This document shows, piece after piece, positions 1-64,000 of a stretch of DNA of 64,000 nt. The stretch spans positions 1,240,001 through 1,304,000 of the forward strand of contig NZ_JABEZU010000001.1 of assembly GCF_013149785.1 (NCBI RefSeq). The letters are read 5' to 3'. The notes below the pieces were generated by a model. The model saw nothing but the letters and a program-made list of their open reading frames with translations. It was not told the origin of the DNA and made no database searches. Numbering within the stretch: the first letter of the stretch is position 1; every line of letters starts with the position of its first letter. The DNA is from Isoptericola halotolerans (GTDB lineage Bacteria > Actinomycetota > Actinomycetes > Actinomycetales > Cellulomonadaceae). The translations under genes and the position numbers were made by a program.

Positions 1-873
1 CTGGACGAGGTCTGCCAGGTCTTCGATGCGCCGTTCGTCGCGCTCGGCGGCGACGAGGTGCCGACCACCACCTGGCAGGGGCGCCCCGACATCGTGGAGC
101 GGGCCGCGGCACTGGGCCTGACGACCGACGGCGCCCCGGACGTCGCGCGGCTGCACGGCTGGTTCCTCGCCCGCCTCGCCGACCACCTGCGCACCCGGGG
201 ACGCCGCGCCCTCGTGTGGGACGAGGCCTTCGGCCCGGACCTGCCCCAGGATGCCGTCGTCCTCGCCTGGCGTGGTCACACCGTCGCCCTGGACGCGCTC
301 GCCGCGGGGCACGACGTCGTCCTGGCGCCCGAGCAGGAGGTGTACCTCGACCACCGTGCCGCCGATGGACCGGACGAGCCCGTGCCCGTCGGGTTCGTGC
401 GCACCACCGCCGACGTCTACGCCTTCGAGGTGATGCCACGGGCCGCGCGGGCCGCGCGCCCCGACCTGCCGGCGGTTCTGCCGGGACGGCTGCTGGGCGC
501 CCAGGCCCAGGTGTGGACCGAGCACCTGGACTCCGCGCGGCGCGTCGACTACGCCGCGTTCCCCCGGCTGGCGGCCTTCGCCGAGGCCGTCTGGACCACC
601 GACCCCACCCCGCGCGGCCTCGGCGGGACGGCTTCCGCGGCGTTCCTGGAGCGCCTGCACGACGCCCACCTGCCACGGCTCGCCGCGGCCGGGGTCGAGT
701 TCCGCCCCCCGGGCGGCCCGCACCCGTGGCAGCAGCGGCCCGGCGTCGAGGGGCGGCCGCGCGACCTGGCCGCCGAGCGCGCCGTCGCGGGCTGGGACGG
801 TCTCGGCGGATGGGTCGCCGGGCGTGACGGGGCCGAGCCGGAGCAGGCGGCCACCCCCGGGGGCGCGGCATGA
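1..873 (+). CDS. beta-N-acetylhexosaminidase (GH20), C-terminal part
   Basis: The reading frame is open from the first base, so the start and N-terminal domain lie left of the window. It begins just before the LGGDEVP motif, whose Asp-Glu pair is the GH20 catalytic signature (substrate-assisted hydrolysis of terminal GlcNAc or GalNAc). Further along are VLAWRG, the EVYLDH stretch, and GAQAQVWTEHL, matching the last strands of the GH20 barrel. The substrate is probably chitobiose or peptidoglycan-derived GlcNAc. The stop overlaps the next start by 4 bp (ATGA), so it is the leading known member of a coupled operon with the deacylase, PLP enzyme and RidA. No secretion signal can be judged because the N-terminus is missing. 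Confidence 0.9.
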   Translation: MDEVCQVFDAPFVALGGDEVPTTTWQGRPDIVERAAALGLTTDGAPDVARLHGWFLARLADHLRTRGRRALVWDEAFGPDLPQDAVVLAWRGHTVALDALAAGHDVVLAPEQEVYLDHRAADGPDEPVPVGFVRTTADVYAFEVMPRAARAARPDLPAVLPGRLLGAQAQVWTEHLDSARRVDYAAFPRLAAFAEAVWTTDPTPRGLGGTASAAFLERLHDAHLPRLAAAGVEFRPPGGPHPWQQRPGVEGRPRDLAAERAVAGWDGLGGWVAGRDGAEPEQAATPGGAA

Positions 874-2483
874 ACCGATGGTCCGTCGACGTCGTGCGCG
901 GGGCGGTGCTGCCCCGGCCGGACGGCAGCCTCACGGCTCCGCAGGACGTGCTGCTCGACGGCGGTCGGGTGCGTGCCGTCGAACGCGCCGGGCGGCGGCA
1001 CGGTGAGCGGGTGCTCGACGCCGAGGGCCGGCTCGTGCTGCCCGGGTTCGTCGACGCCCACGTCCACGGCGGCGGCGCCGTGTTCGACCCGGGCGTGCAG
1101 CACGCGCTGCTGCGCCAGGGCGTCACGGCGATCGTCACCGGGGCCGACGGGGTCGGGTTCGCGCCGTCCGACGACGCGGGTGCCGCCTGGGCCGCCGACT
1201 ACTTCGCCGGGATCGACGGGGACCACCCGGGCTTCGGCGGTGGGAGCCTCGCCGGGCTGCTGGCCACCTACGACGGCGCGACACCGGTCAACGTCGCGGC
1301 GCTCGTGCCGCACGGCACGCTGCGCCGGACCGTCGTCGGCACCGACCCGCGCGCGGCCACACCCGGGGAGATCTCGCGCATGGTCGCGATGGCCCGGCAG
1401 GGCTTCGCGGACGGTGCCGTCGGTCTGTCGACCGGCCTGGAGTACGTCCCGGCGGCCTGGGCTCGCGACGACGAGCTGCGCGCGGTCGTCGCCGTGGCGG
1501 CCGAGCACGGGCTGCCGCACGTGTCGCACATGCGCGGATACGAGGACCGGGCCGGCCCCGCCCTCGCCGAGCTGCTCGACCTGGCGGCAGCCACCGGGGC
1601 TGCCACGCACGTGTCGCACCTGCACGGGCCGGCGGAGCCGATCCTCGCGGTCCTCGACGGCGTCGACGTCACCTTCGACTCCTACCCGTACCTGCGGGGC
1701 TGCTCCCTCCTGGCGATGGTCGCGCTGCCCACGTGGCTGCCCCTCGCCGACCCCGACGCCACGGTCGCGGCCCTGGACGCCCCGGCGAGCGCCCGACGGC
1801 TGCGTGACCACCTCGAGGGCCTGCACGACCTGTGGCCACGGGTGACGCTGGCCTGGGTGCCCGGCCTGGATCCGCACGAGGGTGACGTGGCGGGCCGGGC
1901 CCTGACCGACGTGGCCGCGGACTGGGGCGTGCCGCCGTCGGTCGCGGCCCTGCGTGTCCTGCGTGCCTCCCGGCTGCGGGCCAGCTGTGTCTTCGCGCAG
2001 CCACCCACCGGCACGGCCGCGGCGCTCCGGACCCTCGCGAACCACCCCGGCCACCTCGCCGGCTCGGACGCGATCTACCAGCCCGTCGGAGCGGCGACGG
2101 CGCACGGCCGACCGCACCCGCGCGGGTGGGGTGCCTTCGCCCGGCTGCTGGCCGAGCAGGTGCGCGCCACGGGGGACTGGACGTGGCACGACGCCGCCGA
2201 GCACCTCTCGGCGCGGGCCGCACGCCGGTTCGCCCTGGCCGGGCGTGGCAGCGTCAGCGCGGGCGCCGTCGCCGACCTGGTGCTGGTCGACCCGGAGGCG
2301 GTGGCCGACCGGGCGACCTACGACGACCCTCGCGCCCTCGCCGTCGGCATCGACGACGTCCTCGTCGCCGGCCGGCGGGTGCTCACGGACGGCGAGCTGA
2401 CCCGGGCGCGGCCGGGACGCGGCCTGCGGGCCGCGACCAAGCCCCGGACGGACCGCGCCGACCACGACAGGAGCACGCCATGA
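870..2483 (+). CDS. N-acyl-D-amino-acid deacylase-like amidohydrolase
   Basis: A 537-residue metal-dependent amidohydrolase. The N-terminal beta-sandwich is followed at about residues 58-66 by GFVDAHVH, the HxH metal pair (H64, H66). Later come GLSTGLEYVP, HVSHMRGYE, THVSHLHG and FDSYPY, all characteristic of the D-aminoacylase subgroup, and a C-terminal GSVSAGAVADLVLVD. D-aminoacylases hydrolyse N-acyl-D-amino acids to the D-amino acid plus a fatty acid or acetate. The usual Asn-Cys-Gly stretch after strand 2 reads GADG (residues 91-94), so one metal-bridging Cys of classical enzymes is absent; the exact substrate is therefore uncertain. ATGA overlaps couple it to both neighbours. A dihydroorotase-like or other amidohydrolase role cannot be excluded. 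Confidence 0.8.
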   Translation: MNRWSVDVVRGAVLPRPDGSLTAPQDVLLDGGRVRAVERAGRRHGERVLDAEGRLVLPGFVDAHVHGGGAVFDPGVQHALLRQGVTAIVTGADGVGFAPSDDAGAAWAADYFAGIDGDHPGFGGGSLAGLLATYDGATPVNVAALVPHGTLRRTVVGTDPRAATPGEISRMVAMARQGFADGAVGLSTGLEYVPAAWARDDELRAVVAVAAEHGLPHVSHMRGYEDRAGPALAELLDLAAATGAATHVSHLHGPAEPILAVLDGVDVTFDSYPYLRGCSLLAMVALPTWLPLADPDATVAALDAPASARRLRDHLEGLHDLWPRVTLAWVPGLDPHEGDVAGRALTDVAADWGVPPSVAALRVLRASRLRASCVFAQPPTGTAAALRTLANHPGHLAGSDAIYQPVGAATAHGRPHPRGWGAFARLLAEQVRATGDWTWHDAAEHLSARAARRFALAGRGSVSAGAVADLVLVDPEAVADRATYDDPRALAVGIDDVLVAGRRVLTDGELTRARPGRGLRAATKPRTDRADHDRSTP

Positions 2484-3640
2484 GGATCGACGACCCCGGC
2501 CGGACCTGGCCGTTGCTCACGCTTGACCGCGCCGCCGTCGAGCACAACGTCGCCACCGTGTCCGCGGCGCTGGCGGTCGCGGGCGTCGAGCACGCACCGC
2601 ACGTCAAGACGCACATGTCGCGCGAGCTGTGGGAGCAGCAGGGCGCGGCGGGTGCCTGGGGGGCCACGGTCGCGACCCCCGGCCAGCTCCGCACGGTCCT
2701 GCGCTGGGGCACGGCACGACGGTTGCTGCTCGCCAACGAGCTCGTCGACCCGCGGGACGCGGCCCGGCTGCGGGTCGCGCTCGATGAGGGGGCGGCCGAG
2801 GAGGTGTGGGTCTGCGTGGACTCCGCCCACGGCGTCGAGGTGCTCCGTCGCGCGTTCGACGGCGTGGCCCACCGCAGGCTCGGCGTGCTCGTCGAGCTCG
2901 GCGTCGACGGCGGCCGCACCGGCGTCCGGACCGTCGAGGGGGTGGCGGTGCTCGCCGCCGCGGTCGCCGACGCGGGCCTGCGGGTGGTGGGTGTCAGCGG
3001 CTACGAGGGTCCGGTCGCCTCCGGGACCAGCACCGCGGAGCTGGACGCGGTGGCGCGCTGGTGCGCGTCGCTGGGCGACGCCGGTGCTGCCGTCGAGCAC
3101 CTCGTCGAGGGCCCCGTGGTCCTGTCGGCCGGTGGCAGCGCCTTCGCCGACGTGGTCGTGCGCCGGCTCACCGCGCTCCGCGGCGCGCGGGTGGTCGTGC
3201 GGTCGGGCGCCTACGTGGCGCACGACCAGGGCCACTACGCGCACGCCGACCCGTGGACGCGGCTGGGGGTCGCGCCGCTGCGCCCGGCGATCACCGTGTG
3301 GGCGGCGGTGCTGTCCGCACCGGAGCACGGTCTGGCCGTGTGCGGCCTCGGACGGCGCGACGTCTCGTTCGACCTGCACCTGCCGACACCGCTGGTCGCG
3401 CGCAGCACCGACCACGAGGGACGGTTGGACCGTCCGCGCGCCGTGGACGCCCGGGTGACCGCTCTGGACGACCAGCACGCCTACCTGCGGGTGCCCGACG
3501 ACGACCTGTCCCCGGGGGACGTGGTCGGTTTCGGTGTCTCGCACCCGTGCACCACGTTCGACAAGTACCGCACAGGACTGCTCACCGACGGTGACCAGGT
3601 CACCGGCGTCCTGACGTTCGAGTTCTCGGAGGAACCATGA
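2480..3640 (+). CDS. D-serine dehydratase / D-threonine aldolase-like PLP enzyme (DSD1 family)
   Basis: A 386-residue fold-III PLP protein with an alanine-racemase-like N-terminal barrel. PHVKTHMS at residues 40-47 carries the expected Schiff-base lysine (K43). LVELGVDGGRTG and SAGGSAF supply phosphate-binding loops, and SHPCTTFDKYR near residue 355 is the C-terminal metal-binding HxC element of the DSD1/D-threonine aldolase group. Such enzymes dehydrate D-serine to pyruvate and ammonia, or cleave D-threonine-type hydroxy amino acids. The ATG at 2480 was chosen because it overlaps the previous stop (ATGA) and fits the family N-terminus; the frame runs further upstream without homology. It overlaps RidA by 4 bp, which fits release of a reactive enamine that RidA would clear. 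Confidence 0.8.
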   Translation: MRIDDPGRTWPLLTLDRAAVEHNVATVSAALAVAGVEHAPHVKTHMSRELWEQQGAAGAWGATVATPGQLRTVLRWGTARRLLLANELVDPRDAARLRVALDEGAAEEVWVCVDSAHGVEVLRRAFDGVAHRRLGVLVELGVDGGRTGVRTVEGVAVLAAAVADAGLRVVGVSGYEGPVASGTSTAELDAVARWCASLGDAGAAVEHLVEGPVVLSAGGSAFADVVVRRLTALRGARVVVRSGAYVAHDQGHYAHADPWTRLGVAPLRPAITVWAAVLSAPEHGLAVCGLGRRDVSFDLHLPTPLVARSTDHEGRLDRPRAVDARVTALDDQHAYLRVPDDDLSPGDVVGFGVSHPCTTFDKYRTGLLTDGDQVTGVLTFEFSEEP

Positions 3641-4038
3641 CCAAGACCGCCGTGTCGACCTCGCAGGCGCCCGCACCGGCGCACACCTTCCACCAGGGGG
3701 TGCGCCGGGGGCCGTTCGTCCAGGTCTCCGGGCAGGGGCCGGTGGACCCGGCGTCGGGGGAATATCTCCACCCGGGGGACGTCGCGGCACAGACGACGCG
3801 CACGCTGGAGAACGTGCGCGCGATCGTCGAGGCCGCCGGCGCGACGTTCGACGACGTCGTGATGCTGCGGGTCTACCTCACCACGCGCGAGGACTTCGCG
3901 GCGATGAACGAATCCTACGGGGAGTTCGTCGCCCGGCACTGCCCGTCGGGCGTCCTGCCGAGCCGCACCACGGTGATGGTCGGGCTCCCGCGTCCCGAGA
4001 TGCTCGTGGAGATCGACGCCTTCGCTGTCACCGACTGA
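3637..4038 (+). CDS. ridA: RidA family enamine/imine deaminase
   Basis: A 133-residue member of the RidA/YjgF/UK114 family, which hydrolyses 2-aminoacrylate and related imines made by PLP dehydratases. Visible marks are the GPFVQVSGQGPVDP N-terminal segment, QTTRTLENVRAIVEAAGA, and the C-terminal PSRTTVMVGLPRPEMLVEIDAFAV with the conserved Arg and Glu. It is the last gene of the coupled four-gene operon, overlapping the PLP enzyme by ATGA. That pairing suggests it detoxifies the product of the upstream D-amino-acid enzyme. It ends 16 bp before the oppositely oriented DUF4349 gene. Confidence 0.9.
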   Translation: MTKTAVSTSQAPAPAHTFHQGVRRGPFVQVSGQGPVDPASGEYLHPGDVAAQTTRTLENVRAIVEAAGATFDDVVMLRVYLTTREDFAAMNESYGEFVARHCPSGVLPSRTTVMVGLPRPEMLVEIDAFAVTD

Positions 4039-4054
4039 GGCTGCCGCCCGTCTC

Positions 4055-4978
4055 TCAGGGGCCCGGCGTCGGCTCGGTGACGGCAGCTGTGTCGTCCGTA
4101 CCCGGCGCGGTGGACGCCCGCTTGCGGCGACGCACCAGCCGGTAGGCGACGTAGCCGACGACGGCGAGGGCGAGCCAGGGCAGCAGGAAGCCCACGACCA
4201 GCACGACGGTCTCCACGGTCGCGACGAGCGCGTTCCACCCCGTGGACAGCCCGCCGGTGAAGCCGCCGCGAGGGGCGCTGATCTGGGTGGCGGGTGCCTC
4301 GATCTGCACGTGCAGCGTGGACATCGCGACCTGGTCGCTCAGGGCGTCGCGCTGCGCGGACAACGAGTCGAGCTCGGCCTGGCGCTGCGAGAGCTCCCGC
4401 TCGACCTCGAGCAGGTCGGCGGTGGAGCCTGCCGCCGCCAGGAGCTCGGTGAGCCGGTCGGTGGAGGTGGTGAGCGCCGAGATCCGGGCGTCGAGGTCCT
4501 GTCCCTGGCTGGTGACGTCGGTGCTGGACACGTCCATGTCCTGGACGGTGCCCAGGTCCCTGATGGCCTCGACGGCGCTGGACGTGCGGTCGGCGGGGAC
4601 CCGCACCGTCAGGCTGGCCGAGCCGGGGGAGTCGCCGTCGCCCGGGCTCTCGTGCCGTTCCTCGACGTGGCCGCCTGCCTGCTCGACGAGGCGGACCAGC
4701 TCGGCCGCGGTGGCGGTCGGCTCCTCGGAGACCAGCCGCACGTGCCCGGTGACGACGACCTCCCGGTCGACCACGCTGGACGAGCTGCCGCCGTCCTCGG
4801 CGGCGGCGGTGGCGTCCGCGACGGCCGCCGCCTCACCGGCGGACTCCTCGGCGGTCGTGTCGGCGTACCCGGCGTCGGAGTCGTCCGCGCCGGAGCCGGA
4901 GCAGGCCGCGAGCCCGAGGGCGAGGACCGCGGCGACGACGGCGGTCGAGGCGCGACGAGTGAGGGGGTGGATCGGCAT
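4055..4978 (-). CDS. DUF4349 domain lipoprotein
   Basis: A 307-residue predicted lipoprotein. The signal peptide ends in LGLAAC (Cys at about 26). A low-complexity Asp/Ala/Glu-rich linker follows, then DUF4349 from about residue 70: VVVTGHVRLVSEEPTATAAELVRLVEQAGGHV. A coiled-coil segment (about 175-215, ELSQRQAELDSLSAQRDALSDQV) is next. A transmembrane helix (about 250-280) is followed by a basic tail (RRRKR). The protein is thus anchored at both ends to the membrane. The family has no established function; envelope or stress roles are proposed. A TAGAGT box ends 7 nt before the ATG, so the transcript is probably leaderless. Confidence 0.85.
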   Translation of the reverse strand: MPIHPLTRRASTAVVAAVLALGLAACSGSGADDSDAGYADTTAEESAGEAAAVADATAAAEDGGSSSSVVDREVVVTGHVRLVSEEPTATAAELVRLVEQAGGHVEERHESPGDGDSPGSASLTVRVPADRTSSAVEAIRDLGTVQDMDVSSTDVTSQGQDLDARISALTTSTDRLTELLAAAGSTADLLEVERELSQRQAELDSLSAQRDALSDQVAMSTLHVQIEAPATQISAPRGGFTGGLSTGWNALVATVETVVLVVGFLLPWLALAVVGYVAYRLVRRRKRASTAPGTDDTAAVTEPTPGP

Positions 4979-4985
4979 GGGGTCG

Positions 4986-4991
4986 ACTCTA
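4986..4991 (-). promoter_or_regulatory. -10 box of a leaderless promoter (DUF4349 gene)
   Basis: TAGAGT on the minus strand with 7 nt to the ATG at 4978, so transcription should begin at or next to the start codon. Confidence 0.5.
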
Positions 4992-5143
4992 GGCGGCTGA
5001 CCTGCCCAGACGCGCGGTGTGAGAGTGATCGTGATGCGACCGTGCCGTGACCGTGACCTCCGTCCCGGACAGTGGGACGGGCGCTGCCGACCTGATGATT
5101 ACGATCGGGTAACGAAGGTCTGCGGACGATGGACAGGGAGTCT

Positions 5144-5162
5144 GTTAAGACGCTCTACTAAC
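5144..5162 (+). promoter_or_regulatory. candidate ROK operator overlapping -10 of its own gene
   Basis: Imperfect palindrome with arms GTTA and TAAC, plus a matched inner A/T pair (GTTA-N2-A-N5-T-N2-TAAC). It overlaps TACTAA (5156-5161), the likely -10 box located 5 nt before the ATG of the ROK regulator. Position and symmetry suggest autorepression; this is inferred only. Confidence 0.4.
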
Positions 5163-5166
5163 AAAC

Positions 5167-6318
5167 ATGACCACGACGACGACGCGCACCAGCCGACGGG
5201 GACTGGGCGGCGGTCTGCGAGCCACCTCCAAGGTGCTGCCCGAGCACGCGAGGGCGCACAACCGCTCCCTCGTGCTCCAGCACCTGTTCCACGAGGGCCC
5301 CACGTCGAGGGCCGGCCTGGCGCGGGCGACGGGTCTGACCCGCGTCACGATCTCCGACCTCGTGGGCGTCCTGCTGGCCGAGGATCTCGTCGAGGAGCTC
5401 GGGACGCAGCCGGGCCGCCGGGTGGGCAAGCCGGCGATCCTCGTCGGGATGCGCACCGACGCCTACCAGATCGTCGCGGTCGACCTCTCCGACGACACCA
5501 TGCTGCGCGGCGCCGTGCTGACCCTCACGGGGGAGGCCGTCGTGCGGCAGTCGCTCGAGGTGGGCCCCCGGCGCGGCGACGACCTGGTCGACCTGATCGC
5601 GCGCTTCGCCCGCCGCCTCGTCGCGGCGGCCACTCGTCCCGTCATCGGGGTGGGCGTCGGCTCGCCAGGCGTGGTCGACGGCGCCGGGCGCATCGTCGAG
5701 GCACCGAACGTCGAGTGGCGGGACCTGCCGCTCGCCGCACTCCTCTCCGACCGGCTGGGCCTGCCGGTGCACGTCGCCAACGACGCGAACTCCGCAGCGC
5801 TCGCCGAGTACACCTACGGCGGCGCCGCCGACTCCATGCTGGTGCTCACCGTGGGCCAGGGTGTCGGCGCGGGCGTCATGGTCGACGGCGCCCGGGTGCA
5901 CGGCGCTGCCGACGCGGCCGGCGAGCTCGGGCACGTCACCGCCGTCGACGACGGGCTGCCGTGCGCCTGCGGGCGGACCGGGTGCCTCGAGACCGTCCTG
6001 TCGGTGCCGGCGCTGCGCCGGGCTGTCGACGGTCTCGACCGCGCGACGGCCGACGCGGTGCTGGCCGACGTCGGGCGCACCCTCGGCAAGGCCCTCGCCC
6101 CCGTGGTCGGCGCGCTCAACCTCGGTGAGGTCCTGCTCTCGGGCCCACCGGAGCTGCTCGGTGGGGCGTTGCGTGCCGCGGCCCACGAGACCCTCGTGGC
6201 GCGCACCATGCCGGCCACCGCGGCCGGCCTCAACCTCCGGATGGCGTCGCTGGACGACGACGTCGTGCTCGCCGGCGCTGCCGTGCTCGTGCTCGGTGCC
6301 CAGCTCGGAGTCTCCTGA
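5167..6318 (+). CDS. ROK family transcriptional repressor
   Basis: A 383-residue NagC/XylR-type ROK regulator. The N-terminal winged helix-turn-helix spans about residues 33-80 (LVLQHLFHEGPTSRAGLARATGLTRVT). It is followed by the ROK sugar-binding domain with VANDANSAALAEYTYGG and the zinc motif CACGRTGCLE at about residues 260-269. ROK repressors release DNA on binding a sugar or sugar phosphate. It precedes the amino-sugar binding protein and permeases, so it most likely senses GlcNAc, chitobiose or a phosphorylated form and controls that operon and itself. The start ATG lies 5 nt after a TACTAA box. Confidence 0.9.
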   Translation: MTTTTTRTSRRGLGGGLRATSKVLPEHARAHNRSLVLQHLFHEGPTSRAGLARATGLTRVTISDLVGVLLAEDLVEELGTQPGRRVGKPAILVGMRTDAYQIVAVDLSDDTMLRGAVLTLTGEAVVRQSLEVGPRRGDDLVDLIARFARRLVAAATRPVIGVGVGSPGVVDGAGRIVEAPNVEWRDLPLAALLSDRLGLPVHVANDANSAALAEYTYGGAADSMLVLTVGQGVGAGVMVDGARVHGAADAAGELGHVTAVDDGLPCACGRTGCLETVLSVPALRRAVDGLDRATADAVLADVGRTLGKALAPVVGALNLGEVLLSGPPELLGGALRAAAHETLVARTMPATAAGLNLRMASLDDDVVLAGAAVLVLGAQLGVS

Positions 6319-6350
6319 CCGTCCCCTGACCTGCCCTTGACCGACTTCCT

Positions 6351-6370
6351 CCGGTGCCGACCGGCACCGG
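6351..6370 (+). terminator. 8-bp inverted repeat between ROK regulator and binding protein
   Basis: Perfect arms CCGGTGCC and GGCACCGG around GACC in the 88-bp gap after the ROK gene. There is no T-tract. It could be a weak terminator of the regulator transcript or an operator for the downstream transport operon. Confidence 0.35.
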
Positions 6371-6406
6371 CCGACCCTTACCCCAATTTGGAAGGAAACC
6401 GAAGCA

Positions 6407-7750
6407 GTGAGAAGAACACGCACCGTCGTCGCTGCGGCGTCGACCATCACGCTCGCCCTCACCCTCGCCGCCTGCAGCACGGACGACGGCCCTGCCGAGT
6501 CCACCGACGGCGAGAACACCGACTCCGCAGAGGTGGAGCCGGCGGACATCACGCTCTGGGTCGCCGGCGGTGACACGCCCGACGAGCTGCGCACCTACCT
6601 CGTCGACACCTTCGCCGAGGAGAACCCTGGCTCCACCCTCTCGATCGAGGAGCAGGACTGGGGCGACCTCGTCACCAAGCTGACGACCGCGCTGCCCGAC
6701 GCCGCCAACACCCCGGACGTCGTCGAGATCGGCAACACCCAGTCGCCGACCTTCACCAACGCCGGCGCCTTCCGGGAGATCTCCCCGGAGCTGTACGAGG
6801 AGCTCGGCGGCGACAACCTGCTGCCGTCGTTCGTCGAGGCCGGCTCCGTCGACGGCACCGTCTACGCGCTGCCGTACTACTTCGGTTCGCGCTACATGTT
6901 CTTCCGCGCGGACATCTGGGACGAGGCCGGTGTCGAGGCCCCCGAGACCCTGGCGGAGTTCACCGACGTCGTCTCCGAGCTGACCACCGACGAGCTGTCC
7001 GGGTTCGCCATGGGCGGCCAGGACTGGCGCAACGGCATCTCCTGGGTCTTCGCCCACGGCGGCGAGCTGGCGGTCAAGGAGGGTGACCAGTGGGTCTCCA
7101 CCCTGTCCGACCCGAACACCGTGGCCGGGCTGGAGATGTGGCAGGACGTCTACGAGGGCGCCTCGAACCTCCCCGCGACCGAGCGTGACGTCGCCTACTG
7201 GGACTTCATGAACGACGCCGAGGACGGCGGGGCTCCCGAGGCCGCGACGATCATGGCGCCGGGCTGGGCCCGCTGGTCCATCGGTGACCTCGTCGAGAAC
7301 GACGAGGGCGACATGGTCCGCGACGGCATGGCCGACGAGTCGACGTTCGACATCTTCGCCCTCCCGGGCGTCGACGGCGGTCTGGCCCCCGTCTTCGCGG
7401 GTGGCTCCAACATGGCGGTGTCGGCCCAGTCCCAGCACCCGGAGCTCTCCGAGAACCTGCTGCGCATCATCTACTCGGACGAGTACCAGACGATGCTCGC
7501 GGAGAACGGGCTCGGCCCGGCCAACACCGAGTTCGCCAGCGCCATGGCCACCGACAAGTTCGGCGAGGTGACGGTCGCGACGGCCGAGGCCTCCAAGCTG
7601 ACCCCGGCCGCCCCGGGCTGGGCCGCCGTCGAGGGCGCCTTCGTCTACGAGGAGCTCTTCCAGAAGATCGCCGAGGGCGGTGACGTGACCGAGATCGCCG
7701 CCGAGTTCGACGAGAAGCTCACGCCGATGCTCAACGGCCAGGCCGGCTGA
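6407..7750 (+). CDS. sugar ABC transporter substrate-binding lipoprotein 1
   Basis: A 447-residue family-1 extracellular binding protein. The signal peptide ends in LTLAAC (lipid-attachment Cys at 23). The mature protein starts with an acidic linker and then DITLWVAGGDTPDELRTYLVDTFAEENPG, typical of the maltose-binding fold. GTG at 6407 follows GGAAGGAAA, a good ribosome site. Neighbouring ROK genes and nagB suggest GlcNAc or chitooligosaccharide as ligand, comparable to NgcE/DasA roles in streptomycetes, but specificity is not proven. A second protein encoded at 10760 is strikingly similar along its whole length. A strong hairpin follows the stop codon. Confidence 0.88.
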   Translation: MRRTRTVVAAASTITLALTLAACSTDDGPAESTDGENTDSAEVEPADITLWVAGGDTPDELRTYLVDTFAEENPGSTLSIEEQDWGDLVTKLTTALPDAANTPDVVEIGNTQSPTFTNAGAFREISPELYEELGGDNLLPSFVEAGSVDGTVYALPYYFGSRYMFFRADIWDEAGVEAPETLAEFTDVVSELTTDELSGFAMGGQDWRNGISWVFAHGGELAVKEGDQWVSTLSDPNTVAGLEMWQDVYEGASNLPATERDVAYWDFMNDAEDGGAPEAATIMAPGWARWSIGDLVENDEGDMVRDGMADESTFDIFALPGVDGGLAPVFAGGSNMAVSAQSQHPELSENLLRIIYSDEYQTMLAENGLGPANTEFASAMATDKFGEVTVATAEASKLTPAAPGWAAVEGAFVYEELFQKIAEGGDVTEIAAEFDEKLTPMLNGQAG

Positions 7751-7781
7751 CGGTCTCGACCGCACGACCGACCGAACCGAC

Positions 7782-7818
7782 GGGTGGGGCGGCGCTGCCG
7801 AACGGCGCCGCCCCGCCC
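7782..7818 (+). terminator. intercistronic hairpin after binding-protein gene
   Basis: Arms 7782-7795 and 7805-7818 pair over 14 bp with one T-G wobble and a 9-nt loop. There is no T-tract. It lies between the binding-protein stop and the first permease, and is suited to stabilising or attenuating the message so that binding protein exceeds permease. Confidence 0.55.
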
Positions 7819-7845
7819 GCCCCATGACCCGGGAAGGAGGACCGC

Positions 7846-8787
7846 ATGACCACGACCACCGGCGAGACCGCCACCTCGGACGGCATCGCGATCCGCCGTC
7901 GGCGCAAGCCGGCCACCCCCTATCTCCTGCTGATCCCCGCCCTCGCGGCCCTCCTGGTCGGCCTGGGGTACCCCGTCTACTGGCAGGTCGTCACCTCGCT
8001 GCAGGAGTACGGCCTCATGCAGCAGTTCGGCGCCCCGCCGCGATTCGTCGGGTTCGACAACTTCGCCCGGATCTTCACCGACTCCCAGGTGTGGTGGGTG
8101 GTCGCGAGGTCGATCGCCTTCTGCCTGGTGAACGCCGGGCTGACCGTCGGCATCGGTCTGGGGCTCGCGGTGCTCATGCGCGCCGTGCACGGCTGGGTGC
8201 GCATCGTCATGCAGGTCACCCTGCTCCTGGCCTGGGCGACCCCGCTGGTCGCCGCCGTGACCGTCTTCCGCTGGTTGTTCGACTACCGCACCGGGGTGGT
8301 CAACTGGTTGCTGGTCCAGCTCGGCTGGGAGTCCATGGCCGGCCACAACTACCTCGAGACGCCCCTGCAGTTCTTCATGGTGGCCTCGTTCATCGTCATC
8401 TGGATGTCCGTGCCCTTCGTGGCGATGTCCATCTACGCCGGGCTCACCCAGGTCTCGGAGGAGGTGCTCGAGGCCGCGCGCCTCGACGGTGCCGGCCCGA
8501 CCCAGATCCTGTGGCTCATCATCATGCCGCTCGTCCGCCCGGTCATCGCGATCGTGCTGCTGCTGCAGATCATCTGGGACCTCCGGGTGTTCGCGCAGAT
8601 CCGGCTGCTGCAGGACGCCGGTGCGCCGGTCTCCGAGACGAACCTGCTGGGGAACTTCATCTACCAGCTCGGCGTGGGCCAGCAGAACTTCGGCGGGGCC
8701 GCGGCCGTGTCGATCTTCGTGCTGCTGCTGACCGTGGTGCTCTCGGCGCCGTACGTGCGCTACCTCATGAAGGAGGACGTGGCATGA
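7846..8787 (+). CDS. sugar ABC transporter permease, MalF-like
   Basis: A 313-residue membrane protein with six predicted helices, beginning at about residues 25-45 (TPYLLLIPALAALLVGLGYPVYW). The EAA loop reads EEVLEAARLDGAGPTQILWLIIMPLVRP at about 205-232 and contacts the ATPase. ATG at 7846 follows GGAAGGAGG. The stop overlaps the next permease start by 4 bp. No ATPase is encoded nearby, as in actinobacterial carbohydrate importers energised by a shared MsiK/UgpC-type ATPase. Confidence 0.9.
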   Translation: MTTTTGETATSDGIAIRRRRKPATPYLLLIPALAALLVGLGYPVYWQVVTSLQEYGLMQQFGAPPRFVGFDNFARIFTDSQVWWVVARSIAFCLVNAGLTVGIGLGLAVLMRAVHGWVRIVMQVTLLLAWATPLVAAVTVFRWLFDYRTGVVNWLLVQLGWESMAGHNYLETPLQFFMVASFIVIWMSVPFVAMSIYAGLTQVSEEVLEAARLDGAGPTQILWLIIMPLVRPVIAIVLLLQIIWDLRVFAQIRLLQDAGAPVSETNLLGNFIYQLGVGQQNFGGAAAVSIFVLLLTVVLSAPYVRYLMKEDVA

Positions 8788-9689
8788 GCGCCGTCCTGAC
8801 CCCTGCCGGCCCGACCGTCGCCGCCGCGCACGAACCTCCGAGGCTCCGGGGGCGTCGGGTCCGCCCGGCCAAGATCCTGCTGAGCGTCCTCGGCCTGGCC
8901 CTGGCCCTGCTGTGGGTCTTCCCCGTCTACTGGATGATGCTCTCGGCCGTCACCCCGGACGCGGTGCTGCGCAGCTCCACCCCGAGCTTCCTGCCGGTCC
9001 ACTTCACACTGACCAACCTGCGGTCGGTCCTGACCGACTCCGGGTTCCTCAACGCCCTGGGCATGAGCCTGATGGTCACCGGCCTGGCGCTGGTGCTGGT
9101 GCTGGTGTTCGCCTTCTTCGCCGCCCTGGCGATCAGCCGGTGGCGGTTCCGGGGGCGCAAGAGCTTCATCCTCGCCGTGCTGTTCATCCAGATGCTCCCG
9201 GCCGAAGGGCTGTTCATCGCCCAGTACCAGATGATGTCCAGCCTCGGTCTGCTCAACCAGGTCGTCGGGATCTCCGTGCTGTACGTGGCCATGCTCGTGC
9301 CGTTCACGATCTGGATGCTGCGCGGCTTCGTCGCGGGGGTGCCGATCGAGCTGGAGGAAGCCGCGATGGTCGACGGGCTGTCCCGGACCAAGGCCTTCGT
9401 CCGGATCACCTTCCCGCTGCTGGCCCCCGGGCTGGTCGCCTCCGGGGTGTACGCGTTCCTGCAGGCGTGGAACGAGTTCACGACGGCGCTGGTGATCCTG
9501 CCGGCGGAGTCGGCCCAGACGCTGCCCATCTGGCTGCGCAGCTTCCTGTCCGCGTCGGCGAACCGCGGCATCGACTGGGCCGAGGTCATGGCGGCCTCCA
9601 CCCTCATCGCGGTCCCCGTCATCGTCTTCTTCCTCTTCGTGCAGGGCCGCATGACGTCGGGCCTCGTCTCGGGCGCGGTGAAGGGCTGA
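8784..9689 (+). CDS. sugar ABC transporter permease, MalG-like
   Basis: A 301-residue inner-membrane permease partnering the MalF-like protein. The N-terminal cytoplasmic stretch of about 35 residues is followed by LLSVLGLALALLWVFPVYW and five further helices. The EAA motif is EEAAMVDGLSRTKAFVRITFPLLAPG at about residues 190-215. The ATG at 8784 was selected for its ATGA overlap with the preceding permease; the frame is open further upstream but encodes nothing family-like. The C-terminus TSGLVSGAVKG is typical of MalG-type permeases. It is followed one base later by the GTG of a ROK kinase. Confidence 0.9.
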   Translation: MSAVLTPAGPTVAAAHEPPRLRGRRVRPAKILLSVLGLALALLWVFPVYWMMLSAVTPDAVLRSSTPSFLPVHFTLTNLRSVLTDSGFLNALGMSLMVTGLALVLVLVFAFFAALAISRWRFRGRKSFILAVLFIQMLPAEGLFIAQYQMMSSLGLLNQVVGISVLYVAMLVPFTIWMLRGFVAGVPIELEEAAMVDGLSRTKAFVRITFPLLAPGLVASGVYAFLQAWNEFTTALVILPAESAQTLPIWLRSFLSASANRGIDWAEVMAASTLIAVPVIVFFLFVQGRMTSGLVSGAVKG

Positions 9690-9690
9690 C

Positions 9691-10686
9691 GTGAGCGACG
9701 CGAGAGCGACGGTGCGGACTGTGCCGTCAGGGTTCAGCGTGGGCCTGGACATCGGGGGGACCAAGACGCTCGCCGTGCTCCTCGACGGTCACGGCGACGT
9801 GCTGGCCCAGACGCGACTGATCACCGAACGCGGCCCTGTGGGGGTCGTCGACGGCGCGGTGCGGGCGGTCCAGGGAGTCGTGCGCCAGGCGGGCGTCCCG
9901 CTCGACGACGTGGACGGCGTCGGCGTCGGTGTGCCGGGCCTGGTGGACGCCGGGGCCGGCACCGTGCGGCACGCCGTGAACGTCGGCGTCGACGGCGCTC
10001 CCCTCGAGCTCGCCACCCTCCTGTCGGCACGTCTCGGCGGCGTCGGCGTCGAGGTCGAGAACGACCTCAACGTCGCTGCCGTCGGTGCCGCCCACCTCGT
10101 CGAGGCGGAACAGGGCCGCAGCGTTCCGACGGATCTGGCCTTCCTCGCGCTCGGGACGGGCCTCGCCGCAGGTCTCGTGCTCGACGGCCGGCTGCGCCGC
10201 GGCAGCCGCGGTGCAGCAGGGGAGATCGGTCACGTCCCCGTCGACCCGTCCGGTCCGCCGTGCGCCTGCGGGCAGCGCGGCTGCCTGGAGCTGTACGCCT
10301 CGGGGTCGGCGGTGACAGCGCTGTGGCCGACGGCGTCGGGGCGCCCGGCCCCCGTGGAGATGTTCGAGGCAGCCGCCCGCGGCGACCTCGACGCGCTCGC
10401 GGCACGCGAGCGCTACGCGCGGGCCGTCGCGGCCGCCGTCCGGATGCTCGTGCTCACCGTCGACGTCCAGCACGTGGTGCTCGGTGGCGGGGTCTCCCAG
10501 CTCGGGCGGCCGTTGCTCGACGTCGTCCGCGACGCGCTGACCGACGAGTCGGCGGCCTCGGCGTTCCTGCGCTCGCTCGACCTGCCGGGGCGGGTGCGCC
10601 TGGCCCCCGGCCGCGTAGCCGTCGGTGCCGTCGGTGCCGCCGTCCTCGGCCGGGGCCAGGGTGTGCGGGCCCCGCACCCGGCCTGA
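9691..10686 (+). CDS. ROK family sugar kinase (N-acetylglucosamine or glucose kinase)
   Basis: A 331-residue kinase without the winged-helix domain of ROK repressors. GLDIGGTKTLAVLLDGHG at about residues 13-30 is the phosphate-binding loop. ENDLNVAAVG, GTGLAAGLVLDG and the zinc motif CACGQRGCLE (about 191-200) follow. It would phosphorylate an imported hexose using ATP. Sitting between transporter genes and nagB, GlcNAc is the most likely substrate, producing GlcNAc-6-phosphate; glucokinase activity is the main alternative. GTG starts 1 nt after the permease stop, indicating the same transcript. Confidence 0.82.
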   Translation: MSDARATVRTVPSGFSVGLDIGGTKTLAVLLDGHGDVLAQTRLITERGPVGVVDGAVRAVQGVVRQAGVPLDDVDGVGVGVPGLVDAGAGTVRHAVNVGVDGAPLELATLLSARLGGVGVEVENDLNVAAVGAAHLVEAEQGRSVPTDLAFLALGTGLAAGLVLDGRLRRGSRGAAGEIGHVPVDPSGPPCACGQRGCLELYASGSAVTALWPTASGRPAPVEMFEAAARGDLDALAARERYARAVAAAVRMLVLTVDVQHVVLGGGVSQLGRPLLDVVRDALTDESAASAFLRSLDLPGRVRLAPGRVAVGAVGAAVLGRGQGVRAPHPA

Positions 10687-10759
10687 AGAACCATGCACGA
10701 TCCACCGGGCCGGCGCGGGTGATCCTCGCTCCGCCCGTCACGACGAGAGGACCCTCCCT

Positions 10760-12073
10760 GTGATCCGACGACGCGCTGCCGGCGCGTGGGCAGCCGCCCT
10801 CGCGCTGGTGCCCGTGCTGTCCGCCTGCGGCCCCACCGAGGTCGTGCCCGAGTCCTCGGACGACATCGTCCTGTGGCTGGTCGGCGACGACACCGGCGAC
10901 GCCCTGCGCGAGCACCTCGTCGAGACCTTCGAGGCGCGGAACCCCGGGGCGACGCTGACGATCGAGCAGAAGGAGTGGGGGACGCTCGTCGACGACCTGG
11001 AGTCCTCCCTGGGGGACCCGGCCGCGACGCCGGACGTCGTCGAGCTGGGCAACACCCAGGCGCCGACCTTCACCCACGCGGGCTCGTTCCGCCCGATCTC
11101 CCCGGAGCTGTACGAGGAGCTCGGCGGGGACGACCTGCTGCCGTCGTTCGTCGAGGCGGGATCCGTGGACGGCACGATCTACGCGCTGCCCTACTACTTC
11201 GGCTCGCGGTACGTCTTCTACCGCAAGGACGTGTGGGAGGAGGCCGGCGCGACGGTGCCGCAGACGCTCGACGAGTTCGGCGAGACCGTCAAGCGCCTGC
11301 GGGACGGCAACCGGACCGGCTTCGCGATGGGGGGCCAGGACTGGCGCAACGGTGTCTCGTGGGTGTTCGCGCACGGTGGCGAGCTCGCCGTCAAGGAGGG
11401 CGACACGTGGGTGTCGACCCTGTCCGACCCTCGCACGATCACGGGGCTCGAGGCCTGGCAGGACATCTATGAGAACGCCTCCCACCTGCCGGTCACCGAG
11501 GTGGACGTCGCCTACTGGGACTTCCTCAACGACGGCCTGGCCACCGGTCAGCCGGCCGCCGCGAGCATGATGGCGCCGTCGTGGGCACGATGGTCCATCG
11601 GGGACCTCGTGCGCGACGAGAACAACCAGGAGGTGCGTGACGGCATGGCGGACAGCGACCGCTTCGGGATCTTCGCGCTCCCCGGCCTCGACGGCGGGGT
11701 GGCGCCCGTCTTCGCGGGCGGGTCCAACATGGCCGTCTCCGCCCTGACCCGCAACGCCGAGCTGTCCGAGGACCTGCTGCGGGTGGTCTACTCCGAGACG
11801 TACCAGACCATGCTCGCCGAGGCGGGCCTCGGGCCGGCGAACTCGACGTTCGCCGAGGCGCTGACGGGCGACAAGTTCGGCCGCACGCTGGTGCGCACGG
11901 CCGAGGCGTCGAAGCTGACCCCGCCTGCTCCCGGCTGGGCGGACATCGAGTCGCGCGGCATCTACGAGGAGCTCTTCAAGGAGATCGCGCGCGGCGGCAG
12001 CGTACCCGCGCTCGCCCAGCAGTACGACGCGGTGATCACGCCTCTCCTCGACGGCACCGCCGAGGACGACTGA
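10760..12073 (+). CDS. sugar ABC transporter substrate-binding lipoprotein 2 (paralogue)
   Basis: A 437-residue lipoprotein with lipobox VLSAC (Cys 23). It is clearly paralogous to the product at 6407: both contain ISPELYEELGGD, LLPSFVEAGSVDGT, YALPYYFGSRY, AMGGQDWRNG and VFAGGSNMAVSA at equivalent places. GTG at 10760 gives a standard signal peptide; the longer upstream frame does not. No further permeases accompany it, so it probably docks on the same permease pair, widening ligand range. It follows the ROK kinase by 73 bp and precedes nagB by 49 bp. Confidence 0.87.
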   Translation: MIRRRAAGAWAAALALVPVLSACGPTEVVPESSDDIVLWLVGDDTGDALREHLVETFEARNPGATLTIEQKEWGTLVDDLESSLGDPAATPDVVELGNTQAPTFTHAGSFRPISPELYEELGGDDLLPSFVEAGSVDGTIYALPYYFGSRYVFYRKDVWEEAGATVPQTLDEFGETVKRLRDGNRTGFAMGGQDWRNGVSWVFAHGGELAVKEGDTWVSTLSDPRTITGLEAWQDIYENASHLPVTEVDVAYWDFLNDGLATGQPAAASMMAPSWARWSIGDLVRDENNQEVRDGMADSDRFGIFALPGLDGGVAPVFAGGSNMAVSALTRNAELSEDLLRVVYSETYQTMLAEAGLGPANSTFAEALTGDKFGRTLVRTAEASKLTPPAPGWADIESRGIYEELFKEIARGGSVPALAQQYDAVITPLLDGTAEDD

Positions 12074-12079
12074 ACCGCT

Positions 12080-12099
12080 CGTCGTCGCACGCGACGACG
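12080..12099 (+). terminator. hairpin between second binding protein and nagB
   Basis: Perfect 8-bp arms CGTCGTCG and CGACGACG separated by 4 nt, just after the stop codon. There is no T-tract. As with the hairpin at 7782 it may protect the binding-protein message rather than end transcription. Confidence 0.4.
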
Positions 12100-12122
12100 G
12101 CACGAACAGGAAGGAGACCTCC

Positions 12123-12905
12123 ATGGAGGTCGTCATCGCACCCGCCGAGGAGCTGGCGGTGCTCGCCGCCGACGCGATCGAGGCGGTGCTGCGCAGCCGG
12201 GACGAGCCCGTGCTCGGCCTCGCCACCGGGTCGAGCCCGCTGGCGGTGTACGACGAGCTCGCGCGGCGTCACGCCGAGCAGGGCCTGTCGTTCGAGAGGG
12301 CCCGGGGCTTCATGCTCGACGAGTACGTCGGGCTGGCCGAGGACCACCCCCAGCGGTACCGCAACGTCATCGCCACGGAGATCGCCGAGCGGGTGGGCTG
12401 GCCGGCCGAGCGCGTCACCGGTCCGGACGGCGCGGCGACGGACCTGCCGGCGGCGTGCGCGGCCTACGAGGAGTCGATCGCGGCGGCGGGCGGGGTGGAC
12501 CTGCAGATCCTGGGGATCGGGACGGACGGGCACATCGCGTTCAACGAGCCGGGGTCGTCCCTGGCGTCGCGCACCCGGATCAAGACGCTGACCCGTCAGA
12601 CGCGGGAGGACAACGCGCGGTTCTTCGACGACGACGTGGACCAGGTGCCGACGCACTGCCTGACGCAGGGGCTCGGCACGATCATGGAGGCCCGGCACCT
12701 GGTGCTGCTGGCCACCGGCAGGCACAAGGCGGAAGCGATCCACCAGCTGGTCGAGGGGCCTGTCTCGGCCATGTGGCCGGCGACCGTGATGCAGTGGCAC
12801 CAGCACGCCACGGTGCTGGTGGACGAGGCCGCGGCGTCCCGGCTGCAGCTCGCCGCCTACTACGGCCAGACGTACGCCTCCAAGCCTGCCTGGCAGGGCC
12901 TGTAG
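12123..12905 (+). CDS. nagB: glucosamine-6-phosphate deaminase
   Basis: A 260-residue NagB that isomerises and deaminates glucosamine-6-phosphate to fructose-6-phosphate and ammonia. LGLATGSSPLAVYDEL (31-46) binds phosphate. LDEYVGL gives Asp66, and GIGTDGHIAFNEPGSS gives Asp135, His137 and Glu142, matching E. coli Asp72, Asp141, His143 and Glu148. Length is that of the family. The start follows GGAAGGAGA. It closes the amino-sugar locus. No nagA deacetylase is present in the window, so it presumably lies elsewhere, perhaps left of the truncated hexosaminidase. Confidence 0.96.
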   Translation: MEVVIAPAEELAVLAADAIEAVLRSRDEPVLGLATGSSPLAVYDELARRHAEQGLSFERARGFMLDEYVGLAEDHPQRYRNVIATEIAERVGWPAERVTGPDGAATDLPAACAAYEESIAAAGGVDLQILGIGTDGHIAFNEPGSSLASRTRIKTLTRQTREDNARFFDDDVDQVPTHCLTQGLGTIMEARHLVLLATGRHKAEAIHQLVEGPVSAMWPATVMQWHQHATVLVDEAAASRLQLAAYYGQTYASKPAWQGL

Positions 12906-12941
12906 GCGGGTGCCGGGGGGTCGACGGCGGTGTCCGGCACG

Positions 12942-12947
12942 TAGGAT
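12942..12947 (+). promoter_or_regulatory. -10 box of a leaderless promoter (DUF3039 gene)
   Basis: TAGGAT followed by 7 nt and the ATG at 12955. Confidence 0.5.
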
Positions 12948-12954
12948 GGTGCCC

Positions 12955-13278
12955 ATGAGCGAGCCCCTCTCCACCCCTCCCTCGCAGCCTTCGCAGGACC
13001 CCGGTTCGGGTACCAGCGTCCTCGAGCGCCCGGACACCCGTGAGCAGTCCGCGGAACCGGGCGACCACGAGCGGTTCGCGCACTACGTGCGCAAGGAGAA
13101 GATCATGGCGTCGGCGATGTCGGGCAAGCCCGTCATCGCCCTCTGCGGCAAGGTCTGGGTCCCCGGGCGCGACCCGTCGAAGTTCCCCGTGTGCCCTGTC
13201 TGCAAGGAGATCTACGACGGCCTGCGCGACCCGCAGGACGGCGGCAAGGGTGGCGACGACGGCGATTCCGGCAAGTGA
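12955..13278 (+). CDS. DUF3039 domain protein, small zinc-ribbon-like
   Basis: A 107-residue protein conserved in actinobacteria. The first 40 residues are disordered and Pro/Ser rich. The conserved block HERFAHYVRKEKIMASAMSG is followed by LCGKVWVPGRDPSKFPVCPVCKEIYDGL, with C64 and a CPVC pair suggesting a metal site. Function is unknown. The ATG at 12955 lies 7 nt after TAGGAT. The stop overlaps the helicase GTG (GTGA), so the two are co-translated; a nucleic-acid-related role alongside the helicase is plausible but unproven. Confidence 0.88.
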   Translation: MSEPLSTPPSQPSQDPGSGTSVLERPDTREQSAEPGDHERFAHYVRKEKIMASAMSGKPVIALCGKVWVPGRDPSKFPVCPVCKEIYDGLRDPQDGGKGGDDGDSGK

Positions 13279-15131
13279 GCGCCCCGCTTCCTGAGCCGGA
13301 GTCTCTCGACCTCTTCGAAGCCGCCGCGGAGCCGCCCAAGCCGCTGCCCCAGTCGCCGTCGGTGGCGGCGGCGTCCCACCTCAGCCCGGCCTACCCGCGC
13401 CGTGCGCCCTGGGGGACGGCGTCCAACCTGCGCGCCTGGCAGGCCGAGGCGCTCGCCCTGTACCACGAGCGCTCGCCGCGGGACTTCCTGGCGGTCGCCA
13501 CCCCGGGCGCCGGCAAGACGACCTTCGCGCTGCGGGTGGCCACCGAGCTGCTCGAGGCGGGCGTCGTGCGCCGGGTGACGGTCGTCGCGCCGACGGAGCA
13601 CCTCAAGCACCAGTGGGCCGACGCGGCCGCCCGGGTGGGGATCCGCATCGACCCGTCGTTCAAGAACTCCCAGGGCAGGCAGGGGTCCCACTACGACGGC
13701 GTCGCGCTCACCTATGCGCAGGTGGCGGCCAAGCCGGCGCTGCACCGTGCGCGGACGCAGGCGGCCCGCACCCTGGTGATCCTCGACGAGGTGCACCACG
13801 GTGGCGACGCGTTGAGCTGGGGGGAGGCCGTCCGCGACGCGTTCGAGGACGCGACCCGGCGGCTCGCCCTGACGGGCACCCCGTTCCGCAGCGACACCGC
13901 CTCCATCCCGTTCGTGACCTACGAGGCGGACCGCGAGGGCATCCGGCGCTCGAAGGCCGACTACACGTACGGCTACGGCGAGGCGCTGCGTGACCGCGTC
14001 GTGCGGCCCGTGCTGTTCATGACCTACTCGGGCGAGATGCGGTGGCGCACCCGTGCCGGGGACGAGGTCAGCGCCCGCCTCGGTGAGGCCATGACCAAGG
14101 ACATGCACGCCCAGGCGTGGCGCACGGCGCTGGACCCGAACGGCGAGTGGATCCCGTCCGTGCTCGCCGCGGCGGACAAGCGCCTGACGGAGGTCCGGCG
14201 ATCCGTGCCCGACGCCGGCGGGCTCGTCATCGCCTCGGACCAGACGGACGCCCGCGCCTACGCGGGGCACCTGGCCCGCATCACGGGCAGCAGCCCGACG
14301 GTCGTGCTGTCCGACGACGACGGCGCGAGCGCACGCATCGACGAGTTCTCCGCGGGCACGCAGCGCTGGATGGTGGCCGTGCGCATGGTCTCCGAGGGTG
14401 TGGACGTCCCGCGGCTCGCCGTCGGCGTCTACGCGACCAGCACCTCCACGCCGCTGTTCTTCGCCCAGGCCGTGGGGCGGTTCGTCCGGGCCCGCAAGCG
14501 CGGGGAGACGGCGTCGGTCTTCGTGCCCAGCGTGCCCTTGCTGCTCGAGCTCGCGAACGGCATGGAGATCGAGCGTGACCACGCCCTGGACCGACCCCAG
14601 ACCGCTGAGGAGCAGGGGATCGAGTACGACCCGGAGGCGGCGCTCCTCGCCGCGGCCAACCGCGAGGAGAAGGCGTCGGGGGAGCTCGTCGGGTCGTTCG
14701 AGGCGCTCGAGGCCCAGGCGTCGTTCGACCGGGTGCTGTTCGACGGCGGCGAGTTCGGCACGGGGGGAGACGTCGGGTCCGCCGCGGAGCAGGACTTCCT
14801 CGGGATCCCCGGGCTCCTGGACGCCGACCAGGTCACGACGCTGCTGCGCCAGCACCAGGCCGCCCAGGCCAACGGCCGCTCCGGGGCCGGGGCGACGTCG
14901 TCGGAGGCCGTGCTCGAGCAGTCCGAGCAGGAGCACCGCAGGGCGGCCGCGCTGCGCAAGGAGCTGTCCAAGCTGGTCTCGGCCTGGGCGCGCAAGTCCA
15001 GCCGACCCCACGGGTCGGTGCACACCGAGCTGCGACGGCGCTGCGGGGGCCCCGAGGTGCCGCTGGCCACGGCCGACCAGCTCGCCGAGCGCGTCGAGAT
15101 GGTCCGCGGCTGGTTCGTCGGCAAGAAGTAG
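13275..15131 (+). CDS. DEAD/DEAH-box superfamily 2 helicase
   Basis: A 618-residue SF2 ATPase. The N-terminal Pro-rich tail is followed by LRAWQAEALALYHERSPRDF (Q-like region), ATPGAGKTTFA (Walker A, about residues 75-85), ILDEVHHGGD (motif II), LALTGTPF (motif III), VSEGVDVPRLAVGVY (motif V) and QAVGRFVRARK (motif VI). A C-terminal region of about 200 residues, partly charged and helical, is family specific. Coupling to DUF3039 by a GTGA overlap is the notable context. Substrate (DNA or RNA) is unknown. The GTG at 13275 is chosen over upstream alternatives because of the overlap. Confidence 0.9.
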   Translation: MSAPLPEPESLDLFEAAAEPPKPLPQSPSVAAASHLSPAYPRRAPWGTASNLRAWQAEALALYHERSPRDFLAVATPGAGKTTFALRVATELLEAGVVRRVTVVAPTEHLKHQWADAAARVGIRIDPSFKNSQGRQGSHYDGVALTYAQVAAKPALHRARTQAARTLVILDEVHHGGDALSWGEAVRDAFEDATRRLALTGTPFRSDTASIPFVTYEADREGIRRSKADYTYGYGEALRDRVVRPVLFMTYSGEMRWRTRAGDEVSARLGEAMTKDMHAQAWRTALDPNGEWIPSVLAAADKRLTEVRRSVPDAGGLVIASDQTDARAYAGHLARITGSSPTVVLSDDDGASARIDEFSAGTQRWMVAVRMVSEGVDVPRLAVGVYATSTSTPLFFAQAVGRFVRARKRGETASVFVPSVPLLLELANGMEIERDHALDRPQTAEEQGIEYDPEAALLAAANREEKASGELVGSFEALEAQASFDRVLFDGGEFGTGGDVGSAAEQDFLGIPGLLDADQVTTLLRQHQAAQANGRSGAGATSSEAVLEQSEQEHRRAAALRKELSKLVSAWARKSSRPHGSVHTELRRRCGGPEVPLATADQLAERVEMVRGWFVGKK

Positions 15132-15152
15132 AGCGTCCCGCGTCTGCTGCCG

Positions 15153-15710
15153 TCAGACGAGGACGGCCAGGGTCAGCGGCTCGTCCTGGCCTTCCCAGGT
15201 CGCCGCCAGCGTGGGGACCCCGGGCTCGGGTGCGTGGGGCAGGCGGACCGTCCGGACGGTCGTGGCGCCGTCGGATCCTGTGCCGGGCATCGCCCGAGCC
15301 TGGACCAGGGGGGTGCGCTCCGTGACCGTCCCGTCGAGATGGTGCACGGTCTCGGCGGCCTGTGCGGGGCCGGTGAGGATCGCCTGCCGCACGGCCGTCC
15401 GGTAGACCGGGTCGGCGTCGGCGTCGTAGAGCCAGCGGGTGCCGAGCACGGAGTGCGTCGCGGTGCCCATCAGGGCGTGGGCGAGCTCGGGTGCCTCGGC
15501 GCCACGGTAGGTGCACGGGACGTGGACGACGGTGCCGTCGTCGGTGTGCAGGACGAGGAGCTCGACGCCCACCTCCCCGGCGGGGTCGTCGAGCCGGAGG
15601 CCGCCGACGAGCCGCAGGTCTCCGCCCGGGTACCACGGCTGGTCCGGCAGCCACCCCCCGAGGATCTCCTGCTTGCTCGGGACGATGGTCGCCTGGTGAA
15701 GAATCGCCAT
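15153..15710 (-). CDS. stand-alone maltokinase N-terminal cap-like protein
   Basis: A 185-residue protein whose opening MAILHQATIVPSKQEILGGWLPDQPWY resembles the N-terminal cap domain of actinobacterial maltokinase (Mak1/Pep2). The body contains TYRGAEAPELAHALMGTATHSVLGTRWLYDADADPVY, also seen in that domain. No kinase domain follows, and no treS or glgE lies nearby. A role in trehalose/maltose metabolism is therefore only suggested; such free cap proteins are common but uncharacterised. The gene is transcribed divergently from the GH62 gene, with a large palindrome in the intervening region. Confidence 0.7.
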   Translation of the reverse strand: MAILHQATIVPSKQEILGGWLPDQPWYPGGDLRLVGGLRLDDPAGEVGVELLVLHTDDGTVVHVPCTYRGAEAPELAHALMGTATHSVLGTRWLYDADADPVYRTAVRQAILTGPAQAAETVHHLDGTVTERTPLVQARAMPGTGSDGATTVRTVRLPHAPEPGVPTLAATWEGQDEPLTLAVLV

Positions 15711-15760
15711 GCCAGCACGATATGCCCGGCGGGGAGCCTGCGGTGGTCGGGTCGTGGCGC

Positions 15761-15830
15761 TTCTGTTCGTTCATGTGCGGCCGGTTCGGCACACATGTCT
15801 GCCGAACCGGCCGCTCACTACCGAACAGAA
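15761..15830. repeat. 70-bp nested inverted repeat
   Basis: Outer 9-bp arms TTCTGTTCG (15761-15769) and CGAACAGAA (15822-15830) enclose, at equal 7-nt distances, perfect 15-bp inner arms (15777-15791 and 15800-15814) around an 8-nt centre containing ACATGT. It could form a cruciform or a long hairpin. It lies in a divergent intergenic region, not at a gene end, so a simple terminator role is less likely. Confidence 0.8.
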
Positions 15831-15850
15831 AGTGCGTCTCACATTGAACG

Positions 15851-15862
15851 TTAAACGATTCA
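15851..15862 (+). promoter_or_regulatory. LacI-type operator candidate, A/T-rich
   Basis: TTAAACGATTCA, a pseudo-palindrome around a central CG, located about 145 bp before the GH62 start. LacI-family operators typically have such central CG steps. No LacI gene is in the window. Confidence 0.4.
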
Positions 15863-15892
15863 CCTCGTTCCCCGTCGGTGCCTTCGCCGTCA

Positions 15893-15912
15893 TGATGTGA
15901 GCGTTCACATCA
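15893..15912 (+). promoter_or_regulatory. LacI-type operator candidate (TGTGAGCGTTCACA core)
   Basis: Perfect 8-bp arms TGATGTGA and TCACATCA around GCGT, with central CG. The inner 14 bp match the CebR/CelR box TGGGAGCGCTCCCA at 11 positions. It is placed upstream of the secreted GH62 enzyme, fitting sugar-dependent repression. Confidence 0.6.
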
Positions 15913-16006
15913 GGGGTCGACACCGTCGTCGGCCACCTCGACCCGCCACGACCGCACGACATCGGCCGTCCGCCGTGCGTGCCGGTCCAGGAGACAGGAG
16001 CGAAGG

Positions 16007-17485
16007 ATGAAGAGGTCCGTAGCCCGCATCGCACTGGGGGTGGCCGCCGCGCTGGCGCTGACCCCGGTGCTGGCAGCGCACACCGACACGCCCGCCGTGG
16101 CCGACCAGCACGGTGGCAACTTGATCACCAACGGCGACATGGAGAACGGGACGGCCGGCTGGACGTCCTTCGGGGACGGGACCGTGAGCCCCGGCTGGTG
16201 GCCCGTCCACGGGGGCAGCCAGGCGCTGCGGTACACGGACCGGACCGCGTCCTGGAACGGACCGGCCCAGGACGTGACGGCGGCTCTGTCGAACGGCGCC
16301 ACCTACTCCACGAGCGCCTGGATGCGGACGGAGAGCGGGACCCCGGACGGCAAGGTGACGTTGGCCGTCACCGCCGGCGGCACCACCGACTACGTCGCGC
16401 TCGCGCAGGGCGCCGTCGACCCGTGGGGCTGGACGGAGCTCACCGGCGAGGCCACCGTGTCCTGGTCGGGGACGCTCGAGTCCGCGACCCTGTACGTCGA
16501 GACGACCAGTGGCACCGACGACTTCCGCATCGACGACGTCGCCGTCCTCGGCGACCACGACGGAGGAGGGTCCACCTGCGACCTGCCGGGCTCGTACCGC
16601 TGGTCCTCCACCGGGCCGCTCGCCCAGCCGGGCCCCGGGTGGGCCTCGCTCAAGGACTTCACGACGGTCCCGTACGACGGCGGGCACCTCGTCTACGCCA
16701 CCACGCACGACTTCGGCGACTCATGGGGATCGATGGCCTTCGACGTCTTCGGCGACTGGTCCGAGATGGGGTCGGCCGCCCAGCACGGCATGCAGTCCTC
16801 GACCGTGGCGCCCTCGCTGTTCCACTTCGAACCGGCCGACACCTGGGTGCTCGCCTACCAGTGGGGTGAGTGGCCGTTCATCTACCGCACGTCGGACGAT
16901 CCGACGAACCCGAACGGATGGTCGTCGCCGAGCCCCCTGTTCACCGGGTCCATCCAGAACTCGGACACAGGCCCGATCGATCAGGCGCTCATCGCCGACG
17001 ACACCCACATGTACCTGTTCTTCGCCGGGGACAACGGGAACATCTACCGGTCCAGCATGCCGCTCGAGAACTTCCCGGGGAGCTTCGGGTCGTCCTACGA
17101 CGTGATCATGAGCGACACCACGAACAACCTGTTCGAGGCCGTCCAGGTCTACCGGGTCGACGGCACCGGCGAGTACCTCATGATCGTCGAGGCGATCGGC
17201 GCGAACGGCCGGTACTTCCGCTCCTTCACGGCAGACAGCCTCGACGGGCAGTGGACGCCGCAGGCCGCGACGGAGTCCAACCCGTTCGCGGGGAAGGCGA
17301 ACAGCGGCGCCACCTGGACGGACGACATCAGCCACGGCGAGCTCATCCGCACCAGCGCCGACCAGACGATGACCGTGGACCCCTGCAACCTGCAGCTGCT
17401 GTACCAGGGCCGTGACCCGGGCTCCGACGGAGTGGACTACGGCCTGCTCCCGTACCGTCCCGGACTGCTCACCCTGCAGAGCTGA
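16007..17485 (+). CDS. secreted alpha-L-arabinofuranosidase (GH62) with N-terminal CBM
   Basis: A 492-residue secreted enzyme. The Sec signal peptide of about 32 residues ends near TPAVADQ. A carbohydrate-binding beta-sandwich (about 36-185; [18 protein letters not shown]) resembles CBM4/9/22. GH62 runs from about residue 190 ([15 protein letters not shown]). [14 protein letters not shown] and FEAVQVY carry candidate catalytic Asp, Asp and Glu, and [14 protein letters not shown] is near the end. GH62 enzymes remove arabinose side chains from arabinoxylan. A good SD (GGAGCGAAGG) precedes the ATG. Two LacI-type boxes upstream suggest regulation by xylan- or cellulose-derived sugars. Confidence 0.9.
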
Positions 17486-17497
17486 GCAGACCATCTG

Positions 17498-17541
17498 CGG
17501 TCCGCGCCACGACCCGGGCTGCCGGGTCGTGGCGCGGACCG
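17498..17541. terminator. bidirectional hairpin terminator between GH62 and pncB
   Basis: Perfect 20-bp arms (17498-17517 and 17522-17541) with a GCTG loop, centred between convergent genes. There is no T-tract on either side. Symmetry makes it usable from both strands. Confidence 0.75.
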
Positions 17542-17558
17542 TGCGCCGGACGGGCTGC

Positions 17559-18992
17559 TCACAACCCCCATGTGACCGTCGGGATCGCTGCCTCGCCGTG
17601 CGACAGCCGCCTGGCACCGCGCGGCAGCTCGGCACGGGACGTCCGGTGCTGGGTCGCGGCGTTGGCCACGCCGTACGCACCCACCCAGCGGGAGTCGACC
17701 GCGCCGTCGGTCACCAGCGGCACGTGCAGCCGACGCAGGCGGCCGTCGTCGGCGCCGAGCTCGCTGCCGTCCGGCTCCCAGGCGACGACGTCCTCGTCCG
17801 GGCCCGTGACCAGCACCTCCTCGACGGCGCGGCCGTCACCGTCGAGGCGGCGTGCCGCCGCCTTGCGACCTCCGCTGCTGGTCTTGCGCACCGAGCTCTT
17901 CTCCACCGGCTGCATGCGCCCGCCGGAGTCCGTGCGGGCGACCAGCTTGTAGACCATGCCGCAGGTCGGGGCGCCGGACCCGGTCACGAGCGACGTGCCC
18001 ACGCCGTAGACGTCCACGGGTGCGGCGGCCAGACCGGCGATGGCATGCTCGTCGAGGTCGGAGGTGACCACGATCTTCGTCTCCGTGGCCCCCAGGGTGT
18101 CGAGCTGCTCGCGCACCTCGACGGCGAGCGCACCGAGGTCGCCGGAGTCGAGCCGCACGGAACCCAGGCCGGTACCTGCCGCCTCGACGGCGCGCTCGAC
18201 GCCGCGCCGGACGTCGTAGGTGTCGACCAGCAGCGTGGTGCCGGCGCCGAAGGCCGCGACCTGGGAGGCGAAGGCCGACGGCTCGTCGTCGTGCAACAGG
18301 GTGAACGCGTGCGCCGCGGTGCCGATCGTGTCCAGGCCGTAGCGGAATCCCGCCTCCAGGTTGCTGGTCCCGGCGAACCCGGCCACCACGGCCGCCCGTG
18401 CGGCGGCGACGCCGGCCTGCTCGTGCGTGCGCCGCGAGCCCATCTCGAGCACCGGCCGGTCGACCGCGGCGCTCGTCATCCTCGAGGCCGCCGAGGCGAT
18501 CGCCGAGTCGTGGTTGAGGATGGCCAGCACGAGCGTCTCCAGCACCACGGCCTCGGCGAAGGTGCCCTCCACCTGCAGCACCGGCGACCCGGGGAAGAAC
18601 GTCTCGCCCTCCGCGTAGCCGGTGATCGTCCCGGTGAAGCGGTAGCCGCGCAGGAAGTCGAGCGTGCGCTCGTCGACCACGCCGGCCCCTTCGAGGTACG
18701 CCAGCTCGGTGTCGCCGAAGCGGAAGGCGGGCAGCGCCTCGAGGACCCGACCGGTCCCCGCGACCACGCCGTAGCGTCGCCCGGCCGGCAGCCTGCGGGT
18801 GAACACCTCGAACACGCAGTGCCGGTGCGCGGTGCCGTCGGCCAGCGCGGCCTGCAGCATGGTGAGCTCGTACCGGTCCGTCAGCAGGGACAGCGACGGC
18901 CGCAGCGCTGGCAGAGGGGCGGCCGGCAGCGACAGCGGCGAGGCGGGGGACTCGGGCGACGAGGCACCGTCGCCCCGGTTCGCGTCGTTCAT
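17559..18992 (-). CDS. pncB: nicotinate phosphoribosyltransferase
   Basis: A 477-residue cytoplasmic enzyme joining nicotinate and PRPP to nicotinate mononucleotide in NAD salvage. [15 protein letters not shown] begins the conserved core at about residue 35. [38 protein letters not shown] and [11 protein letters not shown] are PncB signatures of the nicotinate (not nicotinamide) branch. A TACGGT box ends 6 nt before the ATG, suggesting a leaderless transcript. It is divergent from clpS, as commonly seen in actinobacteria. Confidence 0.95.
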
Positions 18993-18998
18993 GCCCCC

Positions 18999-19004
18999 AC
19001 CGTA
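18999..19004 (-). promoter_or_regulatory. -10 box of a leaderless promoter (pncB)
   Basis: TACGGT on the minus strand, 6 nt before the pncB ATG. Confidence 0.5.
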
Positions 19005-19048
19005 GGGCTCGGCGGGGCGCGGAGCAGCATCAGCGGCGCGTGTCCCCC

Positions 19049-19054
19049 TACCCT
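19049..19054 (+). promoter_or_regulatory. -10 box of a leaderless promoter (clpS)
   Basis: TACCCT, 6 nt before the clpS GTG at 19061. Confidence 0.5.
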
Positions 19055-19060
19055 GGTGCT

Positions 19061-19387
19061 GTGACGACGAGCTCGGCGACGCAGGAGGACACCCGCACCG
19101 AGGAGGTGTCCCGGCTCTCCGACCCCTGGGTGACGATCGTGTGGAACGACCCCGTCAACCTCATGAGCTATGTCGCCTACGTCTTCGAGAGCTACTTCGG
19201 CTACCCGCAGGCCAAGGCCGCGAAGCTCATGCTGCAGGTGCACCACGAGGGTCGTGCCGTCGTCTCGACCGGTCCGCGAGAACGCATGGAGGTCGACGTG
19301 CAGGCGATGCACGGGTTCGGCCTGTGGGCCACGCTGCAGCAGTCAGGGGCGCCGGGCGGCTCCGCGGGCGCGGGGGAGGACGCGTGA
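19061..19387 (+). CDS. clpS: ATP-dependent Clp protease adaptor ClpS
   Basis: A 108-residue adaptor that delivers N-degron substrates to ClpA/ClpC. After a flexible N-terminus of about 25 residues the core reads [26 protein letters not shown], then [22 protein letters not shown], containing the Asn-Asp pair and His residues of the N-end pocket. GTG at 19061 is chosen because a TACCCT -10 box lies 6 nt upstream; an in-frame codon 21 bp earlier would lie before that promoter. It is coupled to the DUF2017 gene by GTGA. Confidence 0.94.
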
Positions 19388-20058
19388 CGCCGTTCCGGGC
19401 GACGCCGGCGGGGTTCGTCGCGCGCTGGGAACCCGTCGAGCGTGAGGTGCTGGCCCGCGTGGCCCGCGACGTCGCCGGGCTGCTGAGTGCCGACGCCGGT
19501 CTGCCCGACGAGGTGACCGACCAGGAGGTGGCCTTCACCGGCGTGGCCCGCATCCCGCGGGACCCCGCCGTGCAGCGACTGCTCCCCGACGCCCACCGGG
19601 AGGACGCCGAGGTCGCCGCCGAGTTCCGGCACCTGACGCAGACCGATCTCGCCGCGGGCAAGGTGTCCCGGCTGCACACGTTCGCGGACACCGTCGAGGC
19701 AGCCGACGACGGCGGCGTGGCCGGTCCTGGCTCCGACGGGCAGGTGCTGGTCGCCCGGGACGCGGCGCAGGACTTCGCGGGGGCGCTGACCGACGTGCGT
19801 CTGGTGCTCGGCGAACGGCTGGGCCTGGACGACGACGCCGACGTCGAGCACCTGCATCACGAGGTCCTGACGGGCCTGGGCGTCGTCGAGGAGGCCGACG
19901 ACGTGGATCCGGACGCTGATCCTGACGTGGACGACGCCGGCCTGGACGCCGAGCAGCGCTCCTACTGGGGCGGCGTGTTCGTCGCGGCCGGGTTCGCCCA
20001 GGAGTCCCTCATGGACGAGATGCTCGCCGAGCTGCGCGCCCGCCGGGGCGCGGGCTGA
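19384..20058 (+). CDS. DUF2017 domain protein
   Basis: A 224-residue protein regularly found directly after clpS in actinobacteria. Visible family features are [24 protein letters not shown] at the start, [34 protein letters not shown] in the middle and [21 protein letters not shown] near the end. An acidic insertion lies around residues 165-190. Function is unknown; conserved linkage suggests a part in ClpS-dependent proteolysis. The GTG overlaps the clpS stop by 4 bp. Confidence 0.88.
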
Positions 20059-20317
20059 GACCTCCTCGGACCGGCGGGTGGAGACGCCCCGGGCGGGCGT
20101 CGAGCTCCGCGAGGATGGCCTCGGCCACGGCGAGGTCGCGGCCGAGGGACGACGGTGACCCGCCGTGCCGGACCGCAGGAGCGCCGTCCCGACGACCTGT
20201 CGCACCGCGCTCCTGGCCGATGCCGGCACCCGCCAGGTCACGGAGGGCGACCCTGCCCTCGACCCGCAGCAGCGGGATGCGGAACAGGCGGGCCACGAGG
20301 CGGATCTCGATGATCAC
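20009..20317 (-). CDS. small hypothetical protein
   Basis: A possible 102-residue protein starting at GTG 20317, 7 nt after the stop of the YtxH-like gene, with TGAGG as a weak ribosome site. The opening IIEIRLVARLFRIPLLRVEGRVALRDLAG looks like an amphipathic helix and codon third positions are GC rich. The rest is low complexity, and the end overlaps the convergent DUF2017 gene by 50 bp. No family is recognised; it may be non-coding. Confidence 0.35.
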   Translation of the reverse strand: MIIEIRLVARLFRIPLLRVEGRVALRDLAGAGIGQERGATGRRDGAPAVRHGGSPSSLGRDLAVAEAILAELDARPGRLHPPVRGGLSPRPGGRAARRASRP

Positions 20318-20324
20318 GACGACC

Positions 20325-20543
20325 TCACGGCTCGCCCAGCCTGATGTCGGCGTACGGGTCCGGCCTCCTCGACGGGGAAGCGGTCGAGGAGTCCCCGGAC
20401 TCGGTGGCACGAGCACGCAGCGCCTCGACGAGCGTGCCGGCCGCCGACCGGATCCTCGCGTACTGCTCCCGGCCCGCGCGGGTGCCGGCCACGTACCCCA
20501 GCCCGAAGAAGATCGCCCGGCCGAGCGTCCTACGACCGATCAT
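20325..20543 (-). CDS. YtxH-like small membrane protein
   Basis: A 72-residue protein. IFFGLGYVAGTRAGREQYARI (about 10-30) is a short glycine-rich membrane segment followed by the basic amphipathic region seen in YtxH-type and actinobacterial small membrane proteins. ATG at 20543 overlaps the upstream gene end by 14 bp; the longer reading to 20600 is basic and lacks family character. It is the third gene of a minus-strand operon with the coiled-coil protein, and is possibly stress related. Confidence 0.6.
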   Translation of the reverse strand: MIGRRTLGRAIFFGLGYVAGTRAGREQYARIRSAAGTLVEALRARATESGDSSTASPSRRPDPYADIRLGEP

Positions 20544-20742
20544 CCTGGTCCTCCTGGTCGTGCGCGTCCTGCCGGTCCCGGATCGCCGAGACAGCGGCAC
20601 TGAGCGCTGTGACCCCGGCCACGGTGCCGAGCGAGACCAGTCCGGTCCTCACCGCCGTGCTCCCGGAGCGCTTCGACCCGCCGCCCAGCGCCTCCGTGGC
20701 ACGACGGACCAACGACTTCTTGCGGAACGGAAAAGCCATCAT
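20530..20742 (-). CDS. small hypothetical membrane-associated protein
   Basis: A 70-residue protein starting MMAFPFRKKS. A basic N-terminus is followed by a weakly hydrophobic segment (about 32-52, VRTGLVSLGTVAGVTALSAAVSAI) and a charged tail (DRQDAHDQEDQDDRS). No family is recognised. It overlaps the coiled-coil gene by 4 bp and the YtxH-like gene by 14 bp, so all three are translated together. The opposite charges of its N- and C-termini suggest membrane anchoring with an acidic cytoplasmic tail. Confidence 0.6.
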   Translation of the reverse strand: MMAFPFRKKSLVRRATEALGGGSKRSGSTAVRTGLVSLGTVAGVTALSAAVSAIRDRQDAHDQEDQDDRS

Positions 20743-21656
20743 GATGCCCTCGCCTTCCGACCGCGTCGCGGGACACGGTCTCGGATCTCCTCGACGACCT
20801 CGGCCTTGCGCGTCGAGCGACTGATCTGCAGCCCCATCTCGCCCGCGAGGTCGAGCAGCTGGTCCTTCGTCATGTCGTCGAGGTCCAGCGGGTCGGTGTC
20901 GGCGTCGGCGCCGAGCTCTCGCCCCTCCGACGCGGCGGCCTCCGTGCGCTGGTCGACGGCGTCCGCCCGCCGTCGAGCAGCCTGCGCCTGGTCCTCGGCC
21001 TGGCCGGCGATACGTTCGGCCCGCTCGCTCGCCTCGTCGGCGGCCTGCCGGGCGGCGGCCGACGCCTCCTCGGCCAGCTCGCGGGCGTGTCCGAGCTGCT
21101 GCCTGGCTCGTTCGATCGCCTTCTCGGCGCTTTCCTGGGCCTTCTCGGCGCGTTCCTGCGCCTGTTCCAGCTGGGCGTCGACGTCGGCCTGCGTGGAGTC
21201 GACCCGTCGGGCCGCGAGCACCTCGGCGCGGTCCTTCTTCGCCGCGACGTAGGCGTCCGCCTCCTGTCGCGCGTCGTCCACCACCCGGGAGATCTCGCGG
21301 TCGGCCTCCTCGCGCGCGGCCTCGACCCGCTGCCGACCCTCGGCCTCGACCTGCGCGACGGCCTCGGACTGCTCCTTGGCGTTCTCAGCCTCTTCGTGGG
21401 CGAGGGTCTCGAGCTCGTGGGCCCGCTCCATGGCGGCGTCCACGCGGGCCAGCCGGCTGTCGGCACCGTCGCCGAACGGCACGGCGTCGGAGACCGTCGC
21501 CGCGGCGTGCCGTCCGACGTCCCGGAGGCTGTTCCCGGCGCTCTCCGCCGGGCCCTTCACCGTCGAGTCGAGCGCCCACACCAGATTCTTCGGGAGATCG
21601 GCCAGGCCGCGCCGCGCCTGGTGCCCCAGCCATGACAGGGGGTTCGAGCTCATCAT
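20739..21656 (-). CDS. long coiled-coil protein with C-terminal Rho_N/SAP-like motif
   Basis: A 305-residue protein. The first 70 residues are ordered (SSNPLSWLGHQARRGLADLPKNL). A very long Ala/Glu/Gln/Arg-rich coiled coil spans about 75-245, with repeated AREEADREIS- and AEKAQESAEKA-like heptads. The end, MTKDQLLDLAGEMGLQISRSTRKAEVVEEIR (about 265-295), resembles a Rho N-terminal/SAP helix-extended-loop motif that can bind nucleic acid. A good SD (AAGGAGCG) precedes ATG. It heads an operon with two small membrane proteins. An envelope or stress structural role is guessed, not shown. Confidence 0.7.
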   Translation of the reverse strand: MMSSNPLSWLGHQARRGLADLPKNLVWALDSTVKGPAESAGNSLRDVGRHAAATVSDAVPFGDGADSRLARVDAAMERAHELETLAHEEAENAKEQSEAVAQVEAEGRQRVEAAREEADREISRVVDDARQEADAYVAAKKDRAEVLAARRVDSTQADVDAQLEQAQERAEKAQESAEKAIERARQQLGHARELAEEASAAARQAADEASERAERIAGQAEDQAQAARRRADAVDQRTEAAASEGRELGADADTDPLDLDDMTKDQLLDLAGEMGLQISRSTRKAEVVEEIRDRVPRRGRKARAS

Positions 21657-21825
21657 CGATCGCTCCTTCTCGTGTCTGCCGACGCCGCAGCACCTCGTCT
21701 GCTGCGTCGGCCCCCCGCTCGTTCAGAGAACGGCGGATCCGTCGAGCACGCAACCCCACCTTCACCTGTGGCCCTCACCACGCGTGTCGCCGATCACGAA
21801 CCCGGTGACCAGGGCCGTGCGCGGA

Positions 21826-21831
21826 TAGGCT
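21826..21831 (+). promoter_or_regulatory. -10 box of a leaderless promoter (murI)
   Basis: TAGGCT, 7 nt before the murI GTG at 21839. Confidence 0.5.
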
Positions 21832-21838
21832 GCCAGCC

Positions 21839-22642
21839 GTGAACGACGCCCCCATCGGGATCTTCGACAGCGGGGTGGGCGGTCTGACGGTCGCCCGCTC
21901 GGTGCTCGACCAGCTCCCGCACGAGCAGCTGCACTACATCGGCGACACGGCGAACGGCCCGTACGGCCCCAAGCCGCTCGCCGCCGTGCGCGCGATGGCG
22001 CTCGCGGTGATGGACCGGCTCGTCGACGACGGCGTGAAGATGCTCGTCATCGCGTGCAACTCCGCCTCCGCCGTCGCGCTGCGTGACGCCCGCGAGCGGT
22101 ACACCGTGCGCCGGGGCATCCCGGTGGTGGAGGTGATCCTGCCGGCGGCCCGCCGCGCCGTCGTCGCCTCCCGCTCGGGCCGCATCGGCGTGATCGGGAC
22201 CAAGGCCACGGTCGACTCGCTGGCGTACGACGACGCGTTCGCCGTCACCCCGGGCCTGCAGCTCACGAGCAAGGCGTGCCCCGAGTTCGTGCGGCTGGCC
22301 GAGGAAGGGACGACGTCGGGCCCCGAGGCGCTGGAGATCGCCACCGAGTACCTCGCCCCGGTCAAGGCCGCCGGGGTGGACACGCTCGTGCTGGGCTGCA
22401 CCCACTACCCGTTGCTGACGGGTCCCATCTCGTACGTGATGGGCCAGGACGTGACGCTGGTGTCCTCGGCGGAGGAGACCGCGATGGACGTGTACCGCAA
22501 GCTCGTCGCGCACGACCTGGAGCGTCCGCTCGACGCGCCGCCCCCGGAGCACCGTTTCGCGACGACGGGTGACCCGCAGCAGTTCGAGCGTCTCGCGCGG
22601 CGTTTCCTCGGGCCTGAGGTCAACCTCGTGGAGGCGGCATGA
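21839..22642 (+). CDS. murI: glutamate racemase
   Basis: A 267-residue cofactor-independent racemase providing D-glutamate for peptidoglycan. [17 protein letters not shown] (about 5-21) holds the Asp-Ser pair, VIACNSASA the first catalytic Cys, and [11 protein letters not shown] the second Cys-Thr-His group. GTG at 21839 follows a TAGGCT box by 7 nt, so the message is probably leaderless. It is coupled by ATGA to the MBL-fold gene, and that by GTGA to a DUF3054 gene. Confidence 0.96.
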
Positions 22643-23442
22643 GACTCGTGCCCGTCGGTGTCTCCGGCTCGCTGCCCGGGCCCGACTCGCCGGCCTCGAG
22701 CTACCTGGTGCAGGCCTCCGACGGGGAGCGGGACTGGAGCGTCGTGCTCGATCTCGGCTCGGGTGCTCTCGGTGCCTTGCAGCGGCACGTCGACCCGCTG
22801 GACATCGATGCGGTGGCCCTGTCGCACCTGCACCCGGACCACTGCGCCGACCTCAGCGGGCTCTACGTGTACCTGCGCTACCACCCGGTGCGTGGCTCGC
22901 ACCGCAGCGGGGTGCCCCGTCGTCTGCCCGTCCTGGGTCCGACGACCTCCCGTGAGCGGGCCGCCGAGATGTACGGGCTGGCCCCGGGCGAGGACATGGA
23001 CGCCGAGTACGCGTTCCGGACCTGGGAGCCGGGCCGGGCCGTGCAGGTCGGCCCGTTGACGCTCGAGGCGTTCCCCGTCCTGCACCCGGTCGAGGCGTAC
23101 GGCATCCGGGTGACCGGCCCGTCGACACGGCGGCCGGGGGAGCAGACCACCCTGGTGTTCTCCGGCGACACCGACTACTGCGACTCCCTCGTCGAGGGTG
23201 CTCGCGGCGCGGACCTGCTGCTGTGCGAGGCGGCCTTCCTCGAGGGTCGCGACGACGGCGTCACGGGTATCCACCTGACCGGGCACCGCGCGGGCCGGGT
23301 CGCCACCGAGGCGCGGGCCGCCCGTCTGCTGCTGACCCACCTGACCGTCTGGACGGACCCGGCCGATGCGCTGGCCGAGGCGCGCGGCACCTACGACGGG
23401 CCGCTGGACGTGGCCGTCCCCGGCCAGGTGTACGAGCTGTGA
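22639..23442 (+). CDS. MBL-fold metallohydrolase
   Basis: A 267-residue metallo-beta-lactamase-fold hydrolase. [23 protein letters not shown] (about 55-77) contains the HxHxDH metal motif. [12 protein letters not shown] supplies the bridging Asp, and [10 protein letters not shown] plus LLLTHLT the later His ligands. Similarity in layout to RNase Z/cyclic phosphodiesterase-type proteins is evident, and this gene often follows murI in actinobacteria. The substrate is unknown. It overlaps murI by 4 bp. Confidence 0.88.
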
Positions 23443-23822
23443 GCACGGTGACGCCGGCGCGGCGCGTCTGGCCTGCCGCCGTCGGCGACGTCGTGTCCGT
23501 GGGGGCCTTCGCGGTCGTCGGCACGGCCAACCACGGGTCCGGCGGGTCGCTCGGCCACGTGCTCGCGGTCGCGGCCCCGTTCCTGATCGGGCTGGCCGTC
23601 GGGTGGCTCGTCGCCCGGGCCTGGCGCGCTCCCGCCCGGCTGTGGCCGACCGGCGTCGTGGTCTGGGCCGCGACGGTGGTGCTCGGGCTGGCGCTCCGGC
23701 CGCTGTTCGTCGGTGGGCTCGAGTGGTCCTTCGTGCTCGTGACGGCGGGCTTCCTCGCGGTCACGATGCTCGGCTGGCGCACGATCGCGTCTCTGATCCG
23801 CCGGGCCGCCAGCTCCCGCTGA
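23439..23822 (+). CDS. DUF3054 membrane protein
   Basis: A 127-residue protein with four predicted membrane helices, starting AVGDVVSVGAFAVVGTANHGS and including LAVAAPFLIGLAVGWLVARAW, GVVVWAATVVLGLALRPLF and FVLVTAGFLAVTMLGW. This matches DUF3054, of unknown function. The GTG at 23439 overlaps the MBL gene stop by 4 bp. It is the last gene of the murI operon and is followed directly by a long hairpin shared with the convergent rdgB. Confidence 0.88.
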   Translation: MSTVTPARRVWPAAVGDVVSVGAFAVVGTANHGSGGSLGHVLAVAAPFLIGLAVGWLVARAWRAPARLWPTGVVVWAATVVLGLALRPLFVGGLEWSFVLVTAGFLAVTMLGWRTIASLIRRAASSR

Positions 23823-23823
23823 G

Positions 23824-23898
23824 GGTTGTGGGCGCGATTTCTGGCCTGCGATACCCGCTCAGACCAGGCAAAACGGGCCAGAGATCGCGCCCACAACC
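23824..23898. terminator. long hairpin between convergent DUF3054 and rdgB
   Basis: Arms 23824-23846 and 23876-23898 pair over 23 bp with a single T-G wobble, around a 29-nt loop. It starts 1 nt after the DUF3054 stop and ends 22 bp from the rdgB stop. No T-tract is present. Confidence 0.75.
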
Positions 23899-23920
23899 GC
23901 ACCACCGGGGTGGGGCGGCG

Positions 23921-24589
23921 TCAGAGGGCGGCGGCGATCTCGGGTGCGAGCGCGCGCAGCGCCTTGCCGCGGTGGCTGATCGCGTTCTTCTCGTCGGGGC
24001 TCAGCTCCGCCGACGTGCGGGTGCCGGGCCGGCCGTCCGGCGTCGTCGGCTGCTCGGTCGGCACCAGGATCGGGTCGTAGCCGAAGCCGTGCGTGCCGCG
24101 CGGCTCGCGCACCAGCACTCCCGGCATCTCGCCGAGGCACACCTCCTCGCGGCCGTCGGGCGTCACGAGCGCTGCCGCGCAGACGAACGCCGCGCCCCGG
24201 TGCTCGTCGCGCACGTCGCCGAGCTGGGCGAGCAGCAGGCCGAGGTTCGCGACGTCGTCGCCGTGGCGGCCGGCCCAGCGTGCCGAGAAGATCCCCGGTG
24301 CCCCGCCGAGCACGTCGACGCTGAGCCCCGAGTCGTCGGCGACGGCGGGCAGCCCGGTGGCCCGCGCGAGCGCCCGGGCCTTGATCAGCGCGTTCTCGCC
24401 GAACGTCACCCCGTCCTCGACGGGCTCGGGGGCGCCGAGGTCACCGGCGCTGACGACGGCGTCGTCGGGCAGCGAGTCCAGGCCAGGCCGGGCGCGCAGG
24501 ATCGCCAGGAGCTCGACGAGCTTCTTGCGGTTGTGCGTGGCGACGACGAGCCGGGCCGACGACGGGACGGCGACGGTGCTGGCGGCCAC
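23921..24589 (-). CDS. rdgB: RdgB/HAM1 non-canonical purine NTP pyrophosphatase
   Basis: A 222-residue house-cleaning enzyme hydrolysing dITP/XTP to monophosphates. VVATHNRKKLVELL (about 15-28), TFGENALIKARA, PAVADDSGLSVDVLGGAPGIFSARWAG, HGFGYDPI and ISHRGKALRAL are the family blocks in order. It starts 2 nt after the rph stop, so both are co-transcribed, a conserved actinobacterial arrangement with murI nearby. Confidence 0.95.
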   Translation of the reverse strand: MAASTVAVPSSARLVVATHNRKKLVELLAILRARPGLDSLPDDAVVSAGDLGAPEPVEDGVTFGENALIKARALARATGLPAVADDSGLSVDVLGGAPGIFSARWAGRHGDDVANLGLLLAQLGDVRDEHRGAAFVCAAALVTPDGREEVCLGEMPGVLVREPRGTHGFGYDPILVPTEQPTTPDGRPGTRTSAELSPDEKNAISHRGKALRALAPEIAAAL

Positions 24590-24591
24590 GG

Positions 24592-25326
24592 TCAGAGCTC
24601 CTGGGCGAGGGCGGCCTGCTGCAGCGCCGTCAGCTCGGCCGTCCCGGCCGTGGCGAGGTCGAGCAGCGCGTCCAGCTCGGCACGGTCGAACGGGACGCCC
24701 TCGGCGGTGCCCTGCACCTCGACGAAGGACCCGGTGCCCGTGGTGACCACGTTCATGTCGGTCTCGGCGCGGACGTCCTCCACGTAGGGCAGGTCGAGCA
24801 TGGGGGTGCCGTCGATGATGCCGACGCTCACCGCGGCGACCGAGCCGGTGAGCACCTGCTTGCCGCCCTTGACGTGCCCGTGCCGAGCGCCCCAGGCGAC
24901 CGCGTCCGCCAGGGCCACGTAGGCGCCGGTGATCGCAGCGGTCCGGGTGCCCCCGTCGGCCTGCAGCACGTCGCAGTCCAGCACGATCGTGTTCTCCCCG
25001 AGGGCGGTGACGTCGACGACGGCGCGCAGGGAACGGCCGATGAGCCGGGAGATCTCGTGCGTCCGGCCGCCGATCTTGCCCTTGACGGCCTCACGCTGCG
25101 AGCGGGTGTTCGTGGCGCGCGGCAGCATCGCGTACTCCGCGGTGACCCATCCCTCGCCGGAACCCTTCTTCCAGCGGGGCACGCCCTCGGTGAACGAGGC
25201 GGTGCACAGCACACGGGTCCTGCCGAACTCCACCAGGACGGAGCCCTCGGCGTGCTCGCTCCATCCCCGGGTGAACGTCACGGGTCGGAGCTGGTCGGGC
25301 GTGCGGCCGTCTTCGCGAAGCGTCAT
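24592..25326 (-). CDS. rph: ribonuclease PH
   Basis: A 244-residue phosphorolytic 3'-5' exonuclease that trims tRNA 3' ends. Features include [63 protein letters not shown] with the RNA-binding arginines, [23 protein letters not shown] with the phosphate site, and [16 protein letters not shown] at 25326 was chosen because TAGGGT ends 7 nt upstream; an in-frame ATG 18 bp earlier would lie across that promoter. It is followed by rdgB. Confidence 0.95.
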
Positions 25327-25333
25327 GCCGCCC

Positions 25334-25339
25334 ACCCTA
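25334..25339 (-). promoter_or_regulatory. -10 box of a leaderless promoter (rph)
   Basis: TAGGGT on the minus strand, 7 nt before the rph ATG. The matching -35 position falls inside the adjacent long hairpin. Confidence 0.5.
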
Positions 25340-25344
25340 TCCAC

Positions 25345-25406
25345 CGCCGAACAGGAACCTGGGCCCGCTTTCGACAGTCGAAGCGGGCCCAGGTTCCTGT
25401 TCGGCG
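25345..25406. terminator. perfect 26-bp hairpin between lytTR gene and rph
   Basis: Arms 25345-25370 and 25381-25406 are perfectly complementary over 26 bp with a 10-nt loop that itself contains CGA/TCG. It begins 3 nt after the response-regulator stop. No T-tract is present. It overlaps the expected -35 region of the rph promoter. Confidence 0.8.
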
Positions 25407-25409
25407 TGG

Positions 25410-26225
25410 CTACATGCCGAAGCGGCGGCGCAGCTCGCGGGCGTGTCGGCGCGAGACCTCCACCCGGGAGCGCTGCCGGTCCGCCATCACCACCACCAGC
25501 GAGCCCTGGAAGTCCGGCACCAGCTCGCGCACGTGGTCGAGGTTGACCAGGTACGAGCGGTGCGCGCGGAAGAAGTGCCCGCGCAGGCGCCTCTCCAGCT
25601 CGTTGAGCGACATCGTCACCAGCAGACGCTCGTCGGCCAGCTTCAGGTAGGAGTACCCGCGCGCCGCGCTCGCGTAGACGATCGACGCCCCGTCCACCAA
25701 CACCGTCCGGCCGTCCTTCTGCACCGGGATCCGCACCAGCGGATCGCGTTCGTCCTGCGGTGCGGAGTCCGACGAGCGCGCCGAGGAGCTGCCCCCCTCG
25801 GCACCGGTCCCCGGGCCGCCCGACGTCGCGGGGGGCGCTGCGCTGCCCGGCGCTGCGCCGTCCTCCGCCCCGAGCGCTCGGTCCAGCGCTCGTCGCAACC
25901 GGTCGGCGTCGAAGGGCTTGAGGAGGTAGTCGACCGCCGCGAGGTCGAAGGCGTCGACCGCGTGATCCGGGTAGGCCGTGGTGAAGATGACCTTGGGCGG
26001 GTGCGGGAGGTCGCGGAGTGCCGCCGCGACCTCCAGCCCGGACCCGCCGGGCATCCGCACGTCCAGCAGCACCAGGTCGTAGTCGAGGGAGCCCAGCAGG
26101 AGGAGGGCTTCCTCACCGTTGGTGGCCTCGCCCACGACCTGGACCTGCCCGACCTCCTCGAGCAGGTAGCGCAGCTCGGCCCGGGCGGGGGCCTCGTCGT
26201 CGACGATCAGGGCCTTGGGTCGCAT
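25410..26225 (-). CDS. LytTR-family response regulator
   Basis: A 271-residue two-component regulator. The receiver spans about 1-120, with [20 protein letters not shown], phospho-acceptor D55 in [10 protein letters not shown], and [10 protein letters not shown] flexible Ser/Gly/Ala linker of about 45 residues follows. The LytTR DNA-binding domain is about 168-268 ([29 protein letters not shown], then [18 protein letters not shown]). LytTR proteins bind spaced direct repeats. It lies 6 bp downstream of its kinase and shares the transcript with a symporter, suggesting control of carboxylate uptake like the BtsSR system. Confidence 0.93.
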
Positions 26226-26231
26226 CGGGCG

Positions 26232-27527
26232 TCACCTTAACGGGATTCGCAGGTCCACGGTGGTCCCCTTGCCAGGGGTGGAGGCGACGTCGAACGAGTA
26301 CCGGTCGCCGAACAGCGAGTCGAGGCGCTGGGAGATGTTCCACAGCCCCACGCCCGAGTGCTGCGTGCTGCCGGCCCCGGGGCGTTCTCCCGCCAGCAGC
26401 CGTTCCAGGACCTCCGGCGCCATGCCGACGCCGTCGTCGCTGACGCGGATCGAGGTGGTCCGGGTCAGGGGGTCGACCCGGGCGCGCAGCTGGACCGTGC
26501 CGCCGGTCACCGAGTCCGCGATGCCGTGCTTGACCGCGTTCTCCACGATGGGCTGGATGACCAGCACCGGTACGCGTGACGTGAGGACCTGCGGGTCGAG
26601 GTCGTAGCGCACCCGCAGCCGGTCGCCGAACCGCGCCTGCTCCAGGGACACGTACGTCCGCACGAAGAAGTACTCCTGGCTGAACTCGGCGAAGTGACCG
26701 TCCTGGCGGACCGCGTAGCGGAAGAAGTCGCTCAGCCGCAGCAGGAGCTGGCGCGACTCCTCGGGATCGGTGCGCGACTTCGAGGCGATCGTGTTGAGGA
26801 TGTTGAACAGGAAGTGCGGGTTGATCTGTGCGCGGAGCGCGTCGAGCTTGGCGTCGGAGGCCAGGTGGCTCTCACGGTCCATCTCGGCGAGCTCGAGGTG
26901 CAGGGACAGCATGGAGGCCATGTCGTCCACGAGCACGCGGGGCGCCGGTTCGTCGTGGACCCGGTAGACCTTGAGCGTGCCGACCACCCGGTCGGCGACC
27001 GCCAGCGGGGCGACGACGGCGGTGCGCAACGGGCAGCCAGGTTCCGGGCAGCCGATCCCGTCGCGGGCGTGCATGACCACGGTGCGCTTCTTGTCCAGCG
27101 CCAGGCGCGAGACGCGCGTCTGCAGCGTGCCGCCGACGTGGTGGTGGTCGGAGCCCGGGCCGACGAAGGCGAGCACCTGCTCGGTGTCCGTGATGGCGAT
27201 CGCGTCGCCCCCCAGCAACGGCCGGATCAGCTCGGCGGTCCGGCGCGCGGCGTCCGGGGTGAGCCCGTTGCGCAGCGGCATGGAGCGGCCGGCGGCCGCG
27301 ATCGTCAGCCCGTCGCGTACCCCTCGTGGGTCGCGGGGCCTGCGAGGCCCGCGGGGGCCCCGCAACGCCGACGGGTAGCCGAGGACGACGACGGTGCTCA
27401 CCACGAGGCCTGCCGCGAGGGTGGGCAGCACCCCGAGCGGTGGCACGACGAGCACCTGCGTCACGAGGTAGACGGCCGCCCACGTGCCGACCAGCACGCC
27501 GGCCAGCAGCCGGCTACCCCCGCGCAC
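26232..27527 (-). CDS. LytS-type sensor histidine kinase
   Basis: A 431-residue membrane kinase. Two short helices at the N-terminus (about 8-55) are followed by a GAF-like domain (about 90-205) with paired cysteines in GIGCPEPGCPLRTAVVAPL. Next is the His-kinase domain with INPHFLFNILNTIASKS (phospho-His at about 232), and HATPase_c motifs ENAVKHGI, SDDGVGM and GVGLWNISQRL. The two cytosolic CPxxxCP-like cysteines could sense redox or a metabolite. The start overlaps the symporter stop by 14 bp, so kinase and transporter are made together. Confidence 0.93.
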   Translation of the reverse strand: MRGGSRLLAGVLVGTWAAVYLVTQVLVVPPLGVLPTLAAGLVVSTVVVLGYPSALRGPRGPRRPRDPRGVRDGLTIAAAGRSMPLRNGLTPDAARRTAELIRPLLGGDAIAITDTEQVLAFVGPGSDHHHVGGTLQTRVSRLALDKKRTVVMHARDGIGCPEPGCPLRTAVVAPLAVADRVVGTLKVYRVHDEPAPRVLVDDMASMLSLHLELAEMDRESHLASDAKLDALRAQINPHFLFNILNTIASKSRTDPEESRQLLLRLSDFFRYAVRQDGHFAEFSQEYFFVRTYVSLEQARFGDRLRVRYDLDPQVLTSRVPVLVIQPIVENAVKHGIADSVTGGTVQLRARVDPLTRTTSIRVSDDGVGMAPEVLERLLAGERPGAGSTQHSGVGLWNISQRLDSLFGDRYSFDVASTPGKGTTVDLRIPLR

Positions 27528-29214
27528 GGCGCGCCCTCCGTCCTGCCCGTCGGCGCCGGTTCTCGTCCAGGACGAGCTGCGCGAGGCGTTCGGCGTGCCG
27601 GTCGGCCGCCGTGCCGTGCATGATCAGCCACGACTTCTCGACGTCCGCGGGGGCGGTGGTGCGCAGGGACACCAGCACGGTCACCGCCGCGGCGAGCGGG
27701 GCGGCGACGAGCGTGGGCGTCACGAGCGCCTCGCGGAGCAACCCGCCGGCGGCGAACAGCCCCGCGGTGAACATCGCGACGGCCACGAGCATCCCGGTCG
27801 CCATGCCGGCCACGGCGGCGGCAGCCGTGGTGCGTCGCCACCAGATCGTCAGGAGGAAGACCGGTGTCAGGGCCGACCCTGCGATGGCGAACGCCCAGGT
27901 GACCATCGTGGCGACGATCGACGCGGTGGCCGTCGCGAAGGTCTCGGGCCGCAGCGCGAGACCCAGCCCGGCGGCGGCGCACGCCGTGACCAGCGTGGTG
28001 ACCCGTCCGGCCAGGACGGCCTGGCGCTGGGTGGCGCGGGGGTTGATGTGCCGTTCGTAGACGTCGTGACCCCACGACGCCGCGGCGGCGAGCAGCAGGC
28101 CGGCGATGGTGGACATCACCGCGATGAGCGCGCCCGCTGCGACGACCCCGAGACCGGCGTCCCCGCCGTAGATCCTGCCGAGCACCGGCAGGGCGTGCTC
28201 AGGGACCTGCAGCACCCCGTCGACGGTCAGGTCGGCGAGCCACGGGTGGTCGTCCACGGCGGTCGGGACGATCTCGCGGGCAGCGGTCCCCAGCATCACC
28301 GCCAGGGAGTAGAAGATCCCGGCCAGGCACAGCACCCATACCGTGGTGGTACGAGCCGCGGCTCCGGTCGGGGACGTGAAGTAGCGGTTCATGACGTGCG
28401 GGAGGCCGGCCGTCCCCAGGGCGAGCGTGACGATGAGGGCGAACTGGCCCAGGCCGCCGTAGCGGGCGCCGGGCTGCCCGAAGATCGCGGGCTCCTCGGG
28501 GTGCAGGGCGTTCTGCTCCGACGTGAGCCCGCCGTCGGGCGCCGGGTTCTCCAACGGTGCGCGCGACAGGTCCGCGACGGCGTCCCCGTAGTGGAAGCCC
28601 TCGCCGACGACGGTCGCGGCCAGCCAGACCAGGGCTCCGAGCAGCAGCAGGAACTGCACGGCCTGGGTCCAGGTCGTGCCCCGCATTCCGCCGAAGGCCA
28701 CGAGCCCGGCGACGACGGCCGTGGAGACCAGGATCCCGGTGGCGTACGGCGACAGCCCGAGAAGCCCGGAGCCGACCAGCAGCTCCCAGGTGATGCCGGA
28801 GCCGACCGCCTGCGGCACGAGGTACGACAGGATGACGACCTGCACCACGCCGACGGCGACCAGCCGGACCTTCTCCGAGCCCAGCCGACGTCCCAGGAAG
28901 TCGGGGATGGAGAACTCCCCGAACCGGCGCAGCGGTGCGGCCACGAAGAGGAGCACGGGGACGAACCCGGCGGCGAAGCCCACCGCGTACCAGGCGCCGT
29001 CCAGCCCGGTCGCGTAGACCGCCGCGGCGACGCCGAGGAACGACGCGGCCGAGAAGTAGTCGCCGCAGATCGCCCAGGCGTTGGTCGCCACACCGACCCG
29101 CTGACCGGCCAGGTAGAAGTCGACGGTCGACGCGCCACGCGGGCGGATGACGACGGCGACGACGGTCAGCAGGACGAGCACGCCGGCCAGGGTCAGGGCG
29201 CTGGAGCCGTTCAC
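27514..29214 (-). CDS. sodium/solute symporter (acetate-type, ActP/MctC-like)
   Basis: A 566-residue SSS-family transporter with about 13 helices. DFYLAGQRVGVATNAWAICGDYFSAASFLG (about 32-61) is the family signature. GGMRGTTWTQAVQFLLLL, LGTAGLPHVMNRYFTS and VMSTIAGLLLAAAASWGHDVY follow. The C-terminus is strongly basic (RRRRAGRRARRARG). Relatives import acetate, propionate or pyruvate with sodium or protons. It overlaps the DUF485 gene (4 bp) upstream and the kinase downstream, forming a DUF485-symporter-kinase-regulator operon. Confidence 0.9.
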   Translation of the reverse strand: MNGSSALTLAGVLVLLTVVAVVIRPRGASTVDFYLAGQRVGVATNAWAICGDYFSAASFLGVAAAVYATGLDGAWYAVGFAAGFVPVLLFVAAPLRRFGEFSIPDFLGRRLGSEKVRLVAVGVVQVVILSYLVPQAVGSGITWELLVGSGLLGLSPYATGILVSTAVVAGLVAFGGMRGTTWTQAVQFLLLLGALVWLAATVVGEGFHYGDAVADLSRAPLENPAPDGGLTSEQNALHPEEPAIFGQPGARYGGLGQFALIVTLALGTAGLPHVMNRYFTSPTGAAARTTTVWVLCLAGIFYSLAVMLGTAAREIVPTAVDDHPWLADLTVDGVLQVPEHALPVLGRIYGGDAGLGVVAAGALIAVMSTIAGLLLAAAASWGHDVYERHINPRATQRQAVLAGRVTTLVTACAAAGLGLALRPETFATATASIVATMVTWAFAIAGSALTPVFLLTIWWRRTTAAAAVAGMATGMLVAVAMFTAGLFAAGGLLREALVTPTLVAAPLAAAVTVLVSLRTTAPADVEKSWLIMHGTAADRHAERLAQLVLDENRRRRAGRRARRARG

Positions 29215-29546
29215 GGCCGCTCACCGGGTTCGTCCAGGGCCTCGCCGGGCGAACCCTCGGGGGTGCCGTCCAGCATCCGGTGCTCCACGGCGGACGACAG
29301 GCGTGCGACGGCGATGCCCAGGACGGCGAAGAAGACGTACAGCCCGAAGGCCGCGACGAGGAACCCGGGGCTCATGCCGCCCGCGAGCCTGGCCTGGGAC
29401 CACCAGTCCAGGGTCAGGGTGAGCACCGGGAAGGCGGCGACGGCGAGCAGGAACACGACGAAGTAGCCCACCGCCACGCGCCGCAGCGTGCGGAAGGTGG
29501 CGTCCACCTCCGCCGGGGTGTGTCCCGCGTCGACGTCGTCGTCCAT
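29211..29546 (-). CDS. DUF485-type small membrane protein
   Basis: A 111-residue protein with two predicted helices (about 25-48 and 62-84) after DATFRTLRRVAVGYFVVFLLAV. Small DUF485 proteins regularly accompany ActP-type acetate symporters, as here where the stop overlaps the symporter start by 4 bp. It is likely an accessory subunit or assembly partner; no enzymatic motif is present. It starts the symporter-kinase-regulator operon. Confidence 0.8.
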   Translation of the reverse strand: MDDDVDAGHTPAEVDATFRTLRRVAVGYFVVFLLAVAAFPVLTLTLDWWSQARLAGGMSPGFLVAAFGLYVFFAVLGIAVARLSSAVEHRMLDGTPEGSPGEALDEPGERP

Positions 29547-29620
29547 GAGGGTGCCACCCTACGGAGCGTCCGCGCTGCGGACCAGTCCCCGGCCTCGCCC
29601 TGCCGGGCGCGCCCGAGACG

Positions 29621-30085
29621 TCACGCGGGCGGGGCGACGGCGGGGGTGCGGATCAGCCTGACCGTGGTGGCGAGCAGGATGACCGCACCACCGGCGACCA
29701 TCACGAGCCCGATGCCGGGCATCGCCTGTCCCCAGGCGTCGGTGGTGGCGCTGACCTGCCCCAGCCGGACGAGCTGCCAGACGGCCACGAAGCCCGCGCC
29801 GCCGCCCGCGACGAGTCCGTGGGAGATCGCCACCCAGCGCCGCGGGAGGAGGGCTCCTGCCACGGCGACGAAGCCGGCGCACAGGGTCCACAGCCCGGGA
29901 CCTGCCGTGCCGCTGATGCTCCCGAAGGGTGTGAGGACCCAGGGCAGGAGGCTGCCGACGACCACCACCAGGGCGCCGACCAGGAGCCCGATGCTGCCGG
30001 GGTGCAGGATCTGCTTGCGCGGCTTGCCGGTGCGGCCACCCGCTCGGAGCAGGTTGCCGAGGGACGCGCTCGTCGTCGAGGCCAT
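29621..30085 (-). CDS. four-helix membrane protein of unknown function
   Basis: A 154-residue integral membrane protein. The basic N-terminus is followed by four hydrophobic segments: about 30-52, 64-82, 88-108 and 122-146, separated by short loops. No family motif is recognised. A TAGAGT box ends 6 nt before the ATG, so it has its own leaderless promoter. It is transcribed toward the DUF485 gene and away from the DUF4212 operon. Confidence 0.65.
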   Translation of the reverse strand: MASTTSASLGNLLRAGGRTGKPRKQILHPGSIGLLVGALVVVVGSLLPWVLTPFGSISGTAGPGLWTLCAGFVAVAGALLPRRWVAISHGLVAGGGAGFVAVWQLVRLGQVSATTDAWGQAMPGIGLVMVAGGAVILLATTVRLIRTPAVAPPA

Positions 30086-30091
30086 GGGCCG

Positions 30092-30097
30092 ACTCTA
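30092..30097 (-). promoter_or_regulatory. -10 box of a leaderless promoter (membrane protein gene)
   Basis: TAGAGT on the minus strand, 6 nt before the ATG at 30085. Confidence 0.5.
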
Positions 30098-30134
30098 GGC
30101 ATGCACCGGGCGGTCTCGACCTCGCTGCTCGGCC

Positions 30135-30162
30135 AACGGTCCGATTCGTCCGGCGAACGGTC
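30135..30162 (+). promoter_or_regulatory. AACGGTC direct repeat, candidate LytTR site
   Basis: Two copies of AACGGTC (30135-30141 and 30156-30162) spaced exactly 21 bp, two helical turns, as LytTR regulators prefer. A further CGAACGGT occurs at 30281-30288. It lies about 200 bp before the DUF4212-symporter start. Confidence 0.4.
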
Positions 30163-30362
30163 GCACGACGACCGCGACCGGTCGTGGTGCAGGCCGGGCC
30201 GTGCTGCGCCGCTCGGAGGACGACGTCGTCCGTTCGCGAGACGGTCCCGGCCGTCGGGAGACAAGACCTTGTGACCAGTACGAACGGTGCGATTCGCTCG
30301 GCCCGTACGAGGACGTACCCCGGGCGACGGTGCCCGGTGGTTCGCGACGAAGGGAGCGTCCG

Positions 30363-30683
30363 ATGTCGGACATCGTGCGAGAGGGCTCGCCAGATCCGGG
30401 GCCGCCGGCGAACGGCTGGCGGCAGGAGTACTGGAAGAAGAATCTTCGGCTGATGCTGGTGCTGCTCAGCATCTGGTTCGTGGTGTCGTTCGTCTGCGGG
30501 ATCCTCCTGATCGAGCAGCTGAACAACGTCGTGATCCTCGGCTTCCCGCTGGGTCTGTGGTTCGCGCAGCAGGGCTCGATCTACACCTTCATCATCCTGA
30601 TCCTGGTGTACACGCTGCGCATGGACCGGCTCGACGACGAGTACGGCGTCTCCGAGCGCGACACAGAGGGGAACCGGCTGTGA
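30363..30683 (+). CDS. DUF4212 small symporter subunit
   Basis: A 106-residue protein. QEYWKKNLRLMLVLLSIWFVVSFVCGILL begins the first of two helices; the second is FIILILVYTLRMDRLDDEYGV. This is the DUF4212 small subunit always found upstream of VC_2705-type sodium/solute symporters. ATG at 30363 is preceded by GAAGGGAG. The stop overlaps the symporter GTG by 4 bp. It probably forms a heteromeric carboxylate importer with it. Confidence 0.92.
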   Translation: MSDIVREGSPDPGPPANGWRQEYWKKNLRLMLVLLSIWFVVSFVCGILLIEQLNNVVILGFPLGLWFAQQGSIYTFIILILVYTLRMDRLDDEYGVSERDTEGNRL

Positions 30684-32350
30684 ACGAGATTCAGATGTGG
30701 TCCCTCGTCTTCGTGGGGCTGTCCTTCGCGGTCTACCTGACCATCGCGTGGCGCAGCCGCGTGAAGGAGACCAAGGGTTTCTACGTGGCCGGCCAGGGCA
30801 TCCCGGCGGTGGCCAACGGTGCAGCCGTGGCGGCGGACTGGATGTCCGCGGCGTCGTTCATCTCCATGGCCGGGCTCATCGCCTTCATGGGGTCGGACGG
30901 GTCGGTCTACCTCATGGGATGGACCGGTGGCTACGTGCTGCTGGCCCTGCTGCTCGCCCCCTACCTGCGCAAGTGGGGGAAGTTCACCGTCCCGGAGTTC
31001 GTCGGTGACCGGTACTCGGAGTACGTGCGGCTCATCGCCGCGGTCGCGGCCATCATCGTGTCCTTCACCTACGTGGTCGGTCAGATGCGCGGCGGCGGCA
31101 TCGTCTTCAGCCGCTTCCTCGACCTGTCGATCGAGGGTGGCGTGGCCGTCGCCGCGGCCGTCATCTTCCTGTACGCCGTCCTGGGCGGCATGAAGGGCAT
31201 CACCTGGACCCAGGTGGCCCAGTACACGGTCATGATCGTCGCCTACCTCATCCCGGCGTGGACCATCGCGCAGAAGATGACGGGCTTCCCGGTGCCGCAG
31301 GTGACCTTCGGTCAGATCCTGGGTGAGCTGGACGCGCTCAGCGAGAAGTTCGGGCTCGCGCACTACACGGAGGCCTTCGCGGCGAGGCCGCAGATCGACG
31401 TGTTCCTCGTGACGATGTCGCTGATGATCGGCACGGCCGGTCTGCCGCACGTGATCATCCGCTTCTACACGACCAAGTCGGTGCGCGGTGCACGGTTCTC
31501 GGCCTTCTGGGCGCTGTCCTTCATCGGGCTGCTCTACACGACGGCACCGGCCGTGGGCGCGTTCACCAAGCTCAACCTCATGCAGTCGGTGGACGGCGTC
31601 GCGGTCGGCTCGTTGCCCGCCTGGGTCAACAACTGGGCGGCGACGGGGCTGGTGACCGTCTCCGACAGCGCGTCGACGGTCACCTCCTTGAGCAACGACC
31701 CGGAGTCCGGTGCGGACCTCATCGTCAACAACGACATCCTCGTGCTGGCCACCCCCGAGATCGCCGGGCTCCCGGCGCCGATCGTCGGCCTCGTGGCCGC
31801 CGGCGGCCTGGCCGCGGCGATGTCGACGGCGGCCGGTCTGCTGCTGGTCATCTCGTCCTCGGTCTCCCACGACCTGTACTTCCGGGTCGTGAAGAAGGAG
31901 GCCTCGGAGTCGCAGCGCCTGCTGGTGGGTCGCATCGCCATGGGAGCTGCCGTCGTCGTCGCGATCTACGGCGGGATCAACCCGCCGGCGTACGTGGCAC
32001 AGGTCGTCGCGTTCGCGTTCGGGCTGGCGGCCTCGACGTTCTTCCCGATCCTCGTGCTCGGGATCTTCTGGAAGCGGGCCAACGCGATCGGTGCCGCAGC
32101 CGGCATGGTCACCGGTCTGGTGTTCACGGCGTCGTACATGATCTACACCCTCGACGTCTTCGGCACCTCGGCGAACGAGCACGTCCTGGGCATCTCCCCG
32201 GAGGGCATCGGCGCGATCGGTGCGCTGGTGAACCTGATCGTGACGGTCGTGGTCTCGAGGCTCACGGCACCACCGTCGGAGCACATCCAAGAGATGGTGG
32301 AGGGGATCCGCTACCCGGCCAGGCGGGTGGAGGCGCCGGCTTCCGAGTAG
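30680..32350 (+). CDS. sodium/solute symporter, VC_2705 subfamily
   Basis: A 556-residue SSS transporter with about 13 helices. FYVAGQGIPAVANGAAVAADWMSAASFISMAG (about 35-66), LGGMKGITWTQVAQY, MIGTAGLPHVIIRFYTT and AAMSTAAGLLLVISSSVSHDLYFR are characteristic. The subfamily is associated with acetate or other short carboxylate uptake and pairs with DUF4212. It is divergent from, and only distantly similar to, the symporter at 27514. It ends 7 bp before a long hairpin. Confidence 0.92.
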   Translation: MNEIQMWSLVFVGLSFAVYLTIAWRSRVKETKGFYVAGQGIPAVANGAAVAADWMSAASFISMAGLIAFMGSDGSVYLMGWTGGYVLLALLLAPYLRKWGKFTVPEFVGDRYSEYVRLIAAVAAIIVSFTYVVGQMRGGGIVFSRFLDLSIEGGVAVAAAVIFLYAVLGGMKGITWTQVAQYTVMIVAYLIPAWTIAQKMTGFPVPQVTFGQILGELDALSEKFGLAHYTEAFAARPQIDVFLVTMSLMIGTAGLPHVIIRFYTTKSVRGARFSAFWALSFIGLLYTTAPAVGAFTKLNLMQSVDGVAVGSLPAWVNNWAATGLVTVSDSASTVTSLSNDPESGADLIVNNDILVLATPEIAGLPAPIVGLVAAGGLAAAMSTAAGLLLVISSSVSHDLYFRVVKKEASESQRLLVGRIAMGAAVVVAIYGGINPPAYVAQVVAFAFGLAASTFFPILVLGIFWKRANAIGAAAGMVTGLVFTASYMIYTLDVFGTSANEHVLGISPEGIGAIGALVNLIVTVVVSRLTAPPSEHIQEMVEGIRYPARRVEAPASE

Positions 32351-32357
32351 TCCTGGT

Positions 32358-32457
32358 GAAGGACGGGGTTCCCTGCACCGCGCGGTCGCGCTCACGGGCG
32401 CTGCGCGCCCTCCGCTTCCGGTCTGACGACCGCGCGGAGCAGGGAACCCCGTCCTTC
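32358..32457. terminator. very long hairpin between convergent symporter and hpxO
   Basis: Arms 32358-32388 and 32427-32457 pair over 31 positions with one A-A mismatch. The 38-nt loop contains a further small GGGCGC/GCGCCC-type stem. It is placed between two convergent genes. No T-tract is present. Confidence 0.75.
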
Positions 32458-32505
32458 GTCCGGATCGCTCGTCGTCCGGGCGGGACGAGGCAGGTGGTGG
32501 GGGTG

Positions 32506-33699
32506 TCAGAGGGAGCCGACGCCCAGGTTCACAGGGCTGCCGGCGATGTTGCCGACGATTCCGCGGATGATGCCGCTGCCGTCGTTGCCGCGCAGGCTGT
32601 CGTACCAGGCGGCCGTCTTCGCGGCGTCGTACCCGTGCGTCTCCTCGCCACGGGCCCGCGCGCGCAGCACGAGGTCGCCGGCACGGGCGGTCCTGCTGCG
32701 CTCGTAGCGCCGCAGGGAGTCCTCGGCGCTCACGGTGTTGGTGGCGAGGCTGGTCGCGAGGGCGAAGGTGTCCTCCAGTGCGAGACACGCTCCCTGCCCG
32801 ATGTCGGGGGCGGTGGGGTGGGCAGCGTCTCCCAGGAGCGCGACGCGGCCGCGGACCCAGGTGGGGAACGGGTCGGCGTCCCAGATCTCCACCCGGTTGA
32901 GCGAGCGCCCCGGGTCGATGGCCGCGAGCAGCGCCTTGACCCCGGGCGCCCAGTGCGCGAACGCCTCGTCCAGCGGGGCGGTGCCGTCGGCGCGGTCGTA
33001 GGGCAGGCCCGCGGGCTGCGGGACGTCGAACCAGAAGTAGAAGCGACCGTCGGTCACGGGCATCACTGCTGCGCGCTTGCCCTCGGCGACATAGGTCGTC
33101 CACTGATCGGCAGGTCCGACCGCCGGGTCCGCCGTGACGAGCCCGTTGAAGTTGGTGTAGCCCGAGTAGGTCCGTTCGACGCGCGGGCCGCCCTCGTGCG
33201 CCCCCGTGACGTGGTCGCGGGTGACGGAGCGGGCGCCGTCGGCCCCGACGAGCAGGTCGGCGCTGTCGGTGGAGCCGTCGGCGAACGTCGCGGTCACCCG
33301 CTCCCCGTCGTCGACGACGGAGACGAGCTCCCTGCCCAGGTGGATGTTCTCGGTGCCGACCGTCTCCATCAGCAGGCCCTGCAGGTCGGCCCGTGCCACG
33401 GGGTAGGGGCGTTGGCCGGTCTGGTCGGTGACCGGAGCCAGGCTGAAACGGCACAGCTCGTCGCCGGTGCGCCCGTCGAGGTACGCCATGTGGTGCATCG
33501 CGCCGCCGAGCGCGGCCACCTGGTCGCCCAGGCCCAGCCAGTTGAGCACCTTGACGCCGTTGGACCACAGCGACAGCGCAGCGCCGACGGGCTTGTTCTC
33601 CCTCATCCTGTCGTGGACGACGACGTCGTGACCGAGCCGCTGCAGGGCGATGGCTGCGCTCGCACCACCGATGCCGGCCCCGATGACGATGATCTTCAT
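32506..33699 (-). CDS. hpxO: FAD-dependent urate hydroxylase
   Basis: A 397-residue flavin monooxygenase. IIVIGAGIGGASAAIALQRLG (3-23) is the FAD Rossmann loop. PVARADLQGLLM and ADLLVGADGARSVTRD are the second binding blocks, and VALLGDAAHPTAPDIGQGACLALED (about 300-324) the GD motif. HpxO-type enzymes use NADH to convert urate to 5-hydroxyisourate. The next genes, uraH and uraD, process exactly that product, which strongly supports the assignment. No cofactor-free uricase gene is in the island. Confidence 0.9.
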   Translation of the reverse strand: MKIIVIGAGIGGASAAIALQRLGHDVVVHDRMRENKPVGAALSLWSNGVKVLNWLGLGDQVAALGGAMHHMAYLDGRTGDELCRFSLAPVTDQTGQRPYPVARADLQGLLMETVGTENIHLGRELVSVVDDGERVTATFADGSTDSADLLVGADGARSVTRDHVTGAHEGGPRVERTYSGYTNFNGLVTADPAVGPADQWTTYVAEGKRAAVMPVTDGRFYFWFDVPQPAGLPYDRADGTAPLDEAFAHWAPGVKALLAAIDPGRSLNRVEIWDADPFPTWVRGRVALLGDAAHPTAPDIGQGACLALEDTFALATSLATNTVSAEDSLRRYERSRTARAGDLVLRARARGEETHGYDAAKTAAWYDSLRGNDGSGIIRGIVGNIAGSPVNLGVGSL

Positions 33700-33704
33700 G
33701 CTGA

Positions 33705-34037
33705 TCAGCTCCCGCGGTAGGTCGAGTAGGCGAACGGGCTGAGCAGCAGCGGGACGTGGTAGTGCCGGTCGCCGGCGTCGGCCTCGACGACGAAGGACAC
33801 GGTCACCTCGGGGTAGAACGTCTCGACCTCTCGTGCGCCGAAGTACGTCCCCGTGGCGAAGGTCAGGTCGTACCGGCCGGCCGGCAGCAGCTCAGGGCCG
33901 AGGGCGGCTCGGCCGTCGGCGTCGGTGGTGCCGGCGTCGACGCGCCGGCCCTGCTGGTCCGTCAGCTCGACGTGGACCCCCGCCGCCGGGGCGCCGGTGG
34001 TGGCGTCCAGCACGTGGGTGGTCAGGTGGCTGCTCAC
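33705..34037 (-). CDS. uraH: 5-hydroxyisourate hydrolase
   Basis: A 110-residue transthyretin-like enzyme. It opens SSHLTTHVLDATTGAPAAGV, contains the conserved His near residue 7, an Arg in DQQGRRV and RHYHVPLLLSPF, and ends in the diagnostic YRGS tetrapeptide. It hydrolyses 5-hydroxyisourate to the decarboxylase substrate. GTG at 34037 overlaps the uraD stop by 4 bp; the longer frame upstream has no homology. hpxO follows after 5 bp. Confidence 0.95.
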   Translation of the reverse strand: MSSHLTTHVLDATTGAPAAGVHVELTDQQGRRVDAGTTDADGRAALGPELLPAGRYDLTFATGTYFGAREVETFYPEVTVSFVVEADAGDRHYHVPLLLSPFAYSTYRGS

Positions 34038-34564
34038 GAGGCGGTCCCTCCTGGGTCGGCGGTGAGGTCGTCGGTGATCGATTCCCGCAGGCGGAGCAGG
34101 GCGATCTCGGCGAGCTGGCCGCAGGCCTCCGCCACCTCGGTCGGTTCGTCGTGGCCGAGGCGGCGGTCGAGCTCGGTGAGCATCTCCTCGGGCGAGCGGC
34201 CGGCGGCGCGGACGAGGAAGACACGGCCGAAGCGCTGCTCGTAGGCGCGGTTCTGGGCCGCGATGCGCGCCGAGACGTCGGCGTCGGCGTCGGCCATGCT
34301 GGCCTGCTCCCGGCGGGAGGCCTGGGCCTGAGCGCCATCGCCGGAGGGCTTCGCCCCGATCCTCGGGTGGTCGGCGAGCGCCGCGTCCAGCTCGGCACGG
34401 CTCCACCGGGCCGCCGTCCGCTCGGCGTGAGCGCGCAGGGCGGCGGTCGAGCCGTAGGGGCGGGCGGCGACCACGGCGTCGACCCAGTCGGGCACCGATG
34501 CCCACACGGACACGACCGACCGTGCTGCCGCGGTGCCCAGGGTGTCGAACTCGTCGATGTGCAC
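34034..34564 (-). CDS. uraD: 2-oxo-4-hydroxy-4-carboxy-5-ureidoimidazoline decarboxylase
   Basis: A 176-residue enzyme that makes (S)-allantoin. Conserved elements include ALADHPRIGAKPSGDGAQAQASRREQASM, with the catalytic His at about 66, and AAQNRAYEQRFGRVFLVRAAGRSPEEML. The GTG at 34564, preceded by GAGAGGA, was preferred to an upstream ATG because the extra 27 residues are not family-like. It is stand-alone here, whereas in several Gram-positives it is fused to uricase. It starts the uraD-uraH-hpxO operon, divergent from the XRE regulator. Confidence 0.9.
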   Translation of the reverse strand: MHIDEFDTLGTAAARSVVSVWASVPDWVDAVVAARPYGSTAALRAHAERTAARWSRAELDAALADHPRIGAKPSGDGAQAQASRREQASMADADADVSARIAAQNRAYEQRFGRVFLVRAAGRSPEEMLTELDRRLGHDEPTEVAEACGQLAEIALLRLRESITDDLTADPGGTAS

Positions 34565-34652
34565 GGTCGTCCTCTCGTCGGGCGGTCGTGCGCCGGAACG
34601 GTGGGTGGGGTCGGTGAGGAGCCCCATTGAAGCGGGGCGGACCACGCCGGAC

Positions 34653-34660
34653 GTGAAGTG
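34653..34660 (-). promoter_or_regulatory. extra half-site of the ureide operator
   Basis: CACTTCAC on the minus strand, identical to the right flank of the operator copy at 43781 and lying 14 bp from the full site at 34675. Confidence 0.3.
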
Positions 34661-34674
34661 CGTGTAACCCTTTG

Positions 34675-34689
34675 GTTAAGTGATCACTT
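34675..34689. promoter_or_regulatory. ureide regulon operator, copy A
   Basis: GTTAAGTGATCACTT. The inner TAAGTGATCACTTA (34677-34690) is a perfect 14-bp palindrome. It lies between divergent uraD and the XRE-cupin gene and abuts the likely -35 of the latter (-10 TACGAT at 34712-34717). It is shared with copies at 35402 and 43781. Confidence 0.65.
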
Positions 34690-34744
34690 ATGGGCGCCGC
34701 GATCGTGCGCATACGATGTCCGCACCCTCGCGACTGGAGACGCC

Positions 34745-35377
34745 GTGGACACTGACCCCCTGCCCGCGCAGATCGGCACCCGGCTGCGCGCGCTGCGCAC
34801 CGCGACCGGCCGCTCCCTGGCGTCGGTCGCCCAGGAGCTGGGCATCTCCTCGAGCGCGCTCTCCCAGATCGAGACCGGCGCGATGAAGCCGTCGGTCACG
34901 CGACTCGTCGAGCTGGTCACCGTCCTGGGGGTGCCGATGTCGGCGATCTTCGACGACGTCGGTGTGCGCGCACCGCGCCCCGAGGAGGGTGGGCCGCAGG
35001 TCACCGAGCCGTTGGCGGGCGTGCTCGTCGCGCTCGGCGAGGACGCCGCCCCGGCGCAGCTGGAGCAGGGCGTCACCTACCGCCGGTTGTCGCCGGCCCC
35101 GCTGCCCGGGGTCACCTGGTTCGAGTCGACGTACCCGCCCGGCTCCTCGTCGAGCGCCGACGGCTCGATGCTCGTGCACACCGGCTACGAGAGCGGCCAT
35201 GTCGTCTCCGGGGTGCTCACCTTCGAGTTCAGCGAGGGAGCCGTGCGCCTCGGCCCGGGTGGCTCCCTGTCCTTCGCCGCGGCCCGCCCGCACCGGGTCG
35301 TCAACGACTCCGAGGAGGTCGCCGTCGCCCTGTGGCTGACCGTCGAGAGCGTGGTGGGCGGGCTGTCCGGCATGTAA
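34745..35377 (+). CDS. XRE-cupin transcriptional regulator of purine/ureide genes
   Basis: A 210-residue regulator. The helix-turn-helix spans about 8-62 (IGTRLRALRTATGRSLASVAQELGISSSALSQIETGAMKPS). A C-terminal cupin runs from about 125 to 205 (GSMLVHTGYESGHVVSGVLTFEF, then AAARPHRVVN). The cupin probably binds an effector such as allantoin, urate or glyoxylate. GTG at 34745 was chosen after GGAGA. A perfect palindrome overlaps its promoter, and similar sites precede allB and the ABC importer, so it is the probable regulator of the island. Confidence 0.88.
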   Translation: MDTDPLPAQIGTRLRALRTATGRSLASVAQELGISSSALSQIETGAMKPSVTRLVELVTVLGVPMSAIFDDVGVRAPRPEEGGPQVTEPLAGVLVALGEDAAPAQLEQGVTYRRLSPAPLPGVTWFESTYPPGSSSSADGSMLVHTGYESGHVVSGVLTFEFSEGAVRLGPGGSLSFAAARPHRVVNDSEEVAVALWLTVESVVGGLSGM

Positions 35378-35401
35378 CCGGATCGAAACTCGCCGGGAGA
35401 A

Positions 35402-35416
35402 GTTAAGCAATAACTT
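35402..35416. promoter_or_regulatory. ureide regulon operator, copy B
   Basis: GTTAAGCAATAACTT, identical to copy A at 12 of 15 positions. Flanking bases give 7-bp arms GAAGTTA and TAACTTC. It overlaps the expected -35 region for a CAGGAT -10 box at 35422-35427, upstream of the leader ORF and allB. Confidence 0.65.
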
Positions 35417-35484
35417 CACGGCAGGATCGTCCCACCGGGCACAGGGCGTGTCCGGGACGCGCGACGCCCCGCCCTGGAGGAAAG

Positions 35485-35532
35485 ATGCCGGTGAGCCTGA
35501 CCCACGGCCCGACCGCGACGACGCTGCCGTGA
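35485..35532 (+). CDS. 15-codon leader ORF coupled to allB
   Basis: ATG preceded by a strong ribosome site GGAGGAAAG (35476-35484). It encodes MPVSLTHGPTATTLP, then TGA that overlaps the allB GTG as GTGA. allB itself lacks a ribosome site of its own, so its translation probably depends on ribosomes finishing this leader. No family is known. The alternative is that allB starts further upstream in frame at 35448, without a ribosome site. Confidence 0.5.
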   Translation: MPVSLTHGPTATTLP

Positions 35533-36920
35533 CCGGCCACCGCCAGGTCTTCCGCGCCCGGCGAGCCCTCGTCGGTGGTGCCCTCCGGTCGGCTGCCGTG
35601 GTGGTCGACGACGGCCGCGTCGCCGACGTCGCGCCGCTGCACGAGCGGGTGGCCGACGCGCAGGAGGTCGTCGTGCCCGACGACGCCGTCCTGCTGCCGG
35701 GCCTGGTCGACTCCCACGTGCACGTCAACGACCCGGGACGCTCCGAGTGGGAGGGCTTCGGCTCCGCGACGGCCGCAGCAGCGGCCGGCGGCGTCACCAC
35801 GATCGTCGACATGCCGCTCAACTCGCTGCCCCCCACGACCACGGCCGCGGCGCTCGCGGTGAAGCAGGCCGTCGCGGCACCCGCCGCGCACGTCGACGTC
35901 GCCTTCTGGGGAGGGGCGGTGCCGGAGAACCTCGGCCGGCTCGCCCCGCTGCACGAGGCCGGGGTGTACGGGTTCAAGTGCTTCCTGGCCCCGTCCGGGG
36001 TCGACGAGTTCGGCCACCTCGACATCTCCCAGCTCGACGAGGCGATGGCGGAGGTCGCACGGCTCGGGTCCCGGTTGATCGTGCACGCCGAGGACCCCGG
36101 GCTCCTCCACGGTGACGGGGCGCTCGGCCGCGGCTACGACGCCTTCCTGCGCTCACGGCCCCCGGCGAGCGAGGCGTCGGCCGTGCGGTCCGTCATCGAC
36201 GCCGCCCGCCGCACGGGCGCCCGCGCGCACGTCCTGCACCTCAGCGACGCCGGCTCCCTGCCTGCGATCCGCCGGGCCAGGGCCGAGGGGGTCGACCTCA
36301 CCGTCGAGACCTGCCCGCACTACCTCACGCTCACGGCCGAGGAGATCCCCGACGGCGCCGCCGAGTTCAAGTGCTGCCCACCGATCCGAGGCTCCGCGAA
36401 CCGCGACCTGCTGTGGGAAGGACTCCTCGACGGGACGATCGACGCCGTCGTCAGCGACCACTCACCCTCCACCGTCGAACGCAAGCGGTCCGGTGACGGG
36501 GACTTCGGCCTCGCCTGGGGCGGCATCTCCGGCCTCCAGGTCGGTCTGTCAGCGGTGTGGACCGAGGCCCGTCGCCGGGGTGTCGGCCTCGAGGTGGTCG
36601 TGCCGTGGTTCACCACGGGACCCGCCGCGGTCGCGGGACTGACGGACGTCGGCGTGATCGCGCCCGGAGCCACCGCGCACCTGACGGTCTTCGGCGTCGA
36701 CGACGCCTTCGTCGTGGACGCTCACGCCCTGCTGCACCGCAACCCGATCACCGCCTACGACCGGCGCAGCCTGCGCGGGCGGGTGCGCCGCACCTGGCTG
36801 CGCGGCCGGCAGGTGTACGCCGTGGACGACGCCGGCACGTCTCCCGGACGCGGCCTCGTCCCGGCAGGCCGGCTGCTCTCGGCCCCCGCCGCCATCCCGA
36901 CCGGAGGTACCCCCGCATGA
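35529..36920 (+). CDS. allB: allantoinase
   Basis: A 463-residue dihydroorotase-like amidohydrolase opening the allantoin ring to allantoate. GLVDSHVHVNDPGRSEWEGF (about 57-76) gives the HxH pair. GFKCFLAPSGVDEFGHL carries the carboxylated Lys. HAEDPGLL, HVLHLSDAGSL and SDHSPSTVERK supply the remaining metal ligands. GTG at 35529 yields a normal family N-terminus and overlaps the leader ORF stop. It is coupled by ATGA to pucG. Confidence 0.95.
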   Translation: MTGHRQVFRARRALVGGALRSAAVVVDDGRVADVAPLHERVADAQEVVVPDDAVLLPGLVDSHVHVNDPGRSEWEGFGSATAAAAAGGVTTIVDMPLNSLPPTTTAAALAVKQAVAAPAAHVDVAFWGGAVPENLGRLAPLHEAGVYGFKCFLAPSGVDEFGHLDISQLDEAMAEVARLGSRLIVHAEDPGLLHGDGALGRGYDAFLRSRPPASEASAVRSVIDAARRTGARAHVLHLSDAGSLPAIRRARAEGVDLTVETCPHYLTLTAEEIPDGAAEFKCCPPIRGSANRDLLWEGLLDGTIDAVVSDHSPSTVERKRSGDGDFGLAWGGISGLQVGLSAVWTEARRRGVGLEVVVPWFTTGPAAVAGLTDVGVIAPGATAHLTVFGVDDAFVVDAHALLHRNPITAYDRRSLRGRVRRTWLRGRQVYAVDDAGTSPGRGLVPAGRLLSAPAAIPTGGTPA

Positions 36921-38164
36921 ACGGTCCCAGCCTGCCCGGCCCCCACCTGCCCGGCCCGATCGACCCGCCCGCCCGACTGCTCATGGGCCCCGGCCCCGTC
37001 TCGGCCTACCCGAGCGTGCTCCGCGCGATGTCCGCCCCGCTCGTCGGCCAGTACGACCCGTTCATGACGGCATCGATGACGCAGACGCAGCAGCTCTACC
37101 GCCAGGTGTGGGGCACCACGAACGACGCGACCGTGCTCGTGGACGGCACCTCGCGCGCGGGCATCGAGGCGGCGATCGTCTCGCTGGTGCGGCCCGGTGA
37201 CCGGGTGCTCGTGCCGGTGTTCGGCCGGTTCGGGCTGCTGCTCGCCGAGATCGCCACCCGGGCGATGGCCGAGGTGCACACGATCGAGGTGCCGTGGGGC
37301 CAGGTGTTCCCCGTCTCGACGATCGAGGAGGCCGTGCGGCGCGTGCGTCCCACGCTGCTGGCGCTCGTCCAGGGCGACACCTCGACCACGATGAACCAGC
37401 CGCTCGACGAGGTCGGCGCTCTGTGCGCCCGGTACGGCGTGCTGTTCTACTCCGACGCCACCGCGTCCCTCGGCGGGAACCTGTTCGAGGCCGACGCCTG
37501 GGGGCTGGATGCCGCCACCGCGGGCCTGCAGAAGTGCCTGGGTGGACCGTCGGGCTCGGCCCCGATCACCCTGTCGCCGCGGGCCGTGGACGTCCTGCGG
37601 TCCCGGCAGCGGATCGAGGCCGGCATCCGCGAGCCCGACGACCCCGACGCGAGCGACTTCGTGCGGTCGAACTACTTCGACCTCGGCATGATCCTGGACT
37701 ACTGGGGTCCTCGCCGCCTCAACCACCACACCGAGGCCACGTCGATGCTGTACGCGGCGCGCGAGTGTGCTCGCGTGCTCCTCGCGGAGGGCCGCGACGC
37801 CGTCGTGGAGCGGCATCGTGTCGCCGGCGCCGCGATGCTCGCGGGCGTGCGGGGACTCGGGCTGCAGGTCTTCGGCGACGTCGCGCACAAGATGCACAAC
37901 GTCGTCGCGGTCGAGATCCCCGACGGCGTGCCCGGGGAGGAGGTGCGCGCCGCGATGCTGGCCGACCTCGGCATCGAGATCGGCACCTCGTTCGGCCCGC
38001 TGCACGGCCGCGTGTGGCGCATCGGCACCATGGGCTACAACGCCCAGCAGGACGCCGTCCTGACCACGCTGGCCGCCCTCGAGGTGGTGCTGCGCCGCTT
38101 CGGGTGCTCCGTGCCGCCAGGGGGCGGGGTCGACGCGGCCGCCGACGTCTACCGGGGCGCCTGA
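36917..38164 (+). CDS. pucG: (S)-ureidoglycine-glyoxylate aminotransferase
   Basis: A 415-residue class V aminotransferase. LLMGPGPVSAYPSVLRAMSAPLVGQYDP begins the fold. YSDATASLGGNLFEADAWGLDAATAGLQKCLGGPSGSAPITLSP contains the PLP lysine (K206). Compared with ordinary alanine-glyoxylate aminotransferases, the allantoin context and QYDPFM stretch fit PucG, which transfers the ureidoglycine amino group to glyoxylate, yielding glycine and oxalurate. It is coupled to allB (ATGA) and allC (TGATG). Confidence 0.9.
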   Translation: MNGPSLPGPHLPGPIDPPARLLMGPGPVSAYPSVLRAMSAPLVGQYDPFMTASMTQTQQLYRQVWGTTNDATVLVDGTSRAGIEAAIVSLVRPGDRVLVPVFGRFGLLLAEIATRAMAEVHTIEVPWGQVFPVSTIEEAVRRVRPTLLALVQGDTSTTMNQPLDEVGALCARYGVLFYSDATASLGGNLFEADAWGLDAATAGLQKCLGGPSGSAPITLSPRAVDVLRSRQRIEAGIREPDDPDASDFVRSNYFDLGMILDYWGPRRLNHHTEATSMLYAARECARVLLAEGRDAVVERHRVAGAAMLAGVRGLGLQVFGDVAHKMHNVVAVEIPDGVPGEEVRAAMLADLGIEIGTSFGPLHGRVWRIGTMGYNAQQDAVLTTLAALEVVLRRFGCSVPPGGGVDAAADVYRGA

Positions 38165-39480
38165 TGGCCACGCTGCTGGGGGCAGGCCCGGGCATCGTCG
38201 CCGCGGGCGCCCGGCGGACCATGACGCGCTGCGACGGGTTGGCGAGCGTCAGCTCGTCGTCCCACGGCATCGAGAGGGTCTACCTCTCCGCCGAGCACGC
38301 GCGGGTGAACCGCACGGTCGCGGGGTGGATGCGCGAGATCGGCATGACGACGCGCGTCGACGCGGCCGGAAACCTGGTCGGGCGGCTCGAACGGGCGACC
38401 CCGTCCGGTGCGCCCGACCTCGACGCGCCGGCCCTCGTCGTCGGCTCCCACCTGGACACCGTGCCCGACGCCGGGCGCTACGACGGGGTCGTCGGCGTCC
38501 TCATGGGGCTGGAGGCCGTGCGCATGCTGCGCGAACCCGGCCCCGACGGGACCGGTTGGCGTTCCCCGCTGCCCTTCGCGCTCGAGGTGATCGCCTTCGC
38601 GGACGAGGAGGGCACCCGCTTCGGGAGGGCGCTGCTGGGCTCCTCCGCCGTCGCCGGGGCGTGGGACCCCGGCTGGTGGTCCCTCGCGGACGACGGCGGC
38701 ACGACGCTGCACGAGGCGTTCGTCGCCTTCGGGCTCGACCCCGCGCGTGTCGGTGAGGCGGCTCGTCGGCCCGAGGAGCTCGTCGGCTACCTCGAGGCCC
38801 ACATCGAGCAGGGGCCCGAGCTCGACGAGCGGGGCGAGTCCCTGGCCGTCGTGTCGTCCATCGCGTCTGCCCGGCGGTTCCAGATCGTCGTCGAGGGGGA
38901 GGCTCGCCACGCCGGCGGCACCCCGTACGACCGCCGTCGTGACGCCCTGCTGGGAGCGAGCGAGGCCGCGCTGGCCGTCGAACGAGTCTGCCGGGCCGAA
39001 CACCACGTCATCGGGACCGTGGGCCGGCTCGAGACCTTCCCCGGAGCCGTGAACGTCGTACCGGGCGAGGCGCGTCTCAGCCTCGACCTGCGCGGCGAGC
39101 TGGACGACGCGCGCGACCGGGTGTGGCGGTCGATCGAGCGCGAGGTCGACACGATCATGGGACGGCGCGGACTGCGCTGGCGCTCGGCGGAGGTCCACCG
39201 CGCGCCGGCCGTCTTCTGCGCGCCGCTGCTGCAGGACGTCGTGCGCGAGGGCATCGTCTCCACGCTGGACCGCGGCGTCGACGACCCGGCCACGATCTTC
39301 AGCCGAGCGGGCCACGACGCCATGGCGATCGGTGCGGTGACCGACGTCGGCATGCTGTTCCTGCGCAACCCCGACGGCATCAGCCATCACCCCGACGAGG
39401 AGGTCTCCGCGGGCGACGTGGCCCGCGGGACACGGGCTCTCGCCGAGGCGGTGCTCCAGCTGGCGGCCGACCGGGGCTGA
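38164..39480 (+). CDS. allC: allantoate amidohydrolase
   Basis: A 438-residue M20-family di-zinc amidase converting allantoate to ureidoglycine, ammonia and carbon dioxide. VVGSHLDTVPDAGRYDGVVGVLMGLEAV (about 94-121), FADEEGTRFG, YLEAHIEQGPELDERG, RHAGGTPYDRRRDAL and SRAGHDAMAIG are in the expected order, with the metal ligands H, D, E and H. It is the third gene of the allB operon. ATG at 38164 shares one base with the pucG stop. Confidence 0.94.
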   Translation: MATLLGAGPGIVAAGARRTMTRCDGLASVSSSSHGIERVYLSAEHARVNRTVAGWMREIGMTTRVDAAGNLVGRLERATPSGAPDLDAPALVVGSHLDTVPDAGRYDGVVGVLMGLEAVRMLREPGPDGTGWRSPLPFALEVIAFADEEGTRFGRALLGSSAVAGAWDPGWWSLADDGGTTLHEAFVAFGLDPARVGEAARRPEELVGYLEAHIEQGPELDERGESLAVVSSIASARRFQIVVEGEARHAGGTPYDRRRDALLGASEAALAVERVCRAEHHVIGTVGRLETFPGAVNVVPGEARLSLDLRGELDDARDRVWRSIEREVDTIMGRRGLRWRSAEVHRAPAVFCAPLLQDVVREGIVSTLDRGVDDPATIFSRAGHDAMAIGAVTDVGMLFLRNPDGISHHPDEEVSAGDVARGTRALAEAVLQLAADRG

Positions 39481-39523
39481 GGCACAGGGCACCGAGCCCC
39501 GGCTGCGCCGGTGACGGCTTCGC

Positions 39524-39529
39524 TACGCT
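39524..39529 (+). promoter_or_regulatory. -10 box of a leaderless promoter (GNAT gene)
   Basis: TACGCT, 6 nt before the ATG at 39536. Confidence 0.5.
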
Positions 39530-39535
39530 GCACGG

Positions 39536-40114
39536 ATGGGAGATCTGGGACCGGTGGCCTGGCCGCCCCCGCCGATCCGGACGGAGCGCCTCGTGCTCCG
39601 GCAGCCCGAGCCCCGCGACCGGCCGGCGATCGTCGAGCTGCACGCCTCGCCGCAGGTCGGCCGGTATATCGGCGGTGCCCGGCCGCGCGACGAGCTCGAA
39701 CGGTCGGTCTCCGAGGCGCCGAGCGGTCGGCCGGGCCAGTTCGTCGTGGACCTCGCCGGCGCGATGATCGGGCTGGTGCAGCTCGTCCGTCGGGACGCGG
39801 CGCACGAGGAGGGCCCCACGGCCGGCAGGGTCGATCTCGGGTATCTGTTCCTCCCGCACGTGTGGGGGCACGGGTACGCCACCGAGGCCTGCACCGCCGC
39901 CCTGGACTGGCTCGACCGGGTGCTGCCCGACGAGCGGGTGGTGCTGTCCACCCAGGTCGCCAACCAGCGCTCGATGCGTCTCGCCGAGAGGCTCGGGTTC
40001 ACCGAGATCGAGCGGCTCGAGGCCCACGGCGCCGAGCAGTGGTTCGGTGAGCGCCCTCCCGGCGGCGGTCCCGGTGCCGAGGCGCGTGCACCAGGGCGGC
40101 TCGACGTCAGGTGA
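39536..40114 (+). CDS. GNAT N-acetyltransferase (RimJ/RimL type)
   Basis: A 192-residue acetyltransferase_3 protein. RTERLVLRQPEPRDRPAIVELH (about 15-36) is the classical RimJ/L opening. VDLGYLFLPHVWGHGYATEACTAALDWL (about 101-128) is the acetyl-CoA binding motif A, and VANQRSMRLAERLGFTEIERLE motif B. The acceptor is unknown. It has its own leaderless promoter and is not obviously tied to purine catabolism although it interrupts the island. It ends 4 bp from the convergent permease stop. Confidence 0.88.
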   Translation: MGDLGPVAWPPPPIRTERLVLRQPEPRDRPAIVELHASPQVGRYIGGARPRDELERSVSEAPSGRPGQFVVDLAGAMIGLVQLVRRDAAHEEGPTAGRVDLGYLFLPHVWGHGYATEACTAALDWLDRVLPDERVVLSTQVANQRSMRLAERLGFTEIERLEAHGAEQWFGERPPGGGPGAEARAPGRLDVR

Positions 40115-40118
40115 GAGA

Positions 40119-40922
40119 TCAGCCCTGTGCGGTCGTCATCGCCATGCGCGTCAGCACGAGGTTCTCGATCACCTGGACGAAGTTGTAGAGCAGCAGCGTC
40201 ACGACGGTGATGAGGGCGACCGACGCCCACAGGTCGTCGAAGCGGGCGGACGCGGTGAACTTCACGATGGACCCGCCGATACCCGTCCCCGTGGACAGCC
40301 ACTCCGCGAGGAGCGCCCCGGTCACGGCCCCCGGGACGGAGACGCGCGCCGCTGCGAACAGGGAGGGCAGGGCTCCCGGGACGTTGACCTTTCGCATCGC
40401 GGTCAGGCGGTTGCCGCCGTAGACGTGCACGAGGTCGAGGCTCTGCGCGCTGGCGCGGCTCAGGCCGAACAGGATGGAGGCCAGGGCGGGGAACAGGACC
40501 ACGAGCGACCCGATGACCGCCACCGACGCCTGGGTGCCACGGCCGGTCACGAGGATGATCACCGGGGCGATCGAGACCAGGGGGATCGAGCGCAGGAGGA
40601 GCGCCAGAGGCATGACCCCGGCCTCGACGGTGCGAGACAGGGAGAAGGCGACGGCGAGGCCACCGGCGACGCCCATGCCGACGACGAAGCCGAGCGCCGC
40701 GTCCAGCAGGGTGCGGGCCAGCAGCGGGGCCAGCACGGCGCGGTTCTCCGCGGCGTCCTCGCCGGCGACGAGGAAGTCCCACACCTGTGCCGGCCCCTTG
40801 GCCACGTACGGCGACATGCCGGTGAGGTTCACGACGGCCCACCACAGCGCGAGCACGATCGCCAACGTCAGCAGGCCGTTGACGACGGCACGCCCCACGG
40901 GGCCCCGGGTGACGGTGTTCAC
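40119..40922 (-). CDS. ABC permease 2 of nitrate/taurine-type importer
   Basis: A 267-residue SsuC/TauC-like permease with about six helices. ARTLLDAALGFVVGMGVAGGLAVAFS and the EAA-like loop LDLVHVYGGNRLTAMRKVNVPGALPSLFAAARVSVPGA are visible. GTG at 40922 overlaps the first permease stop by 4 bp; the open frame upstream lacks homology. It is last in the SBP-ATPase-permease-permease operon. The tandem permeases imply a heterodimeric channel. Confidence 0.88.
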   Translation of the reverse strand: MNTVTRGPVGRAVVNGLLTLAIVLALWWAVVNLTGMSPYVAKGPAQVWDFLVAGEDAAENRAVLAPLLARTLLDAALGFVVGMGVAGGLAVAFSLSRTVEAGVMPLALLLRSIPLVSIAPVIILVTGRGTQASVAVIGSLVVLFPALASILFGLSRASAQSLDLVHVYGGNRLTAMRKVNVPGALPSLFAAARVSVPGAVTGALLAEWLSTGTGIGGSIVKFTASARFDDLWASVALITVVTLLLYNFVQVIENLVLTRMAMTTAQG

Positions 40923-41725
40923 GGTGTGCTCCGTCCTGCCACCCACGGGGTGGCGAAGCGTGCCAGCAGCCCGACGATGCCGTAGCCGACGAGGGCGACG
41001 GCGGCCGTGAGCAGGAACACCGCCCACACCCGCGGTGAGTCGAGGTCGCCCTGCAACCGGATCAGCGTGATGCCGACCCCCCGGTCGATCCCGCCCATGT
41101 ACTCGCCGAGCACCGCCCCGAGGAACGCCGACGGCACGGCGATCTGGAGGGCGTTGAGGATGGCGGGGGTGGCGGCGACGAGCCGTACCTTGCGCAGCTG
41201 GGTGAAGCGGGTGCCGCCGTACACGTGGACGACGTCGAGGCTCGCCCGGTCGGCGGACTTGAAGCCGAGCAGCGCGCCGACCACCGTGGTGAAGAACACG
41301 GCCAGCGCGGCCAGGAAGATCGCGGTGGCGCTCGGCTCCCCAGGACGGGGGGCCCCGCCGAGGACGACGATCGCGATGCCGCCCACGGCCACCACCGGCA
41401 GGCAGTAGCTGACCACGGCGATCTGGGTGATCACCGTCTCGATGCGCGGCGCCAGCAGCACGGTGGCGGCGAGCAGCAGGGCGATGGCGTTGCCCCAGGC
41501 GAAGCCGACGAGCGCCTCGGTGATCGTCACGGAGAACACACCGCGGTACGCGGCCAGTCCGTCGTCGGCGATCGTGGCGAGCACGACCCAGGGCGAGGGG
41601 ACCGGGGTGAAGGTGGTCCCGGGCGGCGGCCGGAAGATCGTGGCCGAGAAGAGCCACCATGCCCCGGTCAGCGCGACGGCGCCGAGCAGGCCGGCGAGCC
41701 ATCCGGGCATGCGGGTGCGCGCCAT
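40919..41725 (-). CDS. ABC permease 1 of nitrate/taurine-type importer
   Basis: A 268-residue permease resembling its neighbour. TITEALVGFAWGNAIALLLAATVLLAPRIE and LDVVHVYGGTRFTQLRKVRLVAATPAILNALQIAVPSAF, the coupling loop, are evident. It ends LLARFATPWVAGRSTP. ATG at 41725 shares a base with the ATPase stop (TGATG). With the second permease it would form the membrane pore for an organic nitrogen or heterocyclic substrate. Confidence 0.88.
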   Translation of the reverse strand: MARTRMPGWLAGLLGAVALTGAWWLFSATIFRPPPGTTFTPVPSPWVVLATIADDGLAAYRGVFSVTITEALVGFAWGNAIALLLAATVLLAPRIETVITQIAVVSYCLPVVAVGGIAIVVLGGAPRPGEPSATAIFLAALAVFFTTVVGALLGFKSADRASLDVVHVYGGTRFTQLRKVRLVAATPAILNALQIAVPSAFLGAVLGEYMGGIDRGVGITLIRLQGDLDSPRVWAVFLLTAAVALVGYGIVGLLARFATPWVAGRSTP

Positions 41726-42573
41726 CAGGACTCCGTCGCTGCGGCGTCGTGCGTGCCGAACAGCAGCTCGGAGGCCCGGTCGACGAGCGCGTGGAACTCC
41801 GGGGTCCGCATCATCTCGGGTGTCCGCGGGCGGGGCAGGTCGACCTCGATGATCTCCTTGATCCGCCCCGGGCGGGCCGACATGACGGCGACCCGGTCCG
41901 ACAGGAAGATCGCCTCGGAGATGCCGTGCGTGACCAGCAGGGTGGTGGCGGGCTTCTCGGTCCAGATGCGCAACAGCTCGAGGTTGAGGCTCTGGCGGGT
42001 CATGTCGTCCAGCGCCCCGAAGGGTTCGTCGAGGAGCAGCACCGACGGCTTGAGCGCCAACGCCCGGGCGATCGAGACGCGCTGGCGCATCCCGCCGGAG
42101 AGCTGCGCGGGCTTGGCCTTCTCGAACCCGGCGAGCCCGACCAGCTCGACGAGCTCGTCCACGTAGGCCTTGTCGACCGTGCGGCCGGCGACCTCGTAGA
42201 CGAGCCGGATGTTCGCGAGCACGCTGCGCCAGGGCAGCAGCGCGTGGTCCTGGAACGCGATGCCGAGCTCGCTGTCGCGGCGCAGCTGTGCCGGCGTCTT
42301 GCCGTCCACGGACACCGCGCCCGCGGTCGGCTGCTCGAGGTCGGCGAGGACGCGCAGGATCGTCGACTTGCCGCACCCGGACGGGCCGAGGAGGGCGAGG
42401 AAGGACCCCTTGTCGGTGTGCAGGTGAGCGTCCTGCAGGGCGGTCACCGTCGTGCGTCGTCCCGTGCGGAACGTCTTGGTCAGGCCGTCGATGTTGATCC
42501 CCGTGCCCCCCGGAGAGAGCGCGCTCTGCGCGAGCTCCGGGGGGCGGGCACCCGACGTGGTGTCGTGGCTCAT
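41725..42573 (-). CDS. ABC ATPase of nitrate/taurine-type importer
   Basis: A 282-residue SsuB/TauB-like ATPase. Walker [15 protein letters not shown] is at about 82-95. The Q-loop is [25 protein letters not shown], and the signature [19 protein letters not shown] precedes Walker [17 protein letters not shown]. The H-loop is [15 protein letters not shown]. It lies 6 bp downstream of the binding-protein gene. It powers uptake through the two downstream permeases. Confidence 0.94.
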
Positions 42574-42579
42574 GGTTCC

Positions 42580-43689
42580 CTACGGCAGGTAGTCGATCAG
42601 CTCGGGCTGCTCGGCATAGATCTCGTCGATGATCGCGGTGTCGAACAGCTCGTCGACCCCGACGTCCCAGCCGGCGGCGGCCAGCGAGTCGACAGTCTCC
42701 TGCTGGAGCTGCTCGGAGATGGTGAACAGGCCGTTCTCCTCGGTCTCCTCGGTGGAGATGAGCTCCTTCGTGGCCTCGAGGGCCATCGCCGTCTTCTCCG
42801 GGTCGAGGGCGCCGAACACGGCCTCGAGGCCGTCCTCCGACTCGGTGGCCGCGGTGTTGTAGTACTTGTCGACCAGCGCGACGGTGTCGTCCGTCGACTC
42901 GTTGAACACGTCCGTCCACCCCTTGATCTCGGCGGTGAGGAACGCCTTGAGCAGGTCGCGGTTCTCGGCGAGGTACTGGTCGGTGACGCTGAACGTCTCG
43001 GCGACGTAGGGCACGCCGTTCTCGGCGTAGGCGAGGTTGGTGATGTCGTAGCCGGCGAGCTCCACGGTCAGCGCCTCGTTGGTGAGGTACGCCATGAACC
43101 CGTCGACCTCCTCGTTCATCAGGGGCGTCGGGTCGAAGTCGACCGGGACCACGGTGACCTCGTCCTCGTCGATGCCGTTGGCCTGGAGCAGAGCGGCGAA
43201 CACCGACGCGTTGGAGTCCTGCACGCCGATCGTCCTGCCCACCAGGTCCTCGGGGGAGGAGATGTCGGCGCCGTCGGCCAGCGAGAGGATCGTGAAGGGG
43301 TTCTTCTGGAACGTCGCACCGATGATCTTCAGCGGCGCGTCCTGCTCGGCGATCGCCGCACCGATCGAGGCGGCGTCGCTCAGAGCCACCTCGACGCTGC
43401 CGGAGAGAAGCTTGGCGACGCCGGTGTCGGGGCCGGAGATGCCGATCACCTCGTCGAACCCGGCGTCGTCGTAGTAGCCGTTCTCGTCGGCGTAGAACTC
43501 GCCGGCGAACTCCTCGTTCTTGATCCAGGAGTACTGGACGCTGATCTCGCCGAAGGACGCGGCGTCGGTCTCGCCGGACGTGCCTGCTGGTTCCTCCCCG
43601 GCACACGCACCGAGGGCGAGGGCGCTCGCGGCGACCGCGGCGACGGCGCCCGCACGGGCTCGTCGTGAAGGGATGCTCTGGACTGCCAT
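42580..43689 (-). CDS. NMT1/ThiY-type substrate-binding lipoprotein
   Basis: A 369-residue lipoprotein; the signal peptide ends ALALGACAG (Cys at about 29). The mature domain starts ISVQYSWIKNEEFAGEFYADENGYYDDAGFDEV, the SBP_bac NMT1 fold used for pyrimidine, nitrate, sulfonate or riboflavin precursors. DISSPEDLVGRTIGVQDSNASV is a typical hinge segment. It sits between purine genes and has a ureide operator copy upstream, so a purine, urate or allantoin ligand is suggested but not shown. Confidence 0.88.
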   Translation of the reverse strand: MAVQSIPSRRARAGAVAAVAASALALGACAGEEPAGTSGETDAASFGEISVQYSWIKNEEFAGEFYADENGYYDDAGFDEVIGISGPDTGVAKLLSGSVEVALSDAASIGAAIAEQDAPLKIIGATFQKNPFTILSLADGADISSPEDLVGRTIGVQDSNASVFAALLQANGIDEDEVTVVPVDFDPTPLMNEEVDGFMAYLTNEALTVELAGYDITNLAYAENGVPYVAETFSVTDQYLAENRDLLKAFLTAEIKGWTDVFNESTDDTVALVDKYYNTAATESEDGLEAVFGALDPEKTAMALEATKELISTEETEENGLFTISEQLQQETVDSLAAAGWDVGVDELFDTAIIDEIYAEQPELIDYLP

Positions 43690-43780
43690 GGGTGGGACTC
43701 CGCTCGACCTCTGCCGGTAGGGACGAACGGCAACGTAGCCACGCGAGGTTTCGCCGTGAGGGTGGCGGCGTTTCGGAGGC

Positions 43781-43795
43781 GTTAAGCCATCACTT
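43781..43795. promoter_or_regulatory. ureide regulon operator, copy C
   Basis: GTTAAGCCATCACTT, 13 of 15 identical to copy A. It overlaps the xdh stop codon and lies about 90 bp before the binding-protein ATG. A TACGTT box at 43732-43737 (minus strand) is a likely -10, so here the site lies upstream of the -35. Confidence 0.6.
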
Positions 43796-46576
43796 CACCC
43801 TGGCAGATGGAGGTGCCGGTCGCTCCTGGGCGAGCCGCCACACGCGCTCGCGCGTGAAGGGCTGGCGGAACGGGCGCCGGCCGAGGGCGCGGGCGATGGC
43901 GTTGCCGACGGCGGGTGCCACCGGGTTGTACGGCGACTCGCTCATCGACTTCGCCCCGAACGGACCGATCGTGTCGTAGGTGTCGGCGAAGTACACCTCC
44001 GTGTCCGGGACGTCGGCCGACTGCGGGACACGGTAGGTGCGGAAGACCGGGTTGCTCACGGCCCCGTCCTCGTCCAGCAGCACCTCCTCGTACAGGGCGC
44101 TGCCCAGGCCCTGCGCGGCACCTCCCTCGACCTGGCCGCGGCACTGGGCGGGGTTCATGACGAACCCGGCGTCGGCCGCCTGCACCGACTGCAGCACGCG
44201 GACCGACCCGGTCCCGGGGTCGACGGCGACGCGCACGGCGTGGACGTTGAACGCCAGGCTGCGCTCCTTGCCGTCGTCGCTGCCGTGGGCGGTCAGCCCG
44301 TCGGTCTCCCCGGCCGCCGCCACGATCTCGGCGAAGCCGACCGTCCGGGTGCCGACCCGGACCCCGTCTGCGGTGAGCTCGGCCGGCGGCCGGGCCGGGC
44401 CCTCGAGCGGCGCGTCCGCCGATCCCGCCACCTGCTCCGCCAGGTCGACCACGAGGTCGCGCAGCGCCGTCGCCGCGCGGGCCAGCGCCTTGCCCGCGAC
44501 GACGGTCCCCGCCGAGGCGAACGCCCCTGTGTCGTGGTCGACGAGGTCGGTGTCGCTCGCGCTCAGGACGATCCGGTCGGCCGGTGCCGCCAGGAGCGAG
44601 GCGACGATCTGGCGGTGCACGGTGCTGGTGCCGTTGCCGAACTCGGCCGTCCCGACCGCGACGGCGTACGTGCCGTCGGGCCGCAGGGTCACCGAGGTGT
44701 GCGCGTGGTGCCCGCCCGGCGCGGCCCCCGCGATGAACGCGACAGCCATCCCCTCGCCGGTGAGCCACCCGGGTGGCGCCACGGCGCCGTTGCCACGGCG
44801 CAGCGCCCCCTGGGCGAGGTCCAGGCACTGGTCCAGGCCGTAGCTTCCCCATCGCAGGTCGGGCTCCGGCTCCTCGTGGACCGTGAGCAGCGGGTCACCG
44901 TCGCGGACCGCGTTGCGCCGGCGCAGGTTGAACGGGTCGATGCCGAGCTCCTCGGCCAGCATGTCCATCGCCGACTCGACGCCGAGGATCACCTGGCCGA
45001 GCCCGTACCCGCGGAACGCGCCCGAGGGCACCGTGTTCGTGTATACTGACTCGGCGTCGACACGCTTCACGTCGCAGCGGTAGACGTTGACCGACTCCGC
45101 CACCGAGTGGAACAGCACCCCGATGCCGTGGTTGCCGTACGCACCGGTGTTGCTGAGCACGTCGAGCTTCATCGCCGTGAGCCTGCCGTCCGCCGTCGCC
45201 CCGAGCGAGACCGTCACCCGGAACGGGTGGCGAAGCGCCGCACGCCGGAACTCGTCGGTGCGGGAGAACTCGTAGGCGACGGGCCGTCCGGTGGTCAGCA
45301 CGGCCAGGGCGACGAGGTCCTCGGCGAACATCTCCTGCTTGCCGCCGAACCCGCCGCCGACCCGGGCGGCGTGCACCCGGACCCGGTCTCGCGGCAGGTC
45401 GAAGACGTGGGCGAGCTCGTTGCGGGTGAGGAACGGCACCTGGGTGCTGGAGCGGATCACCAGCCGCCCGCCCGCGTCGATCCGTCCGATCGCCCCGTGC
45501 GTCTCGAGCTGCGCGTGGGCCACGCGACCGGTCTGCCAGGTGCCGCTGACGGTGACCGCGCTCGCCGCGAGGGCGGCATCGACGTCGCCGCCGATGCCGG
45601 CGTGCAGGCTCGCCAGGACGTTCGGGCGGTCCGGGTCGGTCCGCCCGGCGAGCGGGAGGTCGGGGTGCAGGACGGGCGCGTCGGGACGCCGGGCCGCCTC
45701 GGCGTCGAGCACCGCGGGCAGCGGTGCGTAGGTGAAGTCCACGAGCGCGAGGGCGGCGTCGGCGACCTCGGCGGACTCGGCGACGACGGCGGCGACGCGC
45801 TGACCGACGAACCGGACGGTGTCGTCCAGGACCCGGGTGTCGTCGGGGTCGTCGGTGCGGTGCTCGTGGCGGGCCGTGGAGAACCGGGTGCGCGGGGCGT
45901 CCTCGTGCGTGAGCACGGCCACCACGCCCGGCAGCGCCCGGGCGGCTGCCGCGTCGATCGCGACGATGCGGGCGTGCGCGTGCGGTGAGCCGAGCACACG
46001 GAGCACCAGGGCGCCGGCGGCGTCCGGCGTGTCGAAGGTGAACGGCTCGCGGCCCTGGACCACACGGCGGGCGGGCTCGGGGGAGACGGAGCGTCCGACG
46101 CCGGTGGCCGGACCCTCGTCGTCGACCTCGCCGAACGCAGGCTCGCCGAGCACGGCCCGGCGGATCGCCGAGCGGATCGGCCGGTAGCCGGTGCAACGGC
46201 ACAGGCTGCCCTTGAGCCGCCGGTCCAGGTCCGGCAGGTCGTCCGCGGTGAGGCAGGAGGCCGTGACGCTCATGCCCGGCGTGCAGAACCCGCACTGGAA
46301 GCCGAACTCCTCGATGAGCGCCTCCTGGACGGGATGCAGCGCCTCGCCGGGGGCGAGTCCGGCGGCGGTGGTGACCTGCGCCCCCTCGGCACGTGGCGCC
46401 GGGACCACGCACGAGTGCACCGGCGTGCCGTCCAGCAGCACCGCGCACGCCCCGCAGTCCCCGGCGTCGCAACCCTTCTTGACCTCGGTGTGCCCGTGCT
46501 CGCGCAGCAGGGTCCGCAGACACTGACCGGGGCGGGGGTCGGTGTCGTGCGAGGTGCCGTTGACGTCGATCTTCAT
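43790..46576 (-). CDS. xdhA: xanthine dehydrogenase, fused 2Fe-2S and molybdopterin subunits
   Basis: A 928-residue fusion. The N-terminus holds two [2Fe-2S] sites: C36, C41, C44, C56 and C95, C98, C126, C128 (CGFCTPG, CRCTGY). After a linker (about 150-165) the molybdopterin-binding domains follow: FDTPDAAGALVLRVLGSPHAHARI, LETHGAIGRID, GGGFGGKQEMFAEDL, and QVEGGAAQGLGSALYEE with the catalytic Glu. It hydroxylates hypoxanthine and xanthine to urate, feeding HpxO. The FAD subunit is separate and overlaps at 46573. In most XDHs these three modules are either all separate or all fused. Confidence 0.92.
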   Translation of the reverse strand: MKIDVNGTSHDTDPRPGQCLRTLLREHGHTEVKKGCDAGDCGACAVLLDGTPVHSCVVPAPRAEGAQVTTAAGLAPGEALHPVQEALIEEFGFQCGFCTPGMSVTASCLTADDLPDLDRRLKGSLCRCTGYRPIRSAIRRAVLGEPAFGEVDDEGPATGVGRSVSPEPARRVVQGREPFTFDTPDAAGALVLRVLGSPHAHARIVAIDAAAARALPGVVAVLTHEDAPRTRFSTARHEHRTDDPDDTRVLDDTVRFVGQRVAAVVAESAEVADAALALVDFTYAPLPAVLDAEAARRPDAPVLHPDLPLAGRTDPDRPNVLASLHAGIGGDVDAALAASAVTVSGTWQTGRVAHAQLETHGAIGRIDAGGRLVIRSSTQVPFLTRNELAHVFDLPRDRVRVHAARVGGGFGGKQEMFAEDLVALAVLTTGRPVAYEFSRTDEFRRAALRHPFRVTVSLGATADGRLTAMKLDVLSNTGAYGNHGIGVLFHSVAESVNVYRCDVKRVDAESVYTNTVPSGAFRGYGLGQVILGVESAMDMLAEELGIDPFNLRRRNAVRDGDPLLTVHEEPEPDLRWGSYGLDQCLDLAQGALRRGNGAVAPPGWLTGEGMAVAFIAGAAPGGHHAHTSVTLRPDGTYAVAVGTAEFGNGTSTVHRQIVASLLAAPADRIVLSASDTDLVDHDTGAFASAGTVVAGKALARAATALRDLVVDLAEQVAGSADAPLEGPARPPAELTADGVRVGTRTVGFAEIVAAAGETDGLTAHGSDDGKERSLAFNVHAVRVAVDPGTGSVRVLQSVQAADAGFVMNPAQCRGQVEGGAAQGLGSALYEEVLLDEDGAVSNPVFRTYRVPQSADVPDTEVYFADTYDTIGPFGAKSMSESPYNPVAPAVGNAIARALGRRPFRQPFTRERVWRLAQERPAPPSARVK

Positions 46577-47418
46577 GCGGGGCCCTCCGTCGCGGTGGTC
46601 GCGAGCTCCCGCCGCAGGCGTTCGGCGAGGACGACGCTCACGCCGCGCCGCCAGTCGGCAGCGCCGAGGGAGTCGGTGTGGTAGCCGGTCAGGTCGCCGA
46701 CGGCGGCCGCGAGCGTGCCGGCGTCGGGCATGGTCGCGAAGCGCAGCACGGCGGGCCGGACGACGGCGGCCGTCACCGAGAACACGGACGTGCCGTCCGC
46801 GTCGCGGCGGCCCGTGACGACGGCGCCGGAGCGCCCCAGCTCGGCCAGGGCGATCTTGCGCAGCCCGGCGCGGGAGCGCAGGGCGTGGGCGGGCAGCTCG
46901 ATCGCACGCAGCACCTCGCCGGGGCGCAGTGTGGTCTCGCCCGCACCCGTGACGAGCTCCGCGACCGGCTGGCGGCGGGTGCCGCCGTCGGGCGTCCAGA
47001 CCTCGGCGACCCCGTCGAGGGCGACCGCGAGGGACACCATGGCGGCGGCAGGAAACGCCCGGCAGACGTTCCCGCCGACCGTGGCTGTGTTCCAGATCTT
47101 GAAGGAGGCCAGCAGGGCGTCGGCGGCCCCCGGGACCATGGACACCGCCGACCAGCCGGCTGGGACCGGATCGACGCCGCGGCCCTCCGCCCAGGCGCGC
47201 AGCGTCGCGATCGTGCAGGTGGCGGCGATGCGGAGCCCGTCGGCGCCGACCTCGAGGTCCGGCCAGCCGAGCCCGGTCAGGTCGACGAACCCGGTGGTGC
47301 CGGGCTGGGGCTCGCTGAGGAGCCAGGTGCCGCCGCCGACGAAGACCTCGCCGTGAGCGAGCCGGAGGTCCTCGCGGGACCGCGCCGTCCGGTAGCGGGC
47401 GACCGAGGTGATGTCCAC
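46573..47418 (-). CDS. xdhB: xanthine dehydrogenase FAD-binding subunit
   Basis: A 281-residue FAD subunit. VFVGGGTWLLSEPQ (about 28-41) and WNTATVGGNVCRAFPAAAMVSLAVALDG are the flavin-binding motifs of the CODH/XDH medium subunit family. A C-terminal domain from about 170 follows. GTG at 47418 comes 2 nt after the deaminase stop; the frame continues far upstream antisense to other genes without homology. It is translationally coupled (4 bp) to the fused xdhA. Confidence 0.9.
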   Translation of the reverse strand: MDITSVARYRTARSREDLRLAHGEVFVGGGTWLLSEPQPGTTGFVDLTGLGWPDLEVGADGLRIAATCTIATLRAWAEGRGVDPVPAGWSAVSMVPGAADALLASFKIWNTATVGGNVCRAFPAAAMVSLAVALDGVAEVWTPDGGTRRQPVAELVTGAGETTLRPGEVLRAIELPAHALRSRAGLRKIALAELGRSGAVVTGRRDADGTSVFSVTAAVVRPAVLRFATMPDAGTLAAAVGDLTGYHTDSLGAADWRRGVSVVLAERLRRELATTATEGPA

Positions 47419-47420
47419 CG

Positions 47421-48779
47421 TCAGAGCCGTTCGGCCAGCTCGCGGGAGGCGAGCACCACCTCGTGGGCGAGCTTCCCCTCGTCGGTGGTGACCAGCACGG
47501 CGTCCTCGACCACGGTCCGCCCGCCGACGTAGAGGCGCTTCAACGGCGGCAGGGCGCCGAGGCCGAGCGCGGCGACGGGGTCGAGGATCCCGGCGTGCTC
47601 GACGCCGTCGACGCGCCAGACGGCGATGTCGGCGAGCTTGCCGACCTCCAGCGAGCCGATCTCGTCCTGACGGCCCAGGACGCGGGCTCCACCCGCCGTG
47701 GCGACCCGCAGGGCGTCGCGGACGCTCATCGAGTCCGCCCCGGTGCGCAGCCGGTTCATGAGCACCGACTCGCGGATCTCGACGCCGAGCTGTCCCGACT
47801 CGTTGGACGCGGCGCCGTCGACGCCCAGCCCGACCGGGACACCGGCGTCGAGCAGCGCACGGACGGGCGCGATGCCGGCGGCCAGCCGGCCGTTGGACGA
47901 CGGGCAGTGCGCCACGCCGGTGCCGGTGGCGGCGTACCGCTCGATCGCCGGGGCGTCGAGGTGCACGCAGTGCGCCATCCACACGTCGGGACCGAGCCAC
48001 CCCTGGTCCTCGAGGTACCGCGTGGGGCTGGTGCCGAAGCGTTCGAGGCAGTAGGCGTCCTCCTCGACGGTCTCGGAGGCGTGGGTGTGCAGGCGCACGT
48101 CGAGGGACCGGGCGAGCACCGCTGCCTCGCGCAGCAGGTCGGGGGTCACGGAGAACGGTGAGCACGGCGCGATCGCGATGCGCACCATCGCCTCGCGCGA
48201 GTCGTCGTGGTACCGGTCCACGGCCTCGGCGGAGGCGGCCAGCGCGGCATCGGTGCTCTCGACGGCGAAGTCGGGGGGCAGCCCGCCCTGCGAGGCACCC
48301 AGGTCCATGGACCCGCGGGTGGCGTGCAGGCGAACCCCCACCCGGGACGCCGCCTCGACGATCGCGCCGACGATGTCGCCGGAGCCCTGCGGGAAGACGT
48401 AGTGGTGGTCGCCGACGGTGGTGCACCCGGAGCGGGCGAGGACGGCCATGGCGCCGGCCGCACCGGCGCCCGTCAGGCCGGCGTCGATGCGGGACCACAG
48501 CGGGTACAGGGACGTGAGCCAGTCGAACAGGATCGAGTCCTGGGCGTACCCGCGGGTCAGCCACTGGTACAGGTGGTGGTGGGTGTTGATCAGCCCCGGC
48601 GTGACCAGGCACCCCGAGGCGTCGACGACGTCGGCGCCGACGCGCAGGTGCTCCGGAGCCCGGCCCGCGCCCACCGCGACGATCTCCCTGCCGTCGACGG
48701 CGACGTACCCGGCCGTGTGCTCGGTGCCGGTGGTGTCGACGGTGGCGACGTAGCCGTTCTCGATGAGCGTGCGGGTCAT
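47421..48779 (-). CDS. 8-oxoguanine deaminase-like amidohydrolase
   Basis: A 452-residue zinc deaminase of the AtzA/TrzN group. LVTPGLINTHHHLYQWLTRGYAQDSILFDWLTSLYPLW (about 58-95) matches 8-oxoguanine deaminases. HTHASETVEEDAYC, AHCVHLDAPAI, AHCPSSNGRLAAGIAPVRALLDAGVPVGLGVDGAASNE give the remaining His and Asp ligands. It would turn 8-oxoguanine or guanine into urate or xanthine, a feed for the neighbouring dehydrogenase. Guanine deaminase is the main alternative. It lies between xdhC and xdhB. Confidence 0.85.
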   Translation of the reverse strand: MTRTLIENGYVATVDTTGTEHTAGYVAVDGREIVAVGAGRAPEHLRVGADVVDASGCLVTPGLINTHHHLYQWLTRGYAQDSILFDWLTSLYPLWSRIDAGLTGAGAAGAMAVLARSGCTTVGDHHYVFPQGSGDIVGAIVEAASRVGVRLHATRGSMDLGASQGGLPPDFAVESTDAALAASAEAVDRYHDDSREAMVRIAIAPCSPFSVTPDLLREAAVLARSLDVRLHTHASETVEEDAYCLERFGTSPTRYLEDQGWLGPDVWMAHCVHLDAPAIERYAATGTGVAHCPSSNGRLAAGIAPVRALLDAGVPVGLGVDGAASNESGQLGVEIRESVLMNRLRTGADSMSVRDALRVATAGGARVLGRQDEIGSLEVGKLADIAVWRVDGVEHAGILDPVAALGLGALPPLKRLYVGGRTVVEDAVLVTTDEGKLAHEVVLASRELAERL

Positions 48780-48797
48780 GTCCAGGTACCTCCGGGT

Positions 48798-49934
48798 TCA
48801 GGCCCGGCTCTCCGTGCGGGGAGCCGGGCAGGACGGCGAGAGGCCGTCCGGGAGAGCGAGGTCGCCGAGACCGGCACCGAGGCCGCCGGCCGTCAGGTCC
48901 CGGTGGATGCGCCCGGTCGTCTCGCGCAGCGGACGACCGGAGCCGCCGTGCCGCGCGGCGACGATCTCGGCCAGGACCGACAGGGCGGTCTCCAGCGGGG
49001 ACACCCCGGACAGGTCCAGCCCGAGCGGGGAGTGCAGGCGTGCCAGGTCGACCTCGGCCACCCCGGCGGCGCGCAGCCGCTCGGCGCGACGGGCGACCGT
49101 CGCGCGTGCCCCCATCGCACCGACGAACCCGATCGGCAGCGACAGGGCGCGCCGGATGGCGGGGACGTCGAGCCGTTCGTCGTGGGTGAGCACGCAGACG
49201 GCCGTGCGGGAGTCGGTCTCGGACCCGGCGAGCCCGTCCAGGAACTCGTGGGGCAGCGCCGTCACCAGCCGGTCCGCGGCGGGGAACCGCGCGGGGGTGA
49301 CCAAGGTCTCCCACGGGTCGCAGACCGTCACGGCGAACCCGGCCGCGGCACCCAGGTGGCACAGTGCGGCGGCGTGCTCACCCGCTCCGAGGACGATCAG
49401 GCGGGCCCGCGGGGCGTGCTGCAGGACGAGGAGGTCGTCGCCGTCGTACGCGCCGGGCAGCAGCCGGCTCCCGCCGTCGGCGAGCGCCGCGGCGACCGAC
49501 GGGTCGAGGGGCGTCGGGAGGTCGACCGTGCGCCCGGTGTCGGGTCCGGAGACGACGACCGCGAGGGCAGCAGGCCGGTCCGCCGCGGCGTCCTGCAGCG
49601 CGCGGACCGTCCGGGCGTCGTCCGGGTCGAGGCGCTGGGCGACGACGTCGACCTGTCCGCCGCAGGCCAGCCCCGCCGCCTGCGCGGTCGCGTCGTCGAA
49701 GCCGAACCGTGCGGTCCGCGCTCCGCCGGTGGCGAGGGCCGCGTGGGCGAGCACGATCGCCTCGCTCTCGACGCAGCCGCCCGAGATCGAGCCGAGCACG
49801 GCGCCGTCTGTCGTGACGGCCATCGCGGCTCCGGCACCGCGGGGCGCGCTGCTGGCGACACGGACGACCGTCACCACCGCGACCGGTTCGGCCGCCCGGA
49901 TCAGCGCCAGCAGGTCCCGTGCCATCTCAAGCAT
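48798..49934 (-). CDS. xdhC: XdhC-type molybdenum cofactor insertion protein
   Basis: A 378-residue XdhC/CoxI family protein that sulfurates and inserts molybdenum cofactor into xanthine dehydrogenase. The N-terminal domain shows VVRVASSAPRGAGAAMAVTTDGAVLGSISGGCVESEAI with the conserved Cys. The C-terminal Rossmann domain shows RLIVLGAGEHAAALCHLGAAAGFAVTVCDP and LPIGFVGAMGARATVARRAERL. ATG at 49934 gives the standard start; the upstream frame is not conserved. It heads the xdhC-deaminase-xdhB-xdhA operon. Confidence 0.92.
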   Translation of the reverse strand: MLEMARDLLALIRAAEPVAVVTVVRVASSAPRGAGAAMAVTTDGAVLGSISGGCVESEAIVLAHAALATGGARTARFGFDDATAQAAGLACGGQVDVVAQRLDPDDARTVRALQDAAADRPAALAVVVSGPDTGRTVDLPTPLDPSVAAALADGGSRLLPGAYDGDDLLVLQHAPRARLIVLGAGEHAAALCHLGAAAGFAVTVCDPWETLVTPARFPAADRLVTALPHEFLDGLAGSETDSRTAVCVLTHDERLDVPAIRRALSLPIGFVGAMGARATVARRAERLRAAGVAEVDLARLHSPLGLDLSGVSPLETALSVLAEIVAARHGGSGRPLRETTGRIHRDLTAGGLGAGLGDLALPDGLSPSCPAPRTESRA

Positions 49935-50004
49935 GGACTGAAGTGTGCCCACGGCATGTTTCGCGCGGGCTACGCTGCGGTGACGCCTCGGAGCCGGAGG
50001 AATC

Positions 50005-50574
50005 ATGCGGGTGTGCGGACTGGTCCTTGCCGCAGGTGCCGGGTCGCGTTTCGGCGGGCCCAAGGGTCTGGCGCGCACGGCGTCGGGCGAACCGTGGGTG
50101 CGACGGGCGGTGCGGTCGCTGCAGGTCGCCGGGTGCGACGAGGTGCTGGTCGCCGTCGGTGCGCGGGGTGCGCAGGTGGCCTCGCTGGTGCCGTCGCCGG
50201 CCCGGGTGGTCGTCGTCCAGGACTGGGCCGAGGGTCTCGCGGCGACCCTGCGGGCCGGCCTGCTGGTGGCGGCCGACGGGGACGCGGACGTGCTGGTGGT
50301 GACGCCGGTGGACACCCCCGACGCCCCCGCCACGGCGGTGGTCCGGGTGGTCGAGGCCGGGCGGCGTGCGGCGCAACCGGCCTCCGCGGTCCTGGCCCGC
50401 GCGGTCTACGAGGGGCGACCCGGCCATCCGGTGGTGCTGGGCCGGTCCCACTGGGCCGGCGTGCAGGCGTCGTCGACCGGTGACAGCGGTGCCGGCCGGT
50501 ACCTGGCGGAGCACGGGGCGCTGGGGGTCGAGTGCGGCGACCTGTGGTCGGGGCTGGACGTCGACCGCGCCTAG
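50005..50574 (+). CDS. mocA: MocA/MobA-like nucleotidyltransferase
   Basis: A 189-residue NTP transferase. CGLVLAAGAGSRFGGPKGLARTASGEPWV (3-31) is the nucleotide-binding loop. LVVTPVDTPDAPATAVVRVVEAG carries the metal Asp, and GRPGHPVVLGRSHW the later motif. Such proteins add CMP to molybdopterin, forming the dinucleotide cofactor used by some XDH-family enzymes. It is divergent from xdhC, supporting that role. A GGAGGAA ribosome site precedes ATG; a TACGCT -10 box is at 49971-49976. Confidence 0.87.
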   Translation: MRVCGLVLAAGAGSRFGGPKGLARTASGEPWVRRAVRSLQVAGCDEVLVAVGARGAQVASLVPSPARVVVVQDWAEGLAATLRAGLLVAADGDADVLVVTPVDTPDAPATAVVRVVEAGRRAAQPASAVLARAVYEGRPGHPVVLGRSHWAGVQASSTGDSGAGRYLAEHGALGVECGDLWSGLDVDRA

Positions 50575-50577
50575 GCT
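50572..50577 (+). promoter_or_regulatory. -10 box of a leaderless promoter (ABC-F gene)
   Basis: TAGGCT overlapping the end of mocA, 6 nt before the GTG at 50584. Confidence 0.5.
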
Positions 50578-50583
50578 GGTCCG

Positions 50584-52227
50584 GTGCATCTCGTCGCCTC
50601 GGACCTCACCTTCGGCTACCCCGGCCGTCCCGTCCTGTCCGGGGTCGACCTGCGGGTGTCGGCGGGGGTGCGCCTGGGGATCGTCGGGGAGAACGGCTCC
50701 GGCAAGTCCACGCTCCTGCACCTGCTCGCCGGCGACCTCGCGCCGTCGTCGGGCGAGGTGCGCCGCAGCGGGTCGCTCGCACTGGTGGAGCAGGAGCTCA
50801 CGGCACCGGCGGGCCGCACGGTGGGTGACCTGGTGGACGACACGCTCGCCGGCCTGCGGGCGCTCGCCGCGGACCTGGAGGCGGCGGCGGCCGCGTTCGA
50901 CCACGACGCGGGGGACCTGGCCGAGCTGAGCGAGCTGCTCTCCCGTGCCGAGGCGCTCGCGGCGTGGGACGCGGACCGGCGCGTCGACGAGGCGCTGACC
51001 CGGCTCGGCGCCGTCCGCGACCGGGACCGCATGCTCGCGTCGCTGTCCGTGGGGCAGCGCTACCGGGTACGACTGGCCTGTCGCCTTGCCGAGCGGGCGG
51101 ACCTGCTGCTGCTGGACGAGCCGACGAACCACCTCGACGACTCCGGGCTGGGCTACCTCACCGAGGCGGTCCTCGCCTGGCACGGGGGAGTCGTGCTGGT
51201 CACCCACGACCGCGAGCTCATCGACGACGTGGTCACCGGGGTGTACGACCTCGACCCGTCGATGAACGGCGTCCCCGTGCTCTACGGCCAGCCCGGGTAC
51301 CTGTCCTACCGGTTCGCGAAGAACCAGGCGCTGCAGCGGTGGAAGCAGCGGTACCGGTCGGAGCAGAAGCGCGCCGCCGAGCTCGCGTTCCGCCTGGACC
51401 GGTCCTACGAGGGGCTCTCCGACGAGTGGCGACCGCCCAAGGGATCGCAGAAGCACCGCCGCGGCACCCGTGCGCGCATCCACGTCAAGGCAGCCGACCG
51501 GCTGGTCGAGAAGCTCGAGGCCGAGGCGGTCGACGTGCCACCGCCGCCGCTGGAGCTCACGTTCCCCGACCTGCCGGCCCTGTCGCCGGGCTGGGACCCG
51601 GCCGACCCCCTGGTCGACCTGCGCTCACCACGCGTCGAGGCGCCCGACGGCGGGGTGCGGCTCGACCTGCCCGGCACCCGTCTGGCCGTGCCGCCGTCGG
51701 GCCGGCTGCTGATCGTCGGCCCCAACGGCACCGGCAAGTCGACCCTGCTCGGGGCGTTCGCCGGCACCCTGCCGCTCGCTCGTGGCACCCGGACGTCGCG
51801 CGACGGGATGCGGATCGGCGTCGTCGGCCAGGAGGGCAGGGTGCCCGACGGCGGGCCTGCGGCGGGGCGGTCGGGGTTCGACGCGTACGCGGCCGAGGCG
51901 CTCGTGCTGCTGGAGCGCGGCGAGCTGGACCCCGACCACCTGGTCCCGGTGGCGGCGCTGGGCCTGCTCACCGAGGACGAGCTGGACCGGCCGCTGGCCG
52001 AGCTGAGCGTCGGGCAGCGGCGGCGGTTCGACCTCGCCCTCGCCCTGCTGCACGCGCCGCACCTGCTGGTGCTCGACGAGCCCACCAACCACCTGTCGGT
52101 CGACCTGGTCGACGCGCTGACCCTCGCTTTCGAGCGGACGTCGGCCGCCGTCGTCGTCGCCACGCACGACCGCCGGATGCGCAGCGACCTGGCCGCCTGG
52201 CCGGTGCTGGACCTGGGCGACGCCTGA
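50584..52227 (+). CDS. ABC-F family ATPase (ribosome-associated, possible antibiotic resistance)
   Basis: A 547-residue protein with two ABC domains and no membrane segments. Domain 1 has Walker A GENGSGKST (about 36-44), signature LSVGQRYRVRLACRLAERAD and Walker B LLLLDEPTNHL. A linker of about 80 residues (RWKQRYRSEQKRAAELAFRLDRS, rich in Arg/Lys) follows. Domain 2 has GPNGTGKST and LSVGQRRRFDLALALLHAPHLLVLDEPTNHLS. ABC-F proteins act on the ribosomal E site; some rescue antibiotic-stalled ribosomes. Housekeeping EttA-like function is an alternative. It is leaderless. Confidence 0.9.
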   Translation: MHLVASDLTFGYPGRPVLSGVDLRVSAGVRLGIVGENGSGKSTLLHLLAGDLAPSSGEVRRSGSLALVEQELTAPAGRTVGDLVDDTLAGLRALAADLEAAAAAFDHDAGDLAELSELLSRAEALAAWDADRRVDEALTRLGAVRDRDRMLASLSVGQRYRVRLACRLAERADLLLLDEPTNHLDDSGLGYLTEAVLAWHGGVVLVTHDRELIDDVVTGVYDLDPSMNGVPVLYGQPGYLSYRFAKNQALQRWKQRYRSEQKRAAELAFRLDRSYEGLSDEWRPPKGSQKHRRGTRARIHVKAADRLVEKLEAEAVDVPPPPLELTFPDLPALSPGWDPADPLVDLRSPRVEAPDGGVRLDLPGTRLAVPPSGRLLIVGPNGTGKSTLLGAFAGTLPLARGTRTSRDGMRIGVVGQEGRVPDGGPAAGRSGFDAYAAEALVLLERGELDPDHLVPVAALGLLTEDELDRPLAELSVGQRRRFDLALALLHAPHLLVLDEPTNHLSVDLVDALTLAFERTSAAVVVATHDRRMRSDLAAWPVLDLGDA

Positions 52228-52246
52228 CCGGCGACGCCGCAGGCGG

Positions 52247-52678
52247 TCAGGGCCGGGCTGCCCCGGCGTCCTCCGAGTCGTCCCAGAGCGGGGCGACCAC
52301 CACGTTGCCCTGCTGGTCCACGCTGCGTCCGCCCCGCTCGAGCCACGACCGGTACCACCGCGGCAGCGCGACGTCCGGCCACCAGTACATGGCGACCAGA
52401 AGGATCGGCGTCGTGACGACCACGGTCCAGAGCCACACGTCCTCCGACCTGTCGTAGCCGAGGAGCGTCGAGGTCAGCGCCGGCACCCACAGGTAGCCGA
52501 TCAACCCGCCGACGCCGATCTGGAGCGGCAGGTAGTTGCGCTTCGTGTAGAACATCGGCGCCAGCGGAAGCGCCGCCCAGCTGCGCCGTCTGCCCCGCCA
52601 CGCAGAGATCCCGTAGAGCAGACAGGGAAGCGCGACCGGCGTCACCATCAAGGTCGCCAGGACCAGCTCGAACACCAT
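52247..52678 (-). CDS. hypothetical membrane protein
   Basis: A 143-residue protein with about four hydrophobic segments: 1-22, 45-62 (weak), 50-72 and 82-100, the last ending in VVVTTPILLVAMYWW. The cytoplasmic tail is acidic at the end (WDDSEDAGAARP). No family motif is recognised. The ATG immediately follows the TAG of the upstream NUDIX-like gene, so they share a transcript and translation may be coupled. Confidence 0.65.
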   Translation of the reverse strand: MVFELVLATLMVTPVALPCLLYGISAWRGRRRSWAALPLAPMFYTKRNYLPLQIGVGGLIGYLWVPALTSTLLGYDRSEDVWLWTVVVTTPILLVAMYWWPDVALPRWYRSWLERGGRSVDQQGNVVVAPLWDDSEDAGAARP

Positions 52679-53248
52679 CTAGTCGAGGCGGCCGACGTGC
52701 GCCATCGCCTGGCGTACGAGCGTGCCCTGCCCGTTGACCATCTCGGCCTGCACGGTGTCGCTGCACGCCTCCTCGGGCGTGAGCCAGGCGAGGTCGAGGG
52801 CGTTCTGCTGCGGCCGGCAGTCGCCGTTGACCGGCACCACGTAGGCGAGCGAGATCGCGTGCTGGCGCGGGTCGTGGAACGGGGTGATGCCCGGGGTGGG
52901 GAAGTACTCGGCCACCGTGAACGGTTGGGGCGACGCGGGGATCTGCGGCAGTGCGACGGGGCCGAGGTCCTTCTCGATGTGCCGCAGCAGCGCGTCGCGC
53001 ACCCGCTCGTGGTAGAGCACGCGGCCGGAGACGAGGGCGCGGGTCATCGAGCCCAACGGGGTGGCACGCAGCAGCAGGCCGACGGACACCACGTCGCCCG
53101 ACTCGTCGACACGCACCGGGACGGCGTCGACGTACACCAGGGGCAGCTGGGCACGCGCGGCGGCGATCTCCTCGGGTGTCAGCCACCCGGACTGCCCGGA
53201 CGAGGGCTCGTGCTCGTCGTCCGGAGGGAACTCGGCAGTGTCGGTCAC
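52679..53248 (-). CDS. NUDIX-like protein with degenerate box (DUF4916 type)
   Basis: A 189-residue NUDIX-fold protein conserved in actinobacteria. GWLTPEEIAAARAQLPLVYVDAVPVRVDESGDV starts the domain. The box position reads G75, E81, R89 and then HIEKDLG, so the two metal-binding glutamates of the canonical REUxEExGU are His90 and Lys93-Asp94. Hydrolase activity is therefore doubtful. LAYVVPVNGDCRPQQNALDLAWLTPEEA follows. A binding or regulatory role is possible. It overlaps no neighbour but directly abuts the membrane protein gene. Confidence 0.75.
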   Translation of the reverse strand: MTDTAEFPPDDEHEPSSGQSGWLTPEEIAAARAQLPLVYVDAVPVRVDESGDVVSVGLLLRATPLGSMTRALVSGRVLYHERVRDALLRHIEKDLGPVALPQIPASPQPFTVAEYFPTPGITPFHDPRQHAISLAYVVPVNGDCRPQQNALDLAWLTPEEACSDTVQAEMVNGQGTLVRQAMAHVGRLD

Positions 53249-53391
53249 CCCTCGTTTCTACCAGCCCGACGACCGTCCCGGCGTGCTGTCGGCGTCGGGT
53301 CCCGGTGACGTGGGCCACGTGGGCCGGCCACGGAATACTCCGGTGCGTGCGGGCGCTGTGCCAAGGAGCAACCCCCACGAGAGGACTTCGT

Positions 53392-53769
53392 ATGGCCACC
53401 GTCGAACTCACCGACGACACGTTCGAGCAGGCGATCAAGGACAACGACATCGTGCTGGTCGACTTCTGGGCCTCCTGGTGCGGCCCGTGTCGTCAGTTCG
53501 CACCCGTCTTCGAGGCGTCGAGCGAGCAGAACGCCGACGTCGTCCACGCCAAGATCGACACCGAGGCCCAGCAGCAGATCGCGGCGGCCGCCGGAGTCAC
53601 GGCGATCCCGACGCTCATGGCGTTCCGCGAGGGCGTGCTCGTCTTCAACCAGGCCGGTGCGCTGCCGGCCCCGCAGCTCAAGCAGGTCGTCGACGCCGTC
53701 AAGGGGCTCGACATGGACGAGGTGCGCACCCAGATCGCCGCCGCGTCGAACGGCGAGCAGCAGGGCTGA
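53392..53769 (+). CDS. trxA: thioredoxin
   Basis: A 125-residue thioredoxin. VLVDFWASWCGPCRQFAPVFE (about 21-41) carries the CGPC redox pair, and AIPTLMAFREGVLV the cis-Pro. A C-terminal extension of about 15 residues (DEVRTQIAAASNGEQQG) is acidic. It starts with ATG 53392; GAGAGGA lies 5 nt upstream. It is followed by a strong hairpin and then a tRNA-Leu gene on the other strand. It acts as a cytosolic disulfide reductase. Confidence 0.95.
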   Translation: MATVELTDDTFEQAIKDNDIVLVDFWASWCGPCRQFAPVFEASSEQNADVVHAKIDTEAQQQIAAAAGVTAIPTLMAFREGVLVFNQAGALPAPQLKQVVDAVKGLDMDEVRTQIAAASNGEQQG

Positions 53770-53784
53770 GCCACCCGAGACCGT

Positions 53785-53823
53785 CGACGGCCGCCACCGG
53801 ACCTGTTCCGGTGGCGGCCGTCG
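53785..53823. terminator. 17-bp hairpin terminator between trxA and tRNA-Leu
   Basis: Perfect arms 53785-53801 and 53807-53823 with CCTGT loop. It serves convergent trxA and tRNA-Leu. There is no T-tract. Confidence 0.75.
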
Positions 53824-53827
53824 TGCG

Positions 53828-53913
53828 TGGTGCGCGAGGCGGGACTCGAACCCGCACGTCCGAAGACACTGGAACCTAAATCCAGCGCGTCTACCTGATT
53901 CCGCCACTCGCGC
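53828..53913 (-). tRNA. tRNA-Leu (anticodon UAG)
   Basis: Acceptor stem GCGCGAG pairs with CTCGCGC. The anticodon arm CTGGA-TTTAGGT-TCCAG gives TAG. The long variable arm (TGTCTTCGGACGTG) and the GGTTCGAGTCC T-arm fit a class II tRNA-Leu. The 3' CCA is encoded (53828-53830). It reads CUA/CUG codons. Confidence 0.95.
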
Positions 53914-53959
53914 TCGCCCCGATCCTACGGCTGCCGCGCACCGGGCCGGGCGGGTCGGC

Positions 53960-54436
53960 TCAGTCGAGCCCGAGGGCCTTGCGCAGCCGGGCGACGTGGC
54001 CGGTCGCCTTGACGTTGTACTGGGCGAGCGAGACCGTGCCGTCGGTGCCGACCACCACGGTCGAGCGGATGACGCCCACGACGGTGCGCCCGTAGTTCTT
54101 CTTCTCGCCCCAGGCGCCGTAGGCCTCGAGGACCTCGCGCTCCGGGTCGGAGGCGAGGGGGAACGTCAGCGCGTCGCGCTCGACGAACGCCGCGAGCTTG
54201 GCCGGCTCGTCGGGGGAGATGCCGACGACGGCGTAGCCCGCTCCCTGCAGCGCCGCCAGCGAGTCGCGGAAGTCGCAGGCCTCGGTGGTGCAGCCGGGCG
54301 TCATCGCCGCGGGGTAGAAGTACACGACGACGCCGCGCTCGGCCTCTGCGCGCAGCGTCGAGAGCGAGACACGGCCACCGTCGGCGGTCGTGAGCGTGAA
54401 GTCGGGTGCGGTGTCGCCGACGGCGAGACGGGTCAC
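53960..54436 (-). CDS. bcp: thioredoxin-dependent peroxiredoxin, Bcp/PrxQ
   Basis: A 158-residue peroxiredoxin reducing hydroperoxides. GDTAPDFTLTTADGGRVSLSTL opens the fold. VVVYFYPAAMTPGCTTEACDFRDSL (about 36-60) contains the peroxidatic Cys in TPGCT and a resolving Cys five residues later, the PrxQ pattern. GRTVVGVIRSTVVVGTDGTV follows. GTG at 54436 is the first plausible start. trxA nearby could be the reductant. It is on the same strand as, and upstream of, tRNA-Leu. Confidence 0.94.
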   Translation of the reverse strand: MTRLAVGDTAPDFTLTTADGGRVSLSTLRAEAERGVVVYFYPAAMTPGCTTEACDFRDSLAALQGAGYAVVGISPDEPAKLAAFVERDALTFPLASDPEREVLEAYGAWGEKKNYGRTVVGVIRSTVVVGTDGTVSLAQYNVKATGHVARLRKALGLD

Positions 54437-54515
54437 GGGGATGGCTCCTCGGGAGGGCGGTGCGGGACGGCCCGAGCCTAGCGTCAGCGGAGCACGGAAG
54501 CCGGTGGCGCTCGCG

Positions 54516-54521
54516 TAGCGT
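54516..54521 (+). promoter_or_regulatory. -10 box of a leaderless promoter (GroES-like gene)
   Basis: TAGCGT, 7 nt before the GTG at 54529. Confidence 0.5.
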
Positions 54522-54528
54522 AGGGCCC

Positions 54529-54903
54529 GTGAGCTCCGCAGCATCCAGCACCACGTCCCCCGCCGGCACCCCGGCCGTCCGGACGGACGAACCGTTGCCC
54601 ATCCGCATGCTCCACGACCGCGTGCTCGTGGACCCGGAGACCGACCGTTCCGAGCGGCAGTCCTCGGCCGGGCTCGTGATCCCGGCGACGGCAGCGGGTC
54701 CCAAGCGGCTGACCTGGGCCACCGTGGTCGCCAAGGGGGAGCACGTGCGTCAGGTGGCCGTGGGCGACCGGGTGCTCTACGACCCGGAGGAGCGTGCCGA
54801 GGTCGACCTGGGCGGTACCGACTACGTGCTGCTGCGCGAGCGCGACGTGCACGCCGTGGCCGAGCGCTCGGACGACGCCGGGACCACCGGCCTGTACCTC
54901 TGA
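54529..54903 (+). CDS. GroES-like co-chaperone family protein
   Basis: A 124-residue protein. A disordered Ser/Thr-rich N-terminus of about 24 residues precedes a Cpn10-like beta-barrel: LPIRMLHDRVLVDPE (24-38), AGLVIPATAAG, ATVVAKGEHVRQVAVGDRVLYDPEERAEVDLGGTDYVLLRERDVHAV. It lacks the typical hydrophobic mobile-loop IVL triplet of GroES, having LVIPATAAGPKR there. No groEL is adjacent. It is a separate actinobacterial group of unknown partner. GTG at 54529 is chosen for its leaderless promoter. Confidence 0.82.
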   Translation: MSSAASSTTSPAGTPAVRTDEPLPIRMLHDRVLVDPETDRSERQSSAGLVIPATAAGPKRLTWATVVAKGEHVRQVAVGDRVLYDPEERAEVDLGGTDYVLLRERDVHAVAERSDDAGTTGLYL

Positions 54904-54968
54904 GGGCTGTCGTGCAGGTCACAGCGGTCCAGGGCGCATCCGGGTACCTGCCGCGGCGCAGAGCCTGG

Positions 54969-54974
54969 TAATGT
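54969..54974 (+). promoter_or_regulatory. -10 box of the tRNA-Lys transcript
   Basis: TAATGT, 13 nt before the 5' end of the first tRNA-Lys, in an otherwise GC-rich stretch. Confidence 0.45.
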
Positions 54975-54987
54975 TTCACACCGCTAC

Positions 54988-55063
<76 letters not shown>

Positions 55064-55109
55064 GCGAGGACTGCGGATCGGTGATCGATCGTGGTTCGCG
55101 CGTCTCCAT

Positions 55110-55185
<76 letters not shown>

Positions 55186-55186
55186 C

Positions 55187-55223
55187 GAAGGCCCCGTCGC
55201 AGCAGCGACGGGGCCTTCTTCGT
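55187..55223 (+). terminator. terminator of the tRNA-Lys pair
   Basis: Perfect 14-bp arms (55187-55200 and 55205-55218) with AGCA loop, then TTCGT. It begins 1 nt after the CCA end of the second tRNA. Confidence 0.85.
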
Positions 55224-55246
55224 TGGTGCGTGCGTGCCGGGCGCGG

Positions 55247-55252
55247 CACGAT
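55247..55252 (+). promoter_or_regulatory. -10-like box before the 135-residue protein gene
   Basis: CACGAT, 6 nt before the ATG at 55259; a weaker version of the leaderless pattern. Confidence 0.35.
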
Positions 55253-55258
55253 GGACCG

Positions 55259-55666
55259 ATGATCTCCACCGAGCTCGCCACCCGCCTGCGCGACGCCGGG
55301 CTGATCTGGAAGCCGACGGACGGTGACAGGTTTCACATCGACGCACCGGAGCTGGCCGCCGAGGTGTTCACGGTGTCCACCCTCACCATCGAGGCGCACC
55401 ACTTCCCGACCGGCACGGTCCTCGGCTTCAACGGGACCACGGAGTGGGCCCTGGACTCGGTCGACATCGAGGACACCCTCTGGTTGCCGCGCGAGGACCA
55501 GCTCCGCTCGCTGCTCGGCAGCACCTTCCGCTCCCTGACGTCCGACGGCGGCGACCACGTCGTCGAGGTCGACCTGCTCGGGCGGCGGCGGACCTTCACC
55601 GCGGCGGAGGTGGCGGACGCCTACGCGCAGGCGTTGCTCGCCCTGATGGAGCTGTCCGACGACTGA
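55259..55666 (+). CDS. conserved actinobacterial protein of unknown function
   Basis: A 135-residue protein. ISTELATRLRDAGLIWKPTDGDRFHI opens it, then VFTVSTLTIEAHHFPTGTVLGFNGTTEWALDSVDIEDTLWLPREDQLRSLLG. Similar proteins are widespread in actinobacteria and sometimes carry a misleading pilus-assembly label. No enzymatic motif or membrane segment is seen. ATG at 55259 was preferred to an in-frame start inside the tRNA terminator region. It precedes trmB by 25 bp. Confidence 0.8.
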   Translation: MISTELATRLRDAGLIWKPTDGDRFHIDAPELAAEVFTVSTLTIEAHHFPTGTVLGFNGTTEWALDSVDIEDTLWLPREDQLRSLLGSTFRSLTSDGGDHVVEVDLLGRRRTFTAAEVADAYAQALLALMELSDD

Positions 55667-55678
55667 CAGCTCGCGCCG

Positions 55679-55684
55679 TACCCT
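55679..55684 (+). promoter_or_regulatory. -10 box of a leaderless promoter (trmB)
   Basis: TACCCT, 6 nt before the GTG at 55691. Confidence 0.5.
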
Positions 55685-55690
55685 GGTGCG

Positions 55691-56497
55691 GTGCCCGAGA
55701 CTCCATCGCGACCCGACGAGCTGCGCCCGCCGACCGAGCGGCGCGCCGGCGAGAACTTCTTCCGCCGTCCGCTCAGCTACGTGCGACGCACCGAGCGTCT
55801 GACCGTCGGGCAGCAGCGGGCGTGGGACACGCGCCGGCACCGCTATCTCGTCGACGTGCCGCGCGAGCACCGCGAGCTGTCCGTCCACCCGGACTGGAGC
55901 TTCGACGCGGCGGCGGAGTTCGGCCGCACGGCGCCCGTGGTCCTGGAGATCGGCACCGGCCTGGGGGAGTGCATCGTGCACGCCGCGGCCGGCCACCCCG
56001 AGCGCGACCACGTCGCCGTCGAGGTGTACACCCCCGGCGTCGCCCAGGTGATCGTCCGGGCCGGGCACGGCGGGGCGGACCCGGCCGACGCCGGCGGAGC
56101 TCCGGGCCGGGACCTGGACAACCTGCGGATCATGCAGGTCGACGCCCTCGAGCTGCTGCGCCACGGCCTGCCGGAGGCGAGCCTGGACGAGCTGTGGGTG
56201 TTCTTCCCGGACCCGTGGCCCAAGCAGCGCCATCACAAGCGGCGCCTCGTCTCCCCGGAGTTCGCCGTGCTCGCCGCCCGCGTGCTGCGCCCGGGCGGGC
56301 GGTGGCGGCTGGCCACGGACTGGGCCCAGTACGGCGAGGTGATGCTGAAGGTCGGTGACGCCGCGGAGGGCTTCCGCAACGCCCACGGCCCGGGCGGGCG
56401 GGCGCCACGGTTCGAGGGGCGGGTCATGACGAGCTTCGAGCGCAAGGGCCTGGACGCAGGACGCGAGATCACGGACCTGGAGTTCGTGCGCGTCTGA
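55691..56497 (+). CDS. trmB: tRNA (guanine-N7)-methyltransferase
   Basis: A 268-residue SAM-dependent enzyme forming m7G46 in tRNA. VVLEIGTGLGECIVHAAAGHPERDHVAVEVYTPGV (about 78-112) is the SAM-binding region. LWVFFPDPWPKQRHHKRRLVSPEF (about 174-197) is the TrmB signature with the tRNA-binding residues. TSFERKGLDAGREITDLEF ends the protein. The N-terminal 50 residues are basic. It lies close to tRNA genes but has its own leaderless promoter. Confidence 0.95.
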   Translation: MPETPSRPDELRPPTERRAGENFFRRPLSYVRRTERLTVGQQRAWDTRRHRYLVDVPREHRELSVHPDWSFDAAAEFGRTAPVVLEIGTGLGECIVHAAAGHPERDHVAVEVYTPGVAQVIVRAGHGGADPADAGGAPGRDLDNLRIMQVDALELLRHGLPEASLDELWVFFPDPWPKQRHHKRRLVSPEFAVLAARVLRPGGRWRLATDWAQYGEVMLKVGDAAEGFRNAHGPGGRAPRFEGRVMTSFERKGLDAGREITDLEFVRV

Positions 56498-56532
56498 ACC
56501 GTTCCAACCCCGGACCGGCCCAGACACCGGGG

Positions 56533-56546
56533 TGGGAGCGCTCCAC
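56533..56546 (+). promoter_or_regulatory. CebR/CelR-like operator candidate
   Basis: TGGGAGCGCTCCAC, 12 of 14 positions as in the CebR/CelR box TGGGAGCGCTCCCA, with a perfect GGAGCGCTCC core. It lies about 120 bp upstream of the xylF-like ATG. Confidence 0.55.
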
Positions 56547-56636
56547 TCCGTTGTCGAACTGTGACCGCACTTCACCCCTCGACGCGGGTCCCGGTGGTGC
56601 ACAATCCGAGAGGTCACCGCCGACGACGACGGCGAC

Positions 56637-56650
56637 TGAAATCGATATCA
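56637..56650 (+). promoter_or_regulatory. LacI-type operator candidate adjoining the xylF ribosome site
   Basis: TGAAATCGATATCA, palindromic at 6 of 7 pairs around a central CG, ending 1 nt before the ribosome site GAGGGAG of the xylF-like gene. Its location would block transcription or translation initiation. Confidence 0.55.
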
Positions 56651-56666
56651 CGAGGGAGTGATCACG

Positions 56667-57764
56667 ATGAGGCGTTCACGGTGGTACGGGGTCTCGGCGG
56701 TCGTCGCAACGGCTGCTCTGGTCCTGACAGGCTGTTCCGACGGGTCCGGGAGCGGTGGTGGCGGTGAGACCGACGGCGAGGCCGGCGGCGAGGCCGAGGG
56801 CGACATGACCGGGACGCGGGCCTGCGTCATCCTGCCGGACGCCGCCTCGTCGCCCCGCTGGGAGAACATGGACCGGCCGGCGCTCGAGGAGGGCCTGGCC
56901 GCCGCCGGTTTCGACAGCGACGTCCAGAACGCCCAGGGTGACACCAACATGTACGCGACGATCGCCGACCAGCAGCTCACCCAGGGCTGCGGCGTCATGC
57001 TGCTCGTCGACTACAACGGTGCGGCGCTGGCCGTCACCGAGAAGGCGCAGGCCCAGGGCATCCCCGTCATCGCCTACGACCGCCCCATCGAGGGCGCGGA
57101 CTACTACGTGTCGTTCGACAACGTCGAGGTGGGCAGGCTCGAGGGTCAGGCGATCGTCCAGGGCCTGGAGGACGCGGGCGTGGACCCGGCCGAGGCGACG
57201 GTCGTGTACATGGGCGGGGACCCGGCCGACGGCAACGCGGCGATGTTCCACGAAGGGGCCGACGAGGTCATGTCGGCCGCGGGCATCACCCCGGCGGCCG
57301 AGCCCCCGGGGGTCTGGGACGGCGAGGAGTCCGCGACGAACTTCGAGCAGGCGCTGACCTCGCTCGGTGGTGAGGTGGACGCGGTGTGGGTCGCCAACGA
57401 CACCAACGCCGCCGGCGTCATCACGGTGCTCGACAAGCAGGGGCTGACGGTGCCGGTCTCCGGCCAGGACGCCTCCGTGGCCGGGCTGCAGAACGTGCTC
57501 CTCGGCAAGCAGACCGCCACCGTGTACAAGCAGGTCACCCTGCAGGCCGAGGCCGCTGTCGACACCGCGGTGGCGCTCCTGGAGGGCGAGGAGCCGCAGG
57601 CCGACCAGCAGCTCGACGACGGCACCCCGTACATCGCCGTCACGCCCGTCCTCGTGGGGCCGGAGGAGGTCGCGACGGTCATCGACAACGGTGACGCCGA
57701 CGCCGCCGAGGTCTGCCAGGGCGAGGTCGCCGAGAAGTGCGACGAGCAGGGCATCGAGTACTGA
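56667..57764 (+). CDS. xylF: xylose-type ABC transporter substrate-binding lipoprotein
   Basis: A 365-residue lipoprotein; lipobox LVLTGC (Cys at about 22), then a Gly/Glu-rich linker. The periplasmic-binding domain of the ribose/xylose type (peripla_BP_4) shows VILPDAASSPRWENMDRPALEEGLAAAGF, DYNGAALAVTEKAQAQGIPVIAYDRPI, and VWVANDTNAAGVITVLDKQG. ATG at 56667 is preferred to GTG 56658 because GAGGGAG sits at proper distance. The layout SBP, single-domain ATPase and long permease equals streptomycete XylFGH. Ligand xylose or another pentose/hexose. Confidence 0.87.
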   Translation: MRRSRWYGVSAVVATAALVLTGCSDGSGSGGGGETDGEAGGEAEGDMTGTRACVILPDAASSPRWENMDRPALEEGLAAAGFDSDVQNAQGDTNMYATIADQQLTQGCGVMLLVDYNGAALAVTEKAQAQGIPVIAYDRPIEGADYYVSFDNVEVGRLEGQAIVQGLEDAGVDPAEATVVYMGGDPADGNAAMFHEGADEVMSAAGITPAAEPPGVWDGEESATNFEQALTSLGGEVDAVWVANDTNAAGVITVLDKQGLTVPVSGQDASVAGLQNVLLGKQTATVYKQVTLQAEAAVDTAVALLEGEEPQADQQLDDGTPYIAVTPVLVGPEEVATVIDNGDADAAEVCQGEVAEKCDEQGIEY

Positions 57765-57772
57765 GTCGCCGG

Positions 57773-57811
57773 GGGTCCTCGCGCCGTGCTGCCGGCACGG
57801 TGCGAGGACCC
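57773..57811 (+). terminator. intercistronic hairpin after xylF
   Basis: 17-bp arms (57773-57789 and 57795-57811) with one G-T wobble and a 5-nt loop; no T-tract. It occupies the same place as the hairpins after the two amino-sugar binding-protein genes. Confidence 0.6.
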
Positions 57812-57836
57812 GCCCATCCACAGGAGGGACCACGGC

Positions 57837-58598
57837 ATGACCGACGTGCCGATCATCGAGCTGCAGGACGTCCGCAAGAGCTTCGGGCCGGTGAGCGTGC
57901 TGCAGGGCATCGACTTCCGTGCCTATCCCGGCAAGGTCACCGCCCTCGTGGGGGACAACGGGGCCGGCAAGTCGACGCTCATCAAGGGGCTCGCGGGCGT
58001 CCAGCCCTACGACAGCGGGACGGTGCTGTTCGACGGCGAGCCGGTCGAGCTGCAGAGCCCGCGTGACGCGGCCGCCCTGGGCATCGAGGTGGTCTACCAG
58101 GATCTCGCCCTGTGCGACAACCTCGACATCGTGCAGAACATGTTCCTGGGCCGTGAGGAGCTGAGCCGCGGAACCCTGGACGAGGGGGTGATGGAGCGGG
58201 ACGCCTCGGACGCCCTGCGGTCGCTGTCCGTGCGGACGATGACCTCGGTCCGGCAGAAGGTCGCCTCGCTGTCCGGCGGGCAGCGGCAGACCGTCGCCAT
58301 CGCCCGCGCCGTGCTGAAGAAGGCCCGCGTGGTGATCCTCGACGAGCCGACGGCGGCTCTGGGCGTCGCGCAGACGGCCCAGGTGCTCGCCCTGGTCGAG
58401 CGGCTGGCCCACCAGGGCGTGGCCGTCATCATCATCAGCCACAACCTCCAGGACGTCTTCGAGGTCGCCGACTACGTCGCCCCGCTGTACCTCGGCCACC
58501 TCGTGGCGGAGGTCCCGATCGGGGCGACCACGTACGACGACGTCGTCGGGTACATCACCGGCAGCAAGACCTTCCCGGGATCGGAGACCGTCGCATGA
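57837..58598 (+). CDS. xylG: xylose-type ABC transporter ATPase, single domain
   Basis: A 253-residue ATPase. Walker A GDNGAGKSTLIKGLAG (about 39-54), Q-loop VVYQDLALCDNLDIVQNMFLG, signature LSGGQRQTVAIARAVLKKARVVILDEPTAAL and H-loop ISHNLQDVFEVAD are present. Unlike RbsA/XylG of enterobacteria (about 500 residues, two domains) it has one ATPase domain, as in FrcA and actinobacterial XylG. An SD (AGGAGGGA) precedes ATG. Coupled to the permease by ATGA. Confidence 0.92.
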   Translation: MTDVPIIELQDVRKSFGPVSVLQGIDFRAYPGKVTALVGDNGAGKSTLIKGLAGVQPYDSGTVLFDGEPVELQSPRDAAALGIEVVYQDLALCDNLDIVQNMFLGREELSRGTLDEGVMERDASDALRSLSVRTMTSVRQKVASLSGGQRQTVAIARAVLKKARVVILDEPTAALGVAQTAQVLALVERLAHQGVAVIIISHNLQDVFEVADYVAPLYLGHLVAEVPIGATTYDDVVGYITGSKTFPGSETVA

Positions 58599-59863
58599 CC
58601 GACACCCGCACCACGCCGTCCGGACCGGACGCCGTGCTGATCTCCTCCGGCGTCGAGGGCGGCGTGCGCGACCAGGTCCGCGCCTGGTGGCACCGGGTGC
58701 GCGGCGGGGAGATGGGCGCCCTGCCGGCCTCTGCCGGCATCGTGGTGCTGACGGTCCTCTTCGCCTTCCTCAGCCCGTTCTTCCTCACCGAGCGGAACTT
58801 CGCGAACCTGCTCACCCAGGCCGCCACGCTCGTCATGCTCGCGATGGCGCTGACGTTCGTGCTGCTCCTGGGCGAGATCGACCTGTCCGCCGGCGTGACG
58901 TCGGGCATGACCATGGCGCTCTTCGTGGTCCTCAACAACGTCTTCGGCGTCGCGTGGCCGCTCGCGCTCCTCGCCGCCTTCGGGGCGGGCCTCGCCACCG
59001 GGCTGGTCATCGGGTTCTTCGTGGCGAAGGTCGGCATCCCGTCGTTCGTGGTGACGCTCGGGCTCTTCCTGGGCTACCAGGGACTGGCGCTGACGATCAT
59101 CGGCGACGGCGGTCTGTACCGGTTGCAGGTCCCCGAGATCCTCGCCATCCAGAATGCCAACCTGCCGGTGTGGGCCGGCTGGGTGATGCTCCTGGTGATC
59201 CTCGCCGTCGTGTCGGCGACCTCCGTGCTGGACCGTCGCCGTCGGACGCGGGCAGGCGTCCCCAACCGCACGATCACGCTGCTGTGGGCCAAGCTGGGAG
59301 TGGTGGTGGTGGTCGGTGGGGCGGTCGTGGGTGTGCTCAGCCAGAACCGCTCCGCCTCCCCGGCGAACGAGCTGGCCGGGGTGCCCGTCGTGGTGCCGAT
59401 CGTCCTGACGATCCTGTGGCTCGGCACCTTCCTCCTCGACCGGACCCGGTTCGGCCGGTACGTGTACTCGGTCGGTGGCAACGCCGAGGCCGCGCGCCGC
59501 GCCGGCATCAACGTGCGCCTGATCCGGTGGTCCGGCTTCATGCTCTGCTCCACGCTCGCCGTGGTGGCCGGGCTGTTCTCGATCAGCAAGGTCGGCTCGA
59601 TCGACGCCGCGGCGGGGCGCGAGATCGTCCTGTCCGGCGTGGCCGCGGCCGTCGTGGGCGGCGTGTCGCTCTTCGGCGGGCGCGGGCGGCTGCTCAACGC
59701 GGCGGTCGGCGCACTGGTCATCGCGATCATCACCAACGGGCTGGGCCTGCTCAACCTGCCGGCCGGCGTGAACTTCATGGTCACCGGCAGCGTGCTGGTC
59801 CTCGCCGCGACCGTCGACGCCGTGTCGCGCTCGCGGGCGTCGGGGATGGTGCGACGCAACTAG
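58595..59863 (+). CDS. xylH: xylose-type ABC transporter permease
   Basis: A 422-residue permease of the ribose/xylose branch. FAFLSPFFLTERNFANLLTQAATLVMLAMALTFVLLLGEIDLSAGVT (about 50-97) is the family signature. VGGNAEAARRAGINVRLIRWSGFMLCSTLAVVAGLFSISKVGS and GGVSLFGGRGRLLNAAVGALVIAIITNGLGLLNL follow. A charged loop at about 208-225 (DRRRRTRAGVPNR) and additional helices make it longer than RbsC, as typical for XylH. It ends the operon. Confidence 0.92.
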   Translation: MTDTRTTPSGPDAVLISSGVEGGVRDQVRAWWHRVRGGEMGALPASAGIVVLTVLFAFLSPFFLTERNFANLLTQAATLVMLAMALTFVLLLGEIDLSAGVTSGMTMALFVVLNNVFGVAWPLALLAAFGAGLATGLVIGFFVAKVGIPSFVVTLGLFLGYQGLALTIIGDGGLYRLQVPEILAIQNANLPVWAGWVMLLVILAVVSATSVLDRRRRTRAGVPNRTITLLWAKLGVVVVVGGAVVGVLSQNRSASPANELAGVPVVVPIVLTILWLGTFLLDRTRFGRYVYSVGGNAEAARRAGINVRLIRWSGFMLCSTLAVVAGLFSISKVGSIDAAAGREIVLSGVAAAVVGGVSLFGGRGRLLNAAVGALVIAIITNGLGLLNLPAGVNFMVTGSVLVLAATVDAVSRSRASGMVRRN

Positions 59864-59894
59864 GTCGCGCCCTACCATCCCGGTGACCAGGGCT

Positions 59895-60788
59895 TCAGTC
59901 CTGCGTGCGGGTGAGGTCGGCAACGGAGTCGCCCGGGGTGAACCCGGCGGCGAGATAGGTGGCGAGGGCGCCCGTGTTGGAGCTCTCGGCGACGACGGCT
60001 GCGGCCGACGCGCCGTGCTGCCGCAGCGCGTGCGCACCGGCGAGCGTGATGGCCGTGCCGTAACCGTGGCCTCGGTGGTCGCGGTGCACCCCCATCGGTT
60101 CGACGAGGCCGGGGCGCCCGTCCCCGGCCGTCCAGACGGTGGCGACGGCGACGGGCTGATCGGTGTCGTCGTACCCGACGAGGTGGTGGGCGAGGTCCGC
60201 GAACGGGCCTGTCGCCATCGTGGTCCACCGTCGAGCGACCCGCTGCCCGTCCTCGGCACTCGGCGTCGTGCCCCGGAACGCGGACCAGTGCACCGCCGTC
60301 CACCTCTCCGCCTCGGCGGGGCCGACCTCCTCGACCCGCAACGCTGCCTCGCGGGGACGAGCGGGGACGGGACCGGTCAGGTCGAGATGCAGCGGCGTCC
60401 AGGGTTCGTCCTCGTCCCAACCCTGGGCGCGGAGCCGCGCCCGCAGCGCGTGCATGCCGCGGGCCTCGACGGACACCGTCCCGGACCGAAGCACGCGACC
60501 ACTCGTGAGGTCGGCCGCGACCCGGCGCGCGAGACGGTCGTCGTCGAGGACGGAGGGCTTCATCGCCAGGCGGAGGAGGTCGTCGCCGTCGAGCATCCCG
60601 ATCGCCACGACTGATCCGTGGACCGACCAGCACCGCAGGTCCGCGGCCAACCTCTCCGCGCCGGCCGTCGAGTGCCACCCGAGGTCTCCGGGATGCAGGA
60701 ATCCCTTCCAGCCGGCGGTCTGCCACTCGCTCAGGGTCCGGGCGATCTCGGGGAGCTGAGCGACGGTCGGCGTCGTGAGGGTGGTCAT
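59895..60788 (-). CDS. GNAT N-acetyltransferase, tandem domain
   Basis: A 297-residue protein. The N-terminal half (WHSTAGAERLAADLRCW, SGTVSVEARGMHALRARLRAQGWDE) looks like a degenerate GNAT unit. The C-terminal half has LVEPMGVHRDHRGHGYGTAITLAGAHALRQHGASAAAVVAESSNTGALATYLAAGF, with the R-x-x-G-x-G acetyl-CoA site. The acceptor is unknown. The ATG at 60788 gives a sensible N-terminus. It is separated from the ECF operon by 25 bp on the same strand and may be its last gene. Confidence 0.8.
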   Translation of the reverse strand: MTTLTTPTVAQLPEIARTLSEWQTAGWKGFLHPGDLGWHSTAGAERLAADLRCWSVHGSVVAIGMLDGDDLLRLAMKPSVLDDDRLARRVAADLTSGRVLRSGTVSVEARGMHALRARLRAQGWDEDEPWTPLHLDLTGPVPARPREAALRVEEVGPAEAERWTAVHWSAFRGTTPSAEDGQRVARRWTTMATGPFADLAHHLVGYDDTDQPVAVATVWTAGDGRPGLVEPMGVHRDHRGHGYGTAITLAGAHALRQHGASAAAVVAESSNTGALATYLAAGFTPGDSVADLTRTQD

Positions 60789-60813
60789 CCGGTGCGAGCG
60801 TACCCGTCCCGGC

Positions 60814-61395
60814 TCAGTCGTCCAGGCCGCGCGCCCGCAGCGCCTCACCGAGCGCGTCGGCCTGTCGCAGGGCGCCCACGACGAGGGGGACCGCGAACGC
60901 CCGGACGTCGCGCTCACGCCCTCGGGCCCGTTGGGCGTCGCGGACGCCCCCGGCGAGGGCCGCGAGGACAGGCACGGAGCGCACGGCCAGGGCGAGCACC
61001 AGGGCGGCCCGCTCCGCATCCACGCCCAGGCGCCGCCACGGGTGCAGCCCCCGCTCGAGGGCGTCCAGCAGGAGCGACGTCGGCGTCGTGAGCGTCACGA
61101 GCCCCGCCAGCGCGACGAGCGCGACGAGCCGGGTGGTGAGCACGGCCGCGGAGACCGGGCCGAGGGTGGCCCACTGGACCGCCACGACCACCGGCACGAA
61201 CCAGCGCAGCGGGCGCACCTGGGACCACAGCGCCCGCGGGCCCAGCCGGGCGACGGCGTACAGCGCCACCACACCGACGACGGCGGCGCCCACCCCCGTG
61301 GGTGTGCTCACGGCGAGCAGCGCGAGCGAGCAGGCGCACAGCCCCCACAGCTTGGCGCCGGCACCGAGACGGTGGAGCACGGAGGTGGTCGGCAC
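60814..61395 (-). CDS. bioN: ECF transporter T component (BioN/CbiQ-like)
   Basis: A 193-residue membrane protein with about five helices; LHRLGAGAKLWGLCACSLALLAVS opens it. The two coupling motifs with Ala-Arg-Gly are visible as RDAQRARGRE (about 153-162) and EALRARGLDD at the end. T components join the ATPase to a substrate-specific S protein. GTG lies 3 nt after the ATPase stop. Small size and the pairing with a short ATPase suggest the biotin (BioN) type; cobalt or other vitamins are alternatives. Confidence 0.83.
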   Translation of the reverse strand: MPTTSVLHRLGAGAKLWGLCACSLALLAVSTPTGVGAAVVGVVALYAVARLGPRALWSQVRPLRWFVPVVVAVQWATLGPVSAAVLTTRLVALVALAGLVTLTTPTSLLLDALERGLHPWRRLGVDAERAALVLALAVRSVPVLAALAGGVRDAQRARGRERDVRAFAVPLVVGALRQADALGEALRARGLDD

Positions 61396-61398
61396 GGC

Positions 61399-62082
61399 TC
61401 AGGCGCCCATGAGCCGGCGGTAGGCGGGCACGGCGACCGCCGGGACGTCGTCGACCACCACGCGGCCGCCGTCGACCACCAGGACGCGGTCGAAGCCCGT
61501 CACCAGCTCCAGGTCGTGGGTGACGAGCACGACGTGCTGGTCGAGGGCGGCGAGCCGTTCGGCGACGGCGCGGGTGTTGCGCAGGTCGAGCAGGGTGGTC
61601 GGTTCGTCGGCCACCACCAGCCGTGGGTCGGTGACGAGCACGCTCGTCAGGGCCAGGAGCTGCTTCTGACCGCCGGAGAGCAGGTGCGCGGGGTGGTCGG
61701 CGTGGCCGGCGAGGCCGTGCCGGTCGAGCTCGGCAGCCACCCGTGCAGCGACCTCGACCTTCGACAGCCCCGAGCGGCGCAGGGAGTAGGCGACGTCCTC
61801 GGCGACGGTCGGCATGATGATCTGCGCGTCGGGGTCGGTGAAGACGAAACCCACACGGCGCCGCACCTCGCGGCCACGCCGTCGGGTGTCGAGACCGTCG
61901 ACGCTCACACGTCCCGAGGACGGCAGCACCAGCCCGTTGAGCAGGCGTGCCAGCGTCGACTTGCCCGACCCGTTCGCACCGATCACGGCGACGCGCCGCT
62001 CGCGGAGGCGCAGCGACACGTCGTGCAGCACCTCGCGCTCGCCGTGGCGCACGTGCACGCCCTCCAGCACCACCTCGGTCAC
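61399..62082 (-). CDS. bioM: ECF transporter ATPase (BioM-like)
   Basis: A 227-residue ATPase. Walker A IGANGSGKSTLARLLNG (about 33-49), FVFTDPDAQIIMPTVAEDVAYSL (Q-loop region typical of ECF ATPases, DPDAQ), signature LLSGGQKQLLALTSVLVTDPRLVVADEPTTLLDLRN, and VTHDLELVTGFDRV. Its short length fits BioM. GTG at 62082 overlaps the thiolase stop by 4 bp. No S component (for example BioY) is in the window; it may lie right of the edge. Confidence 0.86.
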   Translation of the reverse strand: MTEVVLEGVHVRHGEREVLHDVSLRLRERRVAVIGANGSGKSTLARLLNGLVLPSSGRVSVDGLDTRRRGREVRRRVGFVFTDPDAQIIMPTVAEDVAYSLRRSGLSKVEVAARVAAELDRHGLAGHADHPAHLLSGGQKQLLALTSVLVTDPRLVVADEPTTLLDLRNTRAVAERLAALDQHVVLVTHDLELVTGFDRVLVVDGGRVVVDDVPAVAVPAYRRLMGA

Positions 62083-63179
62083 CGGACCACCTCGACCAGC
62101 AGCGCGACCCCGACGCCGCCGGCGGCTGCGGCCGTCGCGAGACCCAGGGTGCCCGCGGGCGCACCACCGGCGACCAGCCGGGCGAACAGCCGGACCACCG
62201 CGACGGCCCCGCTCGCGCCGAAGGGATGGCCCAGGCCCAGGGTGCCGCCGTCGGGGCTCCACCGCGGGTCGTCGCCCACCTCCAGGTCCTCGGTGACCGC
62301 GAGCGCCTGGGCGGCGAACGCCTCGACGAGCTCGACCGCCGCGACCTCGTCGAGAGCGACCCCGGCCCGGGAGCACGCGGCCCGGACCGCGGCCACCGGC
62401 GCGAGCATCGGCCACGCGGGGTCGGCCCCGCAGGTGGCGGTCGCGACGACCCGCAGGCCCGGCGACCCACCGCGAGCGCCGTCGTGCACCAGGACGACGG
62501 CGGCCGCGCCGTCACCCACCGGTGCGGCGGAGGCCGCGGTCACCGTCCCACGGGGCGCGAACGCCCCGGGGAGCCGGTCGAGCACACGCGTGTCCAGGGT
62601 CCGGGCATGCTCGTCCCGGTCCAGGGCGCCGACCGCGACGGTCTCGGCGGCGAACCGGCCGGCCGCGTGCGCCGCGAGGACCCGAGCGTGCGAGCGGACC
62701 GCCCAGCGGTGCTGGCGCTCGCGGTCGACGCCGCGGACCTGGGCGAGCCGCTCGGCCGCCGGTCCCAGGCCGGGGTCGGCCCACGGCGGCGGGGTGAACG
62801 ACGCAGGGGAGTAGGTCACGGGGCCGTGCGCCCGCACGGGCGCACGCGACCCGCTCTCCACGCCGCCGGCCAGCACGGTGCCCGCCTGCCCGGCGTCGAT
62901 CAGCGCGGCGCCCGTGACGATCGCGGCCAGGCCGGAGGCGCACTGCCGGTCCACGGTGACGCCCGGTGCGGTCAGCCCGGTGGCGAGGGCGGCTCGCCGG
63001 GCGACGTTGCCACCGTGGCCCGCGGCGTTGCCGAGCACGACGTCGTCGACGGTGTCGGCCCGGGCGTCCTGCCCGGCGGCGGCCAGGACGGCCGCGGCCA
63101 GCGTCGTCTCGTCTGTGGCCGCGTGGCCCCGGCCCGCGACGCCCACCCAGGTGCGCCGTGCGGCGACGATCACGCTCAC
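62079..63179 (-). CDS. thiolase family protein (acetyl-CoA acyltransferase)
   Basis: A 366-residue thiolase. VDRQCASGLAAIVTGAALIDAGQAGTVLAGGVESGS holds the nucleophilic Cys at about residue 81. VELVEAFAAQALAV carries the His-region equivalent (normally NEAFA, here VEAFA), and GGTLGLGHPFGASGAVAVVRLF the GHP motif. The final CxG motif of classical thiolases appears as TLGLATAAAAGGVGVALLVEV, with no Cys. It is therefore a divergent condensing or cleaving enzyme. It is translationally coupled to both the acyl ligase and the ECF ATPase. Confidence 0.85.
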   Translation of the reverse strand: MSVIVAARRTWVGVAGRGHAATDETTLAAAVLAAAGQDARADTVDDVVLGNAAGHGGNVARRAALATGLTAPGVTVDRQCASGLAAIVTGAALIDAGQAGTVLAGGVESGSRAPVRAHGPVTYSPASFTPPPWADPGLGPAAERLAQVRGVDRERQHRWAVRSHARVLAAHAAGRFAAETVAVGALDRDEHARTLDTRVLDRLPGAFAPRGTVTAASAAPVGDGAAAVVLVHDGARGGSPGLRVVATATCGADPAWPMLAPVAAVRAACSRAGVALDEVAAVELVEAFAAQALAVTEDLEVGDDPRWSPDGGTLGLGHPFGASGAVAVVRLFARLVAGGAPAGTLGLATAAAAGGVGVALLVEVVR

Positions 63180-64000
63180 CGCAGCACCGTCAGGTCGCCC
63201 GCGTCAGCCGTCGGGTGGTTCCCGGCGAAGAAGGCCCCGAGCACGGCGCGGGCCGGCTTGCCGTCTCCCGTGCGCGGCAGGCCGTCCACCCGGTACCAGC
63301 GACGCGGCCGCTGGGCGGGGGCCAGGGTGGCGCGGGCGACGCGCTCCAGGTGCGCTCGCAGACCGGGGCGGTCGTCGGCCTCGACGACGGCGACGACGAC
63401 CGCGCCGAGCCGGCGGTGCGGGGCGCCGGCCACGACGACGTCGCGCACCCCGGGGACGGGGCGCAGCGCCGCCTCGACGTCCTCGGGCACCACGGTGGCG
63501 CCCGCCGTCAGGACGGCACCGTCGCCACGACCCCGGAGGGTCAGGGCCGGGGCGTCGCCCAGCACGCCCGGCAGCTCCGCGAGGTCACCCACGGTGGCCC
63601 ACGCACCGTCCCGCCGCAGGGGACCTCTGGCCCCGGCGAGATAGCCGAGGGAGACCCACGGCGAGCGCACCCAGACCTCGCCGAGGCTCGTGCCCGGCAG
63701 GGGGCGGACGGCGAGCTCGACCTCGGGGAACGCCCGCAGGCCGGTGCCGGTGTCCACGGCGACGAAGCTCAGCTCGACGGCGCCGTAGTAGGCCACGACC
63801 TCGATGCCGTGGGCCGCGGCACGCTCACGCTGGACCGGGTCGAGCCCGGCGCCGCCGACGACGGCGGTACGCAGCCGCGAGGGCGCCCCGCCGTCGAGGG
63901 CGTCGAGCACGTCGTCCAGGCGGGAGGGCACGAGGTGGACGACGTCGCCGGTGGCCAGCGCGGCGGTCGTCGCGGACGTCCCGGGGGCGAGGTGTGCGCA
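63176..64000 (-). CDS. AMP-binding acyl-CoA ligase, C-terminal part
   Basis: The frame runs off the right edge, so start and N-terminal domain are missing; about 274 residues are visible. RTAVVGGAGLDPVQRERAA and VVAYYGAVELSFVAVD match the adenylate-forming motif around the YG-x-x-E loop. WVRSPWVSLGYL, then ATVGDLAEL with the hinge Asp, and PRTGDGKPARAVL with the C-terminal catalytic Lys follow. MenE-like or fatty-acyl ligases are similar. Overlap with the thiolase by 4 bp implies one pathway activating and processing an acyl substrate. Confidence 0.87.
   Translation of the reverse strand, partial: CAHLAPGTSATTAALATGDVVHLVPSRLDDVLDALDGGAPSRLRTAVVGGAGLDPVQRERAAAHGIEVVAYYGAVELSFVAVDTGTGLRAFPEVELAVRPLPGTSLGEVWVRSPWVSLGYLAGARGPLRRDGAWATVGDLAELPGVLGDAPALTLRGRGDGAVLTAGATVVPEDVEAALRPVPGVRDVVVAGAPHRRLGAVVVAVVEADDRPGLRAHLERVARATLAPAQRPRRWYRVDGLPRTGDGKPARAVLGAFFAGNHPTADAGDLTVLR

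Follow-up and report, generated by a model that had tools for sequence, protein, structure and literature searches.

In the 64,000-nucleotide stretch of the genome of the soil actinobacterium Isoptericola halotolerans analysed here (the window), genes for uric acid and allantoin breakdown and uptake are accompanied by three copies of an operator that is predicted to be bound by an XRE-cupin protein encoded among them. At the copy upstream of allB, the operator stands at a fixed distance from a GlnR box, and the two are predicted to form one composite promoter. The favoured reading, to which a probability of roughly three in four is given on the basis of sequence comparison, is that GlnR acts as the activator, that the -10 is covered by the XRE-cupin repressor, and that a compound of the pathway releases the repressor, which amounts to AND logic.

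Gene content of the locus

The genes and sites of the locus are listed in Table 1. The M20 enzyme that follows the aminotransferase gene also scored 471.7 bits against NF006775, just below the cut-off of 479, and for the aminotransferase no NCBIfam equivalog was found above its cut-off. Some related loci carry a transporter and a racemase. The racemase matches 3qvj (9.2e-70), whose entry name is "putative hydantoin racemase" and which we take to be an allantoin racemase, and 5lfd, an allantoin racemase (4.8e-42), while the transporter matches Mhp1 at 4.5e-20; allantoin is favoured over hydantoin as the substrate of this pair.

Table 1. Genes, operators and proposed promoter elements of the ureide locus (positions in the window)
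Feature	Position	Strand	Evidence or remark
hpxO, FAD-dependent urate hydroxylase	32506..33699	-	NF033623 549.7 bits, cut-off 500
uraH, hydroxyisourate hydrolase	33705..34037	-	TIGR02962 116 bits, cut-off 87.45
uraD, OHCU decarboxylase	34034..34564	-	PF09349 140.7 bits; start by eye
Operator copy A	34675..34692	.	Between regulator and uraD; exact GTTAAGNNATNACTT match; 18.2 bits
XRE-cupin regulator gene	34745..35377	+	210 aa, GTG start as called
GlnR box GTAAC-N6-GAAAC	35374..35389	+	Before site B; overlaps regulator gene end by 4 bp
Operator copy B	35402..35419	+	Upstream of allB; 31.9 bits; 12 bp after GlnR box
TAACTT, proposed -10 of allB promoter	35411..35416	+	Inside operator B; putative promoter function
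allB, allantoinase	35529..36920	+	TIGR03178 517.9 bits, cut-off 357.85
Class-V aminotransferase, PucG-like by position	36917..38164	+	PF00266
Allantoate amidohydrolase-like M20 enzyme	38164..39480	+	TIGR01879 316 bits, cut-off 204
Importer ATPase and two permeases	40119..42573	-	PF00005, PF00528 twice
NMT1/THI5-like substrate-binding protein of ABC importer	42580..43689	-	PF09084 133.2 bits; PDB 3ix1 E 9.7e-15
TACGTT, proposed -10 of importer promoter	43732..43737	-	Putative
GlnR-like box TTAAC-N6-GAAAC	43770..43785	-	Shares five bases with operator C
Operator copy C	43781..43798	-	Upstream of ABC importer operon; 30.2 bits

The operator and its three copies

A first-pass annotation of this DNA had described a three-copy repeat, and its pattern GTTAAGNNATNACTT is indeed matched exactly at 34675, 35402 and 43781, with 12 of 15 positions identical among the copies and a perfect 14-bp palindrome in copy A at 34677-34690 (both confirmed by eye). 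The repeat is real, and the full element is longer than the 15 bp originally given: CAC after B and C completes a dyad, and the true operator is the 18-bp dyad GTKAAGYNATNRCTTMAC. The motif is not one that is common at random positions, as the whole 3.97-Mb genome holds three exact matches of GTTAAGNNATNACTT, every one inside the window. When up to two mismatches are allowed, the window gives six matches, each of the three sites being counted on both strands, whereas 100 shuffles gave 0.11 on average and never more than 3; the genome gives nine, six of them the known sites on both strands, against three for the reversed control. A near match with two mismatches lies at C1:1221443.

Genome-wide operator searches were pattern searches, and scoring with a matrix built on related loci was applied to the window and to those loci. 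By this matrix, the next best place in the window after the three operators reaches 7.9 bits. Exact matches to the symmetric pattern GTKMAGNNATNNCTKMAC are confined in this genome to B and C, and copy A is two mismatches away from it. At two mismatches GTKMAGNNATNNCTKMAC is unspecific genome-wide (41 places per strand versus 31 for the control), so copy A rests on its exact GTTAAGNNATNACTT match, its matrix score and its position. At three mismatches the 18-bp pattern is uninformative genome-wide, with 168 and 147 matches by strand versus 144 and 148 for the controls.

Five Isoptericola congeners carry this type of XRE-cupin regulator, and all five have a counterpart of operator B and the exact site of operator C. 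Copy A is unconserved, four of the five being without a match at up to four mismatches in the upstream stretch and the fifth (G072) retaining a remnant with three mismatches. The earlier view of A as the best copy is thus not upheld, since it is the least conserved and has the lowest matrix score. A -10-like TACGAT just downstream of copy A (34712-34717) is kept in 6/6 aligned genomes. The exact 18-bp site is absent from all nine sampled congeners that lack the regulator.

The XRE-cupin regulator and its linkage to the operator

The regulator has an N-terminal XRE-type helix-turn-helix followed by a cupin domain (HTH_31 49.8 bits, HTH_3 43.9 and Cupin_2 41.1, all above curated cut-offs), and it shares 77-82% identity with its homologues in the five congeners. 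Its recognition-helix region is conserved between near and far homologues. The best fold match of its structure model, which is of moderate quality (mean pLDDT 73.8, pTM 0.60), is 1y9q, an HTH_3-family regulator; the fold search with this model otherwise returned generic cupins, from which no ligand is inferred. PuuR is the best NCBIfam match, but this identity was rejected because the score of 48.2 bits is far under the equivalog cut-off of 211. Pfam finds HTH and cupin families only, with no IclR-type domains of the AllR kind.

In 62 of 77 related loci, the 320 bp preceding the regulator contain the dyad with up to two mismatches, a count to be read with the fact that the pattern was derived from loci overlapping those counted; 200 permuted palindromes gave a mean of 0.64 by the same count and at most 28, the latter for permutations close to the motif. 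Sites with at most one mismatch occur at 1.26 per kb near the regulator versus 0.0056 per kb elsewhere in the same loci. A site above 15 bits lies beside the regulator gene, between 420 bp upstream and 1000 bp downstream of its start, in 69/77 loci. The other eight showed no operator near the regulator; three of them (L065, L066, L070) hold composite elements elsewhere, and for a fourth (L062) a composite element was found in its genome. Spacings of 20, 22, 25, 31, 63 and 64 among the stronger pairs of double operators are mixed, so no general rule of helical phasing is claimed.

The XRE-cupin protein is very likely the binder of the dyad because the dyad adjoins its gene in many actinobacteria, and this co-occurrence over many genera supports the purine/ureide regulon that had been suggested, with this protein as its predicted binder.

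The GlnR box and the composite element

Sites B and C also have GlnR boxes, which the first-pass annotation had missed and which probably constitute half of the control. The form GTNAC-N6-GAAAC precedes B in 6/6 aligned Isoptericola genomes, and site C has a relaxed form, KTNAC-N6-GNAAC with GAAAC 17 bp further, ungapped in the same number; the second GAAAC near operator C is at 43748-43752. The proposed importer -10 lies outside operator C and 32 bp past the first GAAAC in 6/6 genomes, a register equal to that of TAGCGT at glnA. A reading of GAAAC as a -35 was dropped because of the exact GTNAC-N6-GAAAC register. The genome encodes a GlnR-like protein (L135), which matches 8hih chain O, presumably a GlnR structure, at E 3.8e-86 and 4o1h, named GlnR, at E 6.3e-26.

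At B, box and operator are exactly 12 bp apart, and 46 of 77 related loci show this same spacing, while spacings of 4-11 and 13-22 bp occur in 0-1 loci each and 23 bp in five. Within the box, a spacer of 6 is seen at 36/95 operator sites and other spacers at 0-3. Two congeners (G110 and G116) have a spacing of 8 rather than 12 and the -10-like word TGACTT. No GlnR box was found within 75 bp in 17 of the 69 operator-bearing loci, which are mostly from Nonomuraea, Streptomyces and relatives. When 396 genomes were scanned with the composite pattern, 12 of them had matches, 13 in total, and every match lay at ureide or NCS1-transporter genes. The box-plus-TANNNT register alone has one further match elsewhere in the I. 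halotolerans genome.

Proposed mechanism and alternatives

The XRE-cupin protein would repress breakdown and uptake of uric acid and allantoin through the repeats. At the composite promoter of site B, GlnR, as the global activator under nitrogen starvation, would bind its box adjoining the -35 position, and an XRE-cupin dimer would occupy the dyad 12 bp downstream. With the putative -10 inside operator B, binding of the repressor and of RNA polymerase would be mutually exclusive; at C, where operator and GlnR box share five bases, the repressor would displace GlnR. The repressor may be released by a compound of the pathway, possibly allantoin or allantoate, lodged in the cupin domain, and the genes would then be on when a ureide is present and nitrogen is short.

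It is also conceivable, though unlikely, that the XRE-cupin protein activates transcription or co-binds with GlnR, the 12-bp spacing reflecting protein-protein contact and not a shared promoter position. This reading would suit the rigid spacing seen even between distant genera, where a second class is longer by 11 bp, and also operator C, which is upstream of its proposed promoter in a usual place for an activator. However, TANNNT stands at the operator position of TAACTT in 49/49 composite elements (2/49 on the mirror strand), which places the dyad on the core promoter, and characterised XRE-cupins are repressors. Binding of the dyad by some other protein is given very little credence: the assignment to the XRE-cupin protein comes from sequence, and eight of 77 loci lack a dyad near the regulator, but in many far-group loci the recognised conserved genes are the regulator, an NCS1 permease and a racemase only, and all 12 genomes with composite matches encode the regulator, in one case on another contig. 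Equally improbable is that the GlnR box is a by-product of promoter composition and the XRE-cupin operator alone is functional. The shortness of the consensus and the letters it shares with the operator at C speak for this, but enrichment is confined to a box spacer of 6 and a spacing of 12 (or 23), and the strict box is rare, with seven exact genome matches versus one for the reversed control and one of the seven before a glutamine synthetase gene.

Beyond the repressor model for this locus, it seems rather likely that the hard-wired composite of GlnR box, 12 bp and XRE-cupin operator with its -10 serves as an AND gate across several actinobacterial families and is sufficient by itself to locate ureide genes as well as members of the regulon that are unlinked, and that the regulators are a new group of allantoin-type sensors. 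This would provide a function and an operator for an unnamed XRE-cupin group with members in Isoptericola, Microbacterium, Cellulomonas, Nonomuraea and Streptomyces. It would also be an example of a promoter with rigid geometry in which pathway-specific and global nitrogen control are combined, and its DNA signature would identify purine/allantoin genes with no recourse to protein homology.

Comparison with known systems

AllR belongs to the IclR family, PucR to the PucR family and HpxR to the LysR family, and the contrast drawn with these systems at the outset holds by protein family, the present regulator being composed of HTH_3/HTH_31 and Cupin_2. PuuR is an XRE-cupin protein of putrescine metabolism with the same domain order. 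In E. coli, AllR and AllS are said, in work by Rintoul from 2002, to control the allantoin genes, and the proposed arrangement resembles theirs in that a repressor and an activator act jointly on such genes. Unlike AllR, which in PMC8222616 is IclR-type with the motif KTTGGAAWAWTWTTCCAAC, the Isoptericola system would use an XRE-cupin protein and GlnR on a different operator.

The actinomycete GlnR box is given as gTnAc-n6-GaAAc in the consulted sections of PMC10704036, PMC3662644 and PMC3087709, and in M. smegmatis an allantoin permease-family gene and a putative allantoicase are among the places where GlnR binds (PMC3662644). The GlnR regulon thus shares its box with Isoptericola and has likewise allantoin-related targets in M. 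smegmatis; fixed-spacing coupling to an XRE-cupin operator is not described in those sections of the three papers.

According to the accessible part of PMC7901475, seven XRE-cupins with known regulons in P. aeruginosa bind core promoters and repress neighbouring genes, and no ureide/GlnR composite promoter is described there for them. As far as that part extends, the Isoptericola regulator resembles them in its HTH_3-type and cupin domains, local targets, palindromic operators and control of a metabolic pathway, whereas its operator differs from theirs and contains a -10-like word whose distance from an activator box is fixed.

Operator copies in the ureide gene region

The three repeats reported by the first-pass annotation are present upstream of the regulator/uraD pair, allB and the ABC importer, and they are all of the exact matches to its 15-position pattern in the 3.97-Mb genome. 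A symmetric operator matrix was built on 37 distinct sites near regulator homologues, and its consensus is GTKAAGYNATNRCTTMAC. Within the window, this matrix ranks copy B (31.9 bits) ahead of C (30.2) and A (18.2), with the next-best place at 7.9.

Operator copies, genes and related elements (coordinates are those of the window unless a contig or locus is named; G000 is the genome of the window)
Feature	Location	Direction	Remark
Operator copy A	34675..34692		Regulator/uraD
Operator copy B	35402..35419		Before allB
Operator copy C	43781..43798		Before ABC importer
Regulator gene	34745..35377	+	XRE-cupin protein
hpxO-uraH-uraD		leftward	
Regulator, allB, class-V aminotransferase, allantoate amidohydrolase-like enzyme		rightward	
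ABC importer; xanthine dehydrogenase-like enzyme, 8-oxoguanine deaminase, XdhC			Beyond the rightward ureide genes
15-codon ORF	35485-35532		Good ribosome site; its TGA overlaps the GTG start of allB
Position of stretch found in congeners	36917-36920		Between allB and aminotransferase gene
HpxW-like frame	G000:C1:1112-2713		52% identical
Operator-like dyad	G000:C5:333785-333802		2 mismatches; 26 bp upstream of the glutamine synthetase GlnR box
Second composite element of Isoptericola AK164	L166:2347-2392		Match L158; upstream of NCS1 permease gene

In the five regulator-bearing congeners, a stretch of 2.7-2.9 kb separates allB from the aminotransferase gene; it is absent from the window, as the two genes overlap directly there. 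FmdA-like and HpxW/HpxZ-like genes were identified within this stretch in three (loci L026, L027 and L028; relatives L051, L053 and L057), and the genome of the window also has an HpxW-like frame. The small ORF before allB recurs at the same place in congeners G042 and G021 (15 codons) and G110 (12 codons) and is a possible coupled leader peptide.

Conservation and linkage to the regulator

Among the 15 congeners in the 150-genome family sample, the regulator is 77-82% identical in five, has a distant form (44%) in G137 and is absent from nine. Counterparts of C are exact in all five regulator-bearing congeners, and those of B are exact in three and carry one mismatch in G110 and G116. No counterpart of A was found in four of these five, and G072 holds a 3-mismatch remnant. 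The exact 18-bp site was not found in any of the nine sampled congeners without the regulator.

Across the family sample, 25 of 150 genomes encode a regulator homologue (E up to 1e-20), and long stretches were examined in 20 of them, window included. The five left out (G001, G022, G026, G089, G147) have weaker homologues, with E values from 9.7e-26 to 1.6e-23; no match to the first-pass pattern at 2 mismatches turned up in their loci of up to 3.6 kb. Thirteen of the 20 examined genomes contain the exact site, at 18 places that all lie within 14 kb of the regulator, and the remaining seven have a 1-mismatch copy upstream of the regulator. Seven of the other 130 family genomes contain one exact site apiece; in G001, this site and the weak homologue are on different contigs.

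A search of genome contigs provided 77 regulator loci, which were divided by relatedness into 21 near loci (L051-L071, 58-83% identity) and 56 far loci (L072-L127, 38-52%). The near group features allB in 19 loci and uraH or hpxO in 15, and the far group features an NCS1 permease together with a racemase in 54 and allB in 17; the racemase of L042, the one that was tested, is similar to allantoin racemase. A dyad with up to 2 mismatches lies no more than 320 bp upstream of the regulator in 55/56 far and 7/21 near loci (200 permuted palindromes gave a mean of 0.64 loci and a maximum of 28, from motif-like permutations), and near the regulator there are 69 sites with at most 1 mismatch (1.26 per kb), against 5 elsewhere in the loci (0.0056 per kb), figures that are not wholly independent because part of the loci supplied the pattern. 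The near-group dyad often sits between the regulator and allB instead, as in the window.

Some Microbacterium loci (L056, L065, L066) encode, beside the near-type regulator, another homologue that shares 38-44% identity with the regulator of the window, and both may read one common operator. Actinobacteria-like ureide loci are contained in L054 (labelled Planococcus) and L080 (labelled Acidobacteria MAG), and these taxon labels look doubtful. In L044 (genome G052; contig matching Luteimicrobium album), the regulator gene is split across two frames.

GlnR box and proposed promoter geometry

The sequence GTNAC-N6-GAAAC, which PMC10704036 gives as the GlnR box of Streptomyces coelicolor, adjoins B in all six aligned Isoptericola. 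The genome of the window encodes a GlnR-like protein and contains seven strict boxes (reversed control, 1), one of them upstream of a glutamine synthetase gene. Over 95 operator sites, where paired operators can have one box in common, a 6-nt spacer inside the box was counted at 36 (strict) or 69 (relaxed), and other spacers from 2 to 11 at no more than 3 or 4.

The box-to-operator gap is 12 bp in 46 of the 77 loci (49 elements, 28 distinct operators); gaps of 4-11 and 13-22 bp occur in 0-1 loci and a gap of 23 in five. Exceptions are an 8-bp gap at B in G110 and G116, and 17 of 69 operator-bearing loci, mostly Nonomuraea, Streptomyces and relatives, with no box within 75 bp. Despite the symmetric matrix, TANNNT is found at operator positions 10-15 in the target-gene direction in 49/49 elements and on the mirror strand in 2/49. 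This arrangement fits a putative -10 inside the operator and a location of GAAAC close to position -35. Box and operator overlap at C; there TACGTT, the candidate -10, lies 32 bp past the first GAAAC in 6/6 genomes, a register that recurs at the glutamine synthetase gene (TAGCGT). With the operator left out of the pattern, box plus TANNNT has two matches in the genome of the window, B and one other place. The operator-like dyad near the glutamine synthetase box is likely due to chance at the 2-mismatch level.

The composite pattern (box, 12 bp, operator) with at most 1 mismatch was scanned over 396 genomes of the order, of which 12 yielded a total of 13 matches (the reversed control had none), with partial independence because G227, G399 and G416 may belong to the 77 loci. 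Eight of the 13 are at loci examined earlier. The other five were located between uraD and allB, directed to uraD (L152), upstream of NCS1 permeases (L158, L161, L163) and upstream of allB (L162). All 12 genomes encode the regulator. In G366, the regulator and the match are on separate contigs, therefore the site also marks targets distant from the regulator gene; the regulator coordinates agree to within one codon with L062 (Miniimonas arenae), which is among the eight loci with no operator found near the regulator. The second composite element of AK164 is approximately 18 kb from the regulator, and its NCS1 permease gene is predicted from DNA alone to be a distant regulon member.

Proposed mechanism and relation to known systems

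From the computed sites, conservation, geometry and linkage, we infer binding, repression, release by a ureide and activation by GlnR. The XRE-cupin protein very likely binds the dyad as a dimer. It is likely a repressor, since binding at B would occlude the -10, binding at C would overlap the GlnR box, and PMC7901475 describes characterised XRE-cupins as repressors. A ureide would release the repressor, and GlnR would act as the activator.

A fusion of uroporphyrinogen-III synthase with a response-regulator-type DNA-binding domain is encoded at locus L147 and resembles the nitrate regulator NnaR of mycobacteria. A search of the open-access literature found no description of this XRE-cupin regulator or of the composite promoter, in which the proposed repressor site stands at a fixed distance from the GlnR box.
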